A DNA stretch of 64,000 bases, from contig NZ_JADHDA010000004.1 of NCBI RefSeq assembly GCF_015277735.1, positions 248,001 to 312,000 of the forward strand. Direction: 5' to 3'. The notes below the pieces were generated by a model. The model was not told the origin of the DNA. It was given only the letters and a program-made list of their open reading frames with translations, and made no database searches. Each line of letters starts with the position of its first letter. The stretch's first letter is position 1. This document shows, in pieces, positions 1 through 64,000 of this stretch. The stretch comes from Psychrobacter sp. NG254 (GTDB lineage Bacteria; Pseudomonadota; Gammaproteobacteria; Pseudomonadales; Moraxellaceae). The position numbers and the translations under genes were made by a program.

Positions 1-341
1 GGAAAGATAAAGTCACATAAATGCGGCGTGTCAACCACATTGACTGGAATGTTTAGCTCAGTGGCATCTGCATGAATCTGATGATTGAGCGTCTCATCAT
101 CAGTCGCGGCAATGATTACCCGTGCGCCTGCCATATAAGTTTTATTATAATTCTCATAGATAAACTGGTGCTTATCGTCAGTCAGCAAAGCTTGTAGCTC
201 GTGGCTGATATCGGGTGCAAGTATCGTGATACAGGCACCTGCACGGCTGAGCAAATCCGCTTTACGCAGTGCCACTTCGCCGCCGCCCACGATGAGCACT
301 TTGCGGTCTTCTAATTTAAAAAATAGCGGGAAGGTGTTCAT
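1..341 (-). CDS. cysG: Siroheme synthase N-terminal part (precorrin-2 dehydrogenase), partial
   Basis: The reverse-strand reading from the ATG at 341 runs open to the window edge, giving about 113 residues. It begins MNTFPLFFKLEDRKV and continues with a Rossmann NAD-binding motif (IVGGGEVALRKADLL) and the stretch VIIAATDDETLN, typical of the CysG/Met8 precorrin-2 dehydrogenase/ferrochelatase domain. That enzyme makes siroheme, the cofactor of sulfite reductase, which fits cysI and cysH just upstream on the same strand. A terminator-like hairpin separates it from cysH, so it may have its own promoter. The C-terminus lies outside the window, so whether it is fused to a methyltransferase domain (full CysG) or is a stand-alone dehydrogenase cannot be told. 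Confidence 0.85.
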   Translation of the reverse strand, partial: MNTFPLFFKLEDRKVLIVGGGEVALRKADLLSRAGACITILAPDISHELQALLTDDKHQFIYENYNKTYMAGARVIIAATDDETLNHQIHADATELNIPVNVVDTPHLCDFIF

Positions 342-533
342 AGTGTCACCATATATTTAATTGTTTATTATAAAAGGTAGAAAAGATATAAGGAATGCCG
401 CCATTATGAGGTATCACAGGCTTATGCTCACCTAGTGAATTGGCATTAACATATTCGTTTTTGAGATATTAATACCTATTTTCGCTAATAATAGGAATAG
501 CGGTCAGTATCGAATACAGGTAGAACACGGCAC

Positions 534-581
534 AAAAAAATCCCGCTTAACGACTCTTTAAGAGCCAAGCGGGATTTTTTT
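534..581 (-). terminator. Rho-independent terminator after cysH
   Basis: A perfect inverted repeat of 15 nt (534-548 with 567-581) contains a GC core (TCCCGCTT/AAGCGGGA) and ends in seven T on either strand. It lies 49 bp past the cysH stop, so it probably ends the cysI-DUF934-cysH transcript. It is symmetric enough to work in both directions. Confidence 0.8.
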
Positions 582-629
582 ATTTATATAGCTATTGTTC
601 AACAAACAATCGCTATAGTCAGCGCCTTA

Positions 630-1268
630 CTATAGCTGAGTATGCAAGCCACACTCACGGCTTTCTTCTACTTTCGTTGGATCAAAGTAGTCATGCTCGT
701 TCGGTAGGTTATGCTCATCTAAATAAACATCTAAATCAGCATCATTTTTTTCAAACAATGGTGCTACTTTTAGCACGCCGTCTTTTGACAGGCTAAGTAC
801 ATCAAGACCTTGGCGGAATTCAGTTTGATCCTTACGAATAGCATTGAACCAAACATCTGGCTTTAGCTCATCTAATGCACGGCGGAATGGCTCTAGTTTT
901 ACCTGATCAGTAAACTCGTCATGCTGAGGGTTGTCGATACCTGGGATACCATTCATCGTCGCGTCACGGTGCGCAGCGGTTTGCTTAGGGATGTAGGTAA
1001 CAACGTTTAGGTTCAAGTCTTTGATCAGCTTGTTGGCAAACTGATAAGTAGCATCAGTGTTATAACCTGAGTCTACCCACAATACTGTGATATCAGGGCG
1101 CTGTTTAGCAACCAAATGCAAAATCGCTGATTCATAAGGACGGAAGTTGGTCGTGATGATTGGGTTTTTTGCTTGAGTCAGTGCCCACTCAACGATTTGC
1201 TCAGGTGACTTACCTTGCAAGTCTTGGTTGGCTTGATCGAGGTCTAGGCTTGGGTGTAATTGGCTCAT
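630..1268 (-). CDS. cysH: Phosphoadenylyl/adenylyl-sulfate reductase
   Basis: This 212-aa protein of the PAPS reductase family reduces activated sulfate to sulfite in the cytoplasm. Visible features are the nucleotide-binding segment TTNFRPYESAILHLV, the DSGYNTDATYQF block (PAPS reductases have DTGYLFPETY) and the C-terminal catalytic ECGLH motif. The Cys in ECGLH is the only cysteine in the protein, so the CC...CxxC set that binds the 4Fe-4S cluster in bacterial APS reductases is absent. That points to a cluster-free, thioredoxin-dependent enzyme of PAPS-reductase type. Substrate choice (PAPS or APS) is open because no APS kinase gene is in view. AAGGAACG sits just upstream of the ATG. It is the third gene of a minus-strand unit after cysI and DUF934. 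Confidence 0.9.
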   Translation of the reverse strand: MSQLHPSLDLDQANQDLQGKSPEQIVEWALTQAKNPIITTNFRPYESAILHLVAKQRPDITVLWVDSGYNTDATYQFANKLIKDLNLNVVTYIPKQTAAHRDATMNGIPGIDNPQHDEFTDQVKLEPFRRALDELKPDVWFNAIRKDQTEFRQGLDVLSLSKDGVLKVAPLFEKNDADLDVYLDEHNLPNEHDYFDPTKVEESRECGLHTQL

Positions 1269-1352
1269 AATACGTTCCTTAATGGTTGTTAATATAAAAT
1301 TATTGATTAGAGATATTAGGTATTACTATAAAAATTATGGTCAGCGCTAAAA

Positions 1353-1973
1353 CTATGCGACTGAAGTCTCTGACGATTGTGCAAACATCGGTAAATCTGA
1401 AGCGCTTCGACCATCATAGCTACTGGCAAGAGCAGTAAAGGCTTGCTCAATGCCAAACTTAGAATCTGCTTCTAGGTCATGCTCGCTCAATACAAAGCTA
1501 TCAACGCCCGTGCGTAGCATATAAGCAATTTGATCACGGCCAAACGCGCCAGCCACTCGAATCTCGCCTGTATAACCAACTTGGCGCAGCGTACGTGCAA
1601 AGCTAAAGTGACGACCATCAGCGAATTTTGGCACATCAATCACGATAAGCGCCTGCTTTGATAAGAACTCACTAAGTCCTTCTAGTGCATCAGCGTCAGT
1701 ATCGGCAGTAACCCACAATCCAAGTCGGCTACTGTGTTGCACGATCAGCTCATAAACTTCTTTGATCAGACCACCAGCTTGTGCGCCTGATTCGTCTAAT
1801 AAATCAGCGAGCGGCACAATGACGTCAGGTTTTTCTTGTTTTTGTAGTAGCTCAAGCAACGTAATGTTAGTCGATACAATGCTCTCTGGTAGCGCATCAG
1901 TGGTGAGTACATGCCACGTATCTTGACTGCCAATATCGACGCCATGACTGTCCAAAATATGGTGATTAGCCAT
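1353..1973 (-). CDS. DUF934 protein, sulfite-reductase partner
   Basis: This 206-aa protein matches the DUF934 family by general pattern (DVIVPLADLLDESGAQAGG near the start, a C-terminal helix-rich half with ADGRHFSFARTLRQVGYTG). Such genes usually sit directly after cysI-type sulfite reductase genes and are thought to help electron delivery or assembly; the function is unproven. I chose the ATG at 1973 over an upstream alternative because it overlaps the cysI stop by 8 bp (ATGGCTAA), a typical coupled arrangement. The stop is 84 bp before cysH. The protein has no cysteine pairs, signal peptide or membrane segment. Confidence 0.8.
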   Translation of the reverse strand: MANHHILDSHGVDIGSQDTWHVLTTDALPESIVSTNITLLELLQKQEKPDVIVPLADLLDESGAQAGGLIKEVYELIVQHSSRLGLWVTADTDADALEGLSEFLSKQALIVIDVPKFADGRHFSFARTLRQVGYTGEIRVAGAFGRDQIAYMLRTGVDSFVLSEHDLEADSKFGIEQAFTALASSYDGRSASDLPMFAQSSETSVA

Positions 1974-3657
1974 AGACCTTCTCCTTAAATGGATCAATAC
2001 CAACGCGCTCAACCAATTGACCAAAGCTCTCTACATCGTTATCAGTGCTGGCACGTAAGTCCACATAGACATCAACGATCTGCTGTATGGTGTTTGCGAC
2101 CTCAAAGGCAGGCACAGATTTTCCTAGGATTTTACCAAGTTTGGCATCGTCGCTAGAGTTGCCGCCAAGGCTGATCTGATACCAATGTTCGCCTTTCTTA
2201 TCGACGCCCAAGATACCAATATCGCCTGTATGATGGTGCGCACAAGCATTGATACAGCCAGACATGTTGAGGCGAATCTCACCCAAGTCATATAGATAGT
2301 CTAAGTCATCAAACTGCTTTTCGATTTGTTCAGCGATGTTATGCGTCGTTGCATTGGCAAGCGAGCAGTAATCCCAACCTGGGCAGACAATCATATCTGT
2401 TAAGGTATTGATGTTTGCGCGCGCTAAATGCAACTCTGCTAGCTGCTGCCATAACTCATAAAGATTATTGGTTTGCACATCAGCAAATACTAGATTCTGC
2501 TGATAAGTACCGCGCAGCTCACCAAAGCTGTATTTGTCAGAAAGATCAGCCAGTGCATCCATCTGTGACTCACTGACATCACCGGATGGCACATATTTGC
2601 CATCGACCAAGCCTGCTTTGAGAGAAATAACCACGGCACGATAGCCAGCTATTTTGTGTGCTACGGTGTTTTGGTTGTACCAGTTGGCAAAATCTTTATC
2701 AGCGCTCAGTTGCTGTTGTAGCTCAGACTGTACTTGTAGTGCGTCAAACGATGCATAGTCAGGCTCACTAAAGAAACCAGTCGCTGTTGCAAAGTTCTCA
2801 TCAGTCAAAGTCAATGGGCCATCTTTGGTATGAGCCTCCCACTCGGCATTGACCAATTTGGCAAAGGCTGGACCGCCCATGCTTTCGACCAAAATTTTGA
2901 TACGTGATCTGTATTTACTGCCTTTGTCACGGCGACCATGCAAGTTATAGACACGCAAGATGGCGTCTAAATAACTCAGCAGATGCTGACGCGGCAAGAA
3001 TTTATTGATAACTTTACCAAGGACAGGAATACGTCCTAGACCGCCACCAACCAATACTTCAAAACCAATCTCACCTTCGTCATTGGTTTTTACGTGTAGA
3101 CCGACATCATGTACTTGAGTTGCCGCGCGGTCATCATTGGTCCCGATGACAGCAATCTTAAATTTACGCGGCAAAAAAGCAAACTCAGGGTGGAAGGTTG
3201 ACCACTGACGGATAATTTCACAGTAAGGACGTGGATCAGCGATTTCTTCTTTATGAATACCAGCATATGGATCAGTGGTGGTATTACGGATACAGTTGCC
3301 TGAGGTTTGGATAGCATGCATCTGTACTGAGGCTAGTTCAGCTAAGATATCTGGCACATCTTCTAGCTTTGGCCAGTTCAGCTGAATATTAGTACGCGTG
3401 GTAAAGTGCCCATAGCCTTTATCATACTTACGAGTAATCTCGGCCAATTTGCGCAATTGATAGCTGGCAAGCAAACCGTAAGGAATGGCGATACGCAACA
3501 TCGGCGCATAACGCTGGATATACAGGCCATTTTGCAATCGCAATGGCAAAAACTGCTCTTCTGGCAGCTCACCTGCCAAAAATCGCTCGGTTTGGTCGCG
3601 AAATTGGGCAACTCGTTCCTCTACCAAAGTCTGGTCAGCGTAATTATATTGATACAT
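1966..3657 (-). CDS. cysI: Sulfite reductase hemoprotein (nitrite/sulfite reductase family)
   Basis: This 563-aa cytoplasmic enzyme reduces sulfite to sulfide with six electrons, using coupled siroheme and 4Fe-4S cofactors. The cluster/siroheme ligands are visible as C425-x5-C431 (CPGWDYC) and C468-x3-C472 (GCINAC). The N-terminal half carries the ferredoxin-like repeat with YGHFTTRTNIQLNWP and the siroheme-contacting segment TSGNCIRNTTTDPYAG. It is the first gene of the minus-strand unit cysI-DUF934-cysH and diverges from sat. No CysJ flavoprotein is next to it, so the electron donor is unclear (ferredoxin or a distant flavoprotein). The ribosome binding site is weak (GAGATTACGTC before the ATG). 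A nitrite reductase is the alternative, but the cys neighbours make sulfite far more likely. Confidence 0.92.
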   Translation of the reverse strand: MYQYNYADQTLVEERVAQFRDQTERFLAGELPEEQFLPLRLQNGLYIQRYAPMLRIAIPYGLLASYQLRKLAEITRKYDKGYGHFTTRTNIQLNWPKLEDVPDILAELASVQMHAIQTSGNCIRNTTTDPYAGIHKEEIADPRPYCEIIRQWSTFHPEFAFLPRKFKIAVIGTNDDRAATQVHDVGLHVKTNDEGEIGFEVLVGGGLGRIPVLGKVINKFLPRQHLLSYLDAILRVYNLHGRRDKGSKYRSRIKILVESMGGPAFAKLVNAEWEAHTKDGPLTLTDENFATATGFFSEPDYASFDALQVQSELQQQLSADKDFANWYNQNTVAHKIAGYRAVVISLKAGLVDGKYVPSGDVSESQMDALADLSDKYSFGELRGTYQQNLVFADVQTNNLYELWQQLAELHLARANINTLTDMIVCPGWDYCSLANATTHNIAEQIEKQFDDLDYLYDLGEIRLNMSGCINACAHHHTGDIGILGVDKKGEHWYQISLGGNSSDDAKLGKILGKSVPAFEVANTIQQIVDVYVDLRASTDNDVESFGQLVERVGIDPFKEKVYG

Positions 3658-4005
3658 GACGTAATCTCAGTTTTGTTTTTAATCTTAAAATCAGCGACGA
3701 AAATGATTTGCGTGTGTAATAGGTTTTATTGCCGTTCACAATGTAAATAATTCAGCTATACATCATATAAGCTTGTACTCAAAATCATAAATTCCTTTCA
3801 GACATATCCATATCCAAACACAGCATAAATTTTCATAACGAAAGTTAGGTAGCCTATGCGTATCGAATTCAATGCCTGATTGCTATCACTCTTCTAATGA
3901 CTATTGCTTTATTTAGCTTTTGCTAGTGGCCGCCTATATAAGCGACACTTTACAGCAACTTATTTTCTCCGACCATGCTTTTATTTAAGAGGTTTTAAAA
4001 ATTAT
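3658..4005. promoter_or_regulatory. Divergent control region between cysI and sat
   Basis: This 348-bp AT-rich gap has no gene. Both flanking genes start here and point away from each other, so it should contain the promoters and probably CysB-type control sites of both sulfate-assimilation units. I could not fix -35/-10 boxes with confidence. A Shine-Dalgarno-like AAGAGG (3988-3993) lies 12 nt before the sat ATG. Confidence 0.5.
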
Positions 4006-5256
4006 ATGACTCAAACTCAAGCTCCGACCCAGTCAAAACTCGTTCCACCGCATGGTAGTGACGTGCTTAAACCTTTACTATTAAATGATGATGCACGTGC
4101 TCAAGCATTAGAGCTTGCCAGCACATTGCCATCTATTACCTTAAGCTCACGTGAGCGCGGCGATTTAATCATGTTCGGTATCGGCGGTTTCACTCCGTTA
4201 AATGGTTTTATGAATCAAGCGGATTGGCAGGGTGTGGTAGACAACATGCGCTTGCAAAGCGGTGACAACGCGGGTTTATTTTGGCCAATCCCTATCACTT
4301 TGTCTGCGCCAAAAGAGACTGCGGATAATTTGAGCCAAGGCGACAAAGTAGCATTGGTCGCTCAAGATGGCGAAGTCATGGGTATCTTGACGGTAGAAGA
4401 GACTTATACCATCGATAAAGAGCATGAGTGTCAGCAAGTATTTACGACTACGGATTCAGAGCATCCAGGCGTTCAACAAGTTCTAAGCCAAGAAGCCGTC
4501 AATATTGCCGGTAGCGTTGAAGTATTAAGCGAAGGTGAGTTCCCAGCACTATATCCAGAGATCTACAAAACGCCAGCAGAAACGCGTGAAATCTTAGATG
4601 CTAAAGGCTGGAAAACAGTGGCCGCATTCCAAACGCGTAACCCAATGCACCGCTCACATGAGTATTTGGCCAAGATTGCGATTGAGATCTGTGATGGTGT
4701 GTTGATTCATTCATTATTAGGCGCATTGAAACCTGGTGACATCCCAGCAGACGTCCGTCAAGAAGCTATTAAAACCTTGATCGATAACTACTTTAGACAA
4801 GATACCGTGATCCAAGCGGGTTATCCGTTGGATATGCGCTATGCCGGTCCACGTGAGGCGCTACTACATGCGCTATTCCGTCAAAACTATGGCTGTAGCC
4901 ACCTGATTGTCGGTCGTGACCATGCTGGTGTCGGCGATTACTACGGTGCGTTTGATGCGCAAACGATTTTTGAACACGTTGGAAAAGATGACCTTATCAC
5001 CCAACCGCTCAAAATTGGCTGGACGTTCTGGTGTAACGCTTGTAATGCGATGGCGTCAGACAAAACTTGCCCGCATGATGCCTCTGAGCACGTTAAAGTA
5101 TCAGGTACCAAGCTGCGTAAAGCACTATCGGAAGATGAAGATGTACCAGAGAACTTTAGCCGCCCAGAAGTGCTACAGATTTTGCGTGATTATTACGCTG
5201 GTATCGCTATTGATGAGCGTACTGAAGTTAAATTAACGGGTGCATCTGCAGTATAA
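4006..5256 (+). CDS. sat: ATP sulfurylase, single-chain type
   Basis: Sulfate adenylyltransferase, 416 aa, makes adenylyl sulfate (APS) from ATP and sulfate. Signature motifs are [10 protein letters not shown] (residues 209-218, ATP-binding) and GRDHAG (303-308). A C-terminal cysteine set, C343-xx-C346 and C355, resembles the zinc site seen in some family members. This is the homo-oligomeric Sat, not the CysD/CysN heterodimer of enterobacteria. The ATG at 4006 fits the conserved N-terminus ([14 protein letters not shown] begins at residue 11); an in-frame extension to 3904 shows no similarity to the family. It stands alone on the plus strand with its own terminator and diverges from cysI. Confidence 0.93.
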
Positions 5257-5298
5257 AGGCAGATCATCAGGATAAATAACTCGTACTAAGCCAGTCGT

Positions 5299-5340
5299 AA
5301 AAAAGGTGTCAGACTTATGGTCTGGCACCTTTTTATTTTT
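5299..5340 (+). terminator. Terminator after sat
   Basis: An imperfect inverted repeat (AAAAAGGTGTCAGA with TCTGGCACCTTTTT, one G-U pair) around a short loop, followed by TTATTTTT, 42 bp past the sat stop. Confidence 0.8.
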
Positions 5341-5390
5341 ATCACTATTTTAAAATGAAAACACACCCTAACACATGCTAGTGCTGACTA

Positions 5391-5948
5391 TTAAATCTCT
5401 AAATCTTCTGCCAGCTTTTTATATTCTCCAGCAAGCGAGCCACCACCTGAGCAAAAATAGTTCAACGCATACTTATCTGTGCTGTCGATGATGAGCTTGT
5501 CGTCTTTAAATTGGAAAAAAGCCGTACTGTCATTTACCGTTGCCTGAAAAATCGTACCGTGAGCGGTATCTTGCCCCATGAGTGTCGCCTTACCATCGAA
5601 ATGACAAGTAGGTTTTTTAATATCGCTGCGTGAACGAACTTTAATGTCAATCTGTCGATCACTCTCTGCGCGTACTATCACGCCAACCCAATCATAGCCT
5701 TGGGCACGTTTGTCGTAGTCGGCAGAAGCATAATCCGCTGAAACCGTATCTGCTGAGACATTGTCACCCAAGATATTACTTTGAATAGCTGGCAAAGTAG
5801 ATGTTGTACTGGCAACTGATTTGACCTTGCTGTGGCTATCGCTATTCACAGTGGGCGACACACTATTACAGCCTGTTAAAGCTGCTAGGGTAGAGGTCAT
5901 CATTATTAGCCCTACAATAGAACGAAATTGACGGTATGAAGTATTCAT
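5391..5948 (-). CDS. Putative lipoprotein of unknown function
   Basis: A 185-aa protein with a lipoprotein signal: charged MNTSYRQFR, hydrophobic segment, then the lipobox LTGC with Cys27. A linker rich in Ser/Thr/Asp with a short internal repeat (VSAD, VSADYASADYD) precedes a compact C-terminal domain of about 110 residues that contains two cysteines (C in KPTCHFDG and C in NYFCSGGG), perhaps a disulfide. I do not recognise the family. The ATG at 5948 was preferred to one 39 nt upstream because it places the signal peptide at the N-terminus. It sits alone between sat and the sulfate transporter and points against both. Confidence 0.7.
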   Translation of the reverse strand: MNTSYRQFRSIVGLIMMTSTLAALTGCNSVSPTVNSDSHSKVKSVASTTSTLPAIQSNILGDNVSADTVSADYASADYDKRAQGYDWVGVIVRAESDRQIDIKVRSRSDIKKPTCHFDGKATLMGQDTAHGTIFQATVNDSTAFFQFKDDKLIIDSTDKYALNYFCSGGGSLAGEYKKLAEDLEI

Positions 5949-6285
5949 ATAAGGGCCTTTGGTCAAGTAGGAAGGTAAGGTTTGCATCGTATGGGAATAA
6001 AGTTTATCGCATACAAATAATGGTACAGCCTACCCAAATCATAGTCTACTTAATAAACCTGCCAGCAGTTATTTACCTCCTTTTATGCTTGATGCTGCAA
6101 AACGATTGCTAGCCCCACTTATGCCAACTTCACTAGTCGATAAGCTAATTCGTCACTAAGCGTTTGCTATTTATGCTGCTAGCATAGCTTTCATCATCCC
6201 GACAACCGAACTCAAAAGATTGTAGGCCCTGTGATGATGGTCAAGATTTTGACGAAACGCTTCTACTACTTTTATCGAGAGCATC
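5949..6285. promoter_or_regulatory. Intergenic region upstream of the sulfate importer
   Basis: This 337-bp gap has no gene and lies between the divergent lipoprotein gene and the first sulfate-binding protein gene. It includes a small palindrome at 6172-6186 (TATGCT-gct-AGCATA) about 100 bp before the start codon, which could be an operator. No CysB site can be assigned by eye. Confidence 0.35.
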
Positions 6286-7413
6286 ATGCAAAAAAAATTC
6301 AAACAAATCAGCATTGCTAGCATCCAGTCAATAAACTATAAACAGACGACAGCGCGTGTACTTGCCACCAGCGGTATGCTTGCAGCAGCGATAATGATGA
6401 CAGGCTGCAGTCCAACAGAAGCGACGCAAGATGACGCGGCAAATAATGGCAGTGTCGAGACGCAGGATATCGATCTGCTCAACGTCTCCTATGATGTGTC
6501 TCGCGATTTTTATAAAGACTACAACACTTTATTTAGCACCGACTATCAAAAATCTCATCCAAATAGCAAAATAAATATCAATCAGTCGCATGGCGGCTCT
6601 AGTAAGCAGGCGCTCTCTGTTGCCAACGGTTTGCAAGCGGATGTAGTGACCTTTAACCAAGAGAGTGATATGAATCTGTTGGTTGAAAAAGGTTTGGTGG
6701 CTGCTGACTGGCAGCAAGCACTTCCAAATAATGCCGTGCCGTACACCAGCACTATGGTACTACTGGTCCGCGCTGGCAATCCAAAAAATATCAAAGACTG
6801 GTCAGATTTGGCACGTAATGATATCGATGTGGTCATCCCGAACCCTAAAACCAGTGGTACCGCGCGTTATGCCTTTTTGGGTGCTTATGGCTACGGCTTA
6901 CACCAATTCAAAGAAAACAGTAATGAAAACCCTGTAAAAACCAATGATTTTATCAAAAAGCTGCTGGCCAACGTCGTCACTTATGACAATGGTGCACGCG
7001 CTGCGACGACCAGCTTTACCCAGCGTGGTCTAGGTGATGTGCTAATCACTACCGAAAACGAAGCACATTTGACTGCACAGCAATTTGCAAAGGGTAAAGT
7101 CGACATCGTATACCCAAGCTATTCGATTGTGATTGCCAACCCAGTGGCAGTCGTAACGGCAGTGACTGAAAAATCTGGTAAGACAGAGGCGGCAAGTGCT
7201 TATCTGAAGGGGTTATGGGATAAGCCTGCTCAAGAGCTCATGGCAAAAATGTACATGCGTCCGAGTGATGAGCAAATCTTAGCTGCTCACAAAGATACTT
7301 TGCCTGATATTGAAACGTTTGAGCCTGTGGCTGTCTTTGGCTCATGGACAGAGATTATGGATGCCTTTTTTGTAGATGGCGGGCGTTTCGATCAGTTGGC
7401 AATTGCTAAGTAG
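6286..7413 (+). CDS. Sulfate ABC transporter substrate-binding lipoprotein, copy 1
   Basis: A 375-aa protein of the sulfate/thiosulfate-binding (Sbp/CysP) family that captures sulfate in the periplasm for the CysTWA permease. Family blocks are visible: LNVSYDVSRDFYKDYN, QSHGGSSKQALSVANGLQADVVTFN, RYAFLGAYGYGL and the C-terminal GGRFDQLAIAK. The N-terminus is long (about 40 residues) and ends in the lipobox MMTGC followed by an acidic linker, so it is probably anchored in a membrane by lipid, unlike soluble enterobacterial Sbp. It is a close paralogue of the next gene. The transporter genes follow on the same strand. Confidence 0.9.
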   Translation: MQKKFKQISIASIQSINYKQTTARVLATSGMLAAAIMMTGCSPTEATQDDAANNGSVETQDIDLLNVSYDVSRDFYKDYNTLFSTDYQKSHPNSKININQSHGGSSKQALSVANGLQADVVTFNQESDMNLLVEKGLVAADWQQALPNNAVPYTSTMVLLVRAGNPKNIKDWSDLARNDIDVVIPNPKTSGTARYAFLGAYGYGLHQFKENSNENPVKTNDFIKKLLANVVTYDNGARAATTSFTQRGLGDVLITTENEAHLTAQQFAKGKVDIVYPSYSIVIANPVAVVTAVTEKSGKTEAASAYLKGLWDKPAQELMAKMYMRPSDEQILAAHKDTLPDIETFEPVAVFGSWTEIMDAFFVDGGRFDQLAIAK

Positions 7414-7440
7414 TCATTGGTTTTTGGTTTATAGAACTGT

Positions 7441-7478
7441 CTATCTTATCCGCTGTCAGTGAGTGATGTATAAGATAG
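7441..7478 (+). other. Hairpin between the two binding-protein genes
   Basis: Perfect 9-bp arms (CTATCTTAT 7441-7449 and ATAAGATAG 7470-7478) with a 20-nt loop, 27 bp past the stop of copy 1 and without a T-run. It might stabilise or attenuate the mRNA. The rest of the 268-bp gap shows nothing clear. Confidence 0.4.
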
Positions 7479-7681
7479 GTAGGACTCATCCCAGCATTAA
7501 CGTCACCAACGAGTAAACCGTCAGTTATAGATATAGCCTATTTTAATAAATTATTGATATATCTAGCTTTGTTCTCTGGTTATTCCCTTTTGGCAATAAC
7601 ATACGCATATTCATCATTAAACATAATAAGATGGCGCTGTTAGCATACTTGCATTACACAACAGACATCTTTGAGGTATTT

Positions 7682-8773
7682 ATGACAGACGTAGCTCGTT
7701 ATCATCAGAAAAGCAAAACCTTTAGTGCTTTGAGTATCGCTGGCGTTGCTTTGACACTTGGTCTTGCTGGCTGTAGCAACAGTGAAACGACCGATGCCGC
7801 AGCTGACGGTTCAGCGGCGACAGAAGGTCAAAGCATTGAGCTACTTAATGTTTCTTATGATGTGGCACGTGACTTTTATAAAGACTACAACCCGTTGTTT
7901 GTTGAGCATTATAAAGCGGAACACCCAGGCAGCAATATCTTGATAAAACAGTCGCATGGCGGCTCTAGTAAACAAGCACTGTCTGTGGCCAATGGTCTAC
8001 AAGCGGATGTTGCCACCATGAACCAAGGCTCTGATATTGAGCTGCTTGAGAAAAAAGGCTTGGTTGAGTCAGATTGGGAAAGCAAGTTCCCAGACAATGC
8101 CGTGCCGTTTACCAGCACGATTGTATTTTTGGTACGTAAAGACAATCCAAAAAATATCAAAGACTGGGAAGACTTGACCAAAGACGGTGTTGAGATTGTT
8201 ATGGCCAATCCAAAGGTGACGGGTAACGGTCGCTATGCCTTCTTAGGTGCTTACGGTTATGGTCTGCATGCTTTTAATAAAGATGAAACAAAAGCTAAAG
8301 GCTACGTAAAAGACATGCTAAAAAATGTCAAAGTCTATGAAAACGGTGGACGTGCCGCGACAACGACTTTTGTACAGCGCGGTATCGGTGATGTCTTGGT
8401 CACTTTTGAAAACGAAGCCAACCTAGCAGCGACTGATTTTGGCGCTGGTCAAGTAGACATCGTTTATCCAAAATACTCGATCAAATCAGAAAGCCCTGTG
8501 GCTATTGTGAAGACTGTAACAGACAAGAAAGGCACCACAGATGCTGCCAAAGCGTATCTTGATTACTTATGGAGTGAGCCTGCGCAGCAACTAGCCGCCG
8601 ATCTATATCTGCGTCCTAGCGTCAAAAGCGTTCTTGATAAAAACGGTGACAAATTACCGCCAATTGAGACGTTCCGTCCGAACGATGCTTTTGGCACATG
8701 GGATGAGATCATGAGCACTTACTTTAGTGATGGCGGTGTGTTTGACCAATTAGCGATTAATGCGCCTCAGTAA
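7682..8773 (+). CDS. Sulfate ABC transporter substrate-binding lipoprotein, copy 2
   Basis: A 363-aa Sbp-family protein, very similar along its length to copy 1 (shared QSHGGSSKQALSVANGLQAD, PKNIKDW, RYAFLGAYGYGLH, GGVFDQLAIN). It also has a lipobox (LAGC) after a short hydrophobic segment. The ATG at 7682 is chosen because TTGAGG lies 6 nt upstream and the signal peptide then starts properly; an upstream in-frame extension looks non-coding. Having two binding proteins for one permease suggests different affinity, ligand (sulfate or thiosulfate) or expression. Confidence 0.9.
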   Translation: MTDVARYHQKSKTFSALSIAGVALTLGLAGCSNSETTDAAADGSAATEGQSIELLNVSYDVARDFYKDYNPLFVEHYKAEHPGSNILIKQSHGGSSKQALSVANGLQADVATMNQGSDIELLEKKGLVESDWESKFPDNAVPFTSTIVFLVRKDNPKNIKDWEDLTKDGVEIVMANPKVTGNGRYAFLGAYGYGLHAFNKDETKAKGYVKDMLKNVKVYENGGRAATTTFVQRGIGDVLVTFENEANLAATDFGAGQVDIVYPKYSIKSESPVAIVKTVTDKKGTTDAAKAYLDYLWSEPAQQLAADLYLRPSVKSVLDKNGDKLPPIETFRPNDAFGTWDEIMSTYFSDGGVFDQLAINAPQ

Positions 8774-8858
8774 TTACTAGCCAATTGCTTAGAGCAGCTA
8801 CTGCGCTAACCACTGAAACTGGTTAATGCTTAACGCAGTCAGTCATGAAGCACCCCAT

Positions 8859-8889
8859 AAAGGACATGGTCGTACGCACTATGTCCTTT
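8859..8889 (+). terminator. Hairpin between binding protein 2 and cysT, possible attenuator
   Basis: Perfect 9-bp arms (AAAGGACAT, ATGTCCTTT) with a 13-nt loop, followed by ATATTATAAG rather than a clean T-run. A leaky stop here would keep membrane permease expression below that of the binding protein. It lies 149 bp before cysT. Confidence 0.45.
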
Positions 8890-9037
8890 ATATTATAAGC
8901 CGACCAATAATAATTTTAATAATAAAATCAATAACGAATTTAACCATAGTCTTACGGTGAGGGTCCTACGGTGAGTATCCTCGCTAAGTACTTACGTAAA
9001 GCACCTACGTACCATCAGTTAGGCAATAGGAATCACT

Positions 9038-9922
9038 ATGAGCGCAACACCTTCTTCTGCCAATAAACCTGCCCATAAAAAAGGCTGGTTGACACGTTTG
9101 CGTCAGCGCAATGTGTTACCAGGTTTTGGTCTGAGCATGGGTATTACCGTCTTTAGCTTATCGTTACTGGTGGTATTGCCATTTGCGATGATGGCCTACA
9201 CCACAACCCAAATGGGTTGGATGGGCTTTTGGGAGACGATCACCCAGCCACAAGTCACTGCCGCCATCAAGCTGAGTTTATGGATGTCGTTTTTGGCGAT
9301 GCTCACCAATATGGTGTTTGGTACATTGGTGGCTTGGGTGCTTGTGCGCTATGAGTTTTGGGGTAAATCCCTGATCAATGCCTTGGTTGACTTGCCATTT
9401 GCGTTGCCAACTGCTGTCACAGGTATTTCACTTGCAACGCTCTATGCACCCAATGGATTGATAGGGCAGTGGTTTGCCAAGTTCGATATTCAGGTCGCCT
9501 TTACGCCGATAGGTATTTGGCTGGCACTGGTTGTGGTCAGTTTTCCTTTCATCGTTCGTGCTGTGCAGCCCGTACTTGCTGAGCTGTCGGTTGAGTTTGA
9601 GGAAGCTGCTGCAGTATTGGGTGCCAATCGATTAACGACCTTTCGTAAGGTGATTCTGCCAGAGCTATTGCCAGCGCTGCTGATGGGTGCAGGCATGATG
9701 TTTGCTCGTGCCACAGGCGAGTATGGTTCCGTTATCTTTATCGCGGGTAACATTCCGATGCAGTCTGAGATTTTGCCACTGATTATCATCAGTAAGCTTG
9801 AGCAATTTGATATTCAGGGTGCTTCTGCTGTTGCATTATTTATGCTACTCATCTCATTTGTGATTTTGTTGACCATTAATATCATGCAGTGGAAACTGTC
9901 ACGCCGCGTAGGAGCTCGCTAA
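9038..9922 (+). CDS. cysT: Sulfate ABC transporter permease CysT
   Basis: A 294-aa inner-membrane permease (CysT, also called CysU) with about six hydrophobic segments. The cytoplasmic EAA loop is visible as FEEAAAVLGANRLTTFRKVILPEL, which docks on CysA. The DLPFALPTAVTGI block is typical of CysT. The stop at 9922 is 1 bp from the cysW start, so the two are translationally coupled. The charged N-terminal 25 residues (KKGWLTRLRQR) lie in the cytoplasm. Confidence 0.93.
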   Translation: MSATPSSANKPAHKKGWLTRLRQRNVLPGFGLSMGITVFSLSLLVVLPFAMMAYTTTQMGWMGFWETITQPQVTAAIKLSLWMSFLAMLTNMVFGTLVAWVLVRYEFWGKSLINALVDLPFALPTAVTGISLATLYAPNGLIGQWFAKFDIQVAFTPIGIWLALVVVSFPFIVRAVQPVLAELSVEFEEAAAVLGANRLTTFRKVILPELLPALLMGAGMMFARATGEYGSVIFIAGNIPMQSEILPLIIISKLEQFDIQGASAVALFMLLISFVILLTINIMQWKLSRRVGAR

Positions 9923-9923
9923 T

Positions 9924-10862
9924 ATGCAAATATCTAATAGCTACGACTACCAAAGCAACGCAGCGACCAAAGACACGCCATGGATACGCCGCACCTTTAT
10001 CGGCATCGCTGTACTGTTTATGATCGTCATGTTGGTTGTACCCTTATTGGCGGTGTTCTACGAGGCGTTTAAAAATGGTTGGCAGCTGTATCTCGCTTCA
10101 CTGGTCGATCCTGAGGCGCTGCAAGCCATTAAACTGACGTTAATCACAGCAGCGGTCGTCCTACCTATTAACATGGTGATGGGTATTGCCATTGCTTGGT
10201 TGGTCACGCGCTACCAGTTTAAAGGTAAGCAGTTGGTCACCACTTTGCTTGATTTGCCATTCTCAGTATCACCTGTTGTCGCAGGTCTGATGTTTGTACT
10301 GTTATTTGGGCTGAACTCTACCATGGGTGGCTGGCTTGAGAGCATGGGTTTCCAAGTGATTTATGCAGTTCCTGGTATCATTTTGGCGACCTTATTTGTG
10401 ACGTTCCCATTTGTCGCGCGTGAGCTGATACCCTTGATGCAGACGCAGGGCGACTCTGAGGAGCAAGCAGCACTGACTTTGGGCGCAAGTGGCTGGCAGA
10501 CTTTTTGGCATGTGACACTGCCTAATATCAAATGGGCATTGCTATACGGTTTGATTTTGACCAATGCCCGCGCCATGGGTGAGTTTGGTGCCGTCAGTGT
10601 GGTGTCCGGTCATATTCGCGGTGAGACCAACACGATGCCGCTACTGGTTGAGATTGCCTATAACGATTACAACTTTACCGCCGCCTTTGCCTTATCGAGT
10701 ATATTGGCTGCACTTGCTCTAGTAACGCTACTGATTCAGCAAGTCATGACCAAGATGCAAGAGCGTAAGTTTGCCAAGTCAGAGCGACTGGCGGCGGCGC
10801 CTGAGCTACCTGTGAGTGCGAATGCTACGGTTGCTACGACTAAAAATAGCAGTGATAAATAA
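9924..10862 (+). CDS. cysW: Sulfate ABC transporter permease CysW
   Basis: A 312-aa second permease subunit with six hydrophobic segments, the [14 protein letters not shown] block typical of CysW, and an EAA loop ([24 protein letters not shown]). [16 protein letters not shown] before the last helices is highly characteristic. It pairs with CysT to form the channel. The C-terminal 40 residues are an Ala/Ser/Thr-rich cytoplasmic tail. Confidence 0.93.
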
Positions 10863-10900
10863 GTCACGATACGACAAAAGATATAATAAGAGATACTATT

Positions 10901-11623
10901 ATGAGCATTGAGATTCGCAACGTTAATAAGAAATTTGGTCAATTTACTGCGTTAGATAATATCAATATTACCGTACCGACTGGTAAACTGACCACACTGC
11001 TGGGCCCATCTGGCTGCGGCAAGACCACGCTGCTACGTATCATTGCAGGTTTGGAATACGCCGATTCTGGGCAGGTATTATTTGATGAGCTGGATGTGAC
11101 CAACACGCCTGTGCAAAAGCGCCATATCGGCTTTATGTTTCAGCATTATGCGCTGTTCCGTCACAAGAATATCGCAGACAACGTCGCTTTTGGACTGACC
11201 TTACTGCCAAAAAAAGACCGACCGAGTAAGGCTGATATCGATAAGCGCGTGGCAGAGCTGTTAGAGCTCGTACAGCTGCCACAAGTGGCCAATGCTTATC
11301 CGCATCAGCTCTCTGGTGGTCAGCGTCAGCGGATTGCGCTAGCAAGGGCACTCGCGGTCAAACCCAAGCTACTGCTGCTAGATGAGCCATTTGGTGCGCT
11401 AGATGCCAAAGTACGTAAAGAGCTGCGTACATGGCTAAAGAACATCCATCATGAGCTGGGTATCACGAGCATCATGGTAACGCATGACCAAGAAGAGGCG
11501 CGCGCTGTCTCTGATGAGATCGTTGTAATGAACCAAGGGCGAGTAGAGCAGGTAGGCACCTCAGAGGAGCTGATACATCAGCCAGCCAGCGCTTTCATCA
11601 GTGACTTCCTAGATTTGGCATAG
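10901..11623 (+). CDS. cysA: Sulfate ABC transporter ATPase CysA, short form
   Basis: A 240-aa ABC ATPase that powers sulfate import. It has Walker [10 protein letters not shown] (35-43), Q-loop FQHYALFRH, signature LSGGQRQR, Walker [15 protein letters not shown] and the switch His in MVTHDQEEA. It stops about 110 residues earlier than typical CysA proteins (around 350 aa), right after ISDFLDLA, so the C-terminal regulatory (TOBE-like) domain is missing. A terminator begins 62 bp after the stop and no coding remnant follows, so the short form looks natural rather than frameshifted. Confidence 0.92.
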
Positions 11624-11685
11624 CTAACACAGTTGGTATAACCATCATAATTGCTGCAAAAGTTATAGAGAATATATTAAACAAT

Positions 11686-11719
11686 AAAAAAGACCTACTT
11701 GCTATAGTAGGTCTTTTTT
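11686..11719 (+). terminator. Terminator after the sulfate importer genes
   Basis: Perfect 14-nt arms (AAAAAAGACCTACT and AGTAGGTCTTTTTT) around a 6-nt loop. It is a strong and nearly symmetric terminator that can also serve the converging ArsR-type gene. Confidence 0.88.
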
Positions 11720-11784
11720 GGTTTGAGGGGTTGTCTTAGAGGCCATCAAGAAATTTGAGTAGATAGTGGGACAGAAAGCTTTAT

Positions 11785-12114
11785 CTAAGCAATGTCTGAC
11801 ATCTCTAGACCTGTCGCTCTTGGAGAGATTTGCTCATAGGTGATTTCTAGAATGTCTTGACACCAGTCTGGCAAGTCATCAGCCACTTCATACCACATCC
11901 AAGTACCATCACGAACACAGCTCAAAATACCCAATTTTTTTAAGTGGTTCAAGTGACGAGAGATGGTTGGTTGTGGTTGATCAAGCATATCTACCAGATC
12001 GCCCACACAGCGTGCTTCTTTTTTAAAAAGAATTTGAAATATTTTCAGGCGTGTCGGATCAGATAAGACTTTAAACAAATCAATAGGTCGTATCGTAAAA
12101 TTATTATCAGACAT
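11785..12114 (-). CDS. ArsR/SmtB-family transcriptional regulator
   Basis: A 109-aa winged-helix protein. The ArsR pattern is clear: FKVLSDPTRLKIFQIL (helices 1-2), CVGDLVDMLDQPQPTISRHLNHLKKLGIL (recognition helix), then a wing (SCVRDGTWMWYEV). Cysteines are at 36, 66 and 85; the CVC metal site of ArsR reads CVG here, so a classic As(III) site is not evident and the signal is unknown. The ATG at 12114 is chosen since an upstream in-frame extension lacks family similarity. It diverges from the bfd iron module and converges on the sulfate importer, so either could be a target; its job is open. Confidence 0.82.
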   Translation of the reverse strand: MSDNNFTIRPIDLFKVLSDPTRLKIFQILFKKEARCVGDLVDMLDQPQPTISRHLNHLKKLGILSCVRDGTWMWYEVADDLPDWCQDILEITYEQISPRATGLEMSDIA

Positions 12115-12479
12115 AGGATGATTCCAATAGGGCTTCGTTAGTAGGGGTTCAATATAACAGCAGTTATCCTCAAAATCGATTAAAAAATAAGCAAAATTAC
12201 AGTTCATCGTTAATTTACTACCTTTCACAATATCCTGTTACATGCATACTTATATCCGCTTACATAGATGGACTACTTGCTACAAAGATAATAATTTTTC
12301 ATGGTCAATAAATATATCAAATGTTATTGAAAATGATAATAATTATCGTTATTATACTGCAAGTAGTAAGCATGACATGAGCGTTAAAGAATAATTTTCT
12401 ATCCGTCCCTCATGCATGATGCAAATATATAAGCCGTATAAGGCAGTTATCGAGTAGTGATAGTCACGGGAGCCAATTC
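12115..12479 (+). promoter_or_regulatory. Divergent intergenic region: promoter with Fur box before bfd
   Basis: Positions 12329-12347 match the 19-bp Fur consensus (GATAATGATAATCATTATC) at 17 of 19 positions. The site overlaps a good sigma-70-like promoter: -35 TTGAAA at 12327-12332, 17-bp spacer, -10 TATTAT at 12350-12355. Iron-loaded Fur would therefore block transcription towards bfd. The leader to the bfd ATG would be about 118 nt. The rest of the 365-bp region is AT-rich with no gene. Confidence 0.82.
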
Positions 12480-12671
12480 ATGTACGTATGTATCTGTAAT
12501 AACGTAAAAGAAAAACAAATCAAGGCAGCCATTGCCTCAGGTGTCGATACGCTTGATGGGCTAAAAGATACCTTAGATGTGGCAACCTGCTGTGGCTGTT
12601 GTGAGCCAATGGTTAATGATTATCTGGACGAGCATCACGCCAAACTTGATGTATTGGCTTATGCTGTCTAA
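12480..12671 (+). CDS. bfd: Bacterioferritin-associated ferredoxin
   Basis: A 63-aa (2Fe-2S) protein that reduces iron in bacterioferritin so that it can be released. It keeps the Bfd layout: C4-x-C6 near the start and the second pair C38/C41 within CCGCC, which also holds two extra cysteines (37 and 40). The Fur-box promoter upstream fits the known pattern of bfd induction under iron limitation. The two bacterioferritin genes follow on the same strand after 380 bp. Confidence 0.92.
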   Translation: MYVCICNNVKEKQIKAAIASGVDTLDGLKDTLDVATCCGCCEPMVNDYLDEHHAKLDVLAYAV

Positions 12672-13051
12672 TGATATGTACACCTGATACGCTCACCGTT
12701 CATCAGAAATATATTCAATATTTTGCATTTAATCTTTATTCATTATACATAATGGGCTGTTAGCAGGCGTCCATATAACCGCACTCATACCCCAGCCTTA
12801 TCTATCATTGAGCATCATTGCTGTTAACCTTAGGGATTAACTGTATCTAATTACGATTCTCAACTAGCATCTTATTCTTAGTTAATAACGTTACATCCCC
12901 TAAAGCCTGCATATGCTACTATATCTGTCTAAGAATATAGGGCTTTTTATTGACCCTGATCATAACTGATCAGTCTAATGATTGAGCTGGCGTTATATTT
13001 TTAATTGTGGATATACAGTGGTTTGTGAGAATAAATAGAGGAGCATACATA
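12672..13051 (+). other. Gap between bfd and bacterioferritin genes with a possible terminator
   Basis: No gene is seen. A bulged hairpin at 12902-12949 (AAAGCC, 11-nt bulge, CTATAT / ATATAG, GGCTTT) ends in five T and may terminate the bfd transcript. A small palindrome TGATCA-taac-TGATCA follows. GAGGAG lies just before the bacterioferritin ATG. This arrangement suggests that bfd and the bfr pair are transcribed separately, as expected for genes with opposite iron responses. Confidence 0.4.
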
Positions 13052-13540
13052 ATGATAGGCAGCCAAAAAGTTATCGATTATTTGAATTTTTTGTTAGGCG
13101 GTGAGCTGGCCGCTCGCGATCAGTACTTTATTCATTCAGAGATGTATGCTGAATGGCACTATGGCAAACTCTATGATCGCATTCACCATGAAATGGCAGA
13201 TGAAACCTTACATGCACAGGATATTATCCGTCGTATCTTAATGCTTAGCGGTACGCCAAAGATGACGGTCGATGCCATCAACATCGGTGCAACTGTACCT
13301 GAAATGTTGCAATACGACCTTGATTTAGAGTATCAAGTACAAAAGCATCTAAAAGATGCTATTGCCCTTTGTGAAGCAGAACACGACTATGTCACACGTG
13401 AGATGCTGGTCGCTCAGCTAAAAGACACAGAAGAAGATCATGCGCATTGGCTTGAGCAACAGCTGCGCTTGATTGATATGATTGGCCTGCCCAATTATCT
13501 ACAAAGCCAAATGGCTGAAGTCACTCCTAATCTCATCTAA
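13052..13540 (+). CDS. Bacterioferritin, ferroxidase-type subunit without heme Met
   Basis: A 162-aa bacterioferritin subunit forming part of the 24-mer iron-storage shell. Aligned by eye with E. coli Bfr, all diiron ferroxidase ligands are present: E18, E51, H54, E93 (E94 in E. coli), E127 and H130. The heme ligand Met52 is replaced by Thr52 (ADETLHAQ). It should therefore oxidise iron but not bind heme on its own. The ATG at 13052 follows GAGGAG with good spacing; an upstream in-frame extension looks non-coding. The partner subunit gene follows after 65 bp. Confidence 0.9.
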
Positions 13541-13605
13541 CATCATGCTAGATAGGTAGATGAATAATGTTCAGCTTACATAATAAATGAATAGGGAGAG
13601 AGATA

Positions 13606-14085
13606 ATGACAGGGGATAAAGAGGTCATTCGCGCATTAAATAAAGTACTTGGTCAATCATTGATTGCAATTAATCAGTACTTTTTGCATGCCCGCATTGC
13701 ACGTCATTGGGGACTAGAAGCACTCAATGAAAGTTTTTATAAGCAATCCATTGCTGAAATGAAATGGTCTGATGATTTGATTGCACGCATTTTATTGCTA
13801 GGCGGTTTACCGAATTTGCAAGATTATGGCAAGATGTTCATCGCTGAAGATGTGCCTGAAATGATGGACTGTAATTTACGTCTAGAGAAGCAGAAATTCT
13901 CGATCATCACGGATGCCATCACGCTATGTGAGACCAAATCTGACTATGTATCTCGTCAGCTATTGGTTATCTTAAAAGATGGCAACGAAGAGTATCAGGA
14001 TTGGTTAGAGACACAAGAAGACTTGATCGAAAGCATTGGTGTAGAACGCTACATCCAATCGCAAATGAGCGATGATGACGCATAA
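13606..14085 (+). CDS. Bacterioferritin, heme-binding subunit with degenerate ferroxidase site
   Basis: A 159-aa bacterioferritin subunit. In the same alignment it keeps the heme ligand Met52 (AEMKW) but has lost most ferroxidase ligands: S18 for Glu, W54 for His, N127 for Glu and Y130 for His, with E51 and E94 kept. It should bind heme at the subunit interface and conduct electrons from Bfd, but not oxidise iron. GGGAGAGAG precedes the ATG. Two-subunit bacterioferritins of this kind are known in Neisseria and Pseudomonas, so mixed shells are likely. Confidence 0.9.
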   Translation: MTGDKEVIRALNKVLGQSLIAINQYFLHARIARHWGLEALNESFYKQSIAEMKWSDDLIARILLLGGLPNLQDYGKMFIAEDVPEMMDCNLRLEKQKFSIITDAITLCETKSDYVSRQLLVILKDGNEEYQDWLETQEDLIESIGVERYIQSQMSDDDA

Positions 14086-14117
14086 TAGTATTCACCATTA
14101 ATGTGGGTCTTCATAAG

Positions 14118-14163
14118 AAAAGCCAGTATAAGATTGCACTCTCAATCGCATACTGGCTTTTTT
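14118..14163 (+). terminator. Terminator after the bacterioferritin pair
   Basis: Arms AAAAGCCAGTAT (14118-14129) and ATACTGGCTTTT with a T-run, 32 bp past the stop. It also faces the convergent MFS gene. Confidence 0.85.
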
Positions 14164-14268
14164 GTGTCTATAGCTAGGGTGTTTGTAATGTTTTGGCTAT
14201 ACGGGCTAGTGGTGAGTCGTACAAAAAATCTCACTTAATAGAAAACTTGTCTCGATTTAAGATACGCC

Positions 14269-15645
14269 CTAGTATAAACCGCGCCCATCTTCAGGTTTTA
14301 AGCGCAAGAAATATAGCCCTGAAAGAATCGTCAATATCCCCAATATCCAGTAAGTGGTTTGAAACGCCGCTAGGGTATCCATTTGCAAGCGTTCACGCAG
14401 TATGTTCAATACAGCTGCGCCAAAAGCAATACCAAAGCTAATGGCCAACTGTTGATTGACGGCCATTAAGCTATTACCACTACTGGTTTGTGCGCCTTGC
14501 AGATCACCGATGGTAATGGTGTTCATCGCGCTGAACTGCATTGAGTTACAAGCGCCCATGACAGTCAAGATAGGGATAAACCAGAGCCACTGTGAGGCAT
14601 CATTGAACTGCGCTAGCACAATGATGAGCGAACCCATAAACAACGTGTTATAGACCAACACTTTACGGTAGCTGAATCGCTGAATGATTTTACTGACCCA
14701 AGGTTTGATACCAATAGCACCCACGGCAATAGGGGCAAGCAACCAGCCTGCCTGCGACGGTGAGTATTCGAACACCACTTGTAGCAGCAAGGGTAATAGA
14801 AATGGTACGGCGCTGATGCCAAGGCGGGTGAATAGGTTGCCTGTGATACCCACTTTGAAGGTGCGAATATCAAATAAACTCAGTGGAAATAAAGGGGCTG
14901 CGTGTCGCTTGGCATGCCAGACATACGCACCAATAAATAGACTGGCAGCCAACCCAAATAGTAGACCGTAAAGACCACGGCCTGCGTGTGAGCCAAATTC
15001 GACAGCGAGCGTAAACCCGCACGCCGCAGCGGCAAACAACATAAATCCTGTCCAATCAAGACGCTTAGTATCCTCAAATAAAGCGGGCACCAGCTTTTTG
15101 CCCATGATAAATCCGGCCACACCCATCGGTATGTTGATCAAAAATATCCAATGCCAACTGGTGTACTGCACGATATAGCCACCCAGTACTGGTCCTACTA
15201 AGGGCGCAACCAATGCCGGTATGACAGCAAAGTTCATCACAGTCAGGAGCTTGTTGCGCGGGTAGGATTTGACCAGTATCAGCCGTGCCACAGGCGTCAT
15301 CATCGCACCGCCAATGCCCTGTACCACACGTGAACCAACCAAAAAGTCTAGGGTGGGTGACGCCGCACACAATAGTGAGCCAATACAAAATATGATAATT
15401 GCTGATAAGAACACTCGGCGGGTGCCATACTTATCGGCCAAAAACCCACTGATCGGAATGAAGATAGCCAAGGTCAGGGCGTAACTGATAACGGCCCACT
15501 GCATCTTTAGCGGTGATTCGCCTAGTGCCTGTGCCATTTGCGGTAACGAGGTGTTTAAAATAGTGGCGTCTAAGATTTGCATAAACAGCGCCACCGCCAG
15601 TACATAAGGTAGGTATTTATCTTGAGTCGGGGTGAGCGTTACCAT
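14269..15645 (-). CDS. DHA2-type MFS multidrug transporter
   Basis: A 458-aa inner-membrane exporter with about 13-14 hydrophobic segments, of the DHA2 drug:H+ antiporter family. Motifs: LDATILNTSLPQMAQ in helix 1 (motif D1-like), GFLADKYGTRRVF (motif A), and GSRVVQGIGGAMMTPVARL (motif B/C region). The overall pattern resembles MdtD-like exporters; the substrate cannot be read from sequence. It stands alone and converges on the bacterioferritin genes. The start is at MVTLTPTQDKYLPYVLA. Confidence 0.88.
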   Translation of the reverse strand: MVTLTPTQDKYLPYVLAVALFMQILDATILNTSLPQMAQALGESPLKMQWAVISYALTLAIFIPISGFLADKYGTRRVFLSAIIIFCIGSLLCAASPTLDFLVGSRVVQGIGGAMMTPVARLILVKSYPRNKLLTVMNFAVIPALVAPLVGPVLGGYIVQYTSWHWIFLINIPMGVAGFIMGKKLVPALFEDTKRLDWTGFMLFAAAACGFTLAVEFGSHAGRGLYGLLFGLAASLFIGAYVWHAKRHAAPLFPLSLFDIRTFKVGITGNLFTRLGISAVPFLLPLLLQVVFEYSPSQAGWLLAPIAVGAIGIKPWVSKIIQRFSYRKVLVYNTLFMGSLIIVLAQFNDASQWLWFIPILTVMGACNSMQFSAMNTITIGDLQGAQTSSGNSLMAVNQQLAISFGIAFGAAVLNILRERLQMDTLAAFQTTYWILGILTILSGLYFLRLKPEDGRGLY

Positions 15646-16087
15646 GTCAGTCCCATTGAACGTCTGTTTATGAGGTAGGAAAATAGCGGATTTGCGAGCA
15701 GATCGCTATGCAAGCTGAGTAGTATAAGAAAGCCTGAATCATAATAAAAGTGACTCAAGGTAACGAAGTCGAAAGTGGCCAAGTAGGTAGTGACTAGGTA
15801 GACAGTAGCTAAGCAGAAAATGACTAACTGGAGAATAGCCAACCTAAAACTACAAGGTAAGTTTCTCAGCGGTAATGCTTTATTTATCCATTTTTATTTG
15901 AGTTATTGAGCAGTAGAAATGCAACATTGATTACAAGAGAGGGCTTTAATGTCGTTGTGTGTTCTCGGTATAGTAAAGCCTTGTCAGCAATTGATATATA
16001 GTTGATTCAGTATCAGTACTTGAAGCAACTTCCTTTGAATAAACAATATCTAAAATAGACCTAAAAAACAGACATCAAGGACAATTT
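15646..16087. other. Intergenic region without a gene
   Basis: A 442-bp AT-rich region between the divergent MFS and GST genes. A stretch around 15775-15840 shows degenerate AGTAG/CTAGGTAG/GACTA repeats but no open frame with coding character. Promoters for both genes should lie here. Confidence 0.4.
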
Positions 16088-16918
16088 ATGAGTAATGAAT
16101 CAACCAACAGTACACAAAATGATAAATACGTACCGCCAAAAGTTTGGATACAAGACAAAGAGAGTGGTGGTAAGTTTGCCAGTATCAATAGTCCTACATC
16201 AGGTGCGCGCTATGATAAAGAGCTACCAGTGGGGGATGCGCCGCTACAATTGTATTCGCTTAATACCCCAAATGGCGTCAAGGTAAACATATTATTAGAA
16301 GAATTGGCAGAACTCGGTATCAGCGATGCGGCATACGATGCCTACAAAATCGACATCTCTCAAGGTGAGCAGTTTGGTTCAGGCTTTGTAGCAATCAATC
16401 CCAATTCAAAAATTCCAGCCTTGGTCGATCATTCTGCTGGCGAGCCGATCGCGCTTTTTGAGTCAGGGGCAATCCTGATGTACTTGGCAGAGAAGTTTGA
16501 TAATTTTCTGCCACTGGCCACAGGTAAAGCTCGAGCAGATTGTCTGTCTTGGATCATGTGGCAAATGGGTAGCGCGCCTTTCCTAGGTGGTGGTTTTGGA
16601 CATTTCTATGCCTATGCACCTGAGCCACTAGAGTACCCAATCAACCGCTATACGATGGAAACCAAACGTCAGCTTGACGTATTAGACACGCATCTAAAAG
16701 ACCATACCTATCTGTGTGGCAATGATGAGAGTGACTACAACATCGCAGATATGATTGTTTGGTCATGGTACGGGCAGCTGGCACTGGGCAAACTCTATGA
16801 TGCGGCAGAATTTTTACAGGTAGAAGATTATAAACATTTGCAGCGCTGGGCTAAAGCTATTGCCGAGCGCCCAGCGGTCAAACGTGCAGTGGAGCTAGAG
16901 TTAAAACCAATCGGCTAA
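16088..16918 (+). CDS. yghU: Glutathione S-transferase, YghU type
   Basis: A 276-aa cytosolic GST of the Nu class. The N-terminus (PPKVWIQDKESGGKFASIN), the LYSLNTPNGVKV active-site block, NPNSKIPALVD (cis-Pro loop), FESGAILMYLAEKF and the FLGGGFGHFYAYAPEPLEYPIN stretch follow E. coli YghU almost block by block. Such enzymes show disulfide-bond reductase and peroxidase activity with glutathione. The E. coli C-terminal extension is shorter here. AAGGAC precedes the ATG. It stands alone with its own terminator. Confidence 0.9.
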   Translation: MSNESTNSTQNDKYVPPKVWIQDKESGGKFASINSPTSGARYDKELPVGDAPLQLYSLNTPNGVKVNILLEELAELGISDAAYDAYKIDISQGEQFGSGFVAINPNSKIPALVDHSAGEPIALFESGAILMYLAEKFDNFLPLATGKARADCLSWIMWQMGSAPFLGGGFGHFYAYAPEPLEYPINRYTMETKRQLDVLDTHLKDHTYLCGNDESDYNIADMIVWSWYGQLALGKLYDAAEFLQVEDYKHLQRWAKAIAERPAVKRAVELELKPIG

Positions 16919-16965
16919 AACGAACACGCACTAGCTCAAGACATAACAGCGAAGTTTAAACATAG

Positions 16966-16997
16966 AGGCTGATAAGTAAATAACTTATCAGCCTTTT
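16966..16997 (+). terminator. Terminator after yghU
   Basis: Arms AGGCTGATAAGT and ACTTATCAGCCT (12 bp, perfect) with a 5-nt loop, followed by TTTTTAT. Confidence 0.87.
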
Positions 16998-17154
16998 TAT
17001 ATATTCAAAAATATGAATATATTGCTCTCAAGCTTTCTTTTGTCTTTACACAATGATACATTAGTACAACAGATAGAAACACTGGTGCGTTAAGATAGGG
17101 ACGACCGCCATTGTAGACAGGTTTTTATACTTCTTCTATTGATGAGTAATAATT

Positions 17155-18435
17155 ATGAAGCACAATAGCTATATGGAACATACCTCACAATGTATAGACG
17201 TAGAATGCACAGGCACAGATATCCTGAGCGTCGACGAGATAGGTATTGAGCACCATATCAACAATATCAGATCTGACAAAGATCTTAACCGAGTAGGTAG
17301 CGACAAACATTTGAAGACTCAGCCTAAAAAAACAAAAATAGCGGCTTTTTTAAAGAAAAGAAATAAAAAGTTATTACCTATATTCGCTGCTGTCAGTGCT
17401 AGCCTACTCAGTACAGTAAGTATGGCACATGCATCAACTGAGTTGACCAATCAAGATTGGCAAGTGGCCTGTGATAATACCCGTACTTGCCGATTGGCAG
17501 GGTATCAAGCAGAAAACAACAGTGAGTTTCCGGTCTCGGTGTTACTGGTGCGCCGCGCTGGTGCAAATGCGGTTGTAGAGGGTAAGATAAAGCTTGGCGG
17601 TGCCAAAGACAGCTCCTCTAAAGCCCTGTTACAATTGGGCAGTCGCCACCGAATATCGCTCATGATCAACGATAAAGACTATGGTGAGACCAAACCGTTT
17701 TCAGCAGCTGCAGGCCATGCAGATCTGACCCAGACGCAGGTAGCGGCGCTGCTAGAGGCATTGACCAAGTCTAGCAAAATCACGCTATCATTACGCAATT
17801 CGCGCTGGCAACTATCCGACAAAGGCGCGAGTGCCGTCATGCTAAAAGCTGATGAGTTTCAAGGACGCATAGGCACATCAAGCGCCTTTATTAATAGTGA
17901 CAATATCATTAAGTCTAATGACAGCGTATTACCACCAAAATCTGCCCCTGTACTGCGTTATGTGATTCCTAACGGCAAAGCTGACAATGGCGGCGATAAG
18001 AAGTTTGCCATGAAGTCTTCTCAGTTGGCATCATTAATGAGAGGCACGATGAAAGATGTGGATGCTGACTGTCCAAACTTGTCAGACAAATCACCTTGGC
18101 GTATCAATCGTTTAAATGGCTCACAGGTATTAATACAGCATGAGTGCTGGACAGGCGCCTATAATGCAGGCACAGGCGTTTGGGTGCTCAATGACAGTAA
18201 GCCTTATAAGCCAAAGCTAGTGACGACCAGTGCCACAGGCTATGACAAAGGGAAGATAGCTTCTGTACAAAAAGGTCGCGGTATCGGCGACTGTGTGTCC
18301 AAGGTCGATTGGCTATGGACTGGCCGTGCGTTTGAAAAGAGTCATGAAAGTAGCACTGGGCTGTGCCGTCTGATTGAAATTGGCGGCGCATGGCAGCTGC
18401 CAACCTATGTCACCGAGGTCAAGACAGGGCGTTAG
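17155..18435 (+). CDS. DUF1176-type secreted protein with long N-terminal extension
   Basis: A 426-aa protein whose exported part resembles DUF1176 proteins (NQDWQVACDNTRTCRLAGY near the start; cysteine-containing ECWTGAYNAGTGVWV; GIGDC...DWLWTGRAFE; CRLIEIGGAWQLPTY). Function is unknown; the family is periplasmic. The secretion signal (KKRNKKLLPIFAAV...MAHA, residues about 68-93) lies 67 residues inside the frame, which is odd. Either the real start is internal (a TTG near 17311 is the only candidate close by) or there is a true acidic cytoplasmic extension. I keep the ATG at 17155 as the upstream limit. Even cysteine spacing suggests disulfides. Confidence 0.75.
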   Translation: MKHNSYMEHTSQCIDVECTGTDILSVDEIGIEHHINNIRSDKDLNRVGSDKHLKTQPKKTKIAAFLKKRNKKLLPIFAAVSASLLSTVSMAHASTELTNQDWQVACDNTRTCRLAGYQAENNSEFPVSVLLVRRAGANAVVEGKIKLGGAKDSSSKALLQLGSRHRISLMINDKDYGETKPFSAAAGHADLTQTQVAALLEALTKSSKITLSLRNSRWQLSDKGASAVMLKADEFQGRIGTSSAFINSDNIIKSNDSVLPPKSAPVLRYVIPNGKADNGGDKKFAMKSSQLASLMRGTMKDVDADCPNLSDKSPWRINRLNGSQVLIQHECWTGAYNAGTGVWVLNDSKPYKPKLVTTSATGYDKGKIASVQKGRGIGDCVSKVDWLWTGRAFEKSHESSTGLCRLIEIGGAWQLPTYVTEVKTGR

Positions 18436-19037
18436 TAACAAAGTCTGCCCATACTTTGCATGCGGAATACTTACTATTTCGATAATTGAATGAATGTATC
18501 ATCAGTGATTATCAGTAACAGGGGGATTATTTACCCAGTAGTTAAAGAAATAGCTACACATAACGTTTTATTGTGATATACTGCGTCGCCACGTTAGCTT
18601 AGCTTTCGTGAATTATGAGATTGATAACATCGCCTGCGATTTTGGGTCTAGGATGACCATAAGTAATTGTTGCCGATGATTTTGTGTACTTAAATAACCT
18701 TTTATAAAAATATCCGTTATTTTTGACTCATATCTTATCTACTGGCCTATCAATAGGGTCTAGATTGGTTGTTGTTTGCCTTTATCTGCTTTGGACAAAG
18801 CATTGATAACGCGCTTATGTCAAGCAAGGATAAGACACTCGGCACTACCACCAAAATACGTCAGACAGCACGAACGCATTTATTATAGAGATTCTGAGCT
18901 TTATTGGCTTAGCTTCTGGTTATCGACACTTTTTGTGGTTCGATGATTCTTTGATAAAAGCAGCGTGGTGAACGGTTATCAGTGGTATGCATCAAGTTTG
19001 CTGAATTTACAGCAACTTATACTTACCAAGGATTCCT
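18436..19037 (+). promoter_or_regulatory. Long upstream region or leader of the DEAD-box helicase
   Basis: 602 bp without a gene. A -10-like TATACT sits at 18577-18582 but I find no good -35. If it is used, the helicase mRNA would carry a leader of about 450 nt, as is known for cold-shock helicase genes such as deaD. Several weak hairpins can be drawn. CCAAGGAT just before the ATG is a good ribosome binding site. Confidence 0.4.
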
Positions 19038-20705
19038 ATGACTGACATCTTATCTGCAATTGCCGCTGAAAACGGTATCATCGAAAGCACTGACACCCCA
19101 AACACTGACACTAATACTCAAGCGGCTGCTACTGACGCTGTTGACGAAAACCAAGTTACTTTTACTGATCTTGGCATCGCTAAACCTATTCTAACTGCAC
19201 TTGATCGCAGTGGTTACACCAACCCAACGCCTATCCAAGCACAAGCGATTCCTTTTGCTCTAGCAGGTCGTGACCTTTTATTGTCAGCGCAAACGGGTAG
19301 TGGTAAAACAGCTGCATTCGTTATCCCTGTTCTTGACCGTTTGAGCCGTGCTACTAGCTTTGACAAACTAACCAAAGCACTTATCCTAACGCCAACGCGT
19401 GAACTTGCTCAGCAAGTACATGACAGCGTTCGCACTTATTCTAAAGACATGCGCGGTTTGTTCTGTGTGCCACTAGTTGGCGGCGCACCGTACAATGGTC
19501 AGATCACTGCTTTGAAAAAAGGCGTTCAAGTTATCGTTGCGACTCCTGGTCGTCTACTTGACCATATCAATGCAGGCCGCGTTGACTTGTCAAACCTAGA
19601 AGTATTGGTACTTGACGAAGCTGACCGTATGCTAGACATGGGTTTTGCTGATGACATCAGTGACATCTTGCGTGCTGCTCCTACTGATCGTCAAACCATC
19701 ATGTGTTCAGCAACTTGGGATGGCCCAGTAGGTAAAATCGCTGCCAGCTTCACTAAGAACCCTGAGCGTGTATCTATCAAAGTAGAATCTGCACACATCG
19801 AAGAAAAAGTGTACTACTGTGATGATTTCGAACATAAGAACCGTTTGCTTGACAAAATCGTTTGCCAGCAAGATATGGAACAGATCATTATCTTTGCTGC
19901 TACCAAACGTAGCACTGAAAAACTGGCCAAACAGCTACAAGAAGCCGGTCATAAAGCCAGCTTCCTACATGGCGACTTGCCACAAAGCAAGCGTAACCGT
20001 ATCGTGCAAGATTTGCGTAATGGCAAAGTAAAAATCCTAGTAGCGACTGACGTTGCTGCTCGTGGTCTAGATATCCCAGCTATCTCGCACGTTATTAACT
20101 ATGATCTTCCACGTCAAACTGAAGATTACGTCCATCGTATCGGTCGTTGTGGTCGTGCTGGTCGTACTGGTGTGGCTATCAGCCTATGTAGCATGGATGA
20201 TCGTCCACAGCTAAACGCCATCAACCGTTATCTAGATCGCAAAATGGAAGTATGTATCATCGAAGGTATGGAACCTAAGAAGACTTACGTACCTAGCGAA
20301 AACAAAGGTAATGGTCGTGGCCGCGGTCGTGGTCGCTCTAACGGCGGTGGTAATGGTCAAGGCCGTGGTCGCTCAAGTGGTGGCTATCAAGGCAATCCTG
20401 CTAATGCTCGCGGTCGCTCAAGTGACAGCAGCGCAGCAACTGGTCAACGTGCTAGCAATGACAGCGGTTATCAAGGTAAGCCACGTGACACGTCAGGCAA
20501 ACCAAATGAGCGCTCAGGTGGCAAGCCGTATCAAGGTAAGCGTACTGGTGGCCCAAGCCGCGGTGATAGCACTGGCGTTCCACGCGGTGAGCGCGCTGCA
20601 ACAGGTCGCGGTCGTCCAAGCGGCAGCCAAGGTCGTCCAGCTGGTCGTTCTGACAGCCGTGGCCAAGGTCGTCCAAACGGCGGCAACCGTGGTAACAACT
20701 CGTAA
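19038..20705 (+). CDS. DEAD-box RNA helicase with RGG-rich tail
   Basis: A 555-aa ATP-dependent RNA helicase. Motifs in order: Q-motif region FTDLGIAKPIL...NPTPIQAQAIP, motif I AQTGSGKT (84-91), Ia PTRELAQQ, Ib TPGRLLDH, II DEADRMLDMGF, III SATW (SAT), V ATDVAARGLDIP and VI HRIGRCGRAGRTG. The last 130 residues are a low-complexity Gly/Arg/Ser/Asn tail with RGRGRGR and repeated GYQGKP/GYQGNP units, an RNA-binding feature. It is closest to RhlE/DeaD-type helicases acting in ribosome assembly and mRNA decay; the exact subtype is uncertain. It is a single gene with its own long leader and terminator. Confidence 0.9.
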   Translation: MTDILSAIAAENGIIESTDTPNTDTNTQAAATDAVDENQVTFTDLGIAKPILTALDRSGYTNPTPIQAQAIPFALAGRDLLLSAQTGSGKTAAFVIPVLDRLSRATSFDKLTKALILTPTRELAQQVHDSVRTYSKDMRGLFCVPLVGGAPYNGQITALKKGVQVIVATPGRLLDHINAGRVDLSNLEVLVLDEADRMLDMGFADDISDILRAAPTDRQTIMCSATWDGPVGKIAASFTKNPERVSIKVESAHIEEKVYYCDDFEHKNRLLDKIVCQQDMEQIIIFAATKRSTEKLAKQLQEAGHKASFLHGDLPQSKRNRIVQDLRNGKVKILVATDVAARGLDIPAISHVINYDLPRQTEDYVHRIGRCGRAGRTGVAISLCSMDDRPQLNAINRYLDRKMEVCIIEGMEPKKTYVPSENKGNGRGRGRGRSNGGGNGQGRGRSSGGYQGNPANARGRSSDSSAATGQRASNDSGYQGKPRDTSGKPNERSGGKPYQGKRTGGPSRGDSTGVPRGERAATGRGRPSGSQGRPAGRSDSRGQGRPNGGNRGNNS

Positions 20706-20770
20706 TACCGCTATCGTTAATGATTGATAGAGGGTGAAACAACCGGCTATCAATCATATGACTTAGCATC

Positions 20771-20802
20771 AAAAAGCCAGATACTTGTTATCTGGCTTTT
20801 TT
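20771..20802 (+). terminator. Terminator after the helicase gene
   Basis: Arms AAAAAGCCAGATA and TATCTGGCTTTTT with a 5-nt loop, then T and GCG. It lies 66 bp past the stop. Confidence 0.87.
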
Positions 20803-20894
20803 GCGTTTGATAATTCTGTATTTATCCTTGTATGAGTTTTTTGGCTTGTCTATACTGAGTCACTTTTGCCCATTGTATCTCTCGGAGTACCCTG

Positions 20895-22139
20895 ATGCCT
20901 AACGCCTCAAACTTAGCAATCGATAGCCTACCATTAGCGTTCGGTATCATCATGGCCATTATTGGCCTAGTTTTTTATACCCAAGGGCTGCCTGGCAAGT
21001 TTTGGCAGAGATTCTATGCCGTATTGCCTGGTATTGTGCTGTGCTGCTTTATACCTGCCACGCTTAACAGTTTGGGCGTGTTCGCCGACGGTATTGGCTC
21101 ACAGATATATGGTTTTACTGCCACGTATCTACTGCCAGCAAGTTTGCTGCTGATGACTCTATCAATGGATGTGCCAAAAATACTAGGGCTGGGCTGGAAG
21201 GCGATCGCGATGTTCTTCGCTGCCAGTATCGCTATCATCATTAGTGGTCCGATCAGTTTAGGGATTGCCAAATGGGTATCGCCTGAAATGTTCACTGATG
21301 ATACGCTATGGCGTGGGTTTTCTGCTGTAGCGGGTAGTTGGATCGGCGGGGCGGCTAACCAAGCAGCGATGAAAGAGCTGTTCGGGGTCAGTGATGATTT
21401 ATTTGGCATGATGATTTTGGTCGATACCACCAATGCTTCACTGTGGCTACTGGCTATTTTGGTCATGGCAAAACACAGCGAAAAGATAGATCGTTTTCTA
21501 CGCGCTGATACTAGGAGCATCGATAAAGTGGTCAAAGCGGTTGAGAGCTATGAGCGTGATCATGCCCGCCCAGCCACCATCAATGATTTGATGGTGATGT
21601 TTGGCTTATGTTTTGCCATGGTCGGGGTAGCGCACTTTGTCGGTGGCCAGATTGCTGATTTTTTTGCGCCATATCAATGGGCAGTGCAATATAGCTTTGC
21701 CAGCGCATTTTTTTGGATGGTGGTGATTATTACGGTAATAGGCGTCATTTTTTCGTTTACCAAGATTCGCAGACTCGATCATGTTGGTGCATCAAAAATC
21801 GGTACCGTATTTATCTTCGTGTTGATTGCCGCTATTGGTATGCAAATTAATCTAGCCGGTATCGTCTCGCAGTGGCGGTTACTGCTCATCGGTCTGTTAT
21901 GGATGAGCATCCATGTCGTAATTATTTTTGCCGTCGCTAGAATCATTCGTGCGCCATTTTTCTTCTTAGCAGTCGGCTCTAATGCTAATACAGGCGGTGC
22001 ATCCTCTGCGCCAATTGTCGCAACAGCGTTTCATCCATCACTGGCTCCAGTTGGCGTATTCTTAGGTATTTTAGGTTATGCAGTGGGCACGTTTGGTGGT
22101 TATATCAGCACGCAGCTAATGCGCTTGGTGGTGTCTTAA
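20895..22139 (+). CDS. DUF819 family membrane protein
   Basis: A 414-aa protein with about 11-12 hydrophobic segments. The DUF819 (YjcL-like) family is recognised from GSWIGGAANQAAMKELFG and GSNANTGGASSAPIVATAFHPSLAPVGVFLG near the C-terminus, both Gly/Asn-rich loops inside the membrane domain that recall transporter pores. The substrate is unknown. A charged cytoplasmic segment (residues about 195-230) splits the protein into two halves. It stands alone; a ribosome-binding-like CGGAG precedes the ATG. Confidence 0.82.
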   Translation: MPNASNLAIDSLPLAFGIIMAIIGLVFYTQGLPGKFWQRFYAVLPGIVLCCFIPATLNSLGVFADGIGSQIYGFTATYLLPASLLLMTLSMDVPKILGLGWKAIAMFFAASIAIIISGPISLGIAKWVSPEMFTDDTLWRGFSAVAGSWIGGAANQAAMKELFGVSDDLFGMMILVDTTNASLWLLAILVMAKHSEKIDRFLRADTRSIDKVVKAVESYERDHARPATINDLMVMFGLCFAMVGVAHFVGGQIADFFAPYQWAVQYSFASAFFWMVVIITVIGVIFSFTKIRRLDHVGASKIGTVFIFVLIAAIGMQINLAGIVSQWRLLLIGLLWMSIHVVIIFAVARIIRAPFFFLAVGSNANTGGASSAPIVATAFHPSLAPVGVFLGILGYAVGTFGGYISTQLMRLVVS

Positions 22140-22330
22140 GATATTAGGGTGTATTTGACATACTTGAATGCGCTAAAGAGGTTCTTTTTATTCAGCAATG
22201 CACTACATTAAGTCAAATTGATGCCATAAAACAGTGCTTTTCTTAGCAAAAATGGCGTTTGGGAGATGGCATAAAACTTGCCGAGTTATAGATGTACTTA
22301 TAATCTATTTAACTATTAAGGGTATCTTTT

Positions 22331-23557
22331 ATGTTCAAAAATACAGTACTTTCCTTGGTTGTTCTTAGCGCACTTGGTACTTCAGCGTCTTACGCAGACA
22401 GCTTTATTATGCTTAAGCAAATGTCTAACAAACCTGTTCAGTTAAAAGAAGGCGACTACAAAGGGAACTATTACGTACCATCGACTTTAGATACCATTAC
22501 ATGGGGTTATTTGCCCAATAAAAATACTAAGCCCGTATTATCTGTGGCGTCTGGTAGTACTGTCACATTTGATACGGTGTCGCATGAAGGGTTGCTTGAA
22601 GATCAGGGGCGTGACGCTGAAAAGTTTTTCACCTCAAAAGGGGTTAACGCGGCATTCATTTTAGATGAAGCAAAAGCTATCACTAAATCTACATTGGATC
22701 ACGATTTTGATAAAGATGGGCCTCATATTGTGACAGGTCCTATTGAAATAAAGGGCGCGAAACCTGGTGATGTATTAAAGGTCGAGGTGTTAAAGGTAGA
22801 GCCGCGTGTTCCTTACGGTGTCATCTCTAACCGTCATGGTAAGGGTGCTTTACCTGGAGAGTTTCCCAAAAAGACACCCCAAGCAGGTGCCTCTGCCGCC
22901 AACCCTGAACGCTATGGTAATGTTTCGGTATTCACACCCATAGAAAAAAATGCCTCAGGTGATTATGAAGGTGTCTTAGAGACTGCTTCTGGTCCATCTA
23001 TTCGTTTTCCGCTTAGTCCGTTTATGGGCTTAATGGGTGTTGCAGCTAACACCTCAGAAAAGGTGCATTCAGTACCTCCTTCGCTTTATGGTGGTAATAT
23101 AGATATTAATGAATTGGGTGCTGGCTCTACAGTTTATTACCCAGTGCAAGTAGATGGTGCTTTGTTTTATACAGGTGACAGTCATTTTGCACAAGGTGAT
23201 GGTGAGGTGGCACTGACAGCATTAGAAGCATCTGCTCGTGCAACATTTAAATTCACATTGTTGAAAGCTGGAAAGGACCCTGTACCTGGCAAAAAAATTG
23301 AGCAGCCATTGGCAGAAAATGCTGATTTCTGGATCACTCCTGGCTTAGATGCAGATTTAGATGAGGCAATGAAGAAGTCTACTCGTGAAGCGATTCGTTT
23401 TTTGAACCAGGAGTATGGTATCGATGAGTCAACAGCTTATGCTTATTTGAGCGCCGCCACCGATTTTGAAGTGTCGCAAGTGGTTGATAAAACCAAAGGT
23501 GTTCATGCAAAAATTCGTAAGTCAGATTTCAAGGAATTTGGAAAAGACGTTAAGTAA
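22331..23557 (+). CDS. Secreted acetamidase/formamidase family protein
   Basis: A 408-aa protein of the acetamidase/formamidase (FmdA/AmdA) family, which hydrolyses short amides to ammonia and the acid. Family blocks: SGSTVTFDTVSHEG, NRHGKGALPGEFP, FPLSPFMGLMGVA, GGNIDINELGAGSTVYYPV, and the metal/active-site-like GDSHFAQGDGEV. It starts with a Sec signal peptide (FKNTVLSLVVLSALGTSASYADS, cleavage near residue 22), so this member acts in the periplasm, unlike cytoplasmic relatives. AAGGG lies upstream of the ATG. It is monocistronic with its own terminator. Confidence 0.87.
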   Translation: MFKNTVLSLVVLSALGTSASYADSFIMLKQMSNKPVQLKEGDYKGNYYVPSTLDTITWGYLPNKNTKPVLSVASGSTVTFDTVSHEGLLEDQGRDAEKFFTSKGVNAAFILDEAKAITKSTLDHDFDKDGPHIVTGPIEIKGAKPGDVLKVEVLKVEPRVPYGVISNRHGKGALPGEFPKKTPQAGASAANPERYGNVSVFTPIEKNASGDYEGVLETASGPSIRFPLSPFMGLMGVAANTSEKVHSVPPSLYGGNIDINELGAGSTVYYPVQVDGALFYTGDSHFAQGDGEVALTALEASARATFKFTLLKAGKDPVPGKKIEQPLAENADFWITPGLDADLDEAMKKSTREAIRFLNQEYGIDESTAYAYLSAATDFEVSQVVDKTKGVHAKIRKSDFKEFGKDVK

Positions 23558-23641
23558 GTACTTAAATGATGAGGTTGGTAGTGTCTTAATGTGCAAGCTG
23601 TCATTATCTTAATAGCACCTTAATAGTATTTTTTGCTAAAC

Positions 23642-23666
23642 AAAACCCGCGTTGATGCGGGTTTTT
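23642..23666 (+). terminator. Terminator after the amidase gene
   Basis: AAAACCCGC, a 6-nt loop, GCGGGTTTTTT: a compact GC-rich stem with a T-run, 84 bp past the stop. Confidence 0.87.
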
Positions 23667-23833
23667 TATTATTAATTATTGGGTGACTTGAGTTATCGTT
23701 TTGTCTATCTATGCTATTGATACGTAAGCCTAGCCATAGCCTTGCATTAGTACGTGTTAACCTTTCTGCTAATTGAATAAAGACAAATAGGCATGTTAGG
23801 AATAAACAGCGACTTAATAGGAACAGTAGCACT

Positions 23834-26401
23834 ATGACAAACCCAAAAAAATTAGAAGAAAAAACAAGTATAACAAGCACAGTAAAGAACGCCCTTTATA
23901 ATCCTGACCAAGAAAATATTCAGGTCAGAGGCGCGCGCGTACATAACTTAAAGAACGTTGATGTTGATTTACCCCGCAATGCTTTGGTGGTCTTTACCGG
24001 TATATCAGGCTCAGGGAAGTCGTCATTGGCATTTGGTACGTTGTTTGCCGAGTCACAACGCCGCTATCTTGATTCGGTATCCCCTTATGCAAGACGACTC
24101 ATTGATCAGGTCGATGAGCCAGATGTCGATACCATAGAAGGGTTGCCACCAGCAGTCGCACTACAGCAGAAGCGGGGTACACCTTCAGTGCGCTCGTCGG
24201 TGGGTAGCGTAACAACGATATCCAATGGTCTGCGTATGCTGTACTCACGCGCAGGAGAGTATCCGGCAGATCAAGAAATTCTATACGCAGATGCATTCTC
24301 CCCCAATACGCCAGATGGTGCTTGCCCGACTTGTTCAGGTATTGGCCGCGTGTTTGAGGTCACTGAAGAGTTGCTAGTGCCAGATAACAGCAAGACCATC
24401 CGTGAGCGTGCGATTGCAGCATGGCCACCAGCGTGGCAAGGTCAAAACCTCAGCCGCATATTGACTACATTGGGCTATGATATCGATAAACCTTGGCACA
24501 CACTGCCGAAAAAAACACGCGACTGGATTTTGTTTACGGATGATACGCCGACGGTACCTGTCTATCCTGAATACAACGTCGAACAAACACGCGATGCGAT
24601 CGAAAAAGGCGAAAAGCCAAACTATATGGGTACTTTTACCAGTGCCAAAAAATTCATTTTGCACTCTTTTGCTACTACTCAAAGCCCGCGTACTAAAAAG
24701 CGTGTCTCGCAGTTTATGCAGATATCTGAGTGTCCAGAATGTCATGGTAAAAAACTAAAGAAAGAATCGCTATCGGTTAAGTTTGCAGGATTGGATATCG
24801 GTGAACTGTCACAGCTAACACTGACTGAAATGGCACAAAAATTAGAAGCAACCGCTCGTACCAAGGTAGCCGATGACACATTAAATCGCGAAAAAGCCAT
24901 CGTTGCCCAACGTATCGCCAGTGATATTCTCTCTCGTGTTGAAGCGCTGACAAGGTTAGGTTTGGGCTATCTCTCGCTTGAGCGTACCACACCGACACTC
25001 TCTCCTGGTGAATTACAGCGGTTAAGATTAGCCACTCAAATTCGCTCGCAGCTGTTTGGCGTGGTATATGTCCTTGATGAACCATCGGCAGGTCTGCATC
25101 CCGCTGATACTCAAGCATTGCTAGGGGCGTTGGATGAGCTAATCGCGGCTGGTAACTCGGTGTTTGTCGTTGAGCATGACGTTAGTGTTATTAGACATGC
25201 TGATTGGGTAGTCGATGTTGGGCCAAAGGCGGGCACGCATGGTGGCGAGATTGTCTATAGTGGGCCTGTAGATGATCTTCGTGAGGTTACGCAGTCGCAT
25301 ACTGGCCAATATCTCTTTGCCAATGCTACGTCTAACGCACAGTCAAAATCTAGTACAAGGCAGCCAGCAGCCTGGCTCAAACTTGCCAACATTGAGCGAA
25401 ATAACATCACAGGATTAGACGTTGAGTTTCCGCTTGGGGTGATGACAAGTGTCACAGGGGTATCAGGCTCGGGCAAATCAAGCCTCGTCAGCCAAGCGTT
25501 GGTAGAGCTTATCAATGAAGACTTAGGGCAAAAAACAGTCACAGAAGCGCCTGTCGGTGAGGCGGACTTACTTGAGCAGGAGCTTGAGTCGGTAACCAGC
25601 GGTGAAATCGTCGCTGGCATGGAACACGTCCGTCGCCTTATTAATATCAATCAAAAAGCGATTGGGCGTACACCACGATCTAATTTGGCAACCTATACTG
25701 GTTTGTTTGACTATGTACGCAAGCTGTTTGCAGCGACTAAGCAAGCAAAAGAAAAAGGCTTTGATGCTGGCAGGTTCTCGTTTAACACTACCAAAGGCCG
25801 CTGCCCAAATTGCGAAGGCTTAGGGTTTGTCAGTGTTGAGCTGTTGTTTTTGCCAAGCGTCTATGCGCCTTGTCAGGTTTGTCATGGTCAACGCTATGAC
25901 GATGAAACACTGGCAATCACTTATCGAGACAAAAACATCGCTGAAGTCTTGAACTTGACAGTGGAAGCAGCATACGAATTTTTCGTCGATGAAGCACCTA
26001 TTTTGCGTGCATTAGAGGCGTTACTACAAGTTGGACTTGGCTACTTACGTTTGGGTCAGCCTGCTACAGAGCTGTCAGGCGGCGAAGCGCAGCGTATTAA
26101 ACTTGCCACCGAGCTGCAGCGTGTGCAACGAGGCGACACGCTATACATATTGGATGAACCAACCACAGGCTTGCATCCTGCTGATGTATCTATGCTTATG
26201 ACGCAGTTAAATGGTCTAGTCGATGCTGGCAATACCGTCATCATGGTTGAGCATGACATGCAAGTGGCGAGCAACAGCGATTGGATCATTGATATTGGGC
26301 CAGGGGCAGGAGATGCGGGCGGAATGATTGTTGCCCAAGGTACGCCATATGACGTTTCTCAGTCAAAAGACAGCCGTACTGCACCATTTTTATTGGTGTA
26401 A
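23834..26401 (+). CDS. UvrA2-like excinuclease ATPase
   Basis: An 855-aa UvrA paralogue. Two ABC modules are present: Walker A GISGSGKSS (56-64) with signature LSPGELQR, and Walker A GVSGSGKSS with signature LSGGEAQR. Zinc-finger CxxC pairs are visible (CPTCSGIG, CPECHGK, CPNCEGLG, CQVCHGQR). It is about 85 residues shorter than canonical UvrA (about 940), consistent with the class that lacks the UvrB-binding domain (UvrA2/DrrC-like), linked to DNA damage or drug tolerance. The motif region around residues 100-180 is compact. It converges on the retron-type operon and shares a terminator with it. Confidence 0.87.
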   Translation: MTNPKKLEEKTSITSTVKNALYNPDQENIQVRGARVHNLKNVDVDLPRNALVVFTGISGSGKSSLAFGTLFAESQRRYLDSVSPYARRLIDQVDEPDVDTIEGLPPAVALQQKRGTPSVRSSVGSVTTISNGLRMLYSRAGEYPADQEILYADAFSPNTPDGACPTCSGIGRVFEVTEELLVPDNSKTIRERAIAAWPPAWQGQNLSRILTTLGYDIDKPWHTLPKKTRDWILFTDDTPTVPVYPEYNVEQTRDAIEKGEKPNYMGTFTSAKKFILHSFATTQSPRTKKRVSQFMQISECPECHGKKLKKESLSVKFAGLDIGELSQLTLTEMAQKLEATARTKVADDTLNREKAIVAQRIASDILSRVEALTRLGLGYLSLERTTPTLSPGELQRLRLATQIRSQLFGVVYVLDEPSAGLHPADTQALLGALDELIAAGNSVFVVEHDVSVIRHADWVVDVGPKAGTHGGEIVYSGPVDDLREVTQSHTGQYLFANATSNAQSKSSTRQPAAWLKLANIERNNITGLDVEFPLGVMTSVTGVSGSGKSSLVSQALVELINEDLGQKTVTEAPVGEADLLEQELESVTSGEIVAGMEHVRRLININQKAIGRTPRSNLATYTGLFDYVRKLFAATKQAKEKGFDAGRFSFNTTKGRCPNCEGLGFVSVELLFLPSVYAPCQVCHGQRYDDETLAITYRDKNIAEVLNLTVEAAYEFFVDEAPILRALEALLQVGLGYLRLGQPATELSGGEAQRIKLATELQRVQRGDTLYILDEPTTGLHPADVSMLMTQLNGLVDAGNTVIMVEHDMQVASNSDWIIDIGPGAGDAGGMIVAQGTPYDVSQSKDSRTAPFLLV

Positions 26402-26451
26402 TGGCGCTATATTTATATCAGTGTCTTTACATCAGTAACATGTAATGATGT

Positions 26452-26495
26452 AAAAATGAGTATTAGAAATAGAATTTTTCTAATACTCATTTTTT
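26452..26495. terminator. Bidirectional terminator between uvrA2 and the RT gene
   Basis: Long perfect arms (AAAAATGAGTATTAGAAA and the complementary TTTCTAATACTCATTTTT) around a short loop, with T-runs in both directions. It closes both convergent transcription units. Confidence 0.87.
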
Positions 26496-26513
26496 ATAAA
26501 TATAAATAAATAT

Positions 26514-27914
26514 CTATGCAGATGTCTCTTGCTGCACGTGCAAACGCTCAATTCTATCTAGATAACTATGTCCCAACTCTGGCTCTGCCGAGGCTATCCA
26601 AGCAGCATATCCTGACAGCGTATTTAAAGTCTCATCGGCGCGTAATGTGCCGCCTGACTCTAAGTTATGAACGGCTGCTCGTAACATGCGCTTGATTTGG
26701 CGTGATACCCTTGGCACACCGCTACCGTTAACGACCATGCCAGTAACATTATGCTGATTACCTGTACGAATCACACGTGTCTTGTCGTTATTCAGCGCAA
26801 ACCCTTCTTCTCGTAAGATTTTATTCACTGATCCTAAGAGTTGACCAATCAATTGGTTGTGCTTAGTGTCTGAATCGCTCTTTGCAGAGGTGGATTTCTG
26901 ACTGGATACTGGCAAACTAAACGTTAAATCATCGGCATAGCGGCTATAGCGCAAGCCAATTTTGTCAGCCAGTCCCGTTAAGCGTCGATCTAAATTTAAG
27001 CAGACGATATTGGATAGTGCAGGGCTAGTAGGTGCACCTTGTGGCAAAGCTCTATCACCTAACGCCACATAGTAGGTAACGCCATCTTGTTTGATGATTT
27101 GTCTGGGTGCTTCGGTGCACAATAGCGCCAGTAGCGTGGATATTTGTTCTTGATAACCGGCATGACGGAATACGCCTTTGACGCGGCGCCAACTGACACT
27201 AGGGAAAAAGTCTTTGACATCCAGCTTAATAAGCAGCTCACTGTTGCTATGTACAGCTGCATTGGTCACGATAGATTTGCCACGAACAAAACCATGTGCG
27301 GCATCATGCGTCGTTAAGTTGTTTAAGACTTGATTCAAAATCCAGCGCTGTACAAACTTTAAACGCGGTATGGGTGACCAAATTTGACGAGGCGTGCCAT
27401 TGCGTTTGGCAATAGTAAAATGCGAGTAGGCCAGATTGGTTGCGACGTCCCTTTGATAGCAGAGTCCTTTCAACTGGGGCACGGTTAGGTTAACTGCGTC
27501 TGCCAGCTCAGTATGCTTGTTGAGTAGTGGCAATTTATTTTCAATAAGGCGATTGGACGCGTCTTTGATATCCCATTTATCAGCACTGGTGTCATCTGAC
27601 CAGTAGACTTGGTGACCAAGATGGACAATATGGTGGGCTTTATAGGCTTGCCACGCTGATTTTTTAAGGATTCTTTCTTCTGCCGCCTCTTTTTTCAAGG
27701 CTTTTTTATAGCGATCCCGTTCTTTTGGGCTCATTTTATCGACAGGTTGGCGATCTACCATAAAGCCGTTTTTGACCAGCTGCTGCTGAACGTATTGATA
27801 ACGTCCGCCTGCCAGCTCAATGTCCTGCCATAGTTGCTGCCACTGTCGCTCAAAGGGCGTGGCATTAGGCACAGGGGTTATATAATCATTCTGCTGCTCT
27901 GTCTGCGTCGTCAT
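26514..27914 (-). CDS. Retron-type reverse transcriptase
   Basis: A 466-aa reverse transcriptase. The catalytic core is intact: motif A LDVKDFFPSV with Asp232, QGAPTSP (292-298), and YADD (326-329). Two marks specific to retron RTs are present: the NAxxH motif of region X (NAAVH, 218-222) and VTG of region Y (390-392). It should copy a structured RNA into branched msDNA. An N-terminal helical extension of about 140 residues is charged (KERDRYKKALKKEAAEER), and a Ser/Lys/Asp-rich insert (336-354) follows the catalytic loop. It is the last gene of a four-gene operon, 3 bp after the SWIM gene. No maturase or HNH domain is seen, which argues against a group II intron. The likely template RNA lies 14 kb away at 41559-41819. 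Confidence 0.95.
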   Translation of the reverse strand: MTTQTEQQNDYITPVPNATPFERQWQQLWQDIELAGGRYQYVQQQLVKNGFMVDRQPVDKMSPKERDRYKKALKKEAAEERILKKSAWQAYKAHHIVHLGHQVYWSDDTSADKWDIKDASNRLIENKLPLLNKHTELADAVNLTVPQLKGLCYQRDVATNLAYSHFTIAKRNGTPRQIWSPIPRLKFVQRWILNQVLNNLTTHDAAHGFVRGKSIVTNAAVHSNSELLIKLDVKDFFPSVSWRRVKGVFRHAGYQEQISTLLALLCTEAPRQIIKQDGVTYYVALGDRALPQGAPTSPALSNIVCLNLDRRLTGLADKIGLRYSRYADDLTFSLPVSSQKSTSAKSDSDTKHNQLIGQLLGSVNKILREEGFALNNDKTRVIRTGNQHNVTGMVVNGSGVPRVSRQIKRMLRAAVHNLESGGTLRADETLNTLSGYAAWIASAEPELGHSYLDRIERLHVQQETSA

Positions 27915-27917
27915 CCC

Positions 27918-30170
27918 TTACACCCCTTGGTTTTCGATAAAGCCTTTGGCTTCAAATCTGGCAATATGTTGTAAATAAGCCGCTTTGGCTTGAGCAGGTT
28001 GGTTAAACACGAAATGCTGATGTGTGCTGTCATCACCCGTGGTCTGCTCAATCGTTATTTTTTTATGTGCGATGGTCAGATAGATATAAGTGATACAGGT
28101 CTCGTCTGTTGTGGCAATCGCTTTGTCTTTGATACTGTCTGTCTTATTATCTAATGATGGTTTTGATAGCTGTGACAACGCAGATAAATCCATCACCAAA
28201 TCTGAAGATGCTGTGATCGCCTCGTTTTTATACTGAGTGGCAGCTTTAGTGGAATGGCGAATAGAGTGACGAATAGGGTGACGAACAGGCACACGCTGAC
28301 TCAATATGCGGGTGTCATGCCAGCTGTCATTGCCCGTGTTATTTGGGTCGTATTGATTATATCTAAGTCGTAGCGCAATAAGATGCGCGCACACACCATG
28401 AGTGAGACGATGTTGCAAGTACTGCGGACAGCTGCATTCCGCCTTAGTGACTAGCCCTTCATCGCCTAATTGCAGCTGGCTGTGATAAGTACGTCTGTCT
28501 TCTTCGACATGAATATCTGCACGAATAGTAATACCTTTGACGGCAACAGTCTCGACAGAGAACTTCTGCACGGCATCCGCACGGCCAATCAAATCAAAGG
28601 CCTGTTTTTCTGCCTCATTATGGTAAGCAAACTGCGCCATATCAAGCGGTGTCTGCGTCAATGGACGATAATAATAGCTCCCTTGCGCAATATCATAACG
28701 AATCAAGCCTTGCTGCGTTCCTGCTAGTAGCCACTGTCGCACTTGTGCTTGCGTGATAGGTGCTGTTTTTAATTCTGATTCTTGCGTTGTTAGCTGCTGG
28801 GTTAATGCATCTACCGTACTTGGGCGGCGAGTAAGGCTATCAACTACCTTTACTAACCCACTATCAGTACTGTCTGCTACTTGCTTGCTTACTTGTTCAC
28901 GTGCTTGCTTATTATCCGCGCTGAGTGTGTTTTGCTGTGGGCGCTTGGGTAGTAACAAGTCAAAGTTTAACGACTGTGACCAATTGGCTTGGCTAAAGCC
29001 TGTCATGGCAAAGGTGAAATGAAAGCCTTTGCCTTTTAGTGTCCAATAGCTTGGCATGCCTTGACCCAATAGAGATACCGAAACGCTGTCAGTATGTGGC
29101 AACAGGCGTTTTAATAGGCTGAGACGACGGCGACCCCATAAGCGAATCAGCTTCGCTTGTTGACCTTGATAGGGCTTTTGCTGTTGGCTAACTTGGCTGG
29201 TGACAGTAATGTCAAAAGGTTCTAATATAATCACTGGCAGCTGCTGAGGTCTAAGCTCAATTAATAGTCCACGGCGTTTGCCTTTGATATCAGCATGCAT
29301 GCGCAGCTCAAACAGCACGTTGTACAGTGCGATAGGATCAAGATGGATGGTATCTTGTGGTAATTGACCTGCGGATTGAACTTGTAGCAATGCTCTGACC
29401 CAGCTTTTGGGCACATTGATGCGCTTTTCTATGATCTGTTTTTTTACGGTGGGCGTGGCCACTGTACTATCAGTATCTGCTTCAGCGGTCTCTGGCATGG
29501 TTTCGAGTAATTGTAAGCCGACCGCTTCATGACCAATGTCTAATATCGTTTGTTGATGATCGCGAATTTTCTCAATACCGTTAAACAAAGCCGCACTGTA
29601 ATCAATACTAGTGGTGCCAAGGGTAGCTTCGGCACTTTGCCCAAAAATCTCATTGGTCAAGGTCAATTGAGCATAGCAGCCTTCATCACGACTAAATACC
29701 TCAAAGCTAACACCTTGCTCATGCACCTGAATAATCGGGTCCAAAATACAAAAAGCCAGTGGGTCATTGTCGAACAACCACGTGAAATAATCACGCTGCG
29801 CAGTAAATAGGTTTTTATTGCTGCTGGCACGGCGCATCTGCATAAATACCGTGTACGCTGAGCGGTCTTTTGGCACATAACGATAATCACTACTCACCAC
29901 ATCAAACAGCGCTAGCAAACTGTCACGAAAGACAAGGGGAGACTTTACCTTACCGTGGAAGTTAACCTCCGATCGATTCAGCTGAGCAAATAGTGCCACA
30001 TGCTGAGTGTGTTCGGTCGTTTGCGCCTCCGACAGTGAGTCTGACGATTCGTTAACTTGACTGATTTGGCTAGGTGCGGCGTAGTCCAACTGCATCATCA
30101 GGCCATCAGTGTTTGCTACTACGTCTGACTCTGTTTCTGATGCTCGGTCTAATTGATTATCTATAGTCAT
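27918..30170 (-). CDS. SWIM zinc-finger protein of the retron operon
   Basis: A 750-aa protein. A SWIM zinc finger is visible as C579-x-C581...C594-x-H596 (ECSCPQ, VCAHL), a fold that binds DNA or protein. The first 420 residues are mixed alpha/beta of unknown fold. Region 440-500 looks like a winged helix (VDALTQQL...VRQWLLAGTQQGLIRYD...SYYYRP). The last 50 residues (FVFNQPAQAKAAYLQHIARFEAKGF) resemble the second half of a WGR domain, a nucleic-acid-binding module. RHPIRHSIRHS is a small triplet repeat. The start overlaps the preceding stop by 4 bp (ATGA). SWIM proteins beside RTs have been predicted as retron accessory proteins; the role here is inferred. Confidence 0.85.
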   Translation of the reverse strand: MTIDNQLDRASETESDVVANTDGLMMQLDYAAPSQISQVNESSDSLSEAQTTEHTQHVALFAQLNRSEVNFHGKVKSPLVFRDSLLALFDVVSSDYRYVPKDRSAYTVFMQMRRASSNKNLFTAQRDYFTWLFDNDPLAFCILDPIIQVHEQGVSFEVFSRDEGCYAQLTLTNEIFGQSAEATLGTTSIDYSAALFNGIEKIRDHQQTILDIGHEAVGLQLLETMPETAEADTDSTVATPTVKKQIIEKRINVPKSWVRALLQVQSAGQLPQDTIHLDPIALYNVLFELRMHADIKGKRRGLLIELRPQQLPVIILEPFDITVTSQVSQQQKPYQGQQAKLIRLWGRRRLSLLKRLLPHTDSVSVSLLGQGMPSYWTLKGKGFHFTFAMTGFSQANWSQSLNFDLLLPKRPQQNTLSADNKQAREQVSKQVADSTDSGLVKVVDSLTRRPSTVDALTQQLTTQESELKTAPITQAQVRQWLLAGTQQGLIRYDIAQGSYYYRPLTQTPLDMAQFAYHNEAEKQAFDLIGRADAVQKFSVETVAVKGITIRADIHVEEDRRTYHSQLQLGDEGLVTKAECSCPQYLQHRLTHGVCAHLIALRLRYNQYDPNNTGNDSWHDTRILSQRVPVRHPIRHSIRHSTKAATQYKNEAITASSDLVMDLSALSQLSKPSLDNKTDSIKDKAIATTDETCITYIYLTIAHKKITIEQTTGDDSTHQHFVFNQPAQAKAAYLQHIARFEAKGFIENQGV

Positions 30171-33100
30171 TGACTGTCTCCTTCACCCTGATTGCTTTTT
30201 TGACTGCTGTCCTGACTATTTTGTGCTGCGATGGTCGAGCTAGGTTGCGCCTCCATATTGCCAGATGATAATGGACGCTTTTGCTGTGCTCGTATCATGG
30301 CACGTTGCCAGCGGCGTAGTACTTTATAAGCAAGCTTCTGAATGTCTGAGTTTTCATGTGCCATGAGCGTCGTCAGCCATTGTTCAATATTTGGATCATG
30401 TAGCTGCCCAAGCGCTTCGATAGCACGGATGCGAACCGTCAGCTCCATGTTGTCATTACTCGCACAATGATAGAGTGCGTCAGCGTCTTTGGCTCTGATC
30501 CACTGTAGCAGCTGTTGATTGATTGGTATCTCGGTAGACGAGCCCTTATGTTTTAGCGCATTCTTTACTATAGTTAGTATGGATTTTTGGGTAGATGTAC
30601 CGCTTTGTTCAATACGAGCAATCACAGTTCCTAGCAAGGCTTGGTTGTCATAAGTGAGCGGCGATTGAACCGTAGTTGATACGCTGCTCAATGTTGGCAC
30701 TATATTTGATAACACCTTATCGTCAGCGACTGGTCTGGCCAGTAGTCCTAACAGCGCTTGCTGCCACCAACCGCTAACAGTCGTAGAGAGCAGTGGAATA
30801 GAGGTGATGGTCAATGGTTGACGCGCATCATTGAGCCAATCAAGCATTGCCACGATCTGCTTAGTAGCCGCTTTATCGACAGAACCTTTAGCAGTTGTAA
30901 TGGCCACATGACGCATGATTAGCCAAACCAACTGTTTGATGGTGCTACCTACTTGTTCAACCATCTCGATCCACTGGTTGTTGCTGATAGTAGTCGGACT
31001 GCGGTTGATGGTATCGATCAGCGTGTGCCATTGCTCGCTAGCTGTATCAAAACGCTGCTGTAATGTCGCAACCATTTCTTTGTCTAAATAGTTAGTTGGA
31101 TACTGGGTCAGATAACACAGTCCAATATGCTGTGTCAGTGTGTTGTTACTGGTAATCAACGCGGTAAGCTGTGATGTTGGCATATCTTGCTTGGCCATAA
31201 TGGCATTTTGCAGTGCTATCAAGATGTCGGATGGTAAGTGCGCGCCATGCTGGGTGATAAATGCTGCCAGATCATCGATGCTGCTATTATCAATGATACG
31301 CTTTAGACTCAAATGCTCAGTCTCTTCTATAAAGTCATCATTATGGCTTTGGATGGCTGCCCAGTCATAAGGATAAACCTGCATCGCAAGACTGCCCCAA
31401 GTTTTCTGCGCCGCAGTATAAGCCACCATAAGCACAACATGGTCTAAATTATTTTGCTTTAAAATATCTAATATTAATGCTTTATTGGCATCGTTATTAT
31501 TCATCTGCAGTAGCCATACCGCATGCCTTTGTGGACGGAAAAATATGGCTTTATCAAGATGAGTGCGTATATAGCTGCGGATTTGTTCCCAAGCAGGCAT
31601 TGTATTCAACCAGCGCAGTCCATTTAACCAATGAATAATAGCTGGGTTGGTTGTTGTCAATACGGGGTCCGACAAATGCGATTTTAGTAGCTCAAAGATA
31701 TGCGTGCTGTGTTCAAAGTCACCACCTTGTGCAAGGCGACCTAAGGCTTCGCTAGCCACGTCTTGCAGGTAGTGCTCATCATCTTCGGCCAGTTTGATTA
31801 ACTTATCATAGGCTTTGTATAAGGTATGAACCTGTAAGTTTTTATCAGCATTGTCCGCAGGCGAGCTATCATTAGGCGAGTGAGTATTTTGACTTTGGTT
31901 GTTACTGCCTAGCAACTCGCCAATGGCTAATACACTGCAGCTGCGGAATTCAGCATCAGGGTTATAATCTATCGTTGCCATCAAGATATTGACCCCATCA
32001 GCATGACCACATTTAGCGAGTCCTTCAGCCGCGGCAAATTGCACATCGGCGTCTTTATTACGCAGGGCATTTTGTAATGAGGCAATGCTGCTATGTCGTC
32101 TTTTGGCACGATAGGCCAGTGTCTCGACCAATTTAAAAGTATATTTAGCTGGCATCTGCTCATAGGCTCGCGCTAAAGCGCTATCAATGCGCGAGGATAA
32201 ATCGCTGTCGTCTGATTGTACCCATGCAAGTGACGGTAATAGCTGCGCGGCAAGCGCATAATCACTATGACTCATAAGCGTAGTAAACAGTGACAACAAG
32301 ACTTGCGAGTCTCTAGGGTGCTGACGTTGTAACCAGCGGGTGTCTTCACGCTCGTCCAAATAATCATCGATGTTTTGATCGTAACCACTGATTTTTACTA
32401 AGGTATCAAATAAATATTTACGCTCTTCTTTATTTTTTTGCGGGGTGTGCTCAAACAGACTTTCTAAACGCTGTAGTAATGGCGCCACGAGATTCGTGTT
32501 ACGTAGGTCAGCGATATCACTATAAATAAACTGCTTAGGTTTGTTGATATGTGGATCATCAAGTAAGGCTAATAATCGTAAGTGCGCTTCATTAGCAACT
32601 TGTTCAGCAGTAGCAATATCAAAGCTACTCTCTAAACCACTTTCAAAGCGACCCTCTAAAGTGCTGTTATTGATGAATTGGTACGACGTGAGTGCCTCAA
32701 CGAGTAAGTTCCAGCTACGGTATTTCTCATTACTGGACTGAGCGTCTTCAGCAAAATCAAACAAGTTATCAAATAGCGTGCTGTCCGCAAAGAGTACGTC
32801 ATGAAACTCGACCAGTTGACTCAGTGCTTGATATTTTGCATTCCAATCATCACTCTTGATGGCATGCAGCAAAAACGTCAGTTTGTCTTGGCGCTGCACT
32901 GACGGCGATTGACTGTTTGCACAGGGCGTGACAATGACTTGTTTCCATTCAGCAACGATCTGAGGCAGTAACGACTGACAATAGGTATGTAGCCCAAGTA
33001 AGCTGGCTGGCAGATGGCCTAGTCGACCTTTTAGCAGCTGATAGGTCTCTTCTGCTAAGGTGTGATTATTGGTTTTTAACAAATCAATGAGTTGTTGATC

Positions 33101-36100
33101 AGCGCTACTACTGACAGTCGCTGTATCCGATGGTTTGCTTTGCTGCTGTACGGCATTGTTATTTGCGGTATCTAGCAATAGATCCAAGCCGCGTTTGACC
33201 ATATCACGGTAGGGCGTGCTCATGGCATAGTCAGCCAGCTTTTTGGCAGGCATGTCCAGCTTATACAAGCATGCCCAAGCCAACTCACGAGTGTCAAAAC
33301 TACTGTGGTTGAGTAGTGGCAACAACACGCGACTGGTACTGTCTCGCCAGTCCTCATCGTTATTAGTGTTGTTATTAGTGTTAAGCTGCGATGATTGAGT
33401 AGCAAGCCACATTAGCCCTCGAATGGCTTGGTCTGTGGTTCTGCTATTAGCATAATAATCATCGTCTGCGCGTATAACGCCAATCCAAGCGCCAAAAGCA
33501 AGGGACTGGTATGGATAATGCACCTCAGAGCTGTCTTGTTTGTCAGTAGGAGAGCTACCGACTGTTTGCGCACTGCCTACTACCTCAACGATGGCTGTAA
33601 CGGGGTGAGCACTTAACAATGCCTGCAAACTGCGTTGCCATTTTTGTAATGTCTCAAAAACATCGTCCTCATCATCATAGTAGTCATGGGCGAGTAATTC
33701 AGATAAGTTACAAATGACACTAATGGTTTGCGCGCGTACCAATGGCTGCTGATGTCGACTAAGGTTCGCGAGCTGTTGTAAGTTTTCAGTACTGACGGTT
33801 GTCAGAATACTTGCTCGGATAGAGACCGTATTATGCGACTGTCTTTTAATACCACCTTTATCTACCGTGTTTGGTATGGCATCCATCATCATCGTGATGA
33901 CTTCAGAGTGAGAAGATAAAACACTGCCTAATTGACGTGACAAGTAATCACTTAGGTACTGCCACGTTGACGATAGTGCTTGCTGGTTATTAGGATGTTG
34001 TACGTCATTTGGGTAACGAGCGAGTATGTTGGCGTAGACTACTGCCGTGTCATTATCCGCAAAGCTTAATGCTCCTATCAGTCGATTGGGCCTGACAGTG
34101 CCGGTAACGTTCGTTTCAGGAGCTTGCCTGCCAACTTGCAAGCCATTCTGTAAATCATTAAATATCAATAATAGTCTGGCTGCTACGGCATAGGACTCTG
34201 ACTCAAACAAAGGCTGTAGTTGACGTGCATGTGTAATACCTAAACCGTGCTGCGCTTGAAGCCAATGCGTAGGCGTCATCGGTGCAACAAGCGTACTAAG
34301 GTTGTCTGTTTCGTCTCTTATGTCATGAGTAAGGAAGTACTGCCCGCGAGCATCACCTAAAATAGCCAAACATAAACTGGCTGATTGACTAATAATGGCT
34401 TTCTCATATTTTTGCCATTTCACCAGTAGATCAATGTCCTCAAAAGAAACTATCTGCGTAATCTTTGGTGCAAGAGGTTTAAAATCAGCATCAGGGTGGT
34501 GTAGATATTTAGCATACCAACCTAGTGCATCATGCTTTGATGGGTATGCCAGTTTAGACAAACCAAACAGTGCTTGGCTTACATGATTGTGCCACTGGGT
34601 ATAGATGTCACTTTTCTTGCCTTGAGAGGGCATAGGCAACTCTAAGTAGTGCTTAAAGACTTGATACGCTTGTTCATCACTCCGCTGTGCCTGTTCTTCG
34701 TCAGCATATAGGCGTGATTGGCTGGCCAGTAGTTGAGCGACTGTTAGCTGGATGTCAGGATAAGGGCTGTTGAGGGCCGCGGTAATCAATGCTTCGTGAT
34801 GATTCGGTTGATCATCGGTACTACTATCATCTAGGCTACTGTGATCCGCTAAAATAGTAGGCTGTAAGTCTGTCAGCGCCAAAGCGACCGTCAAAGCTTG
34901 TTTACGTAGCTCAATACTGTCATCAGCGAACATGGCCACGAGAGCTGGCATCAGTTGTGTCAGCTGAGTCGTATTCGCTCTGGCTTGCACTGTCGTAAGG
35001 GCCAGTTGCTTGGTATCAGCATAAGGGCTGGCAAGTGCATTTAACATGACGTCAGCAAACCCTAAATGCTTGCTTTGCTTAAGTGCGATGTCAAAGGCTT
35101 GCTTACGGATAGCGGCAAACGTATCTGCAAAAAACAAGGTTAAGACAGCTTGATTTGTCTTTTGACTATCAGTTTCTTCAACTTTATTTGTTTTATGCTT
35201 CGATGTCATCGCTAGCAAAAGTCGTTGCCATTCTTCTATCGCAACTTGATGCACATCTTCAAAGAGGCTTTGCTGCAATAATTCGATGATGTCAACGATA
35301 GCACTGTCAGAAGTGTTTTTAGAAACATTGTCAGATGACTGCTTAAATTGGCGGTTTAATAGAACTTTAACCACTTCTAACCGAATGCTGGTAAAAGGGT
35401 TGTTCAATGCCTGTAGCAGTATGTCTGTCATCTCTGACGACATCTGAGCGCTTTTATCACTGCTATCACCACTATTTGAGCTATCTGGTGCGACATGCTT
35501 TAAAAACAGCGCTAAAGATTGTTCGTGAATATCTTGATGTTTAGAAGCAAAACCTGTCGCTGCCCAAGACAATGCATTGTCTGCCAACTTACCATAGGCT
35601 TGCATGGCCACTTGGCGCACGCCAGCGTCCTTATCATCTAGTAATGTCGGTAGGACTGCTTTGGCGTCTTCTATATTTAAATGACCAAGCGCGGTGGCGA
35701 CACCAGCACGGATGATGGCGCTGTCATCATGGCTCATTAGGCTAATCAGGGTGCCAAACGCTCGTTTGTCTTGTAGACAGGCCAGTGCATAAGCCGCTCG
35801 GAAACTGATATCTTCATGACTATTGCTTAAACTTTGTAATAAAGGCTCTAACGTGTCATTGCTTAGATTTATAGATTCAGTAGCAGACTTCTTGGATTTG
35901 GCCGTTTTAGCCTTACTTTTAGACTTAGATGTTTGGGTACTATCTGCTTGCGAGATAAAATCTTGCGTAGATAAGGTTAAACGTATCGCCTCATCGGATT
36001 GTTTAACATTATTATCATTTACCGCTGTGCTGCTAGCATTATCTAGTAGCGTGCCGCGCAGTAAGCGAAAGTCATCAAAATCAGTTAGGGTACGTAATGT

Positions 36101-37912
36101 TTGCGTGTCGCCTTGCTGTTTTAACGCCTCTATCAACTTGGGTTGAGACAATAATGAGACGTAAAACGCCGTTTGCCTAATCTCTGTATTACGATGATTC
36201 TGTAGCAGCATCAACTGACGCGAGACTTCAAGATGGTTTAGCATACCGCGCTGATACAGACGAATTAACCCTGATTGGACAATGTCTGACTGATTGCAGT
36301 CTAATGCCATCAAATCTGCTTGAGGACTGTTGTCAGGCAATAGTGTCTCAAGCGAGGCCAATGCTTGCTTGCGAATATTCGCAAAACTGTGTGACAAAGC
36401 GTCTCTTAAAACAGGTAAGATGCGGCGCTGGCTCGTAGCATCCTTCATCGCGACCTTTAGGTAACCTTGTAACGCAGAAGCCACCACTTCCTCGTAGTAA
36501 CGGTTTTTAAAGGCTTCTTCTAGATAATGCAGTGGGCGCTTCGCCGTACTTGCGCGGTCGGCCAAGGCATGAAAAGCAGCAAGACGTACTTTTGCACTGT
36601 GAGCCGAGCTTAGTTGCTGCTCTAAAATCTTTGCAGTTTTATCCAGTTTTGTTGTCGCAATCCACTCTACCAGTTGCAATGCTTGATTGGCCGTGAGTGT
36701 GTCGCTATCAGCAAGTAATTTTTTAACCAGCTCTAACGTTTGGTTATCTGCTTGTGCCTGTAGCAGCGCTAGGCCTTCTTTAAACGACACATCGTTATTG
36801 TTTGAGGCATCTGTCAGTAACTGGCTGATTCTCTGATAGCCGTCTTTGATGATATAAGTAACTGGCAGCAGCTTACTATTTTGCGAGGTGCTACTCTGTG
36901 ACGCACTTTGAGTATGGTCAATAGGTATGAAACGTAGGCTCTGATCAGCACTGACGACGATGAGCGTTGGTTGTTCAGCGTAAGAAGATAAGACGATCTG
37001 TCGACCTTTGGTTAGATCCTCTTTACAGCTATTTGGTTGACCCTTATCAAATGCCCATGATTTGACGCTCTTGTCATCGGCGGCAGTGAAGAGCCGAGTG
37101 TCTGAGACACAAAGCGCCGTGATCATTTCGCTGTGTTGGCTAGACTTGGCTCTATCGACAGGGTGTAGATCGCCTTGGACATGTGTACGGTATAAGCACT
37201 TATCTACACCTGCGGAAAAAAAATACTGCCCGACTGGCTCAAAACAAAGCGCGTTTACTTTACCTTGGTGGAGCTGTTTGCGGCTACTTAGATTAAGCTG
37301 GGCTTCATCTGAGGTCCATTGATAGCTACTAACATCTCCCGTTTTATCTGCTATGACTAACCACGAGCTATCACTTGAGGTTGCTAGCGCTGTCAATGCG
37401 GATTCTTTACTTGATGCTGCTATAGAAGACGAATAAGGCTCAATGATGACAGTACTGCTGGCTTGACTGTCCTGATAAGGCCATACTACGATATGTTTCG
37501 GATATAAGATAGCCAGTGCATCTTGTAGTGGTGCCATTGCTATGGCACGGCCTATAGCACTGTTATTATTTTCAGGTGCGTCAAGCAAGGATGTAGCACT
37601 GGTCTTCTTAACTTTCTTTGCTTGCCAATCCGTTTGGTAAAGATGACCATCGTCACCAATCATTACCACCGTACTGTCATCTATTTTAGTGATGGCTTGC
37701 ATCGCACAAGGCAGTGCAGTTGTCGATAAGCTAAATTGCTCACCTTGTTGATCGAGGACGTATAAGACCGTCGCAGATGCTTGCTGCTGGCGAGTAATAA
37801 AAAGACTGCGCCCATCTTGCTTGCTTGTTTTTTGAATTGCCGCTTGAGTACTGTTGGCCTTACTGACTAAGCCAATAATTTGACCCCAATAGGGGAGTGT
37901 TATTGTTTTCAT
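30167..37912 (-). CDS. Giant WD40/HEAT-repeat protein of the retron operon
   Basis: A 2581-aa cytoplasmic protein, very large for this genome. Residues 1 to about 360 form a WD40-like beta-propeller (repeats such as GKVNALCFEPVGQYFFSAGVDKCL and MITALCVSDTRLFTAADDKSVKSW). Nearly all the rest is HEAT/ARM helical repeats, for example DISFRAAYALACLQDKRAFGTL, DSAIIRAGVATALGHL, DAGVRQVAMQAYGKL, DVQFAAAEGLAKCGHADGVNIL and IRAIEALGQLHDPNIEQWL. Linkers rich in Ser/Asp/Asn interrupt it. No enzyme motif is seen, so it looks like a scaffold or sensor. It overlaps the SWIM gene by 4 bp and follows the BRCT gene by 70 bp. Predicted retron-associated ARM-repeat proteins are the closest concept I know. Confidence 0.85.
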   Translation of the reverse strand: MKTITLPYWGQIIGLVSKANSTQAAIQKTSKQDGRSLFITRQQQASATVLYVLDQQGEQFSLSTTALPCAMQAITKIDDSTVVMIGDDGHLYQTDWQAKKVKKTSATSLLDAPENNNSAIGRAIAMAPLQDALAILYPKHIVVWPYQDSQASSTVIIEPYSSSIAASSKESALTALATSSDSSWLVIADKTGDVSSYQWTSDEAQLNLSSRKQLHQGKVNALCFEPVGQYFFSAGVDKCLYRTHVQGDLHPVDRAKSSQHSEMITALCVSDTRLFTAADDKSVKSWAFDKGQPNSCKEDLTKGRQIVLSSYAEQPTLIVVSADQSLRFIPIDHTQSASQSSTSQNSKLLPVTYIIKDGYQRISQLLTDASNNNDVSFKEGLALLQAQADNQTLELVKKLLADSDTLTANQALQLVEWIATTKLDKTAKILEQQLSSAHSAKVRLAAFHALADRASTAKRPLHYLEEAFKNRYYEEVVASALQGYLKVAMKDATSQRRILPVLRDALSHSFANIRKQALASLETLLPDNSPQADLMALDCNQSDIVQSGLIRLYQRGMLNHLEVSRQLMLLQNHRNTEIRQTAFYVSLLSQPKLIEALKQQGDTQTLRTLTDFDDFRLLRGTLLDNASSTAVNDNNVKQSDEAIRLTLSTQDFISQADSTQTSKSKSKAKTAKSKKSATESINLSNDTLEPLLQSLSNSHEDISFRAAYALACLQDKRAFGTLISLMSHDDSAIIRAGVATALGHLNIEDAKAVLPTLLDDKDAGVRQVAMQAYGKLADNALSWAATGFASKHQDIHEQSLALFLKHVAPDSSNSGDSSDKSAQMSSEMTDILLQALNNPFTSIRLEVVKVLLNRQFKQSSDNVSKNTSDSAIVDIIELLQQSLFEDVHQVAIEEWQRLLLAMTSKHKTNKVEETDSQKTNQAVLTLFFADTFAAIRKQAFDIALKQSKHLGFADVMLNALASPYADTKQLALTTVQARANTTQLTQLMPALVAMFADDSIELRKQALTVALALTDLQPTILADHSSLDDSSTDDQPNHHEALITAALNSPYPDIQLTVAQLLASQSRLYADEEQAQRSDEQAYQVFKHYLELPMPSQGKKSDIYTQWHNHVSQALFGLSKLAYPSKHDALGWYAKYLHHPDADFKPLAPKITQIVSFEDIDLLVKWQKYEKAIISQSASLCLAILGDARGQYFLTHDIRDETDNLSTLVAPMTPTHWLQAQHGLGITHARQLQPLFESESYAVAARLLLIFNDLQNGLQVGRQAPETNVTGTVRPNRLIGALSFADNDTAVVYANILARYPNDVQHPNNQQALSSTWQYLSDYLSRQLGSVLSSHSEVITMMMDAIPNTVDKGGIKRQSHNTVSIRASILTTVSTENLQQLANLSRHQQPLVRAQTISVICNLSELLAHDYYDDEDDVFETLQKWQRSLQALLSAHPVTAIVEVVGSAQTVGSSPTDKQDSSEVHYPYQSLAFGAWIGVIRADDDYYANSRTTDQAIRGLMWLATQSSQLNTNNNTNNDEDWRDSTSRVLLPLLNHSSFDTRELAWACLYKLDMPAKKLADYAMSTPYRDMVKRGLDLLLDTANNNAVQQQSKPSDTATVSSSADQQLIDLLKTNNHTLAEETYQLLKGRLGHLPASLLGLHTYCQSLLPQIVAEWKQVIVTPCANSQSPSVQRQDKLTFLLHAIKSDDWNAKYQALSQLVEFHDVLFADSTLFDNLFDFAEDAQSSNEKYRSWNLLVEALTSYQFINNSTLEGRFESGLESSFDIATAEQVANEAHLRLLALLDDPHINKPKQFIYSDIADLRNTNLVAPLLQRLESLFEHTPQKNKEERKYLFDTLVKISGYDQNIDDYLDEREDTRWLQRQHPRDSQVLLSLFTTLMSHSDYALAAQLLPSLAWVQSDDSDLSSRIDSALARAYEQMPAKYTFKLVETLAYRAKRRHSSIASLQNALRNKDADVQFAAAEGLAKCGHADGVNILMATIDYNPDAEFRSCSVLAIGELLGSNNQSQNTHSPNDSSPADNADKNLQVHTLYKAYDKLIKLAEDDEHYLQDVASEALGRLAQGGDFEHSTHIFELLKSHLSDPVLTTTNPAIIHWLNGLRWLNTMPAWEQIRSYIRTHLDKAIFFRPQRHAVWLLQMNNNDANKALILDILKQNNLDHVVLMVAYTAAQKTWGSLAMQVYPYDWAAIQSHNDDFIEETEHLSLKRIIDNSSIDDLAAFITQHGAHLPSDILIALQNAIMAKQDMPTSQLTALITSNNTLTQHIGLCYLTQYPTNYLDKEMVATLQQRFDTASEQWHTLIDTINRSPTTISNNQWIEMVEQVGSTIKQLVWLIMRHVAITTAKGSVDKAATKQIVAMLDWLNDARQPLTITSIPLLSTTVSGWWQQALLGLLARPVADDKVLSNIVPTLSSVSTTVQSPLTYDNQALLGTVIARIEQSGTSTQKSILTIVKNALKHKGSSTEIPINQQLLQWIRAKDADALYHCASNDNMELTVRIRAIEALGQLHDPNIEQWLTTLMAHENSDIQKLAYKVLRRWQRAMIRAQQKRPLSSGNMEAQPSSTIAAQNSQDSSQKSNQGEGDSQ

Positions 37913-37982
37913 GGTGTTATCTCAGTTGAGGTGACGTCATATTTTTTAAGTATCTTTTATCTATATCTGTTTGCAAAAGCCA

Positions 37983-40900
37983 TCAAGCAGATGCCACGGG
38001 CTGCAGATTTTTAGATAGCTCAGGATAGCGATGCAATAACCGTGTGACGGCAACCAAACACGCATGACGCTCCATCTTGCCTGCAGAGTGCGTAAAGGTG
38101 AACAGTGTGGGCATAATGAGCGCTGCAAAGGTGCTGTCAGCCAATGCCACATCACGAAAAGTCTCAATCAACGCCAGTTTGGCACGACTCGCAGATATAG
38201 GTTTTAGCATGATGTTGCTATCTGACTCAGCGTGCTCTGATGACTGTGGTGATGCTGAGGTTTTATCTGAGTAACGTTGTTGCTTATGCTTACTGGTGTC
38301 ACTAGTACTTGGCTCTTGTGAACCGCCTAGACGTCCAGGTGGTAACTCGAATAGACCACGACGTAGCAGCATTAATAACTGATCAACTTCTGCAGGTAAG
38401 CTTGTCAAACGTTTATCTGTCTGCTCTGTTATGACTGGTTGAGCGATGCTGTCTTTGACAGCGTCTTTATTGATACTGGTTGGTTGCCAGTTTGGAGACA
38501 CGTGACGCGCCTTATAGTGTTTCCATAGCATGGTTACGGCGGCATAACGGACTTCACGGTCTGTGCTTTGGGTCAATCGATATAAAGACTGCACATCTTG
38601 GAAATTGGCATGACGCTGCAGCAAGGCGATACCGATTTGGCGTGCGACTCGCGCTTTGCTTTCAATCAACGCATTCAACATGCCAGCATTCAGTTGTGCT
38701 AACTGGATGTGATAACGTCGATTGGCAACGGATGGCTTGTCCAATAGCGCACGCTTCAATAGTTGCGTGACCTCAGTATAGGGAGATTCTGCCATCATCA
38801 GCCATAGAGCTGGCGTTGGTTGCCACATCGCCATCTCATACTCACTCAGTAATAAGCCAAATTCTCGCAGCTGGCTGTTACGGTGTTGCAGCAAAGGAAT
38901 GACACGCGCCGCATTAAAGAACGAAGAAGGGATAATCGCATCGGGATCGACTGGTCTGTCTGTCAATGCCATGCAGATATGTTCATGATGATGACTGAGG
39001 TAGCTGATCGCAAGCTCACTGATAGGTGCAGTAGCATCATCTATTGCCATATGCCACAGTGCATTGGCACCTGCAAAAGTATCGTCTTCAGACACCTCTC
39101 TCGATTGACCACTCAGCATCTGTAAAAAGGCGGTTTCGGAAATAATCTTTAGCGGCGCACCATCAGCGATTAAGCTTTCGGCTTTAACTTGCTTGCTACC
39201 TTTACGGCCATTTCCATATAACGGTGAGCCATCATCACCGATGACCAAGTAATCTAACTTGCCGTTGACAGCACCACTGATGGCACCATTAGCCGCTTTC
39301 ACAACTTTTTCGGCCTCGCCACGAGTCATGCTTTGCATCTTGCCTGTGAATAGATAGCGTTGGCCGGTTAAATCTACTTCAGTAGCAGCATCGCTATTTG
39401 AGTCTTTATTGTCAGTGCCATTACTGGAAGCGTTACTGAAAGCATTGTTAGTAGAGGCGCCTTCATTACTGTCAAGATATGCGATAAAGTCGGCAGGCAA
39501 GAACCCTTTGTTAATGCGCTCAATAGCAAATTCACGATAGAGCGCTTGTTCGCTATGCGCAAGATTCATAAGCCAGTCGAAACCTAAGTCTATCGGCGCA
39601 AACCGGCGCACATCAGACAGCCAATTCCTCACGTTTTCTGCTAAGTACTCATCAAAGGCCAAGTGCTTTTGCCAGTTTTTAATAGGAGTGTCAGCAGATT
39701 TTAATTGTTCAACATATTCACTCACTTGCCAATCAGGCTCATAGGCAAGTGCATGCCAATAGCTCATATCAAGCGTTGCTGCTGACAGTACATCTTCATC
39801 AAACCAATCGGTAATAGTCGCTTGCGATAGTGGATTTAATAATAGCATTTGCCATATTGCCGCATTTACTTGGCTCAAATCCAAACGTCTGAGCTGATCC
39901 AACGCAAAGTCCATGCAGTCGCTGTCGTTATGAGCAGAGAAGTCCTGTTGCTCTGGTATATCTAGCTGCTGGGCGACGCGAATAAAGTATTCAGCACCCA
40001 GCTCTTTGGCACTATAAAGCTCAGGCAGTTTTTTTATCGCAAACTTTACGCTGTGTGTTCTGCCGCTAGTCAATCGTTCAAAAAACCACTCAGGGGTCAA
40101 GTCACGTCGCGTAAAGTGTTTGCTAAGTTGCTTGCTCGCGGTTTGATAGTGATGCTCTGTGTCTAATAGCTGCCCCCAACCGTTGACACCGATATCAGCA
40201 ACAGGGTCACGACTCAGGATATTGTTGATGGCAAATGCTCTAACAGGCTCATAATCTGACATGGCCAGTAGCATCAGCTCAGTAAGAGATAAGTTTTGAG
40301 CATAGCTTTTGGCATAGCCAATCGCATATTGATAGGCGGCAGGATAGTGTGAATGGAGTAGCTGCAGTACGACTTGATGCAAGCCCAATGTTTGAAATTT
40401 AGACTTTTCAAAATGCGGTGCATTCTCTAATAGCCAAACAATCATCTCATCACGCGCTTTGCTATGCACTTGTCCAGCAGATAGATATTGTAGCGTCTCA
40501 CCACTCACATCACGTAGTTGGGTCTTAAAGTCGTGTTTTAGGCTATCGGTTGCAAACTGTCTGATAGCTTCATTTTTGGCGATAGCCAGTAACTCAATAA
40601 GTGGCTCAGGGTCTCGCTGCCACGCCTCAGCGAAGGCGCGACCTTTTGCATCAAAGAGCTTGCGAGGTGAGTGACTGCTAAATCGATTGACGCCATAATC
40701 AAGGCTGTTATGGAAGCAAATATGATTGAGTACCCAGCTGCTTGTTTGTTCATGGCTGCCAGCCGTCATGGTTTCGTCATAGCTGGCGAGTACAGAGACG
40801 GCAGCATCAATGTAGCCAATTGGCATTTGCTGACCCAGCTGCCGCAGATAACGCCATGCTCTGAGGCTCATATAGGTTTTAGTGGCTAGGCTGACCGCAG

Positions 40901-41381
40901 AGTTGGCGGTTTGATTAAAGCGCTGTAAATCGATCTTGGCGGCAATTTGTCCAAATATCTCACAATCTTGAGAAAATTCAGCTTGCTTATAAATGCGCTT
41001 CAATCCTTTCCACACACCATAGCTGACTGGCAAAGCTGTAATGGCTTGTTTTAGAATAGTTCTAGAGTACGCGCTGCCATCTTCCCACAGTGCAGTCAAT
41101 ATTAAGTGGATTTTGTAGCGATCAGGGAGAGGGTAGACGCCTTCGTCTGCCTCAAGCTTGGCAATCATTGCCACACGCTCTGCAAACTGTACTTCGGGGT
41201 TTTGCTCCCGAAACTGATGACTTAGAATTTTGTTCAAAAATCGCTCAAATGTCAGTTCGTGCTCGGGGATGGGCGCCTCAGGAATCGCATCAGCTTGAGT
41301 GGCCAATGTACATAGTTTATCGACCAAACTGGGATCTTGGGCTTGCCAAGCTTGCTGAATTTGTGAGAATGACAGACTCAT
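37983..41381 (-). CDS. Helical-repeat protein with internal BRCT domain, first gene of the retron operon
   Basis: A 1132-aa protein. Residues 1-640 and 770-1130 are all-helical, with HEAT-like units (EPVRAFAINNILSRDP, DREVRYAAVTMLWKHY). Between them, after a low-complexity Ser/Asn/Thr/Asp linker (640-668), sits a clear BRCT domain (about 670-756: LTGQRYLFTGKMQSMTRGEA, LDYLVIGDDGSP, KAESLIADGAPLKIISETAFL), of the type found in DNA ligase and RFC1 that can bind DNA ends or 5'-phosphates. No nuclease or ATPase motif is visible. AAGG lies 10 nt before the ATG. It begins the minus-strand operon and starts 178 bp from the divergent retron RNA. Function is unknown. Confidence 0.82.
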   Translation of the reverse strand: MSLSFSQIQQAWQAQDPSLVDKLCTLATQADAIPEAPIPEHELTFERFLNKILSHQFREQNPEVQFAERVAMIAKLEADEGVYPLPDRYKIHLILTALWEDGSAYSRTILKQAITALPVSYGVWKGLKRIYKQAEFSQDCEIFGQIAAKIDLQRFNQTANSAVSLATKTYMSLRAWRYLRQLGQQMPIGYIDAAVSVLASYDETMTAGSHEQTSSWVLNHICFHNSLDYGVNRFSSHSPRKLFDAKGRAFAEAWQRDPEPLIELLAIAKNEAIRQFATDSLKHDFKTQLRDVSGETLQYLSAGQVHSKARDEMIVWLLENAPHFEKSKFQTLGLHQVVLQLLHSHYPAAYQYAIGYAKSYAQNLSLTELMLLAMSDYEPVRAFAINNILSRDPVADIGVNGWGQLLDTEHHYQTASKQLSKHFTRRDLTPEWFFERLTSGRTHSVKFAIKKLPELYSAKELGAEYFIRVAQQLDIPEQQDFSAHNDSDCMDFALDQLRRLDLSQVNAAIWQMLLLNPLSQATITDWFDEDVLSAATLDMSYWHALAYEPDWQVSEYVEQLKSADTPIKNWQKHLAFDEYLAENVRNWLSDVRRFAPIDLGFDWLMNLAHSEQALYREFAIERINKGFLPADFIAYLDSNEGASTNNAFSNASSNGTDNKDSNSDAATEVDLTGQRYLFTGKMQSMTRGEAEKVVKAANGAISGAVNGKLDYLVIGDDGSPLYGNGRKGSKQVKAESLIADGAPLKIISETAFLQMLSGQSREVSEDDTFAGANALWHMAIDDATAPISELAISYLSHHHEHICMALTDRPVDPDAIIPSSFFNAARVIPLLQHRNSQLREFGLLLSEYEMAMWQPTPALWLMMAESPYTEVTQLLKRALLDKPSVANRRYHIQLAQLNAGMLNALIESKARVARQIGIALLQRHANFQDVQSLYRLTQSTDREVRYAAVTMLWKHYKARHVSPNWQPTSINKDAVKDSIAQPVITEQTDKRLTSLPAEVDQLLMLLRRGLFELPPGRLGGSQEPSTSDTSKHKQQRYSDKTSASPQSSEHAESDSNIMLKPISASRAKLALIETFRDVALADSTFAALIMPTLFTFTHSAGKMERHACLVAVTRLLHRYPELSKNLQPVASA

Positions 41382-41476
41382 AGCAATTTGCCTTAATTTT
41401 TATTTTGTCGGTGCGCGTGGTTTTGTAGACCCATAAAAGCGCGTTTCAGAGAAAATATCAAGGACTTTTGTATGGA

Positions 41477-41505
41477 AGTATATAGCCTGCGACACCTAGT
41501 GTCGT
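41477..41505 (-). promoter_or_regulatory. Likely promoter of the retron protein operon, with operator-like palindrome
   Basis: Reading on the minus strand: -35 ACGACA (41505-41500), 17-bp spacer, -10 TATACT (41482-41477). A palindrome (CGACAC-cta-GTGTCG, 41490-41504) covers the -35 box and part of the spacer, suggesting a repressor or activator site. The start codon is at 41381, leaving a leader of about 90 nt. Confidence 0.5.
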
Positions 41506-41537
41506 ACATAATTTGGTTTTGCAATTATGTATTGACA
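41505..41537 (+). promoter_or_regulatory. Palindrome and -35 box in front of the retron RNA
   Basis: Arms TACATAATT (41505-41513) and AATTATGTA (41523-41531), 9 bp perfect, with a 9-nt spacer. Directly after it stands a consensus -35 TTGACA (41532-41537) reading towards the retron RNA. I find no good -10 at 16-18 bp (CAAACT at 41556-41561 is weak), so the promoter might need an activator or use another element. It lies back to back with the operon promoter. Confidence 0.45.
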
Positions 41538-41558
41538 ATAATAACTGTTATGAGGCAA

Positions 41559-41819
41559 ACTTAATGCGTTGTGAGATTTAGCGTTTCACCGTTTACGGTG
41601 AGGGGCGACGTTGCGTCGTCCGCGAGTCAAGCCATTACATTTTACCCAAGGAAGACTGTTTCAGTCCTGCTAATACCTAGATAAAGGCCCTAGTGTCATT
41701 AGCTCGCTGGCGCAATCACGCAATCGTGATTGAGCTAATGCACTAGGGCCTTTATCTAGGTGCAGTCCAGTGAGTCTTCCATGTACCAGGTCATGAGGTA
41801 GATTACACAACAATTGAGT
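41559..41819 (+). ncRNA. Predicted retron msr-msd RNA, divergent from its operon
   Basis: The plus strand folds like a textbook retron RNA. a1 (41559-41580) pairs with a2 (41799-41819) in three blocks: ACTTAAT/ATTGAGT, GTTGTG/CACAAC, GATTTA/TAGATT, separated by a GC/A internal loop and one A-A mismatch; several pairs are G-U. Directly after a1 comes TTAGC, so G41581 is the likely branching guanosine. Two msr hairpins follow: TCACCG-TTTA-CGGTGA (41586-41601) and GGGCGACG-TTG-CGTCGTCC (41603-41621). The msd is a long hairpin: outer stem GGAAGACT/AGTCTTCC (41650-41657 with 41773-41780), a perfect 20-bp stem (41676-41695 with 41741-41760), a 9-bp stem (41697-41705 with 41732-41740), and a 7-bp stem (41714-41720 with 41725-41731) closed by CAAT. 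Because of the G-U pairs the fold is good only on the plus strand. Reverse transcription should start opposite about 41798. Confidence 0.85.
41676..41760 (+). repeat. Long msd inverted repeat
   Basis: A near-perfect 85-nt hairpin inside the predicted msd: 20 bp, a single bulged T (41696), 9 bp, an 8-nt one-sided bulge (GCTGGCGC, 41706-41713), 7 bp and a 4-nt loop. This is the part expected to become the DNA hairpin of the msDNA. Confidence 0.9.
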
Positions 41820-41856
41820 GTGACATCATTATGATGGCATTCAAGGTCTTTAAAGC

Positions 41857-41900
41857 AAAACCGGAGTAGGGCTGTTTATTCAGCGCTACTCCGGTTTTTT
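41857..41900 (+). terminator. Terminator of the retron RNA
   Basis: Stem CCGGAGTAG (41861-41869) with CTACTCCGG (41886-41894), inner GCTG/CAGC, loop TTTATT, followed by six T on the plus strand only. It ends a plus-strand transcript 38 nt after a2, supporting the plus-strand reading of the RNA. Confidence 0.87.
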
Positions 41901-41912
41901 ATTGGCTATAAG

Positions 41913-41944
41913 AAAAGCCCTTTGTCTATCACAAAGGGCTTTTT
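41913..41944. terminator. Bidirectional terminator, end of the Anbu operon
   Basis: Arms AAAAGCCCTTTG and CAAAGGGCTTTT with a 7-nt loop; T-runs on both strands. It lies 31 bp past the Anbu stop. Confidence 0.85.
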
Positions 41945-41975
41945 AGTACAGAAAATATGATTTTATACGGAAATT

Positions 41976-42716
41976 TTATCCCCAATAACCATCAGGACAT
42001 TTAGGCAATTCAACCAAAATACGGCGGAGCTCCTCTGACCATTGATGACGAATGCTATTGAAATACTCATCATTTTCATCAATACGTCGGCCATTAGGCA
42101 TGGTCAGGCTGTCATTGTCATAAAGTACAAAATCTATTGGCATACCCACTGACAAGTTAGATTGAATGGTTGAATCAAATGACAGCATTAACGCGCGGGC
42201 TGCATGCCTTACGTCTGTATTGTAGCTGACAGAACGATCTAGAATGGGTTTGCCATATTTGCTTTCGCCTAACTGAAAGAAGGGCGTATCTTCAGTGGCT
42301 TTGATACAATTGCCTGCAGGATAAATCATGTATAACTCAGGCGGCTGACCTTTTATTTGACCACCCAGCATAAAAGAGCTGGTAAAGGCACCATCGACAC
42401 TAGCATTAGCGACTTTTTTTGCATGGTTCATCTTTTCACGCATGCATTCACCAACCATTTGCGCGGCATCAAATAAAGTCGGGACCGTGTTGAGATTACT
42501 CTCAAGACGTTGGTCAATATCGTTTTGCAGCTTGTTAAACACCGCCTGCGATGTCGCTAAGCTGCCAGCTGTCTGTAATACAATAAAACGCTCGCCCTCA
42601 ACACCATATTGATAGAGCTTTCTAAAGGTTGATATGTGATCAACCCCAGCATTGGTACGTGTGTCGCTAGCAAAAACCATCCCTTCTTTCAGACGAATAG
42701 CGGCACAATAAGTCAT
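41976..42716 (-). CDS. Anbu, proteasome-like protease subunit
   Basis: A 246-aa Ntn-hydrolase of the Anbu (ancestral beta subunit) family. After Met removal the N-terminal Thr2 (MTYCAAIRL) would be the nucleophile; the FASDTRTNAGVDHISTFRKL block (proteasome beta-like Asp and Lys positions) is highly typical. Anbu forms an open helical or ring assembly with weak or unknown proteolytic activity. It is the last gene of an operon with a transglutaminase-like gene (34-bp gap) and an ATP-grasp/alpha-E gene, the classic Anbu cluster, thought to form or trim a peptide-like product. Confidence 0.9.
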   Translation of the reverse strand: MTYCAAIRLKEGMVFASDTRTNAGVDHISTFRKLYQYGVEGERFIVLQTAGSLATSQAVFNKLQNDIDQRLESNLNTVPTLFDAAQMVGECMREKMNHAKKVANASVDGAFTSSFMLGGQIKGQPPELYMIYPAGNCIKATEDTPFFQLGESKYGKPILDRSVSYNTDVRHAARALMLSFDSTIQSNLSVGMPIDFVLYDNDSLTMPNGRRIDENDEYFNSIRHQWSEELRRILVELPKCPDGYWG

Positions 42717-42750
42717 AACTGATCCTTAGTAGAATAGGCTTAAAAATAGC

Positions 42751-43536
42751 CTATGATAATCTCGAAACCAATACTTGACTGTAAAGGTTTTCATAACCGC
42801 CGCCCATTCTAACACCGCGGACAGGAGCTGTATCTAAATAGTCTCGACCAATGGCGACGTAGACATGAGAGCTTGGTTGAAACAGCTGATTTGAGATATC
42901 AAAGGTGTACCAGTAACCGTCCAGCCATACTTCTGCCCAGGCATGACTGGCCATATGGTTTTCGGTATCGTCGTATAGATAGCCTGATACATAGCGGGCT
43001 GGGATATGCTGATCACGTAAGCAACCTAAAAACACATGGGTGTGATCTTGGCAAACGCCAGCGCCTGTCGCAAAAGACTCAGTCGCTGTCGTACCTACAT
43101 GAGTCACATCTTTCACAAACGGCATCTTCATGATGAGGGCATTGGCCATCGATTTTAGGCTGTCATGAGTGGGTTTTTTTAGATAGGGCGCTGAAAAATC
43201 ACGCATCTCTTGTGAGCATTTGGTCAATGGCGTTTGTACCGTAAAGAGCAGATAGGGGACATGTGCCATATCCTCTAAACGTTTGGTCTCTGTATCAATC
43301 TCCACGATACCTGACGCTTGCATCTGCAAGTTATTATGTGCCTCATTACGGCTTAGCGTGAGCCAGTCATTGCCAAAGCCGTCCTTTTGATTGGTCGCCA
43401 CTTTGGGGAGCATCACCTCCCATTTGTGAATGATTTGGTGCGGCATTTGCATGGGAGTCATACGTATATACTGGACACTGCGCTGTGCAAGCTCGCCGTA
43501 ATAATAGTTGGTTTGATGGCTGATTTGAAGTTTCAT
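42751..43536 (-). CDS. Transglutaminase-like cysteine protease of the Anbu operon
   Basis: A 261-aa protein with an N-terminal beta domain (MKLQISHQTNYYYGELAQRSVQYIRMTP, the bacterial transglutaminase N-terminal type) and a transglutaminase core: catalytic Cys in GAGVCQDHTH, His in ASHAWAEVW and Asp in TFDISN. No signal peptide is present, so it acts in the cytoplasm. It lies between Anbu and the ATP-grasp/alpha-E gene on the same strand and probably processes the same substrate. Confidence 0.88.
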   Translation of the reverse strand: MKLQISHQTNYYYGELAQRSVQYIRMTPMQMPHQIIHKWEVMLPKVATNQKDGFGNDWLTLSRNEAHNNLQMQASGIVEIDTETKRLEDMAHVPYLLFTVQTPLTKCSQEMRDFSAPYLKKPTHDSLKSMANALIMKMPFVKDVTHVGTTATESFATGAGVCQDHTHVFLGCLRDQHIPARYVSGYLYDDTENHMASHAWAEVWLDGYWYTFDISNQLFQPSSHVYVAIGRDYLDTAPVRGVRMGGGYENLYSQVLVSRLS

Positions 43537-43703
43537 GATAGCTTCCTATTTTTCTGTTTATTTCATATGTATGGCCAATCCCGTATAAATCGGATAGAGC
43601 GTCAGGCGAGCTTAGTCTACTATTGGTAGTACTGTGCTCGCCTTTCTATTCTCCAAATTATTTTGAATCGACTGTATCACTAGCGCCTGTAATCATCTTG
43701 CGG

Positions 43704-46079
43704 CTAGACACCTTGACGCAAGATGATATTGAACTCCTTGCTAATCAGCTCAAAATCACTAAATTTCTTAGATCTAATCATCTGATTGGCCAGACGTGTC
43801 AGCTCACGCCAGCGTGTGTTTTCAGGCAGCTCATTGATCCAATATTTAAATTCAAGACTGACTTCTATTGAGTCTTCCTCTAGTAGCACAGCCCGCTCAA
43901 GCTGCTCAAAATGACGCCCTAATTGCCAAAAACAAGTCACGGTCGGGTGCTCTTGTTTCATCGCAGCATTACACGCATGTAGCTGCAAGGTCGCTGCCCG
44001 ATAGGTGCCAGCACTTGAGAGCCGCTTAATCAAGTTGTATAGCTCAGCAGTGTCTTTACCAATGACACCTTTGGCCTCCTGTACATTGTCATCTATCGAT
44101 TGAACGATGTTGGGTATGATATTTTGTTCCAAATCAGACATCATCTGCGCTTTCATGGTCTTGAATGACTCATCGGCATTCGCGTCAAAGCCTAAATGGC
44201 TGATTAAATGCTTAAGCTGTGACTTTTTGAGATCGTCTTTGACCAGTTGCTTCATGACATTATCATAGTAATACAGGCGCTCACTATATCGGCCTAGCCA
44301 TATTAGATGACTGGCAGTGGAGAGTAGCAAGATCATTGGTGCGTCATCTAGCATCTCATAGCCAGCTTCTTTAGGCTGTACACGATCATAATAGTTGGCG
44401 TGATCTGAGGTATTGGTCTCTGATGATAAAGGCGAGCATTTACCTGATTCGCCATTGCCGTTTGGTTTTTTGGTTGAAGACTGCAGGTGACTGTCATCGA
44501 CGACCCAGGTGTCCTTGATACCGCCACCTTGAGATGAATTGACGACTAATGAGCCCTCAACCATGGCCACACGAGTCAAACCACCTGGCACAATATCTAC
44601 CGAACCATCGCCATGACTGAGGATAAAGGGACGCAAATCAATGTGGCGCGGTGCGATGCCATCGCTGACAGCAGTAGGGTTGGTAGATAGCGAGATAGTC
44701 GGCTGAGCAATAAAACCGGCTGGATTTTCAAGTAGGCGCAGGCGATACTCTTCAATCTCTTTCTTGGTGGATGTCGGGCCAATGAGCATGCCATAACCAC
44801 CTGAGCCTTGGGTTTCTTTTACGACCAGCTTATCTAAATTATCAAGCACGTATTTGAGCTCATCAGGCTTACGGCATTGATAGGTTTCTATATTGGGTAG
44901 GATAGGCTCTTCATTTAAATAGAATTTGATCATATCTGGTACAAAAGGATATAGACTTTTATCATCAGCCACGCCTGTACCTGGCGCATTCACTATAACG
45001 ACATTACCAGCACGGTAAGCGCTCATCAGCCCCGAGACGCCCAGTATCGAGTCAGACTGAAAGGCGAGCGGGTCAATATAAGGGTCATCAATGCGTCGGT
45101 AGATTACATCGACTTGTACCTTGCCACGAATACCTTGCATGTAGACTTTGCTGTCCTCAACCACCAGATCGTAACCATGCACTAGAGGCACGTTCATCTC
45201 GTGTGCTAAAAATGCATGTTCATAGTAGGCACTATTGAAGCGGCCAGGCGTCAAGATAACGATTTGTGGATCATATTTGGACGTTGAGCTGGCAAGACAG
45301 GCTTTGAGACGAATGGGGTAATCACTGATACCCATAATATCGGTGTCAGAAAACATATCAGATAAGAGCGTCTCTGATATTTTACGGCTCTCAAGCATAT
45401 ATGAGACACCTGACGGGGTACGTAGATTATCCTCTAACACACAGAACTTGCCAGACTCATCACGAATCAAATCGATACCACTGATGTGTGAGTAGATGGG
45501 TTTGTCCAGCTCAATACCCATCATCCAAGGCTCATAGCAGCCGCTGGCATAGACATAGCTGGCAGGCACGATGTCGGCCTTCATGATGGCTTGGTCATGA
45601 TAGATATCGTGCAAGAATGCATTGAGGGCGGTGATGCGCTGCTTACAACCAGCTTCTATCAGACGCCACTCGCTTGCCGCGATAATACGGGGGATAATGT
45701 CAAACGGTATCATTCGTTCGATGTTTTTGGCATCGCTATAGACGGTAAAGGTGACGCCTTTACGGTAAAAGATGTTTTCGGCTTGTTCGTTTAGATAGTT
45801 AAGGGCATCCATGTTGATGTTATCAAGCCAGTTGCCAACGGTTTGTGCCACTGGGCGATACTTACCCTTACTTATTTGCAGTTCATCGAAACTTTTCGCT
45901 TTTTTCTCAGGTTTTTCTAAAGCCTCTTTTCCTTCTAAAATCTCTTTGACCGTCGTTGAAACAGGACTTTTGGTAGTGGGCGCTTTGATGGATTGACTCT
46001 GACTTTGGGTTTGATTGTCAGCGTTTTCTTTGTCTTGAGTGTTATTGCTAGACTGACTTTGAGATGCTGTTTTATTCAT
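43704..46079 (-). CDS. Fused circularly permuted ATP-grasp / alpha-E protein of the Anbu operon
   Basis: A 791-aa protein. The first 85 residues are Gln/Ser/Lys-rich and likely disordered. Residues about 90-500 are a circularly permuted ATP-grasp (DUF404/DUF407 type; RVLEDNLRTPSGVSYML appears here as VLEDNLRTPSGVSYMLE; KETQGSGGYGM as the nucleotide loop; HIDLRPF). Residues about 535-791 are the alpha-E (DUF403) domain (LLSTASHLIWLGRYSERLYYYDN start). In many genomes these are two genes; here they are one. ATP-grasp enzymes of this group are thought to ligate amino acids into peptides. First gene of the Anbu operon; the start follows a gap of 230 bp from a divergent gene. Confidence 0.87.
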   Translation of the reverse strand: MNKTASQSQSSNNTQDKENADNQTQSQSQSIKAPTTKSPVSTTVKEILEGKEALEKPEKKAKSFDELQISKGKYRPVAQTVGNWLDNINMDALNYLNEQAENIFYRKGVTFTVYSDAKNIERMIPFDIIPRIIAASEWRLIEAGCKQRITALNAFLHDIYHDQAIMKADIVPASYVYASGCYEPWMMGIELDKPIYSHISGIDLIRDESGKFCVLEDNLRTPSGVSYMLESRKISETLLSDMFSDTDIMGISDYPIRLKACLASSTSKYDPQIVILTPGRFNSAYYEHAFLAHEMNVPLVHGYDLVVEDSKVYMQGIRGKVQVDVIYRRIDDPYIDPLAFQSDSILGVSGLMSAYRAGNVVIVNAPGTGVADDKSLYPFVPDMIKFYLNEEPILPNIETYQCRKPDELKYVLDNLDKLVVKETQGSGGYGMLIGPTSTKKEIEEYRLRLLENPAGFIAQPTISLSTNPTAVSDGIAPRHIDLRPFILSHGDGSVDIVPGGLTRVAMVEGSLVVNSSQGGGIKDTWVVDDSHLQSSTKKPNGNGESGKCSPLSSETNTSDHANYYDRVQPKEAGYEMLDDAPMILLLSTASHLIWLGRYSERLYYYDNVMKQLVKDDLKKSQLKHLISHLGFDANADESFKTMKAQMMSDLEQNIIPNIVQSIDDNVQEAKGVIGKDTAELYNLIKRLSSAGTYRAATLQLHACNAAMKQEHPTVTCFWQLGRHFEQLERAVLLEEDSIEVSLEFKYWINELPENTRWRELTRLANQMIRSKKFSDFELISKEFNIILRQGV

Positions 46080-46309
46080 AAATACCCCACGTATCCTTGG
46101 TAAAGTTATACTTTATGATGAATACACTGTCTATGCTAAGCCGCGTAGCACTTGTATTGCGCCCAACAGGTAATCTATCTCCTGTATTAACTATACAACG
46201 TATACTGATTGATATACAACAAAAGTTAAATAATGGATTTTGAGTAGTCTCAAATTATTAACGCAAATAAATTTAGCTCAATTGGTGAGAATGTAGGAGT
46301 GGAACAGAT

Positions 46310-46948
46310 ATGAATCTAGGTGGTAGGTTTTTAGCGCTGGCAAGCATGGGACTTGCAGTTACTATTGGCATGACAGGCTGTGGTAGTGAGCCAACGCAAA
46401 CGGTCTTGCCTGAAGGCAGTACAGTGGTTGCACTTGGTGACTCTTTGACCTATGGATATGGGGCAAATACTGAAACAGCGTATCCCATGGTACTGGCAGA
46501 GCTAAGCAAATGGAAGGTCATTAATGCGGGTGTCAATGGTGACACTTCTGCAGATGTACTGACTCGAGTGAATGAGATTACTGAGAAAAATCCTGATTTG
46601 GTACTGCTAGGTGTGGGCGGCAATGATGTATTGCAGCGCATTGCACCTGATACGACGCGGGCCAATATCATCGCAACTATAGACACCTTACAATCTAAAA
46701 ATATTGATGTTGTTCTAATCGCTGAGCCGCATTTAAGTACCAGCGCGTTATTTGGCAAAGCCAGTGATAATCCATTGTATGAAGCTATTGCGGAGGCTGA
46801 GGGCATACCGCTATATTCTGATGGTTGGTCGACTGTGCTATCAGATGATGCGCTGAAATCTGATAAAATCCATGCCAATGCGGCAGGCTACAGACAGTTC
46901 GCCGAAGGGCTACATGAGTACTTAACAGATCAAGGCTTGGCACGTTAG
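46310..46948 (+). CDS. GDSL-type esterase lipoprotein (TesA-like)
   Basis: A 212-aa SGNH hydrolase. Catalytic blocks: GDSL (43-46, Ser45), the Gly and Asn blocks (NAGVNGDTSAD, GVGGNDVL) and the C-terminal Asp/His in DKIHANAAGY. It resembles E. coli TesA (thioesterase I/lysophospholipase). The N-terminus has a lipobox (MTGC, Cys24), so it is a lipoprotein rather than a soluble periplasmic enzyme. It is a single gene diverging from the Anbu operon. Confidence 0.88.
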   Translation: MNLGGRFLALASMGLAVTIGMTGCGSEPTQTVLPEGSTVVALGDSLTYGYGANTETAYPMVLAELSKWKVINAGVNGDTSADVLTRVNEITEKNPDLVLLGVGGNDVLQRIAPDTTRANIIATIDTLQSKNIDVVLIAEPHLSTSALFGKASDNPLYEAIAEAEGIPLYSDGWSTVLSDDALKSDKIHANAAGYRQFAEGLHEYLTDQGLAR

Positions 46949-47013
46949 AGCTATGAAAGAGTAAGTAGAACAGGTATCTGGTTTAAAAACCTACTACACT
47001 ATGAAACGAAACG

Positions 47014-47045
47014 AAAAAAGAGAGCTCTTTTGAACTCTCTTTGTT
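47014..47045. terminator. Weak terminator between GDSL and DUF2855 genes
   Basis: Arms AAAGAGAG (47017-47024) and CTCTCTTT (47035-47042) with a 10-nt loop, A-run before and TTGTTATT after. It may serve both convergent genes. Confidence 0.5.
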
Positions 47046-47096
47046 ATTCATTACTAATATCTTGATTCAGCTGATGCTTATGATGGTAAGCATGTA

Positions 47097-48179
47097 TCAC
47101 ATAACCACGATCAGACCTTCATCAGCGGCTATCTTGCCCTCACAGACATCTTGATAAATATCTAGTAAGTCACTAATCTCATCAAGCTCTTTAATTTTTA
47201 GCCATGCATTGGTTTTTGCGGTGCTGTTCATGATATAGCGCATAGAGCGTTTATTAAATTCTTCAGGGCCCCATTCTTTCATGCATTGCTGTACATGACT
47301 GGGTGCAAAAAACTGTTGGCTGCGTTCTTGAATGATACCGTCTACATGGCGCGGTTCGTCCCAATGCGTGATACCGACATTGCTAGTGTAGCGCATGTTG
47401 TCGCCTAAGTGTCTATGTAGACGGCTGAGCACGTCGGTATTGGCCGACATATCGACAATGACCGTTGGTTTGCTGGCGTCAATCTGCTCAAGCGTGTCAT
47501 AGCTAAGCACACTGTCATAAGCATCAATTGACTTAACAAAATCTATATGACGGTTTGAGGTGAGGCCGATAACGTGCGGCGCATCTTTATCATCAGTGAG
47601 GCCATAAGCTAGGCCAATACTGGTTTTACTAGAGGCACTGATAATCACCACTTGCTCTGCACCAAACCAGTCATTGCGCTTCAATAAATCATGCAAGCAG
47701 AATGAGGTTAAGTGCAATACGAACAGTAGCATGCGCTGATTGTCATTGGCACGGTCATAACCCGGCTCGTGGTTAACGCGCTGATATAGGTTATAACCGG
47801 GTGGCAGCTCGGCACGATGGGCACTACCATCGAGCAGGCTGGTTTGCGTGACTCGTTTAGGTGTAATAATTAATTCGTTGGCAGGCGGGAAGTAACCAAA
47901 TAGTCGTTCACCGATGGGCAGCGCCTCGCTATTTGATTCGATGACGTCGGCAAAGCCCCATACAGGAATAATGCCCCATTTTTCGGGTTCATTCCCATTT
48001 GGCGGAAAAAACTGCCAATAGCGTAATTGGTCGCCCATGACCGCGTAAGTAATGTTGTTGGCGGTAAAGGCAAAGCGATCAACTTTGACGCGTACTTCAC
48101 CATCGCCGAGAGTGTGTATAGGCGTCTCTTGCAGGCGAGCTTGGGTTAGGTTTGCTTTGTTGGTCTGAAATTCTAGCAT
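47097..48179 (-). CDS. DUF2855 family protein
   Basis: A 360-aa protein of the DUF2855 family, distantly like medium-chain dehydrogenases: an N-terminal GroES-like part (GEVRVKVDRFAFTANNITYAVMGD, WGFADVIES) and a Rossmann-like part with VVIISASSKTSIGLAYGL. Function is unknown. The ATG at 48179 was chosen because AGGAAG lies at the right distance; a GTG two codons upstream is less likely. It follows the flavoprotein gene by 50 bp on the same strand; such pairs recur next to TetR regulators. An NAD(P)-linked step on an unknown substrate is possible. Confidence 0.8.
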   Translation of the reverse strand: MLEFQTNKANLTQARLQETPIHTLGDGEVRVKVDRFAFTANNITYAVMGDQLRYWQFFPPNGNEPEKWGIIPVWGFADVIESNSEALPIGERLFGYFPPANELIITPKRVTQTSLLDGSAHRAELPPGYNLYQRVNHEPGYDRANDNQRMLLFVLHLTSFCLHDLLKRNDWFGAEQVVIISASSKTSIGLAYGLTDDKDAPHVIGLTSNRHIDFVKSIDAYDSVLSYDTLEQIDASKPTVIVDMSANTDVLSRLHRHLGDNMRYTSNVGITHWDEPRHVDGIIQERSQQFFAPSHVQQCMKEWGPEEFNKRSMRYIMNSTAKTNAWLKIKELDEISDLLDIYQDVCEGKIAADEGLIVVM

Positions 48180-48229
48180 AGTCACTTCCTTGATAGTTGT
48201 TCTTGATAAATAGTATTGGCAGTCATTTT

Positions 48230-49669
48230 TTAGGTATTAGCGGTGTTGGCTTGACGCGCTGCCGTTATTTGCATAACTTCACCCATCAGTTTGGGCATAT
48301 TAGCAGCGGCTTTTGGCCCTGCTGCTTTTAGACGCTTAAGAATGGCTAGCTCTTCAGGTGTTGTATCTTCGCTGGCTTGTACCAGTTTAGTAAAACCATC
48401 TAAGCGATTGCCAATCATCCACTTACGTAGCTCAGGCTCTTTTGACCAGCGCATTTGGTTTTGCATTTGTGCCACAGCACCAACCAACCAGTCTGTATCA
48501 TGGTTTGGTATTGGTACCACGCGGCACAGCTCATTTTTGATTGTTTCGTCATCATAGTTGGCCTCAATATGGGCGGTAAACGCAGCACTAAATATGGGCT
48601 GATAGGTACGCACCGTTTGAATGACCACCGTATTGCCTTTGAACACATCGTACGTCTCTGTCACTGGTACCGCTCGTGCTGAACAATCGATATGCATCGT
48701 GTTGGGAGTGGTATCAATGCTGTCATCACCGAAATAAATCTTGTCAGCATATAAGCGAGTCACGCGACCTTTGCGCACAATGTTTTTAACCCTACGTAAC
48801 TGCGTAAGTTCTTCACTACTAATGGTAGCACCATGGAACATTTGCGGGCGTACGTTTGGATCAATACGCATTAATACGCCGCCTTTTTCTAAACGATTAA
48901 ACAGGTCTTCGATGCTTTCTGCCTCAGCAATCGCTTCTGCCTGAGTAGCCTGCGCCCCCATGGTATGAACAAAAAAATCACGAGAAGGCTGGGTATTTTT
49001 ACGATCGATAAACCAAGCATCTCTAGGCATAATCCATGTTATATCGTCTGGGTCAATTTTATTCTCTAGTAGCCATAAAACCGCATCAATACTGGTTTTG
49101 CCGCCACCAATGATGACGTAACCATCACGGGGTTTGGTTAGACTCGGCAAGTCATTTAACGGGCCAAATTTCACACCTTCAGCAATCTCAAAATTGGGGT
49201 TATGAGTCGCAGGCACTGAAGTTTTGAAGTAAGTGCCGTCAATGATTTTTTTATTGACCTTGACCTCATAGCTGGTATCAGACAGTAGTGATGAAAACTT
49301 ACCATCGCCTTGATACTCGCACATCGGGAAGTATGTCACACGGCCACTTGGTAAAAACGTATGCTTCATGACTCTATCAAAGTACGCCATGATTTCTGCG
49401 CCTGATGCCAGCTCAGATAAGCCTTTATTTAAACCAATTTCATCAACCATGCCGCCACAAAGCTCACGTGAGCTGACACCATAAAACGATGATGGCTGAT
49501 GCAATGTGACAAACGAATAGGCGTCATTCCAATGACCGCCTGGCTTATGATGTCTATCGACGATAATGATATTGGCATCTGTCTCTGTAAGTAGTACGTC
49601 GGCAAAAGCCATGCCCACCGCGCCACTGCCAATGATTAGATAGTCTGTTTCTAGCTGTTGAATACTCAT
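48230..49669 (-). CDS. FAD/NAD(P)-binding flavoprotein, monooxygenase-like
   Basis: A 479-aa protein with an N-terminal FAD-binding motif (LIIGSGAVGMAFADVLL, GxGxxG) and a second Rossmann motif (YVIIGGGKTSIDAVLWLL). It resembles flavin-containing monooxygenases and related oxidoreductases, e.g. PGGHWNDAYSFVTLHQPSSFYGV near the start. The substrate is not known. It begins the two-gene unit with DUF2855 and diverges from a tetR gene across a strong palindromic operator, so it is probably induced by a TetR ligand. Confidence 0.82.
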   Translation of the reverse strand: MSIQQLETDYLIIGSGAVGMAFADVLLTETDANIIIVDRHHKPGGHWNDAYSFVTLHQPSSFYGVSSRELCGGMVDEIGLNKGLSELASGAEIMAYFDRVMKHTFLPSGRVTYFPMCEYQGDGKFSSLLSDTSYEVKVNKKIIDGTYFKTSVPATHNPNFEIAEGVKFGPLNDLPSLTKPRDGYVIIGGGKTSIDAVLWLLENKIDPDDITWIMPRDAWFIDRKNTQPSRDFFVHTMGAQATQAEAIAEAESIEDLFNRLEKGGVLMRIDPNVRPQMFHGATISSEELTQLRRVKNIVRKGRVTRLYADKIYFGDDSIDTTPNTMHIDCSARAVPVTETYDVFKGNTVVIQTVRTYQPIFSAAFTAHIEANYDDETIKNELCRVVPIPNHDTDWLVGAVAQMQNQMRWSKEPELRKWMIGNRLDGFTKLVQASEDTTPEELAILKRLKAAGPKAAANMPKLMGEVMQITAARQANTANT

Positions 49670-49722
49670 AGCGTCCTTACTCTTAAGTTAAATTTTTACC
49701 AATACAATCAATCCATAATTGT

Positions 49723-49762
49723 TTGTACATAACAGTGTTATATACTAGAATAACACTGTTAT
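49723..49762 (+). promoter_or_regulatory. TetR operator palindrome over the tetR promoter
   Basis: A perfect inverted repeat with 13-bp arms (49729-49741 and 49750-49762; core TAACAGTGTTAT / ATAACACTGTTA) and an 8-nt spacer. Each arm is itself close to a small palindrome (AACA-TGTT). It overlaps a promoter reading to tetR: -35 TTGTAC (49723-49728), 17 bp, -10 TAGAAT (49746-49751). Being in the 119-bp divergent gap it should also control the flavoprotein/DUF2855 unit. Confidence 0.85.
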
Positions 49763-49788
49763 AATTGTCAAGACATAGTGAGAATCTA

Positions 49789-50385
49789 ATGGATGCCAGA
49801 ACCAAAATATTGAATGCCGCATCAGCGCTTTTCTTAGAAGGAGGTGGGGATGCCTTGAGCGTGCGTGGTATCTCTAAACGCGCAGGCCTGTCGACTATTG
49901 GTATATACAGTCATTTTCAAGGCAAACAAGGCATACTAGATGCACTGTACATAGAGGGATTCAATCTCGTCCGTGAAGCCATGGATGTGATTCCAGACGG
50001 TAAGGCAAATAAAGAGCAAGTACTAGAGGCGTGCCTAGGGTATCTCAATGTCGGAGAGAAGTATGAAGCGCATTATCGGCTGATCTTTGGGGAATCTGAT
50101 GCAGGGTATCAGCCCTCAATCGAGGCCATTGCTGCCAGAGATAGCGCCTTTGCAAAATTGGTACGAGTGGCGGGTTCTTATTTGTCAGAGAATGCTAGCG
50201 CAACGGAACGTCGACAAATAGCGTTAGATATCTGGGCAATCGTGCATGGATACGTCAGTATCAGTCACCACATGGTATTTACCGATGATATAAATTTAGA
50301 CTGGAAGTCTATGGCGCTACGAGTGGTAGCAGTGCAGTTGGATGCCATTGACATAGCTGAAATAACTAATGCTAAGCATCAGTAG
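49789..50385 (+). CDS. TetR-family transcriptional regulator
   Basis: A 198-aa regulator. The N-terminal helix-turn-helix is typical (KILNAASALFLEGGGDALSVRGISKRAGLSTIGIYSHFQGKQGILDAL); the C-terminal ligand domain is generic. The ATG at 49789 gives the normal N-terminus (MDARTKIL); a TTG 24 nt upstream is less likely and would overlap the promoter. It should bind the palindrome just upstream and repress itself and the divergent oxidoreductase genes. Confidence 0.88.
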   Translation: MDARTKILNAASALFLEGGGDALSVRGISKRAGLSTIGIYSHFQGKQGILDALYIEGFNLVREAMDVIPDGKANKEQVLEACLGYLNVGEKYEAHYRLIFGESDAGYQPSIEAIAARDSAFAKLVRVAGSYLSENASATERRQIALDIWAIVHGYVSISHHMVFTDDINLDWKSMALRVVAVQLDAIDIAEITNAKHQ

Positions 50386-50582
50386 TAGTAAAGCCTTCCT
50401 ACACGGCTTGATAAATCAGCAGTTCGTAAATATTGGATACAGGTAGATAAATAACGTTTTAGTGAATCACTGCACTACTTAAAAAACCAAATAAGCAGAC
50501 ATATGTCTTTTATCTTGTAAACTGCATTATTTTAGGTTATTTTTTACTGTTGATTACAGTTCTTTAACCAAGGAGAAGCAGT

Positions 50583-52637
50583 TTGGATACTAAGTTATCA
50601 CCGCTTAAGATTTCAGTGGTTGCGGCGCTGACATTGCTTACAGGTTCGCAAGTATTTGCAGAGGCCAACTACGGTGATTATGGGACAGAAACGGCGCTGA
50701 CGCTTGCCCGTGACTATGCTGGTCGTTATACAGGTTCTGATAAAGAAGTCCAAGCTGCTGATTATATGCAGCAGCGCATGACCATCGATGGCAGTAACAA
50801 CCAAGTCAATCGTCAAACTTTTGATTTTATAGCGCCTCGTGGTCTATTCAGAGGTCAAACGTTAACGAGTAATAACGTTGTTGTGACCCAAAAAGGCAGT
50901 GCTGACACCAACAGAACGCTATTTGTCGGTGCACACTATGATTCTGCCGTTGCCTATCCAAATTACGAAAATCTAGAAGCATTGGATGACAACGCTTCTG
51001 GGTCTGGCGTCTTAACTGAGTTGACAAAAAACCTGACGGGTATTGAGACAGAGCATGACATTCAGTTTGTGGCATTTGGTGCAGAGGAGGGAGGTCTCAA
51101 TGGTTCAAAGGCATTTGTTGATCAGCTCACGGACGCGGAAAAATCAACAGCGTTGGGCATGATTAACTTAGACAGTCTGATTACAGGCGACAAAATGTAC
51201 GCTAATGCAGGGCGAAATGCTTACGACGATGATGGCAATGAAGTAGCTGCCAATGTAAGTTTGCGTGAAAATGCGCTGCGCATCGCAAAAGAGCTTGGTA
51301 TTACACTAGAGGTCAATACAGCCATTATTGCACCAGGTGAGACCGAACCCTACGAGCCTTATGGTGTTGGGTGCTGCAGCGATCAGGAATCTTTTGATAG
51401 TGTGATGCAGGTCGTCGGATTTGAGGCAACCAACTGGGGCCTTGGGCCTGATTATGATGGTTACACGCAAACTGAAAACCCAGATATTCCAGGCGGCTAT
51501 ACGTGGCATAACCCTGCATTAGACAATGAGGAAGTGCTTACTGCCGCCTTTGGTGAAGAACGCATAGCGCAAAGAATGCGCGACTACTCTCGTATCATCA
51601 GCAGGTTGATTGTGGAGCAAACCAATGCTGATATCATCGCATCAACCAAAAGTGCGCTCAATCTGCAAAATACGATGGGCGCCGCGTTAAAAATAAATGC
51701 CACCGACTCACACTCAGCAGTGCTAGAACGCGCCAATGCTTTGGCATTACATACTCTCGATGATGCGGAGCCTTTTGATTCCGAGTCGCGTACTCAGGTT
51801 TGGGTAGATGGCTCTCAAAGCTATGTAGATTCTGATAATGCACAAGAAGGCACTCTCGCCAATATTGGCCTATATGGTGAGTATATTGTACAGCCTAGCT
51901 GGCGCGTTGGCGTAGGTGTGCAAGCTGCTAACCAAAACAATAAAAGCGTAGAAAACGGTATTGAAAAAGATAGGAGCTATGGCATTCAAGCCTACTCATT
52001 ACTGGGCGGCAAAGACACGGCTTGGTGGAACACCACATCTCTGAGCTTATCTAAACATGACTTGGACGTTAATAGAACTGTAAAACTGGATGGTAATGAC
52101 GGCATCAACATTATCAATAATAGCGAACGCGGTGATACGGATGCTGATGTGTTTAGCGCATATAATGAGCTTGGGTATAATTTTCTTATCAAGGAAAACG
52201 TCGCGCATGGTGTCTTTTTGGGTCTCAATTACAGTGATATAGACATAGATGGCTATACCAGTGGCAATGACAACTCTCGTACTGCGCTTAAGGTTGATAG
52301 CACGTCTAGCGAAGCATGGGATTCAGAGCTTGGTTACCAGCTACAGTACGGTTTTGATTTGATGGGCACGCCTGCCAAACTTCAAAGTAAAATCGCTTAC
52401 GTGCATGTTATCGACGATGGTTTAACAGACAGTTTATCGACAACGTCTTTAGCGGACGGTCAAACAAGAAACGTTAGTCTTACCCAAACAGATAAAGACG
52501 ACGACTATGGACGTTTTGAGCTGAGTGTGAGCAACAAGGTTCATAACAATGTCTACGCGTATCTAAATGGCGATACCACCTTTGCACGTGATGATAAAGA
52601 CAGCTCGGTACAGCTGGGTTTGCAATATCAATTTTAA
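50583..52637 (+). CDS. M28 aminopeptidase autotransporter
   Basis: A 684-aa protein starting at a TTG with AGGAG 7 nt upstream. A Sec signal peptide (cleavage near VFAEA, residue 26) is followed by an M28 zinc peptidase domain: H118 (GAHYDSA), D136 (DDNASGSG), E168/E169 (GAEEGGLNGS) and D197 (NLDS). Residues about 400-684 form an autotransporter beta-barrel (alternating amphipathic strands, e.g. LGYNFLIKENVAHGVFLGLNYS) ending in the terminal Phe of LQYQF, the BAM signal. The peptidase should be displayed on, or released from, the cell surface. It is a single gene with a strong terminator. Confidence 0.85.
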   Translation: MDTKLSPLKISVVAALTLLTGSQVFAEANYGDYGTETALTLARDYAGRYTGSDKEVQAADYMQQRMTIDGSNNQVNRQTFDFIAPRGLFRGQTLTSNNVVVTQKGSADTNRTLFVGAHYDSAVAYPNYENLEALDDNASGSGVLTELTKNLTGIETEHDIQFVAFGAEEGGLNGSKAFVDQLTDAEKSTALGMINLDSLITGDKMYANAGRNAYDDDGNEVAANVSLRENALRIAKELGITLEVNTAIIAPGETEPYEPYGVGCCSDQESFDSVMQVVGFEATNWGLGPDYDGYTQTENPDIPGGYTWHNPALDNEEVLTAAFGEERIAQRMRDYSRIISRLIVEQTNADIIASTKSALNLQNTMGAALKINATDSHSAVLERANALALHTLDDAEPFDSESRTQVWVDGSQSYVDSDNAQEGTLANIGLYGEYIVQPSWRVGVGVQAANQNNKSVENGIEKDRSYGIQAYSLLGGKDTAWWNTTSLSLSKHDLDVNRTVKLDGNDGINIINNSERGDTDADVFSAYNELGYNFLIKENVAHGVFLGLNYSDIDIDGYTSGNDNSRTALKVDSTSSEAWDSELGYQLQYGFDLMGTPAKLQSKIAYVHVIDDGLTDSLSTTSLADGQTRNVSLTQTDKDDDYGRFELSVSNKVHNNVYAYLNGDTTFARDDKDSSVQLGLQYQF

Positions 52638-52662
52638 ATATTAATGTGTAGATGTACGCCTG

Positions 52663-52698
52663 CGCTGCTCAATAATTCATTTATGAGCAGCGTTTTTT
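52663..52698 (+). terminator. Terminator after the autotransporter gene
   Basis: Arms CGCTGCTCA and TGAGCAGCG with a 12-nt loop and six T. Confidence 0.88.
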
Positions 52699-52811
52699 GC
52701 TTATACATGTCAATATATTAATTATAAATGCGTATTACTGATTACCGCTAAAATACTCAGATTCAGTAATGCCAATGTATGTGAAATATTAAAAGAATAG
52801 GGGTGGCGTGT

Positions 52812-53555
52812 ATGTTTGGCATCATAAAAGACTGGCGTGAGCAGCGCATACTAGATAATAGCGAATTTACCCATGCCGATTGGATGCAAGCGGCTGAGCG
52901 TATCGTGATACTCGACAGATTGAGTGTTGACGAGATGACGCATTTATTCGAGCTCGCGACATTGTTTTTAGCTGATAAGTCCATCACAGGCGCACAAGGT
53001 TTTGAGATTACTGATGCTGTCAGACAATCGATTGCACTACAAGCGTGCCTGCCAATATTAAACCTAAGTCTCGATTGGTATGCTGGCTGGTCATCGATTA
53101 TTATCTATCCGGGTTCATATAAAAGCAACAGCACCATCGTAGATGAGTTCGGTATCGTCCATGAGGGCACTCAGCACCGTAGCGGGGAAGCGTGGTTACG
53201 TGGGCCTGTCATTCTCTCATGGAAGGACGCTAAGCATTCTGGCGAACGTGACGGACACAATGTTGTCATTCATGAGTTTGTGCATAAGCTCGATATGATA
53301 AATGGGCGTGCCAATGGCTTTCCGCCGATGCAACCTGATATGGATCCTGCTCGGTGGACACAGATTATGTCGCGAGATTTTGAGGACTTTCAAACGCATC
53401 GTAAATCAGGGCTTGATCGTTATGGTTCGACCAATCCTGCGGAATTTTTTGCGGTTCTGAGTGAAGTGTTTTTTGAAACACCGCAAAAGCTAGTAGATGC
53501 TTATCCGGATATTTATGAGATTATGGTGAAATTCTTTCGTCAGACACCGTTATGA
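52812..53555 (+). CDS. mtfA: MtfA-type zinc metallopeptidase
   Basis: A 247-aa peptidase M90 family protein. The zinc motif HEFVHKLD (HExxH) is clear, as is the YPGSYKSN / EGTQHRSGEAWLRGPVILSW region and the downstream NPAEFFAVLSEVFFE helix that supplies the third ligand Glu. In E. coli MtfA relieves repression by Mlc of the glucose PTS; whether that holds here is not known. The ATG at 52812 follows a GGGG run; a GTG three codons upstream is possible. It stands alone. Confidence 0.85.
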   Translation: MFGIIKDWREQRILDNSEFTHADWMQAAERIVILDRLSVDEMTHLFELATLFLADKSITGAQGFEITDAVRQSIALQACLPILNLSLDWYAGWSSIIIYPGSYKSNSTIVDEFGIVHEGTQHRSGEAWLRGPVILSWKDAKHSGERDGHNVVIHEFVHKLDMINGRANGFPPMQPDMDPARWTQIMSRDFEDFQTHRKSGLDRYGSTNPAEFFAVLSEVFFETPQKLVDAYPDIYEIMVKFFRQTPL

Positions 53556-53628
53556 GTGATATTTATAGAGATGGTGACAGTAAGCTGTATTCAAGACAGC
53601 ATAAGCATATTGGAATTAGGAAGATGAG

Positions 53629-54624
53629 GTGATTAATACTATAAATGATAATGTGGCAAAAGTAGAAATCTATGAAAGTGCTGATGGAAAGGCATAAGTA
53701 GATGTACGTTTCGAGCAAGAGACCGTTTGGTTGTCACAAGCACAAATGACTGAATTATTTGGTCGTGACCAATCAATGGTTTCTCGTCATATCGCCAATG
53801 CCATAAGAGCTGAAGAAATCGATGAAAAAAGCAATATGCAAAAAATGCATATTGCAAATTCAGACCGTCCGGTGACTTTTTATGACCTAGATGTGGTTAT
53901 ATCAGTAGGCTATTGCATAAAATCTCCTCAAGGTGTGCAATTTAGGCGTTGGGCAACACAGCGCCTACGTGAGTACTTGGTACAAGGCTATACACTCAAT
54001 CAACAGCGCTTCGATAAAAACTCTACTGAATTGCAACAAGCGCTAAAACTAATCAAAAAGACCGCACAAAGTCCCGAGCTTAACACCGACGAAGGACGCG
54101 GACTGATTGAGATTATAAGTCGTTACACGCAGACGTTTTTATGGTTGCAGCGCTATGATGAAGGTCTACTGGATAGTCCTGCAGGATAAGATGGTGGTGT
54201 CTTACCTAGTACGTCTGAGGCGATGGCAGCGCTAACTGATTTGAAATCGAAGCTGATAGATAGGGGTGAGGCGACTGAATTATTTGCTAAACCTCGTGGT
54301 GATGGTTTGGATAGTGTATTGGGTAACTTACAACAAACGGTCTTTGGTGAGCCTGCGTACCCAACTATCGAGAGTAAAGCGGCACATCTACTGTACTTTA
54401 TGGTGAAAAATCATCCTTTTACTGATGGTAATAAACGCAGCGGTGCGTTTCTATTCGTGGATTTTTTGCATCGTAATCACCGACTGCTGAATGATAAATG
54501 CGACATGGTCATCAACAATACAGGGCTTGCGGCATTAACTTTATTGGTCGCTGAATCTGACCCCAATCAAAAAGAGACTTTGATCAAACTGATTATGAAT
54601 ATGTTGTCGTTAGAAGGGCAATAA
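53629..54624 (+). pseudogene. RhuM/Fic-Doc family gene broken by two in-frame TAA codons
   Basis: One continuous frame of 332 codons from GTG 53629 (AGGAAGATGAG just upstream) to TAA 54624 encodes an N-terminal RhuM-like DNA-binding part (VWLSQAQMTELFGRDQSMVSRHI, VTFYDLDVVISVGY, FRRWATQRLREYL) and a C-terminal Fic/Doc domain with HPFTDGNKRSGA. Two TAA codons interrupt it, at 53695-53697 and 54187-54189, both where relatives usually have a polar residue; a CAA (Gln) to TAA change by one C-to-T step would explain each. The reading frame is otherwise intact and well conserved. Intact relatives are about 330 aa. It is probably a recent pseudogene; the two parts could still be made as separate proteins (53731-54189 and 54223-54624). 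Confidence 0.82.
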
Positions 54625-54768
54625 ACAAGCTTGTCATCAAAAACCAAGTAACGATAACTGGCAAACTACATCTTAATATTTGAATATATTATATTTATAA
54701 TCAAATAGAGTAGGCTGCCATTTTAAACGCGCCCTATAAAAGTGGTCAGTCAATCGTTCCTATACACT

Positions 54769-55437
54769 CTAAACCGTCCATTGGTCATTAATAATGGCCA
54801 CCAGATAACGCTTACCTTGATACTCATCAAATACCAAGCGTAGTACCCGCCAGTCCATACCATCATATTCATCAGTGCCTTTATAATAAAACTCTACAAC
54901 ATCTGATGCTTGGTATATTTCTTTTAAATTATTGATTGAATTGCCATTGTTTTTGAATTCATTGATGCTGATATTGGCATTATTGAACTTCTTACCATCT
55001 ACCCACGTATCCAAGTACATTGGCAGTGGCGTGATTAATACATCACCCGTGCCGTCTTTTTCACCCCATGTAAAGCGAATATTGGACTGTTGTAGATATT
55101 GTGCATATTGTCCGCGACTAAAGACTTTGTCGGACTCGGGCCGCACATAAGCATACATAGAAAAGCGAACGCCACGTGTGGGATGAATATCATTGGTGAT
55201 TCTAGAAAAGTCCTTATTGGCCAGTGCACGCTGAATACGTAGCGCTTGCTGTCTAAGGGTTTGTTGACTGATATCAGCACTAATAGGCGTTGACGAGATA
55301 CTGGTAGATTGAGAGACAATAGCCTCACTGGACTCAGAAGCAGACTGGCAACCAGTTGCGCTCAGAGCGAGCAATAAAAGGCTACTGGAGGCCCATGTTG
55401 TAGATTTTCCCTTAAAAAAAGTAGGCAATATAGTCAT
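54769..55437 (-). CDS. Putative lipoprotein of unknown function
   Basis: A 222-aa protein with a lipobox (ATGC, about residue 30) after a hydrophobic stretch and then a Ser/Thr-rich linker. The C-terminal domain has a pattern of alternating strands (VLITPLPMYLDTWVDGKKFNNANI, VVEFYYKGTDEYDGMDWRVLRLVFDEYQGKRYLVAIINDQW) resembling small periplasmic NTF2-like or similar folds. Not assigned to a named family. It is a single gene. Confidence 0.7.
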   Translation of the reverse strand: MTILPTFFKGKSTTWASSSLLLLALSATGCQSASESSEAIVSQSTSISSTPISADISQQTLRQQALRIQRALANKDFSRITNDIHPTRGVRFSMYAYVRPESDKVFSRGQYAQYLQQSNIRFTWGEKDGTGDVLITPLPMYLDTWVDGKKFNNANISINEFKNNGNSINNLKEIYQASDVVEFYYKGTDEYDGMDWRVLRLVFDEYQGKRYLVAIINDQWTV

Positions 55438-55679
55438 AAAATCGTCCTTCCTACAGTTATTAGCGAAAGTTATTAGCTAAAGAGGTGTCACTAGCTAATC
55501 AGTCATTAATAAACCACTATAAATTGTCATGAGAACAAATAAGGAAATACCATAAAAACGCTATGTAATCGAGATAATAGTAAGTAAACCTGAATGATAC
55601 GATAATACAGCAGAGTCCTAATATGGCTATGATGTAATAGACTGTAACATTCATAGGATAAAAGCTCGTAGAGAACGAC

Positions 55680-56171
55680 ATGCCAACATATAAATCGCTG
55701 ACATTGATACTAACCATAGCACTGATGACTGTCGGTACTGCTACAGCGGATGTGACAAAATCAGATCAGAAGCAATCTGCGATGGAAACTATGAAAATTG
55801 CGACCATTTCAAAAATGTATCAACAAGACATAGATGAGCAAGGCATGAGTAATCCTGCGGTGCTACAGCAGTACGCCAATACTGAATTACAAGCAGCGAT
55901 GACGCTTGAGCAAGCGTATTTTGATAAAAACCAAATGTCATGCAATGTTGATTATGATGTGCTGTGGGATTCTCAAGATCCTGACTATACACAAGACAAA
56001 AAGCTTTCGATGACTGAGCAAGGTTTGGTTCAGGTCAGCTTGGCGCAAGGTAGCGATATTTATTATGAGTTATCATGTGATGACAATGATAAAGATTGCC
56101 AAATCGCAGACGTAATCTTAGATGACGATGGTAAAACGTTGCGTAAGCATTTGCTTGAGGCTTGTCGTTAG
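55680..56171 (+). CDS. Small secreted protein of unknown function
   Basis: A 163-aa protein with a Sec signal peptide (YKSLTLILTIALMTVGTATAD, cleavage near residue 23). The mature part is acidic (DYDVLWDSQDPDYTQDKK) and has four cysteines (CNVDYD, LSCDDNDKDCQIAD, EACR), which would form two disulfides in the periplasm. Family not recognised. Confidence 0.72.
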   Translation: MPTYKSLTLILTIALMTVGTATADVTKSDQKQSAMETMKIATISKMYQQDIDEQGMSNPAVLQQYANTELQAAMTLEQAYFDKNQMSCNVDYDVLWDSQDPDYTQDKKLSMTEQGLVQVSLAQGSDIYYELSCDDNDKDCQIADVILDDDGKTLRKHLLEACR

Positions 56172-56897
56172 TAGAAAGCTAAAATCGATACTTAACTTAG
56201 CAAAGTGTGTAAATAACATGCGGTAAATTATTATGTACTAACCTTCTAGAACCATTGGCTTGTTTTCGCATAATGTATATTATGTTAAATGAAGTCTATA
56301 TAGAAGAACAGTCATGACAAACATAAAACACTTATCTAATGATAATATTATTTTCTTCCATAACTTTTATTAAAGTCTTGTATAGAAATTTACTTGAAGC
56401 TCATATGCGTGGAATATAATTAAATTGTACCAAAGCTATTTTATGCCACGTTCTTTAACGCTTCTAGACTGTGTTGGCTAATATTACACTTTTGCTAACT
56501 CAGATATGCGTGTAGACGATCTTTTGTTTTTTTCTCTCACTATGTATTGCTTTAACTAGTAGCTCACATTTGTTACGGTATATGCGCTGTGCGCTCATAC
56601 CACAACTTTCCCACTCGTAGTAGCTTGATAGCTTCACGTCTAATATATGACATATTCGAGTAATACTAAGAAAGCGCCTGTTATCTTTGATAAAGGCGTG
56701 CTTCGCGATCTGCTCTTTTTAGAGTTGAATTAACCCTTCTAAGTTGCATATCACTCAGAAGGATTATTTTATGAAGACCTACTATAGCTTCGCTCTGACT
56801 CAAGAGGATGTCTTATTAAGACGATTGTCATTCCCGAAGCTAAAATCACAGTATAACTTTTGATGTTTCTCACTATTAGTAGATATCAAATGGGTAT
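56172..56897. other. Gene-poor AT-rich region
   Basis: 726 bp without a supported gene. A short frame at 56771-56863 (MKTYYSFALTQEDVLLRRL..., 30 aa) has a weak GGATTATTTT ribosome-binding-like lead but no known relation; it may be a remnant. TTATATATTA-like stretches abound. It may mark the edge of the adjoining cupin/SDR patch. Confidence 0.4.
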
Positions 56898-57407
56898 TTA
56901 GACTGTAGGATTATTCGTAGCTTTATCACTAAAATCATTATTAGCATTTGGCTTAATATAACGGGGCATTTTTTGTCCAGTTTCTTTAGCAACAGTATGT
57001 AGCATTTGTTCAATCCAACCAGCATCCATAATAAACATAAGCGAGCCATCTTCATTGAAGTTTACATTAGCACCTTCAACCATGATGAACCCCTCTGCAC
57101 CTTCATCACTTCTGAGTGTATGTGTTGACCCTGCTGGTTCAAATAAATAGCTCCCAGCTGTTTGCACATCATCTGGATACTCCAAATACATCCAAGATCC
57201 TGCTGTGGTATAAAAATGTACTATCCCCGTATGAAAATGCTCTGGCAGTTGAGTATTGGGTTCAAAACGGGCGTAAATAACCCATACCCCTGTTTCAGAG
57301 TTCAAATAAAAGGGCGTGATATGAACGCCTGGCAAGGCATTTTTTATCTCGCCTTCCTTTTTCATATTTAGCGTCAATAGATAGTCTTGATGGGTGCCGA
57401 TAGACAT
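56898..57407 (-). CDS. Cupin dioxygenase-like protein (DAD type)
   Basis: A 169-aa cupin. The block PEHFHTGIVHFYTTAGSWMYLEYPDD carries the metal-binding histidines of the first cupin motif, and PAGSTHTL belongs to the second. The pattern resembles 2,4'-dihydroxyacetophenone dioxygenase-like proteins; the true substrate is unknown. It precedes an oppositely oriented SDR gene and a MalT-like regulator, so it may belong to a small catabolic route for an aromatic or ketone compound. Confidence 0.75.
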   Translation of the reverse strand: MSIGTHQDYLLTLNMKKEGEIKNALPGVHITPFYLNSETGVWVIYARFEPNTQLPEHFHTGIVHFYTTAGSWMYLEYPDDVQTAGSYLFEPAGSTHTLRSDEGAEGFIMVEGANVNFNEDGSLMFIMDAGWIEQMLHTVAKETGQKMPRYIKPNANNDFSDKATNNPTV

Positions 57408-57785
57408 AATGCAATTCCTTTTGCGATATACGATTAATAGTCGGAGTCAGCATCAGTTTCCTTCAGATGCTGCTAGTTGTGAGCAAGTTAAGCCGTGACT
57501 GCACCTAACTCTTGCAGATACTCTATTAGTATATTCGCCTAAAACTTACTGCCAACCACTCAAAAGAATGGTTTTTTATAAACACAATACTGAGTACAAC
57601 CATCCTTTTATTATCGATATTTATGCTAATTTTAATCAATATGACTAGGGCATGTCTGATAGTAGACTCTGACAGAGATATTTAATAACTGTTTAACCTG
57701 CTTCATGGTCATATATCAGCAAAATAAGTTTATTAGTTTATCTAGCTACTTAAGTTATAGGTGTTTAATAAAAGGAGTATTTCGT
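57408..57785. promoter_or_regulatory. Divergent gap between cupin and SDR genes
   Basis: 378 bp without a gene. A small hairpin near 57556-57576 (AACCA / TGGTTTTTT) looks like a weak plus-strand terminator. AAAAGGAG at 57770-57777 is the SDR ribosome binding site. Control sites of the MalT-like regulator could be here but are not identifiable by eye. Confidence 0.4.
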
Positions 57786-58529
57786 ATGGATACGAAAGCA
57801 TCAGATATATTTTCAAAAGATTTATTTGCTCATAAAGTTGTCGTTGTGACCGGAGCAACCTCAGGAATTGGACAAGCCGTTGCCATTGCCTTTGCACAAA
57901 AAGGCGCTAAAGTTTGGGCATTAGGATTAAATAGTAAGGAGGCACAGTATCCACAGCAATTGGATATTGAGTCAGTGGAATTAGATGTCACTGATGAAAA
58001 TAAAGTCGCTAATTTTTTCAAAAATTTAAATCAGCTTGATGTGCTTTTTAATGGCGCGGGTATTGGCTCAACAACAGAACACGAATTACCTATGTTTAAA
58101 AAGGTTGTTGATATTAATTTAACGGCAGTTTTTCATATCAGTGAATGCGCGGCACCACTATTGGCAAAATCATCTAGTGGTTCTATTATTAACGTCTCAT
58201 CTATGTATTCTATATTTGGATCACAACTCACGCCTGCTTACGCATCATCCAAGGGCGCAATCGATCAATTGACTAAATCTCATGCTATCTACCTTGCAAA
58301 AGATAACATTCGCGTGAATGCTGTAGCACCCGGCTGGATTGACACCCCTATGATTCAACAGTTAAAAGTATTAGACGGTTTTACCGATGGTATTATGGCA
58401 AGAACGCCTCTGGCAAGGTTTGGTAACCCAATAGAAGTGGCTAACGTGGTTTTATTTTTAGCTTCTGATGCAGCCAGTTGGATTACTGGCACCATCGTCA
58501 ACGTCGATGGCGGCTATTCTATTGTTTAA
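57786..58529 (+). CDS. Short-chain dehydrogenase/reductase
   Basis: A 247-aa classical SDR. NAD(P) motif TGATSGIG (22-29), NGAG (usually NNAG), catalytic Ser in INVSSMYS, Tyr/Lys in YASSK, and the C-terminal GTIVNVDGG. The ATG at 57786 follows AAGGAG; the upstream in-frame extension lacks similarity. Substrate unknown. The gene converges with the MalT-like regulator and shares a terminator with it. Confidence 0.88.
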   Translation: MDTKASDIFSKDLFAHKVVVVTGATSGIGQAVAIAFAQKGAKVWALGLNSKEAQYPQQLDIESVELDVTDENKVANFFKNLNQLDVLFNGAGIGSTTEHELPMFKKVVDINLTAVFHISECAAPLLAKSSSGSIINVSSMYSIFGSQLTPAYASSKGAIDQLTKSHAIYLAKDNIRVNAVAPGWIDTPMIQQLKVLDGFTDGIMARTPLARFGNPIEVANVVLFLASDAASWITGTIVNVDGGYSIV

Positions 58530-58543
58530 TATGTGAATGCTCT

Positions 58544-58581
58544 AAAAATAGGTCATGACCTGTTACGACTTGGCCTATTTT
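58544..58581. terminator. Shared terminator of SDR and MalT-like genes
   Basis: AAAATAGG (58545-58552) and CCTATTTT (58574-58581) flank a loop; the far arm overlaps the stop region of the convergent regulator gene. Confidence 0.65.
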
Positions 58582-61448
58582 AAAATATACTGTTGATGTG
58601 CTTGCGCAACGGCTTGTGTTCGGGAGCGGACTTGTAATTTATGATAAATATTACGTAAATGCCATTTTACGGTGTGAATAGACAAAAAAATCTTATCGGC
58701 TATCTGTCCATCACTCAAACCACTTTCAACCAATAATAATATTTCAATTTCGCGCTCTGATAAAACTATCCTACTATTAGGATCACTCTGATTATCACTA
58801 GATAGCTGCATAGCGCTTTCTATTTGAGATTGCTTATCTTTCAATGAAAAACTGCCTTCTTCATAAAAATCACGACCCCCTATTTCTAATATAGATACTA
58901 TATATTTTTGGATATCAGACGATACGGCAACCTCATTTCCCTGATACTGATAAAGCTTATTCAACAGCACTAAAATTAGCGGATGCTCATCGAGTATGAT
59001 TCGATGTGTTTGTGTTGATTTAAATTGTTCCAGCGCATCTAATAAGCCCTTATAAGACAGTATAGGTTGATCCAACACGTGATAGGCCATTGCCAACAAT
59101 AACCTTATGCGAGCATTACGTATCACAAAGGGTAGATCAGCTTTTAGAAGTTGATTCAGCTCCACCACTACTTCCGCTACTTGCTGACTATTACCCGAAA
59201 ATATCGCCTTACGATATGGTAACAGATCCAGTCCAGTCAATAATTCAGTCAACGTCAAACCACTAAGCTCACCCTCCTCTCTTTTTGATCGCTTTTTTAT
59301 TTGATAATCAAGCCGATCGTTCTTATCGTCGTATTTTCCTGTCACCATTACTGGCATTATTTTTTTCAAATCTTGCTCGTCAACCCATCGTTGTATATCA
59401 CTGGTTAGCCGAGGGAGCAACCATTCATCCGCTTTGCTATTGGCTTTTGAGAGATCTTGATCACTAATCTCCATCCCTGCTAAACATGCCAGCTTCAATT
59501 CTGTCAAAAAACCCAACGTAATCATATCTGTGATGACCATGTTTTCACCTTGGTCGAAATCTCTAAGTGCTTGTCTGGCATCTTCAATACGATTGCACTC
59601 ATAATAAAAGCTCGCTTTTAAACTGCTTGCCACACTCAGCATCATATCGCGATTACTATCATTGGTCCCTAATTGAGCATAATCTGGACTGATACCAATG
59701 CGCTGAAATTTCTTAGTGGCTGATGGTATATCGCCTAATAGCCTGTCACAAGTTGCATCAATACTATCTATATAAGTTAAGCCGTACGGATTATCATCCT
59801 TGATATAAAGAGTTCTTGATTGAAAAATTAGCGAATGAGCATGTCTGATGTTGCCATTATTAAGTTGATATAAAGCACAGATGGCCAATAACGGTGCTCT
59901 AAAAAAATACGCCTCTAGCGACAGTTGTTGAAGACCTATTTGCGCCAACTGATAAGATTTGGGTAAGTCATCAGCAATAAAAGCAGTCATTGCTGACAGT
60001 CCTAACTGCTTATCTTTATGGCTAATAAAAGTTTGGTTGTCATTATCTAACAAATAAAGCTCTTCTTGCTCAAGCACTTTTATATAACGGGCTGCTTTAT
60101 AATGTTGACGAGATAGAATCAAACCCCAAATTAAATCATATAGCAAAGCTGGATGTTGACACAGCTGACTATCAGTTAAAGACTCAGTCAGCTCTAACAA
60201 ACTATAAAGCCGCCCCTCTAGTATCAAATCATGACTGACTGCTGTTAAAGCTGACAAAATCAGTGTGTTATCACCGATTAACTGTGCATGGTAGATCACC
60301 TCCAAAAACATACTATTCGTTTGATACCATTCTGCTGCTTTAGAATGAGTGACAAAATACTTTTCTGGTGCTTGATTTTGTAGCCTTGTTTGCAGAAACT
60401 GTCTCATCAATTGGTGTATGCGAAACCACTGATACTGATCATCTATCGCTTGAATAAAAAGTCCTTGTTGACTTAAATTTTTCAGCAAGACCTGCGCATC
60501 AGTTGCACCAGTTAATGCGTGACACAAGCTGGCATTTATTTTTCTCAATACGCTAATATTTAACAAAAGATTTTGGACATGCGCATCACATTGTAAAAAT
60601 ATCTGCTCCGCTAAGAAATCAGCTATTTGCCGCTGTGCGCCACTCATTTGATGTACGAGTTGGTATAAATCTTTTTCATTCGTACAGCATAAATTAATGA
60701 GCTGTATACCTGTTAGCCAACCCTCCGTTTTATCAATAAGCATTGATACCAACTCGTTATCAATCAAAGTTAAGGGGCTAGCAGCATCTACTGTCATCTC
60801 TGATAATGACTGATTGGCTGCCATGTAAGGTGTAAGCGTGGTATTTTGTATCAAATTACTGTGTAGGTACTGCTGTAGTATATGCGCATCAAGTGCCGAC
60901 AAACGCAACTCATGTGCTCTAATAATGTGGACCAATCCTTGTAGTTCACCTTTTGCAAGTGGCCAGTTTGGAAGCGCACGTGAAGCAATAACTAAATGGT
61001 AATTACTGGGTAAAAATAGGTATAGCCACCAGATAATATTCAAGCTATCAGGATTGGATAATGCCTCTAGCTCATCAATAAATAATGTATGGGAAGTTGT
61101 CGTATTAAGCTGAGACAGTAAATGATGAATATGACTCTTTGTTATTCTGTCTTCTACTAATAATTGTGCATCAGATTTCTGAGTCAATATTGTCCACAGA
61201 TATTGGTACAGACGTATAGGGTCGTTGTCATCATTATCTAGAGTTAGCCAACCAACCGTGAGATGACGTATCTCTAGCTGTTCGCTCTGCTGTAACATAA
61301 CAGTAGTTTTGCCATACCCTGCAGCGGCTTGTATCAAAACCAACCGATGAGTATTATCTCCAAATAACTGATGCAGTAGTTTGGGGCGCTCAAGCAGCCT
61401 GACTTGTTGCAATTGTGGTCGTTCGATCTTTGTTTTTAAAATCAGCAT
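58575..61448 (-). CDS. MalT-like LuxR-family ATP-dependent regulator
   Basis: A 957-aa STAND-type activator. Walker A AAAGYGKTT (41-49), then an NB-ARC-like module, a TPR-like helical sensor region (about 380-860) and a C-terminal LuxR helix-turn-helix (LSEREIEILLLVESGLSDGQIADKIFLSIHTVKWHLRNIYHKLQV). Such proteins (MalT, AlkS, AcoK) bind an inducer and ATP, oligomerise and activate nearby catabolic genes. The likely targets are the SDR, cupin and hydrolase genes around it. The start at 61448 fits the conserved LILKTKIERPQL N-terminus. Confidence 0.88.
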   Translation of the reverse strand: MLILKTKIERPQLQQVRLLERPKLLHQLFGDNTHRLVLIQAAAGYGKTTVMLQQSEQLEIRHLTVGWLTLDNDDNDPIRLYQYLWTILTQKSDAQLLVEDRITKSHIHHLLSQLNTTTSHTLFIDELEALSNPDSLNIIWWLYLFLPSNYHLVIASRALPNWPLAKGELQGLVHIIRAHELRLSALDAHILQQYLHSNLIQNTTLTPYMAANQSLSEMTVDAASPLTLIDNELVSMLIDKTEGWLTGIQLINLCCTNEKDLYQLVHQMSGAQRQIADFLAEQIFLQCDAHVQNLLLNISVLRKINASLCHALTGATDAQVLLKNLSQQGLFIQAIDDQYQWFRIHQLMRQFLQTRLQNQAPEKYFVTHSKAAEWYQTNSMFLEVIYHAQLIGDNTLILSALTAVSHDLILEGRLYSLLELTESLTDSQLCQHPALLYDLIWGLILSRQHYKAARYIKVLEQEELYLLDNDNQTFISHKDKQLGLSAMTAFIADDLPKSYQLAQIGLQQLSLEAYFFRAPLLAICALYQLNNGNIRHAHSLIFQSRTLYIKDDNPYGLTYIDSIDATCDRLLGDIPSATKKFQRIGISPDYAQLGTNDSNRDMMLSVASSLKASFYYECNRIEDARQALRDFDQGENMVITDMITLGFLTELKLACLAGMEISDQDLSKANSKADEWLLPRLTSDIQRWVDEQDLKKIMPVMVTGKYDDKNDRLDYQIKKRSKREEGELSGLTLTELLTGLDLLPYRKAIFSGNSQQVAEVVVELNQLLKADLPFVIRNARIRLLLAMAYHVLDQPILSYKGLLDALEQFKSTQTHRIILDEHPLILVLLNKLYQYQGNEVAVSSDIQKYIVSILEIGGRDFYEEGSFSLKDKQSQIESAMQLSSDNQSDPNSRIVLSEREIEILLLVESGLSDGQIADKIFLSIHTVKWHLRNIYHKLQVRSRTQAVAQAHQQYILK

Positions 61449-61880
61449 CCTTGCCTCATTTTTTTAATAATTGGTTGCCAAATAGCGAGTAGCTCTAATG
61501 ACTATGCACCACAATAGCAAGAAATACATTAACCTTAGGCTATAACATGTATCACGTATTATGCATCATGCCATCTAGCTATTATGACTCGTTGAATCGT
61601 AACATTAGTGAGTAAAAAACACACTGTAATCAAAGTGAATGAGTGGTAAATCAGCTTATATTGAAATCAAACAGCACTATAATGTTAAGCATCTGCACGC
61701 ATATCTGAGAGCTAAAAATTATCGTATTAATAAACTATCTAGCAACCGATACGCTCACAATTCATCGCTTTCAATACCTCAGAAATTCTGATAAAAGTAT
61801 TAAGGGATTAAGGTGAATATCACGCTCTGTTTATTATAAGAGTTATAAAGATCAATAGTGTTTACACAAGGAAAAAGATC
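61449..61880. promoter_or_regulatory. Upstream region of regulator and alpha/beta hydrolase
   Basis: 432 bp AT-rich without a gene. AAGGAAAAAG at 61868-61877 precedes the hydrolase ATG. Divergent promoters for the regulator and hydrolase are expected here. Confidence 0.4.
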
Positions 61881-62681
61881 ATGCCAGATATTAACGTGAA
61901 TGGAACTACCCTATTTTATAACGATGAAGGTCCTAAAGACGCTCCGGTGTTGGTACTAAGTCACTCGCTGTTTTTTGATCATAAAATGTTCACGCATCAA
62001 ATAGAACATCTATCTAAAACCATTCGAGTAGTGAGCTATGATGATCGGGATCAAGGGCAAAGTGCCCGTTCAGAATTGAAAAGCGTCGATATGGATACTC
62101 ATACCAACGATGCTATAGCATTAATTGAGGAACTCGATCTAGGACCTTGCTTTTTTGCTGGCAATTCTATGGGCGGGTTCATTGCGCTACGTTTAGCCGT
62201 TCGCCGTCCAGACTTGCTAAAGGGTTGTATTGTACTTGGGTCTAGCGGAGAGCTTGAATACAAACTGGCCGATTTTTTGCCTTTGGTTGAAGGCTTAGGT
62301 GCACAAGGTACTGAGCCATTTATCGATACGCTTATGTATATCATGTTTGGCGACGACTATTTAGCAGATGCCACTCGAGCAAGTGAGCGTGAGTACTGGC
62401 GTGATCATATGTTAAAACTAGGACCGGACATCGCGCGCAGTGCTAATGGCGTTATTCATCGCACTGGCATATTAGATGAGCTTAAAGGGTGCAAAGTACC
62501 TACGCTAGTATTGGCAGGCGAACAGGATCATGCCTATGAAGTACCTCTGTCAGAAAATATTACTAAAACAGTAGCGAATGGCCAGATGTTCATAATTCCA
62601 AAAGCAGGACACTCGGTAGCGCTTGAACAACCAGAAATCGTTAATAGATATATTGCAGATTTTATTTCAGCACATTCATAA
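61881..62681 (+). CDS. Alpha/beta hydrolase, enol-lactonase-like
   Basis: A 266-aa alpha/beta hydrolase. Nucleophile elbow GNSMGG with Ser96, acid Asp in GEQDHAY and His in KAGHSVALE. The N-terminus (INVNGTTLFYNDEG, VLSHSLFFDHKMF) resembles 3-oxoadipate enol-lactonases and related esterases; the usual DRGHG reads DDRDQGQS. Substrate unknown. It diverges from the MalT-like regulator. Confidence 0.85.
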   Translation: MPDINVNGTTLFYNDEGPKDAPVLVLSHSLFFDHKMFTHQIEHLSKTIRVVSYDDRDQGQSARSELKSVDMDTHTNDAIALIEELDLGPCFFAGNSMGGFIALRLAVRRPDLLKGCIVLGSSGELEYKLADFLPLVEGLGAQGTEPFIDTLMYIMFGDDYLADATRASEREYWRDHMLKLGPDIARSANGVIHRTGILDELKGCKVPTLVLAGEQDHAYEVPLSENITKTVANGQMFIIPKAGHSVALEQPEIVNRYIADFISAHS

Positions 62682-62992
62682 TGCGGACTTCATAGCAAAT
62701 AGCTTAAGATTTTAATAGCTTAAGATTTTAGTGTTTTACTCACTTAATGGAATTTAATAAAGCATGTTTATTCATGTCATTAGTGAATTTGTCTATGTGC
62801 TTGACACTTCCAACTTTGAAATAGAAATCGTCTGTCGTTATCCGCAGTATTATGCTGTAACTAAGCTATACATTGACATTAATCAACTTAATAACGTCGA
62901 AAACTTTAGCTTTTCCATTCAATAATGGCTATATTTTATCGCCTTAACGCCTATATTTTAAAGCGTTAAGGTAACTATTTAAAGTTAAGAAG
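62682..62992. repeat. Intergenic region with tandem repeat and hairpin
   Basis: A 16-nt unit (TAGCTTAAGATTTTAA) occurs twice in tandem at 62700-62731, with one difference. A perfect 9-bp hairpin (CCTTAACGC / GCGTTAAGG, 62942-62971) lies just downstream of the amidase remnant. No gene. Confidence 0.6.
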
Positions 62993-63187
62993 TTATAAAT
63001 ATTCAGGCTTACGACGTACATTATTAACCTGTTCGAATGCATAACCCAGTCGGAATAAATCTGGCTCGTGATATGGCAAAACAATCAGTTCCATACCCAC
63101 AGGTAAACCATTTTCACTGAATCCGGCAGGGAGACAACTTGAAGGCATCCAAGTCTGTGAAGCGATTAGAGTACTTGATGCTTGCCG
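62993..63187 (-). pseudogene. C-terminal remnant of an amidase
   Basis: On the minus strand about 63 codons ending at TAA 62993 read GFSENGLPVGMELIVLPYHE and ALRLGYAFEQ-like LFRLGYAFEQVNNVRRKPEY, the C-terminal end of amidase-signature enzymes (GatA-like). A TGA stop in frame at 63188-63190 and no start or catalytic Ser-Lys region upstream show it is truncated. It marks a past deletion or rearrangement. Confidence 0.75.
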
Positions 63188-63336
63188 TCACGGACATCTT
63201 GTTTTGACGGCTTCAGCTTTGAAAGCTGTACTATAGGTTCTTATTTTCTTAGTCATGATAAAATCCTCATTGAGTCGTCAGTTTACCAAGTTTGGTTCTA
63301 TAGTTTTTTCAGCATAGCTCAGCTGTTGTTTGGTAT

Positions 63337-63375
63337 TCCTACGCGAGTTAAAGCAACACGCGTAGGAGTTTTTTT
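63337..63375 (+). terminator. Hairpin with plus-strand T-run
   Basis: Arms TCCTACGCG (63337-63345) and CGCGTAGGA (63359-63367) and then TTTTTTT. It lies just past the sorbosone-dehydrogenase-like stop but its T-run faces the other way, so its role is unclear. Confidence 0.5.
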
Positions 63376-63384
63376 ACGTGCCGA

Positions 63385-64000
63385 TTATCGAGTTGGAGTC
63401 ACTCGCCAGATGGTATTAGACAGGTCATCTGCAACGATGAGTGCTCCTTTTGGATCCACTGTCACGCCTACCGGTCGACCAAAGGTCTTACCATTTTCAC
63501 CTTGGAATCCAGTGACAAAATTAACTGGGTCTCCGGCTGGCTTACCGTTGCTAAATGGGACGAACACTACATCATAACCCGCTGGGTCTGAACGGTTCCA
63601 GCTACCATGCTCACCAATGAATGCGCCTTCGCTGAACTTGCCGCCCATGGTTGTCGTTGAGAACGCTATGCCCAAAGGAGCTTTGTGCGACCCAAGGCTG
63701 TAGTCTGGAGCAATCGCGGCGGCTACCATATCAGGTTGCTCTGGCTTGACCCGCGGATCGACATTTTGTCCCCAATAGCTGTAGGGCCAACCATAAAACT
63801 TACCTTCTTGAACTGAGGTCAAGTAATCGGGTACCAGTCGTGGACCGAGCTCATCACGTTCGTTGATCACGGCCCATAACTGGTTAGTGCCAGGCAGGAT
63901 AGCTAACGCCGTTGGATTACGCAGACCGGTCGCATAAGGTCGGTGAGCACCGCTTTTGGCATCTATCTCCCAAACTCTGGCGCGATCCGCCTCTACATCC
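63385..64000 (-). CDS. Sorbosone dehydrogenase-like (PQQ sugar dehydrogenase fold) protein, partial
   Basis: The minus-strand frame is open from the right window edge to TAG at 63385, about 204 residues of the C-terminal part. Blocks such as GLRNPTALAILPGTNQLWAVINERDELG, GKFYGWPYSYWGQNVDPR, GAFIGEHGSWNRSDPAGYDVVFVPF and GRPVGVTVDPKGALIVADDLSNTIWRV are typical of the L-sorbosone/glucose dehydrogenase beta-propeller family, often periplasmic and PQQ-dependent. The N-terminus and any signal peptide lie outside the window. Confidence 0.87.
   Translation of the reverse strand, partial: DVEADRARVWEIDAKSGAHRPYATGLRNPTALAILPGTNQLWAVINERDELGPRLVPDYLTSVQEGKFYGWPYSYWGQNVDPRVKPEQPDMVAAAIAPDYSLGSHKAPLGIAFSTTTMGGKFSEGAFIGEHGSWNRSDPAGYDVVFVPFSNGKPAGDPVNFVTGFQGENGKTFGRPVGVTVDPKGALIVADDLSNTIWRVTPTR

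What the first reader, a model, noticed from the sequence alone, without database searches (positions are those of the whole stretch)
41559..41819. Complete retron msr-msd RNA on the strand opposite its operon and about 14 kb from the RT gene
The sequence has every part of a retron RNA in the right order: a1/a2 stem of about 19 pairs, TTAGC with G41581 directly after a1, two msr hairpins, and a long msd hairpin with a perfect 20-bp stem, then a plus-strand terminator. G-U pairs in the a1/a2 stem and second msr hairpin make the fold valid on the plus strand only. In well-known retrons the RNA is directly upstream of, and on the same strand as, the RT. Here the RT is last in a 15-kb operon and the RNA is divergent from the operon's first gene. 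A divergently transcribed, distant RNA could be why RNAs of such loci are missed, and it would let RNA and protein levels be set separately.
Basis: partly seen in the sequence, partly recalled or inferred. Interest (0 to 1): 0.95.

Follow-up and report, generated by a model that had tools for sequence, protein, structure and literature searches.

The report
Retron RNA flipped far from RT
In Psychrobacter bacteria, the predicted template RNA of a retron (a reverse-transcriptase system that likely fights viruses) is encoded about 14,000 bases from the enzyme's gene and on the opposite DNA strand, so RNA and enzyme would have to be made from separate transcripts and meet afterwards.

Summary
Window 41562-41817 (+) has a retron-like msr-msd RNA: a1/a2 stem, TTAGC with G41581 after a1, two msr hairpins, a long msd hairpin with a perfect 21-bp stem, and a terminator-like hairpin. 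In 22 sequences, 31 of 77 pairs change on both sides and stay paired (0 of 500 shuffles as high); 102 G-U against 5 A-C cells favour the plus strand. The minus-strand operon is a type XIII retron by PADLOC models. In 105 Psychrobacter-genus genomes all 25 with its SWIM gene carry the RNA. Of 4 more with the RNA, 3 are relics with damaged operon and msd; one is split over contigs.

Relatives suggest a history. In another family a recognisable RNA lies in the canonical gap before the RT (14 of 14 loci). In two lineages it heads the operon on the operon's strand (9 of 9 readable genomes). In Psychrobacter and one other genus it heads the operon on the opposite strand (27 of 27 readable). My reading: a relocated, then inverted, trans-acting retron RNA. 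No transcript or msDNA was shown. In passing: the SWIM protein is predicted to hold a PCNA-like sliding-clamp fold.

The parts
41562..41817 (+). predicted msr-msd RNA (span of model R1)
   Evidence: fold z -10.3 for 41550-41830; 31 of 77 pairs with both-side changes; model R1 match 310.7 bits (the window is one of the 22 training rows)
41568..41580 (+). a1 arm (GTTGTGAGATTTA)
   Evidence: pairs with 41799-41811; helix 1
41581..41581 (+). candidate branch G of TTAGC
   Evidence: invariant in the 22 rows of A2; role as branch point is inferred from known retrons
41585..41602 (+). msr hairpin 1
   Evidence: helix 2, 7 pairs, 2 with both-side changes
41603..41621 (+). msr hairpin 2
   Evidence: helix 3, 8 pairs, 2 with both-side changes, 100% of cells paired
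41647..41783 (+). msd with outer stem 41647-41657/41773-41783
   Evidence: helices 4-7
41675..41761 (+). msd hairpin; perfect 21-bp stem 41675-41695/41741-41761
   Evidence: helix 6: 30 pairs, 18 with both-side changes
41799..41811 (+). a2 arm (TAGATTACACAAC)
   Evidence: helix 1
41857..41898 (+). terminator-like hairpin followed by T run
   Evidence: fold -30.1 kcal/mol; not listed by the pattern scan
41532..41561 (+). promoter-like TTGACA (41532-41537) and weak second hexamer (41556-41561), 18 nt apart
   Evidence: read by eye; the TTGACA recurs in most relatives of the alignment; the scan did not list it
37983..41381 (-). first operon gene, 1132 aa, HEAT/WGR/BRCT-like
   Evidence: HEAT-ARM_XIII 1107.6 bits, WGR_XIII 2.6e-38; weak BRCT
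30167..37912 (-). second gene, 2581 aa, WD40-like and HEAT repeats
   Evidence: HEAT-ARM_XIII 1837.1 bits; HEAT_2, WDR55
27918..30170 (-). third gene, 750 aa, SWIM_XIII with a predicted PCNA-like domain (residues 70-397)
26514..27914 (-). retron reverse transcriptase, 466 aa
   Evidence: RT_XIII 1.5e-155; NAAVH 218, YADD 326, VTG 390; retron Ec86 RT 7v9u E 7e-37

Best explanation
The structured RNA gene at 41562-41817 (+) is very likely the msr-msd RNA of the type XIII retron whose reverse transcriptase gene lies 13.6 kb away on the opposite strand, so RNA and RT would work in trans. Shown here: the fold and its compensatory changes, its strand by G-U use, its co-occurrence with the operon, its homology to RNAs that in relatives sit in the canonical place before the RT, and the lack of room for an RNA before this RT. 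Inferred: the RNA is transcribed as a short unit of its own (promoter-like and terminator-like sequences); the RT binds the msr and a1/a2, primes at G41581 and copies the msd into msDNA of roughly 140-150 nt; RT and msDNA form a complex with the BRCT/HEAT, WD40/HEAT and SWIM (clamp-like) proteins that guards against phage. Inferred history: the RNA moved from before the RT to the head of the operon, and was then inverted in the ancestor of Psychrobacter and one other genus.
For: Fold z -10.3. Compensatory changes in three separately built alignments: 31 of 77 pairs in A2, 30 of 78 in A3, 42 of 78 in A4; each 0 of 500 shuffles as high on pairs with both-side change. G-U 102 against A-C 5. RNA in 29 of 105 genomes of the genus, SWIM_XIII in 25 of 105, all 25 inside the 29 (Fisher 2.4e-20; relatedness makes it less than a true p). 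Exceptions: G456, G469, G508 have only about 78 residues of the first gene, no SWIM, and a 59-nt loss in the msd; G515 has the RNA and the first gene on different contigs. RNA 84-99% identical where its 150-nt flanks range 1-88% in 18 loci. R1 found only own genome and G859 in 274 genomes of the class, both with the operon. R1 hits the SWIM-RT gap on the RT strand in 14 of 14 loci of family f11, E 8e-8 to 4e-4. SWIM-RT spacing -4 to 3 nt in 17 of 17 loci with the RNA at the operon head. One RVT_1 gene in the own genome. Tree: canonical set and divergent set each need one change, SH-aLRT 100.
Against: No transcript, msDNA or phage test. Rfam has no match at gathering score. The scan lists no plus-strand promoter or terminator here. 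R1 misses the three L017-type loci, where I saw a1/a2-like arms only by eye. The f11 matches are weak (19.9-33.5 bits) and E-values of such a short calibration are rough. Three of the 29 RNA-bearing genomes lack the operon. The tree is a quick one with long branches and is rooted at the midpoint only, so the direction of the moves is inferred.
Confidence: 0.92

Rival explanations
1. The element is a regulatory RNA or attenuator of the operon (or an antisense/sRNA) and not the RT's template.
For: It lies next to the operon's first gene, divergent from it, with conserved intergenic sequence on both sides in close relatives.
Against: It has the retron layout a1 - TTAGC - msr hairpins - msd - a2; its msd stem is rewritten with pairing kept (18 of 30 pairs in A2, 29 of 30 in A4), as for a template whose shape matters; homologous RNAs sit just before the RT on the RT strand in 14 of 14 f11 loci, and on the operon strand in 9 of 9 readable head-of-operon genomes.
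Confidence: 0.04
2. The true template is another RNA, for instance one overlapping the end of the SWIM gene, and this element is a decayed relic.
For: Known retrons have the RNA upstream of the RT (passages of PMC6868368).
Against: SWIM-RT gap is 3 nt; last 400 nt of SWIM z -1.1, 16 of 100 shuffles as stable; R1 finds no other plus-like site in the window; the element is under pairing selection, while the three relic loci show what decay looks like.
Confidence: 0.02
3. It is only a DNA inverted repeat (cruciform, transposon end or assembly artefact).
For: It is strongly palindromic, R1 also scores its minus strand (63.3 bits against 310.7), several contigs end inside it (L004, L039/G541, L059/G542), and its tip is inverted in L013 and L050.
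Against: G-U 102 against A-C 5 shows RNA pairing on one strand; found in many separate assemblies at the same place; msr hairpins and a1/a2 are not part of the palindrome and also covary.
Confidence: 0.01

Closest known systems
Type XIII retrons (PADLOC models RT_XIII, SWIM_XIII, HEAT-ARM_XIII, WGR_XIII; class from Mestre et al. 2020, recalled, paper not held)
   Same: RT, SWIM and HEAT/WGR proteins match these models by wide margins; RNA has the retron layout
   Different: RNA is at the head of the operon and on the opposite strand instead of before the RT; the 2581-aa WD40/HEAT gene and BRCT-bearing first gene are absent as such from the f11 and L017 loci, which have a WGR_XIII protein before SWIM
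Family f11 type XIII loci (for example G196, locus L027)
   Same: homologous RNA by model R1, same RT and SWIM families
   Different: RNA sits in a SWIM-RT gap, same strand, directly before the RT; CTTGC instead of TTAGC after a1; RT 684 aa
Family f156 type XIII loci and G564
   Same: RNA heads the operon, same gene order as the window, about 11.5-12.1 kb from the RT
   Different: RNA on the same strand as the operon; two f156 genomes carry two RNAs in tandem
Retron-Eco1 (Ec86) and other validated retrons
   Same: RT similarity (7v9u, E 7e-37); msr 5' of msd in one cassette; TTAGC after a1 as recalled for Ec86
   Different: there the msr-msd lies upstream of the RT, at times with an ORF between (passages of PMC6868368)

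Membership tests
retron | retron-type RT (NAxxH, YADD, VTG motifs; motif list recalled) | tested here: met
   NAAVH 218, YADD 326, VTG 390; RT_XIII 516.8 bits; nearest solved chains are retron RTs
retron | msr-msd RNA: msr 5' of msd, flanked by complementary a1/a2, G after a1 | tested here: met
retron | usual, not defining: msr-msd upstream of the RT on the same strand | tested here: not met
   opposite strand, 13.6 kb; gap before RT 3 nt
retron | msDNA production with 2'-5' branch | not testable with these tools
   needs a wet test
retron | phage defence | not testable with these tools
   needs a wet test
type XIII retron (PADLOC) | RT_XIII, SWIM_XIII and HEAT-ARM/WGR_XIII proteins in one operon | tested here: met
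type XIII retron (PADLOC) | RNA related to those of other type XIII loci | tested here: met
   R1 in 14 of 14 f11 loci; 0 of 3 L017-type loci
PCNA sliding clamp (SWIM protein, residues 70-397) | clamp fold | tested here: met
   [not shown]
PCNA sliding clamp (SWIM protein, residues 70-397) | sequence relation to known clamps | tested here: inconclusive
   profile of A5 finds no PDB chain at E <= 1
PCNA sliding clamp (SWIM protein, residues 70-397) | ring formation around DNA | not tested
   no multimer prediction made

The most novel reading that the evidence does not exclude
Type XIII retrons of Psychrobacter and kin run on a stand-alone, trans-acting template RNA that left its RT, moved 11-14 kb to the operon head and then flipped strand; the msDNA hairpin it templates is gripped by a retron-encoded PCNA-like clamp (the SWIM protein) on giant BRCT/HEAT scaffolds, so that the system senses phage through a clamp-on-msDNA complex.
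Probability: 0.3. Interest if true: 0.93.

Novelty: new variant of a known kind. Interest (0 to 1): 0.8.

Why it matters
Retron RNAs have been sought upstream of the RT (passage of PMC6868368). A conserved RNA at the far end of a 15-kb operon, on the other strand, shows that the template can be uncoupled from its RT in nature, so that RTs listed as lacking an RNA may have one elsewhere. The series of placements on one tree makes the move testable. A trans-encoded template is also handy for tools, as RNA and RT can be dosed apart. The predicted clamp fold in the SWIM protein, if real, would bring a sliding clamp into retron defence.

Tried and rejected
Rfam scan of the window: no match at gathering score. 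SWIM protein against viral contigs and phages: no relative; first-gene alignment against viral contigs: none; plasmids: one record, Methylobacterium bullatum. R1 on the three L017-type loci: no match. Weak SWIM rows of family f11 were not used as retron loci: L166-L168 were scanned with R1 without a match, L034-L037 were not scanned with R1. G900 has WGR- and SWIM-like genes but no RT match to the window RT in the 18 kb read. Rows left out: of 24 distinct N-free RNAs, A2 holds 22 (relics L063, L065 left out); L062/L014 hold N, L059 is cut; A4 holds 11 f156 RNAs (cut L155 left out); the tree holds 31 rows, 11 of the 14 f11 loci and 12 other genomes of the genus. Second thoughts on a DNA-repeat or attenuator reading are under rivals. 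Papers: Mestre 2020 and Khan 2024 are not held, so what they say of type XIII RNAs is unknown to me. Ten paper searches: retron with XIII and msDNA gives no paper; in the listed part no retron paper holds 'type XIII'. Pages seen were passages only: PMC12548924, PMC8867640, PMC6868368, PMC13405049, PMC9252829.

Full report
What was checked. The consensus fold of 22 distinct relatives gives a1 41568-41580, G41581, two msr hairpins, an msd with outer stem and long hairpin, and a2 41799-41811. In A2, 31 of 77 pairs have a both-side change that keeps pairing (shuffled mean 9.2, 0 of 500), and sliding the partners drops paired cells from 98.9% to 35-43%. G-U cells outnumber A-C cells 102 to 5, which favours RNA pairing on the plus strand.

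The operon. Minus-strand genes 26514-41381 match PADLOC type XIII models: RT_XIII 1.5e-155, SWIM_XIII 3e-152, HEAT-ARM_XIII for the two large proteins. The RT has NAAVH, YADD and VTG (that these mark retron RTs is recalled) and its nearest solved relative is the Ec86 RT. It is the only RVT_1 match in the genome. The 13 named records that encode close relatives of the first gene are all Psychrobacter, hence the genus name used here.

Linkage. In 105 genomes of the genus the RNA is found in 29 and SWIM_XIII in 25; the 25 lie within the 29. Of the other four, G456, G469 and G508 keep about 78 residues of the first gene, have no SWIM match and have lost 59 nt of the msd, so that one arm of the hairpin is gone. 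G515 has the RNA and the first gene on different contigs. The RNA is 84-99% identical to the window where the 150-nt flanks range from 1 to 88% (18 loci). In 274 genomes of the class R1 matches only the own genome and G859, both with the operon.

Placement. Divergent from the first gene in 26 of 26 ncRNA-bearing genomes of the genus with that gene in the flank, relics included; three have a contig end instead. Also divergent in G555, another genus of the family, with a full operon. On the operon's strand, at its head, in G564 of the same family and in 8 of 8 readable f156 genomes; R1 finds the RNA in 10 of 63 f156 genomes, two at contig ends. In 14 of 14 f11 loci R1 matches the gap between SWIM and RT on the RT strand (19.9-33.5 bits, E 8e-8 to 4e-4; gaps). 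In the three L017-type loci R1 finds nothing, but I see a1/a2-like arms in the same gap by eye. Loci with the RNA at the operon head have -4 to 3 nt between SWIM and RT in 17 of 17 examined.

Independent support for the relatives. The 14 canonical RNAs (A3) fold into the same plan with 30 of 78 pairs changed on both sides (shuffled mean 19.2, 0 of 500). The 11 f156 RNAs (A4) have 42 of 78 (mean 24.4, 0 of 500), with 29 of 30 msd-hairpin pairs rewritten in some sequence and still paired.

History. On a SWIM+RT tree of 31 rows the canonical set and the divergent set each need one change (SH-aLRT 100), and the same-strand head-of-operon loci lie between them; two changes explain all three states. 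The tree is quick, has long branches and is rooted at the midpoint, so that the canonical place is the older one is inferred, from its use in known retrons (passages of PMC6868368).

Known or new. The kind is known (retron, type XIII by PADLOC). The trans, opposite-strand placement and its history I did not find in the papers I could search; the two papers most likely to hold it are not in the library. New variant of a known kind.

Noticed in passing
[not shown]
   Followed up: partly
L148/L156 (G1187 C1:2420153-2420751) and L151/L157 (G1177 C7:93446-94050): Two different retron RNAs in tandem before one operon (74% and 78% identical), msr alike, msd stems different.
   Followed up: partly
L013 and L050 (G483), against window 41675-41761: The tip of the msd hairpin is exactly inverted relative to the window, with the flanking RNA unchanged.
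   Followed up: partly
L063, L064, L065 (G456, G469, G508): Relic loci: first gene cut to about 78 residues and followed by a proteasome-subunit-like gene, msd arm lost, rest of the RNA still 90% alike.
   Followed up: partly
window 41976-42716 (-): Proteasome-subunit-like gene (PF00227) beside the RNA in the closest relatives but not in the 1.5-kb flank of more distant loci such as L051-L061.
   Followed up: no
L004, L039 (G541), L059 (G542): Contigs end inside or beside the RNA hairpin, so short-read assemblies may lose this RNA.
   Followed up: no
L145 (G900 C39:120000-138000): WGR/HEAT- and SWIM-like genes side by side without a match to the window RT.
   Followed up: no
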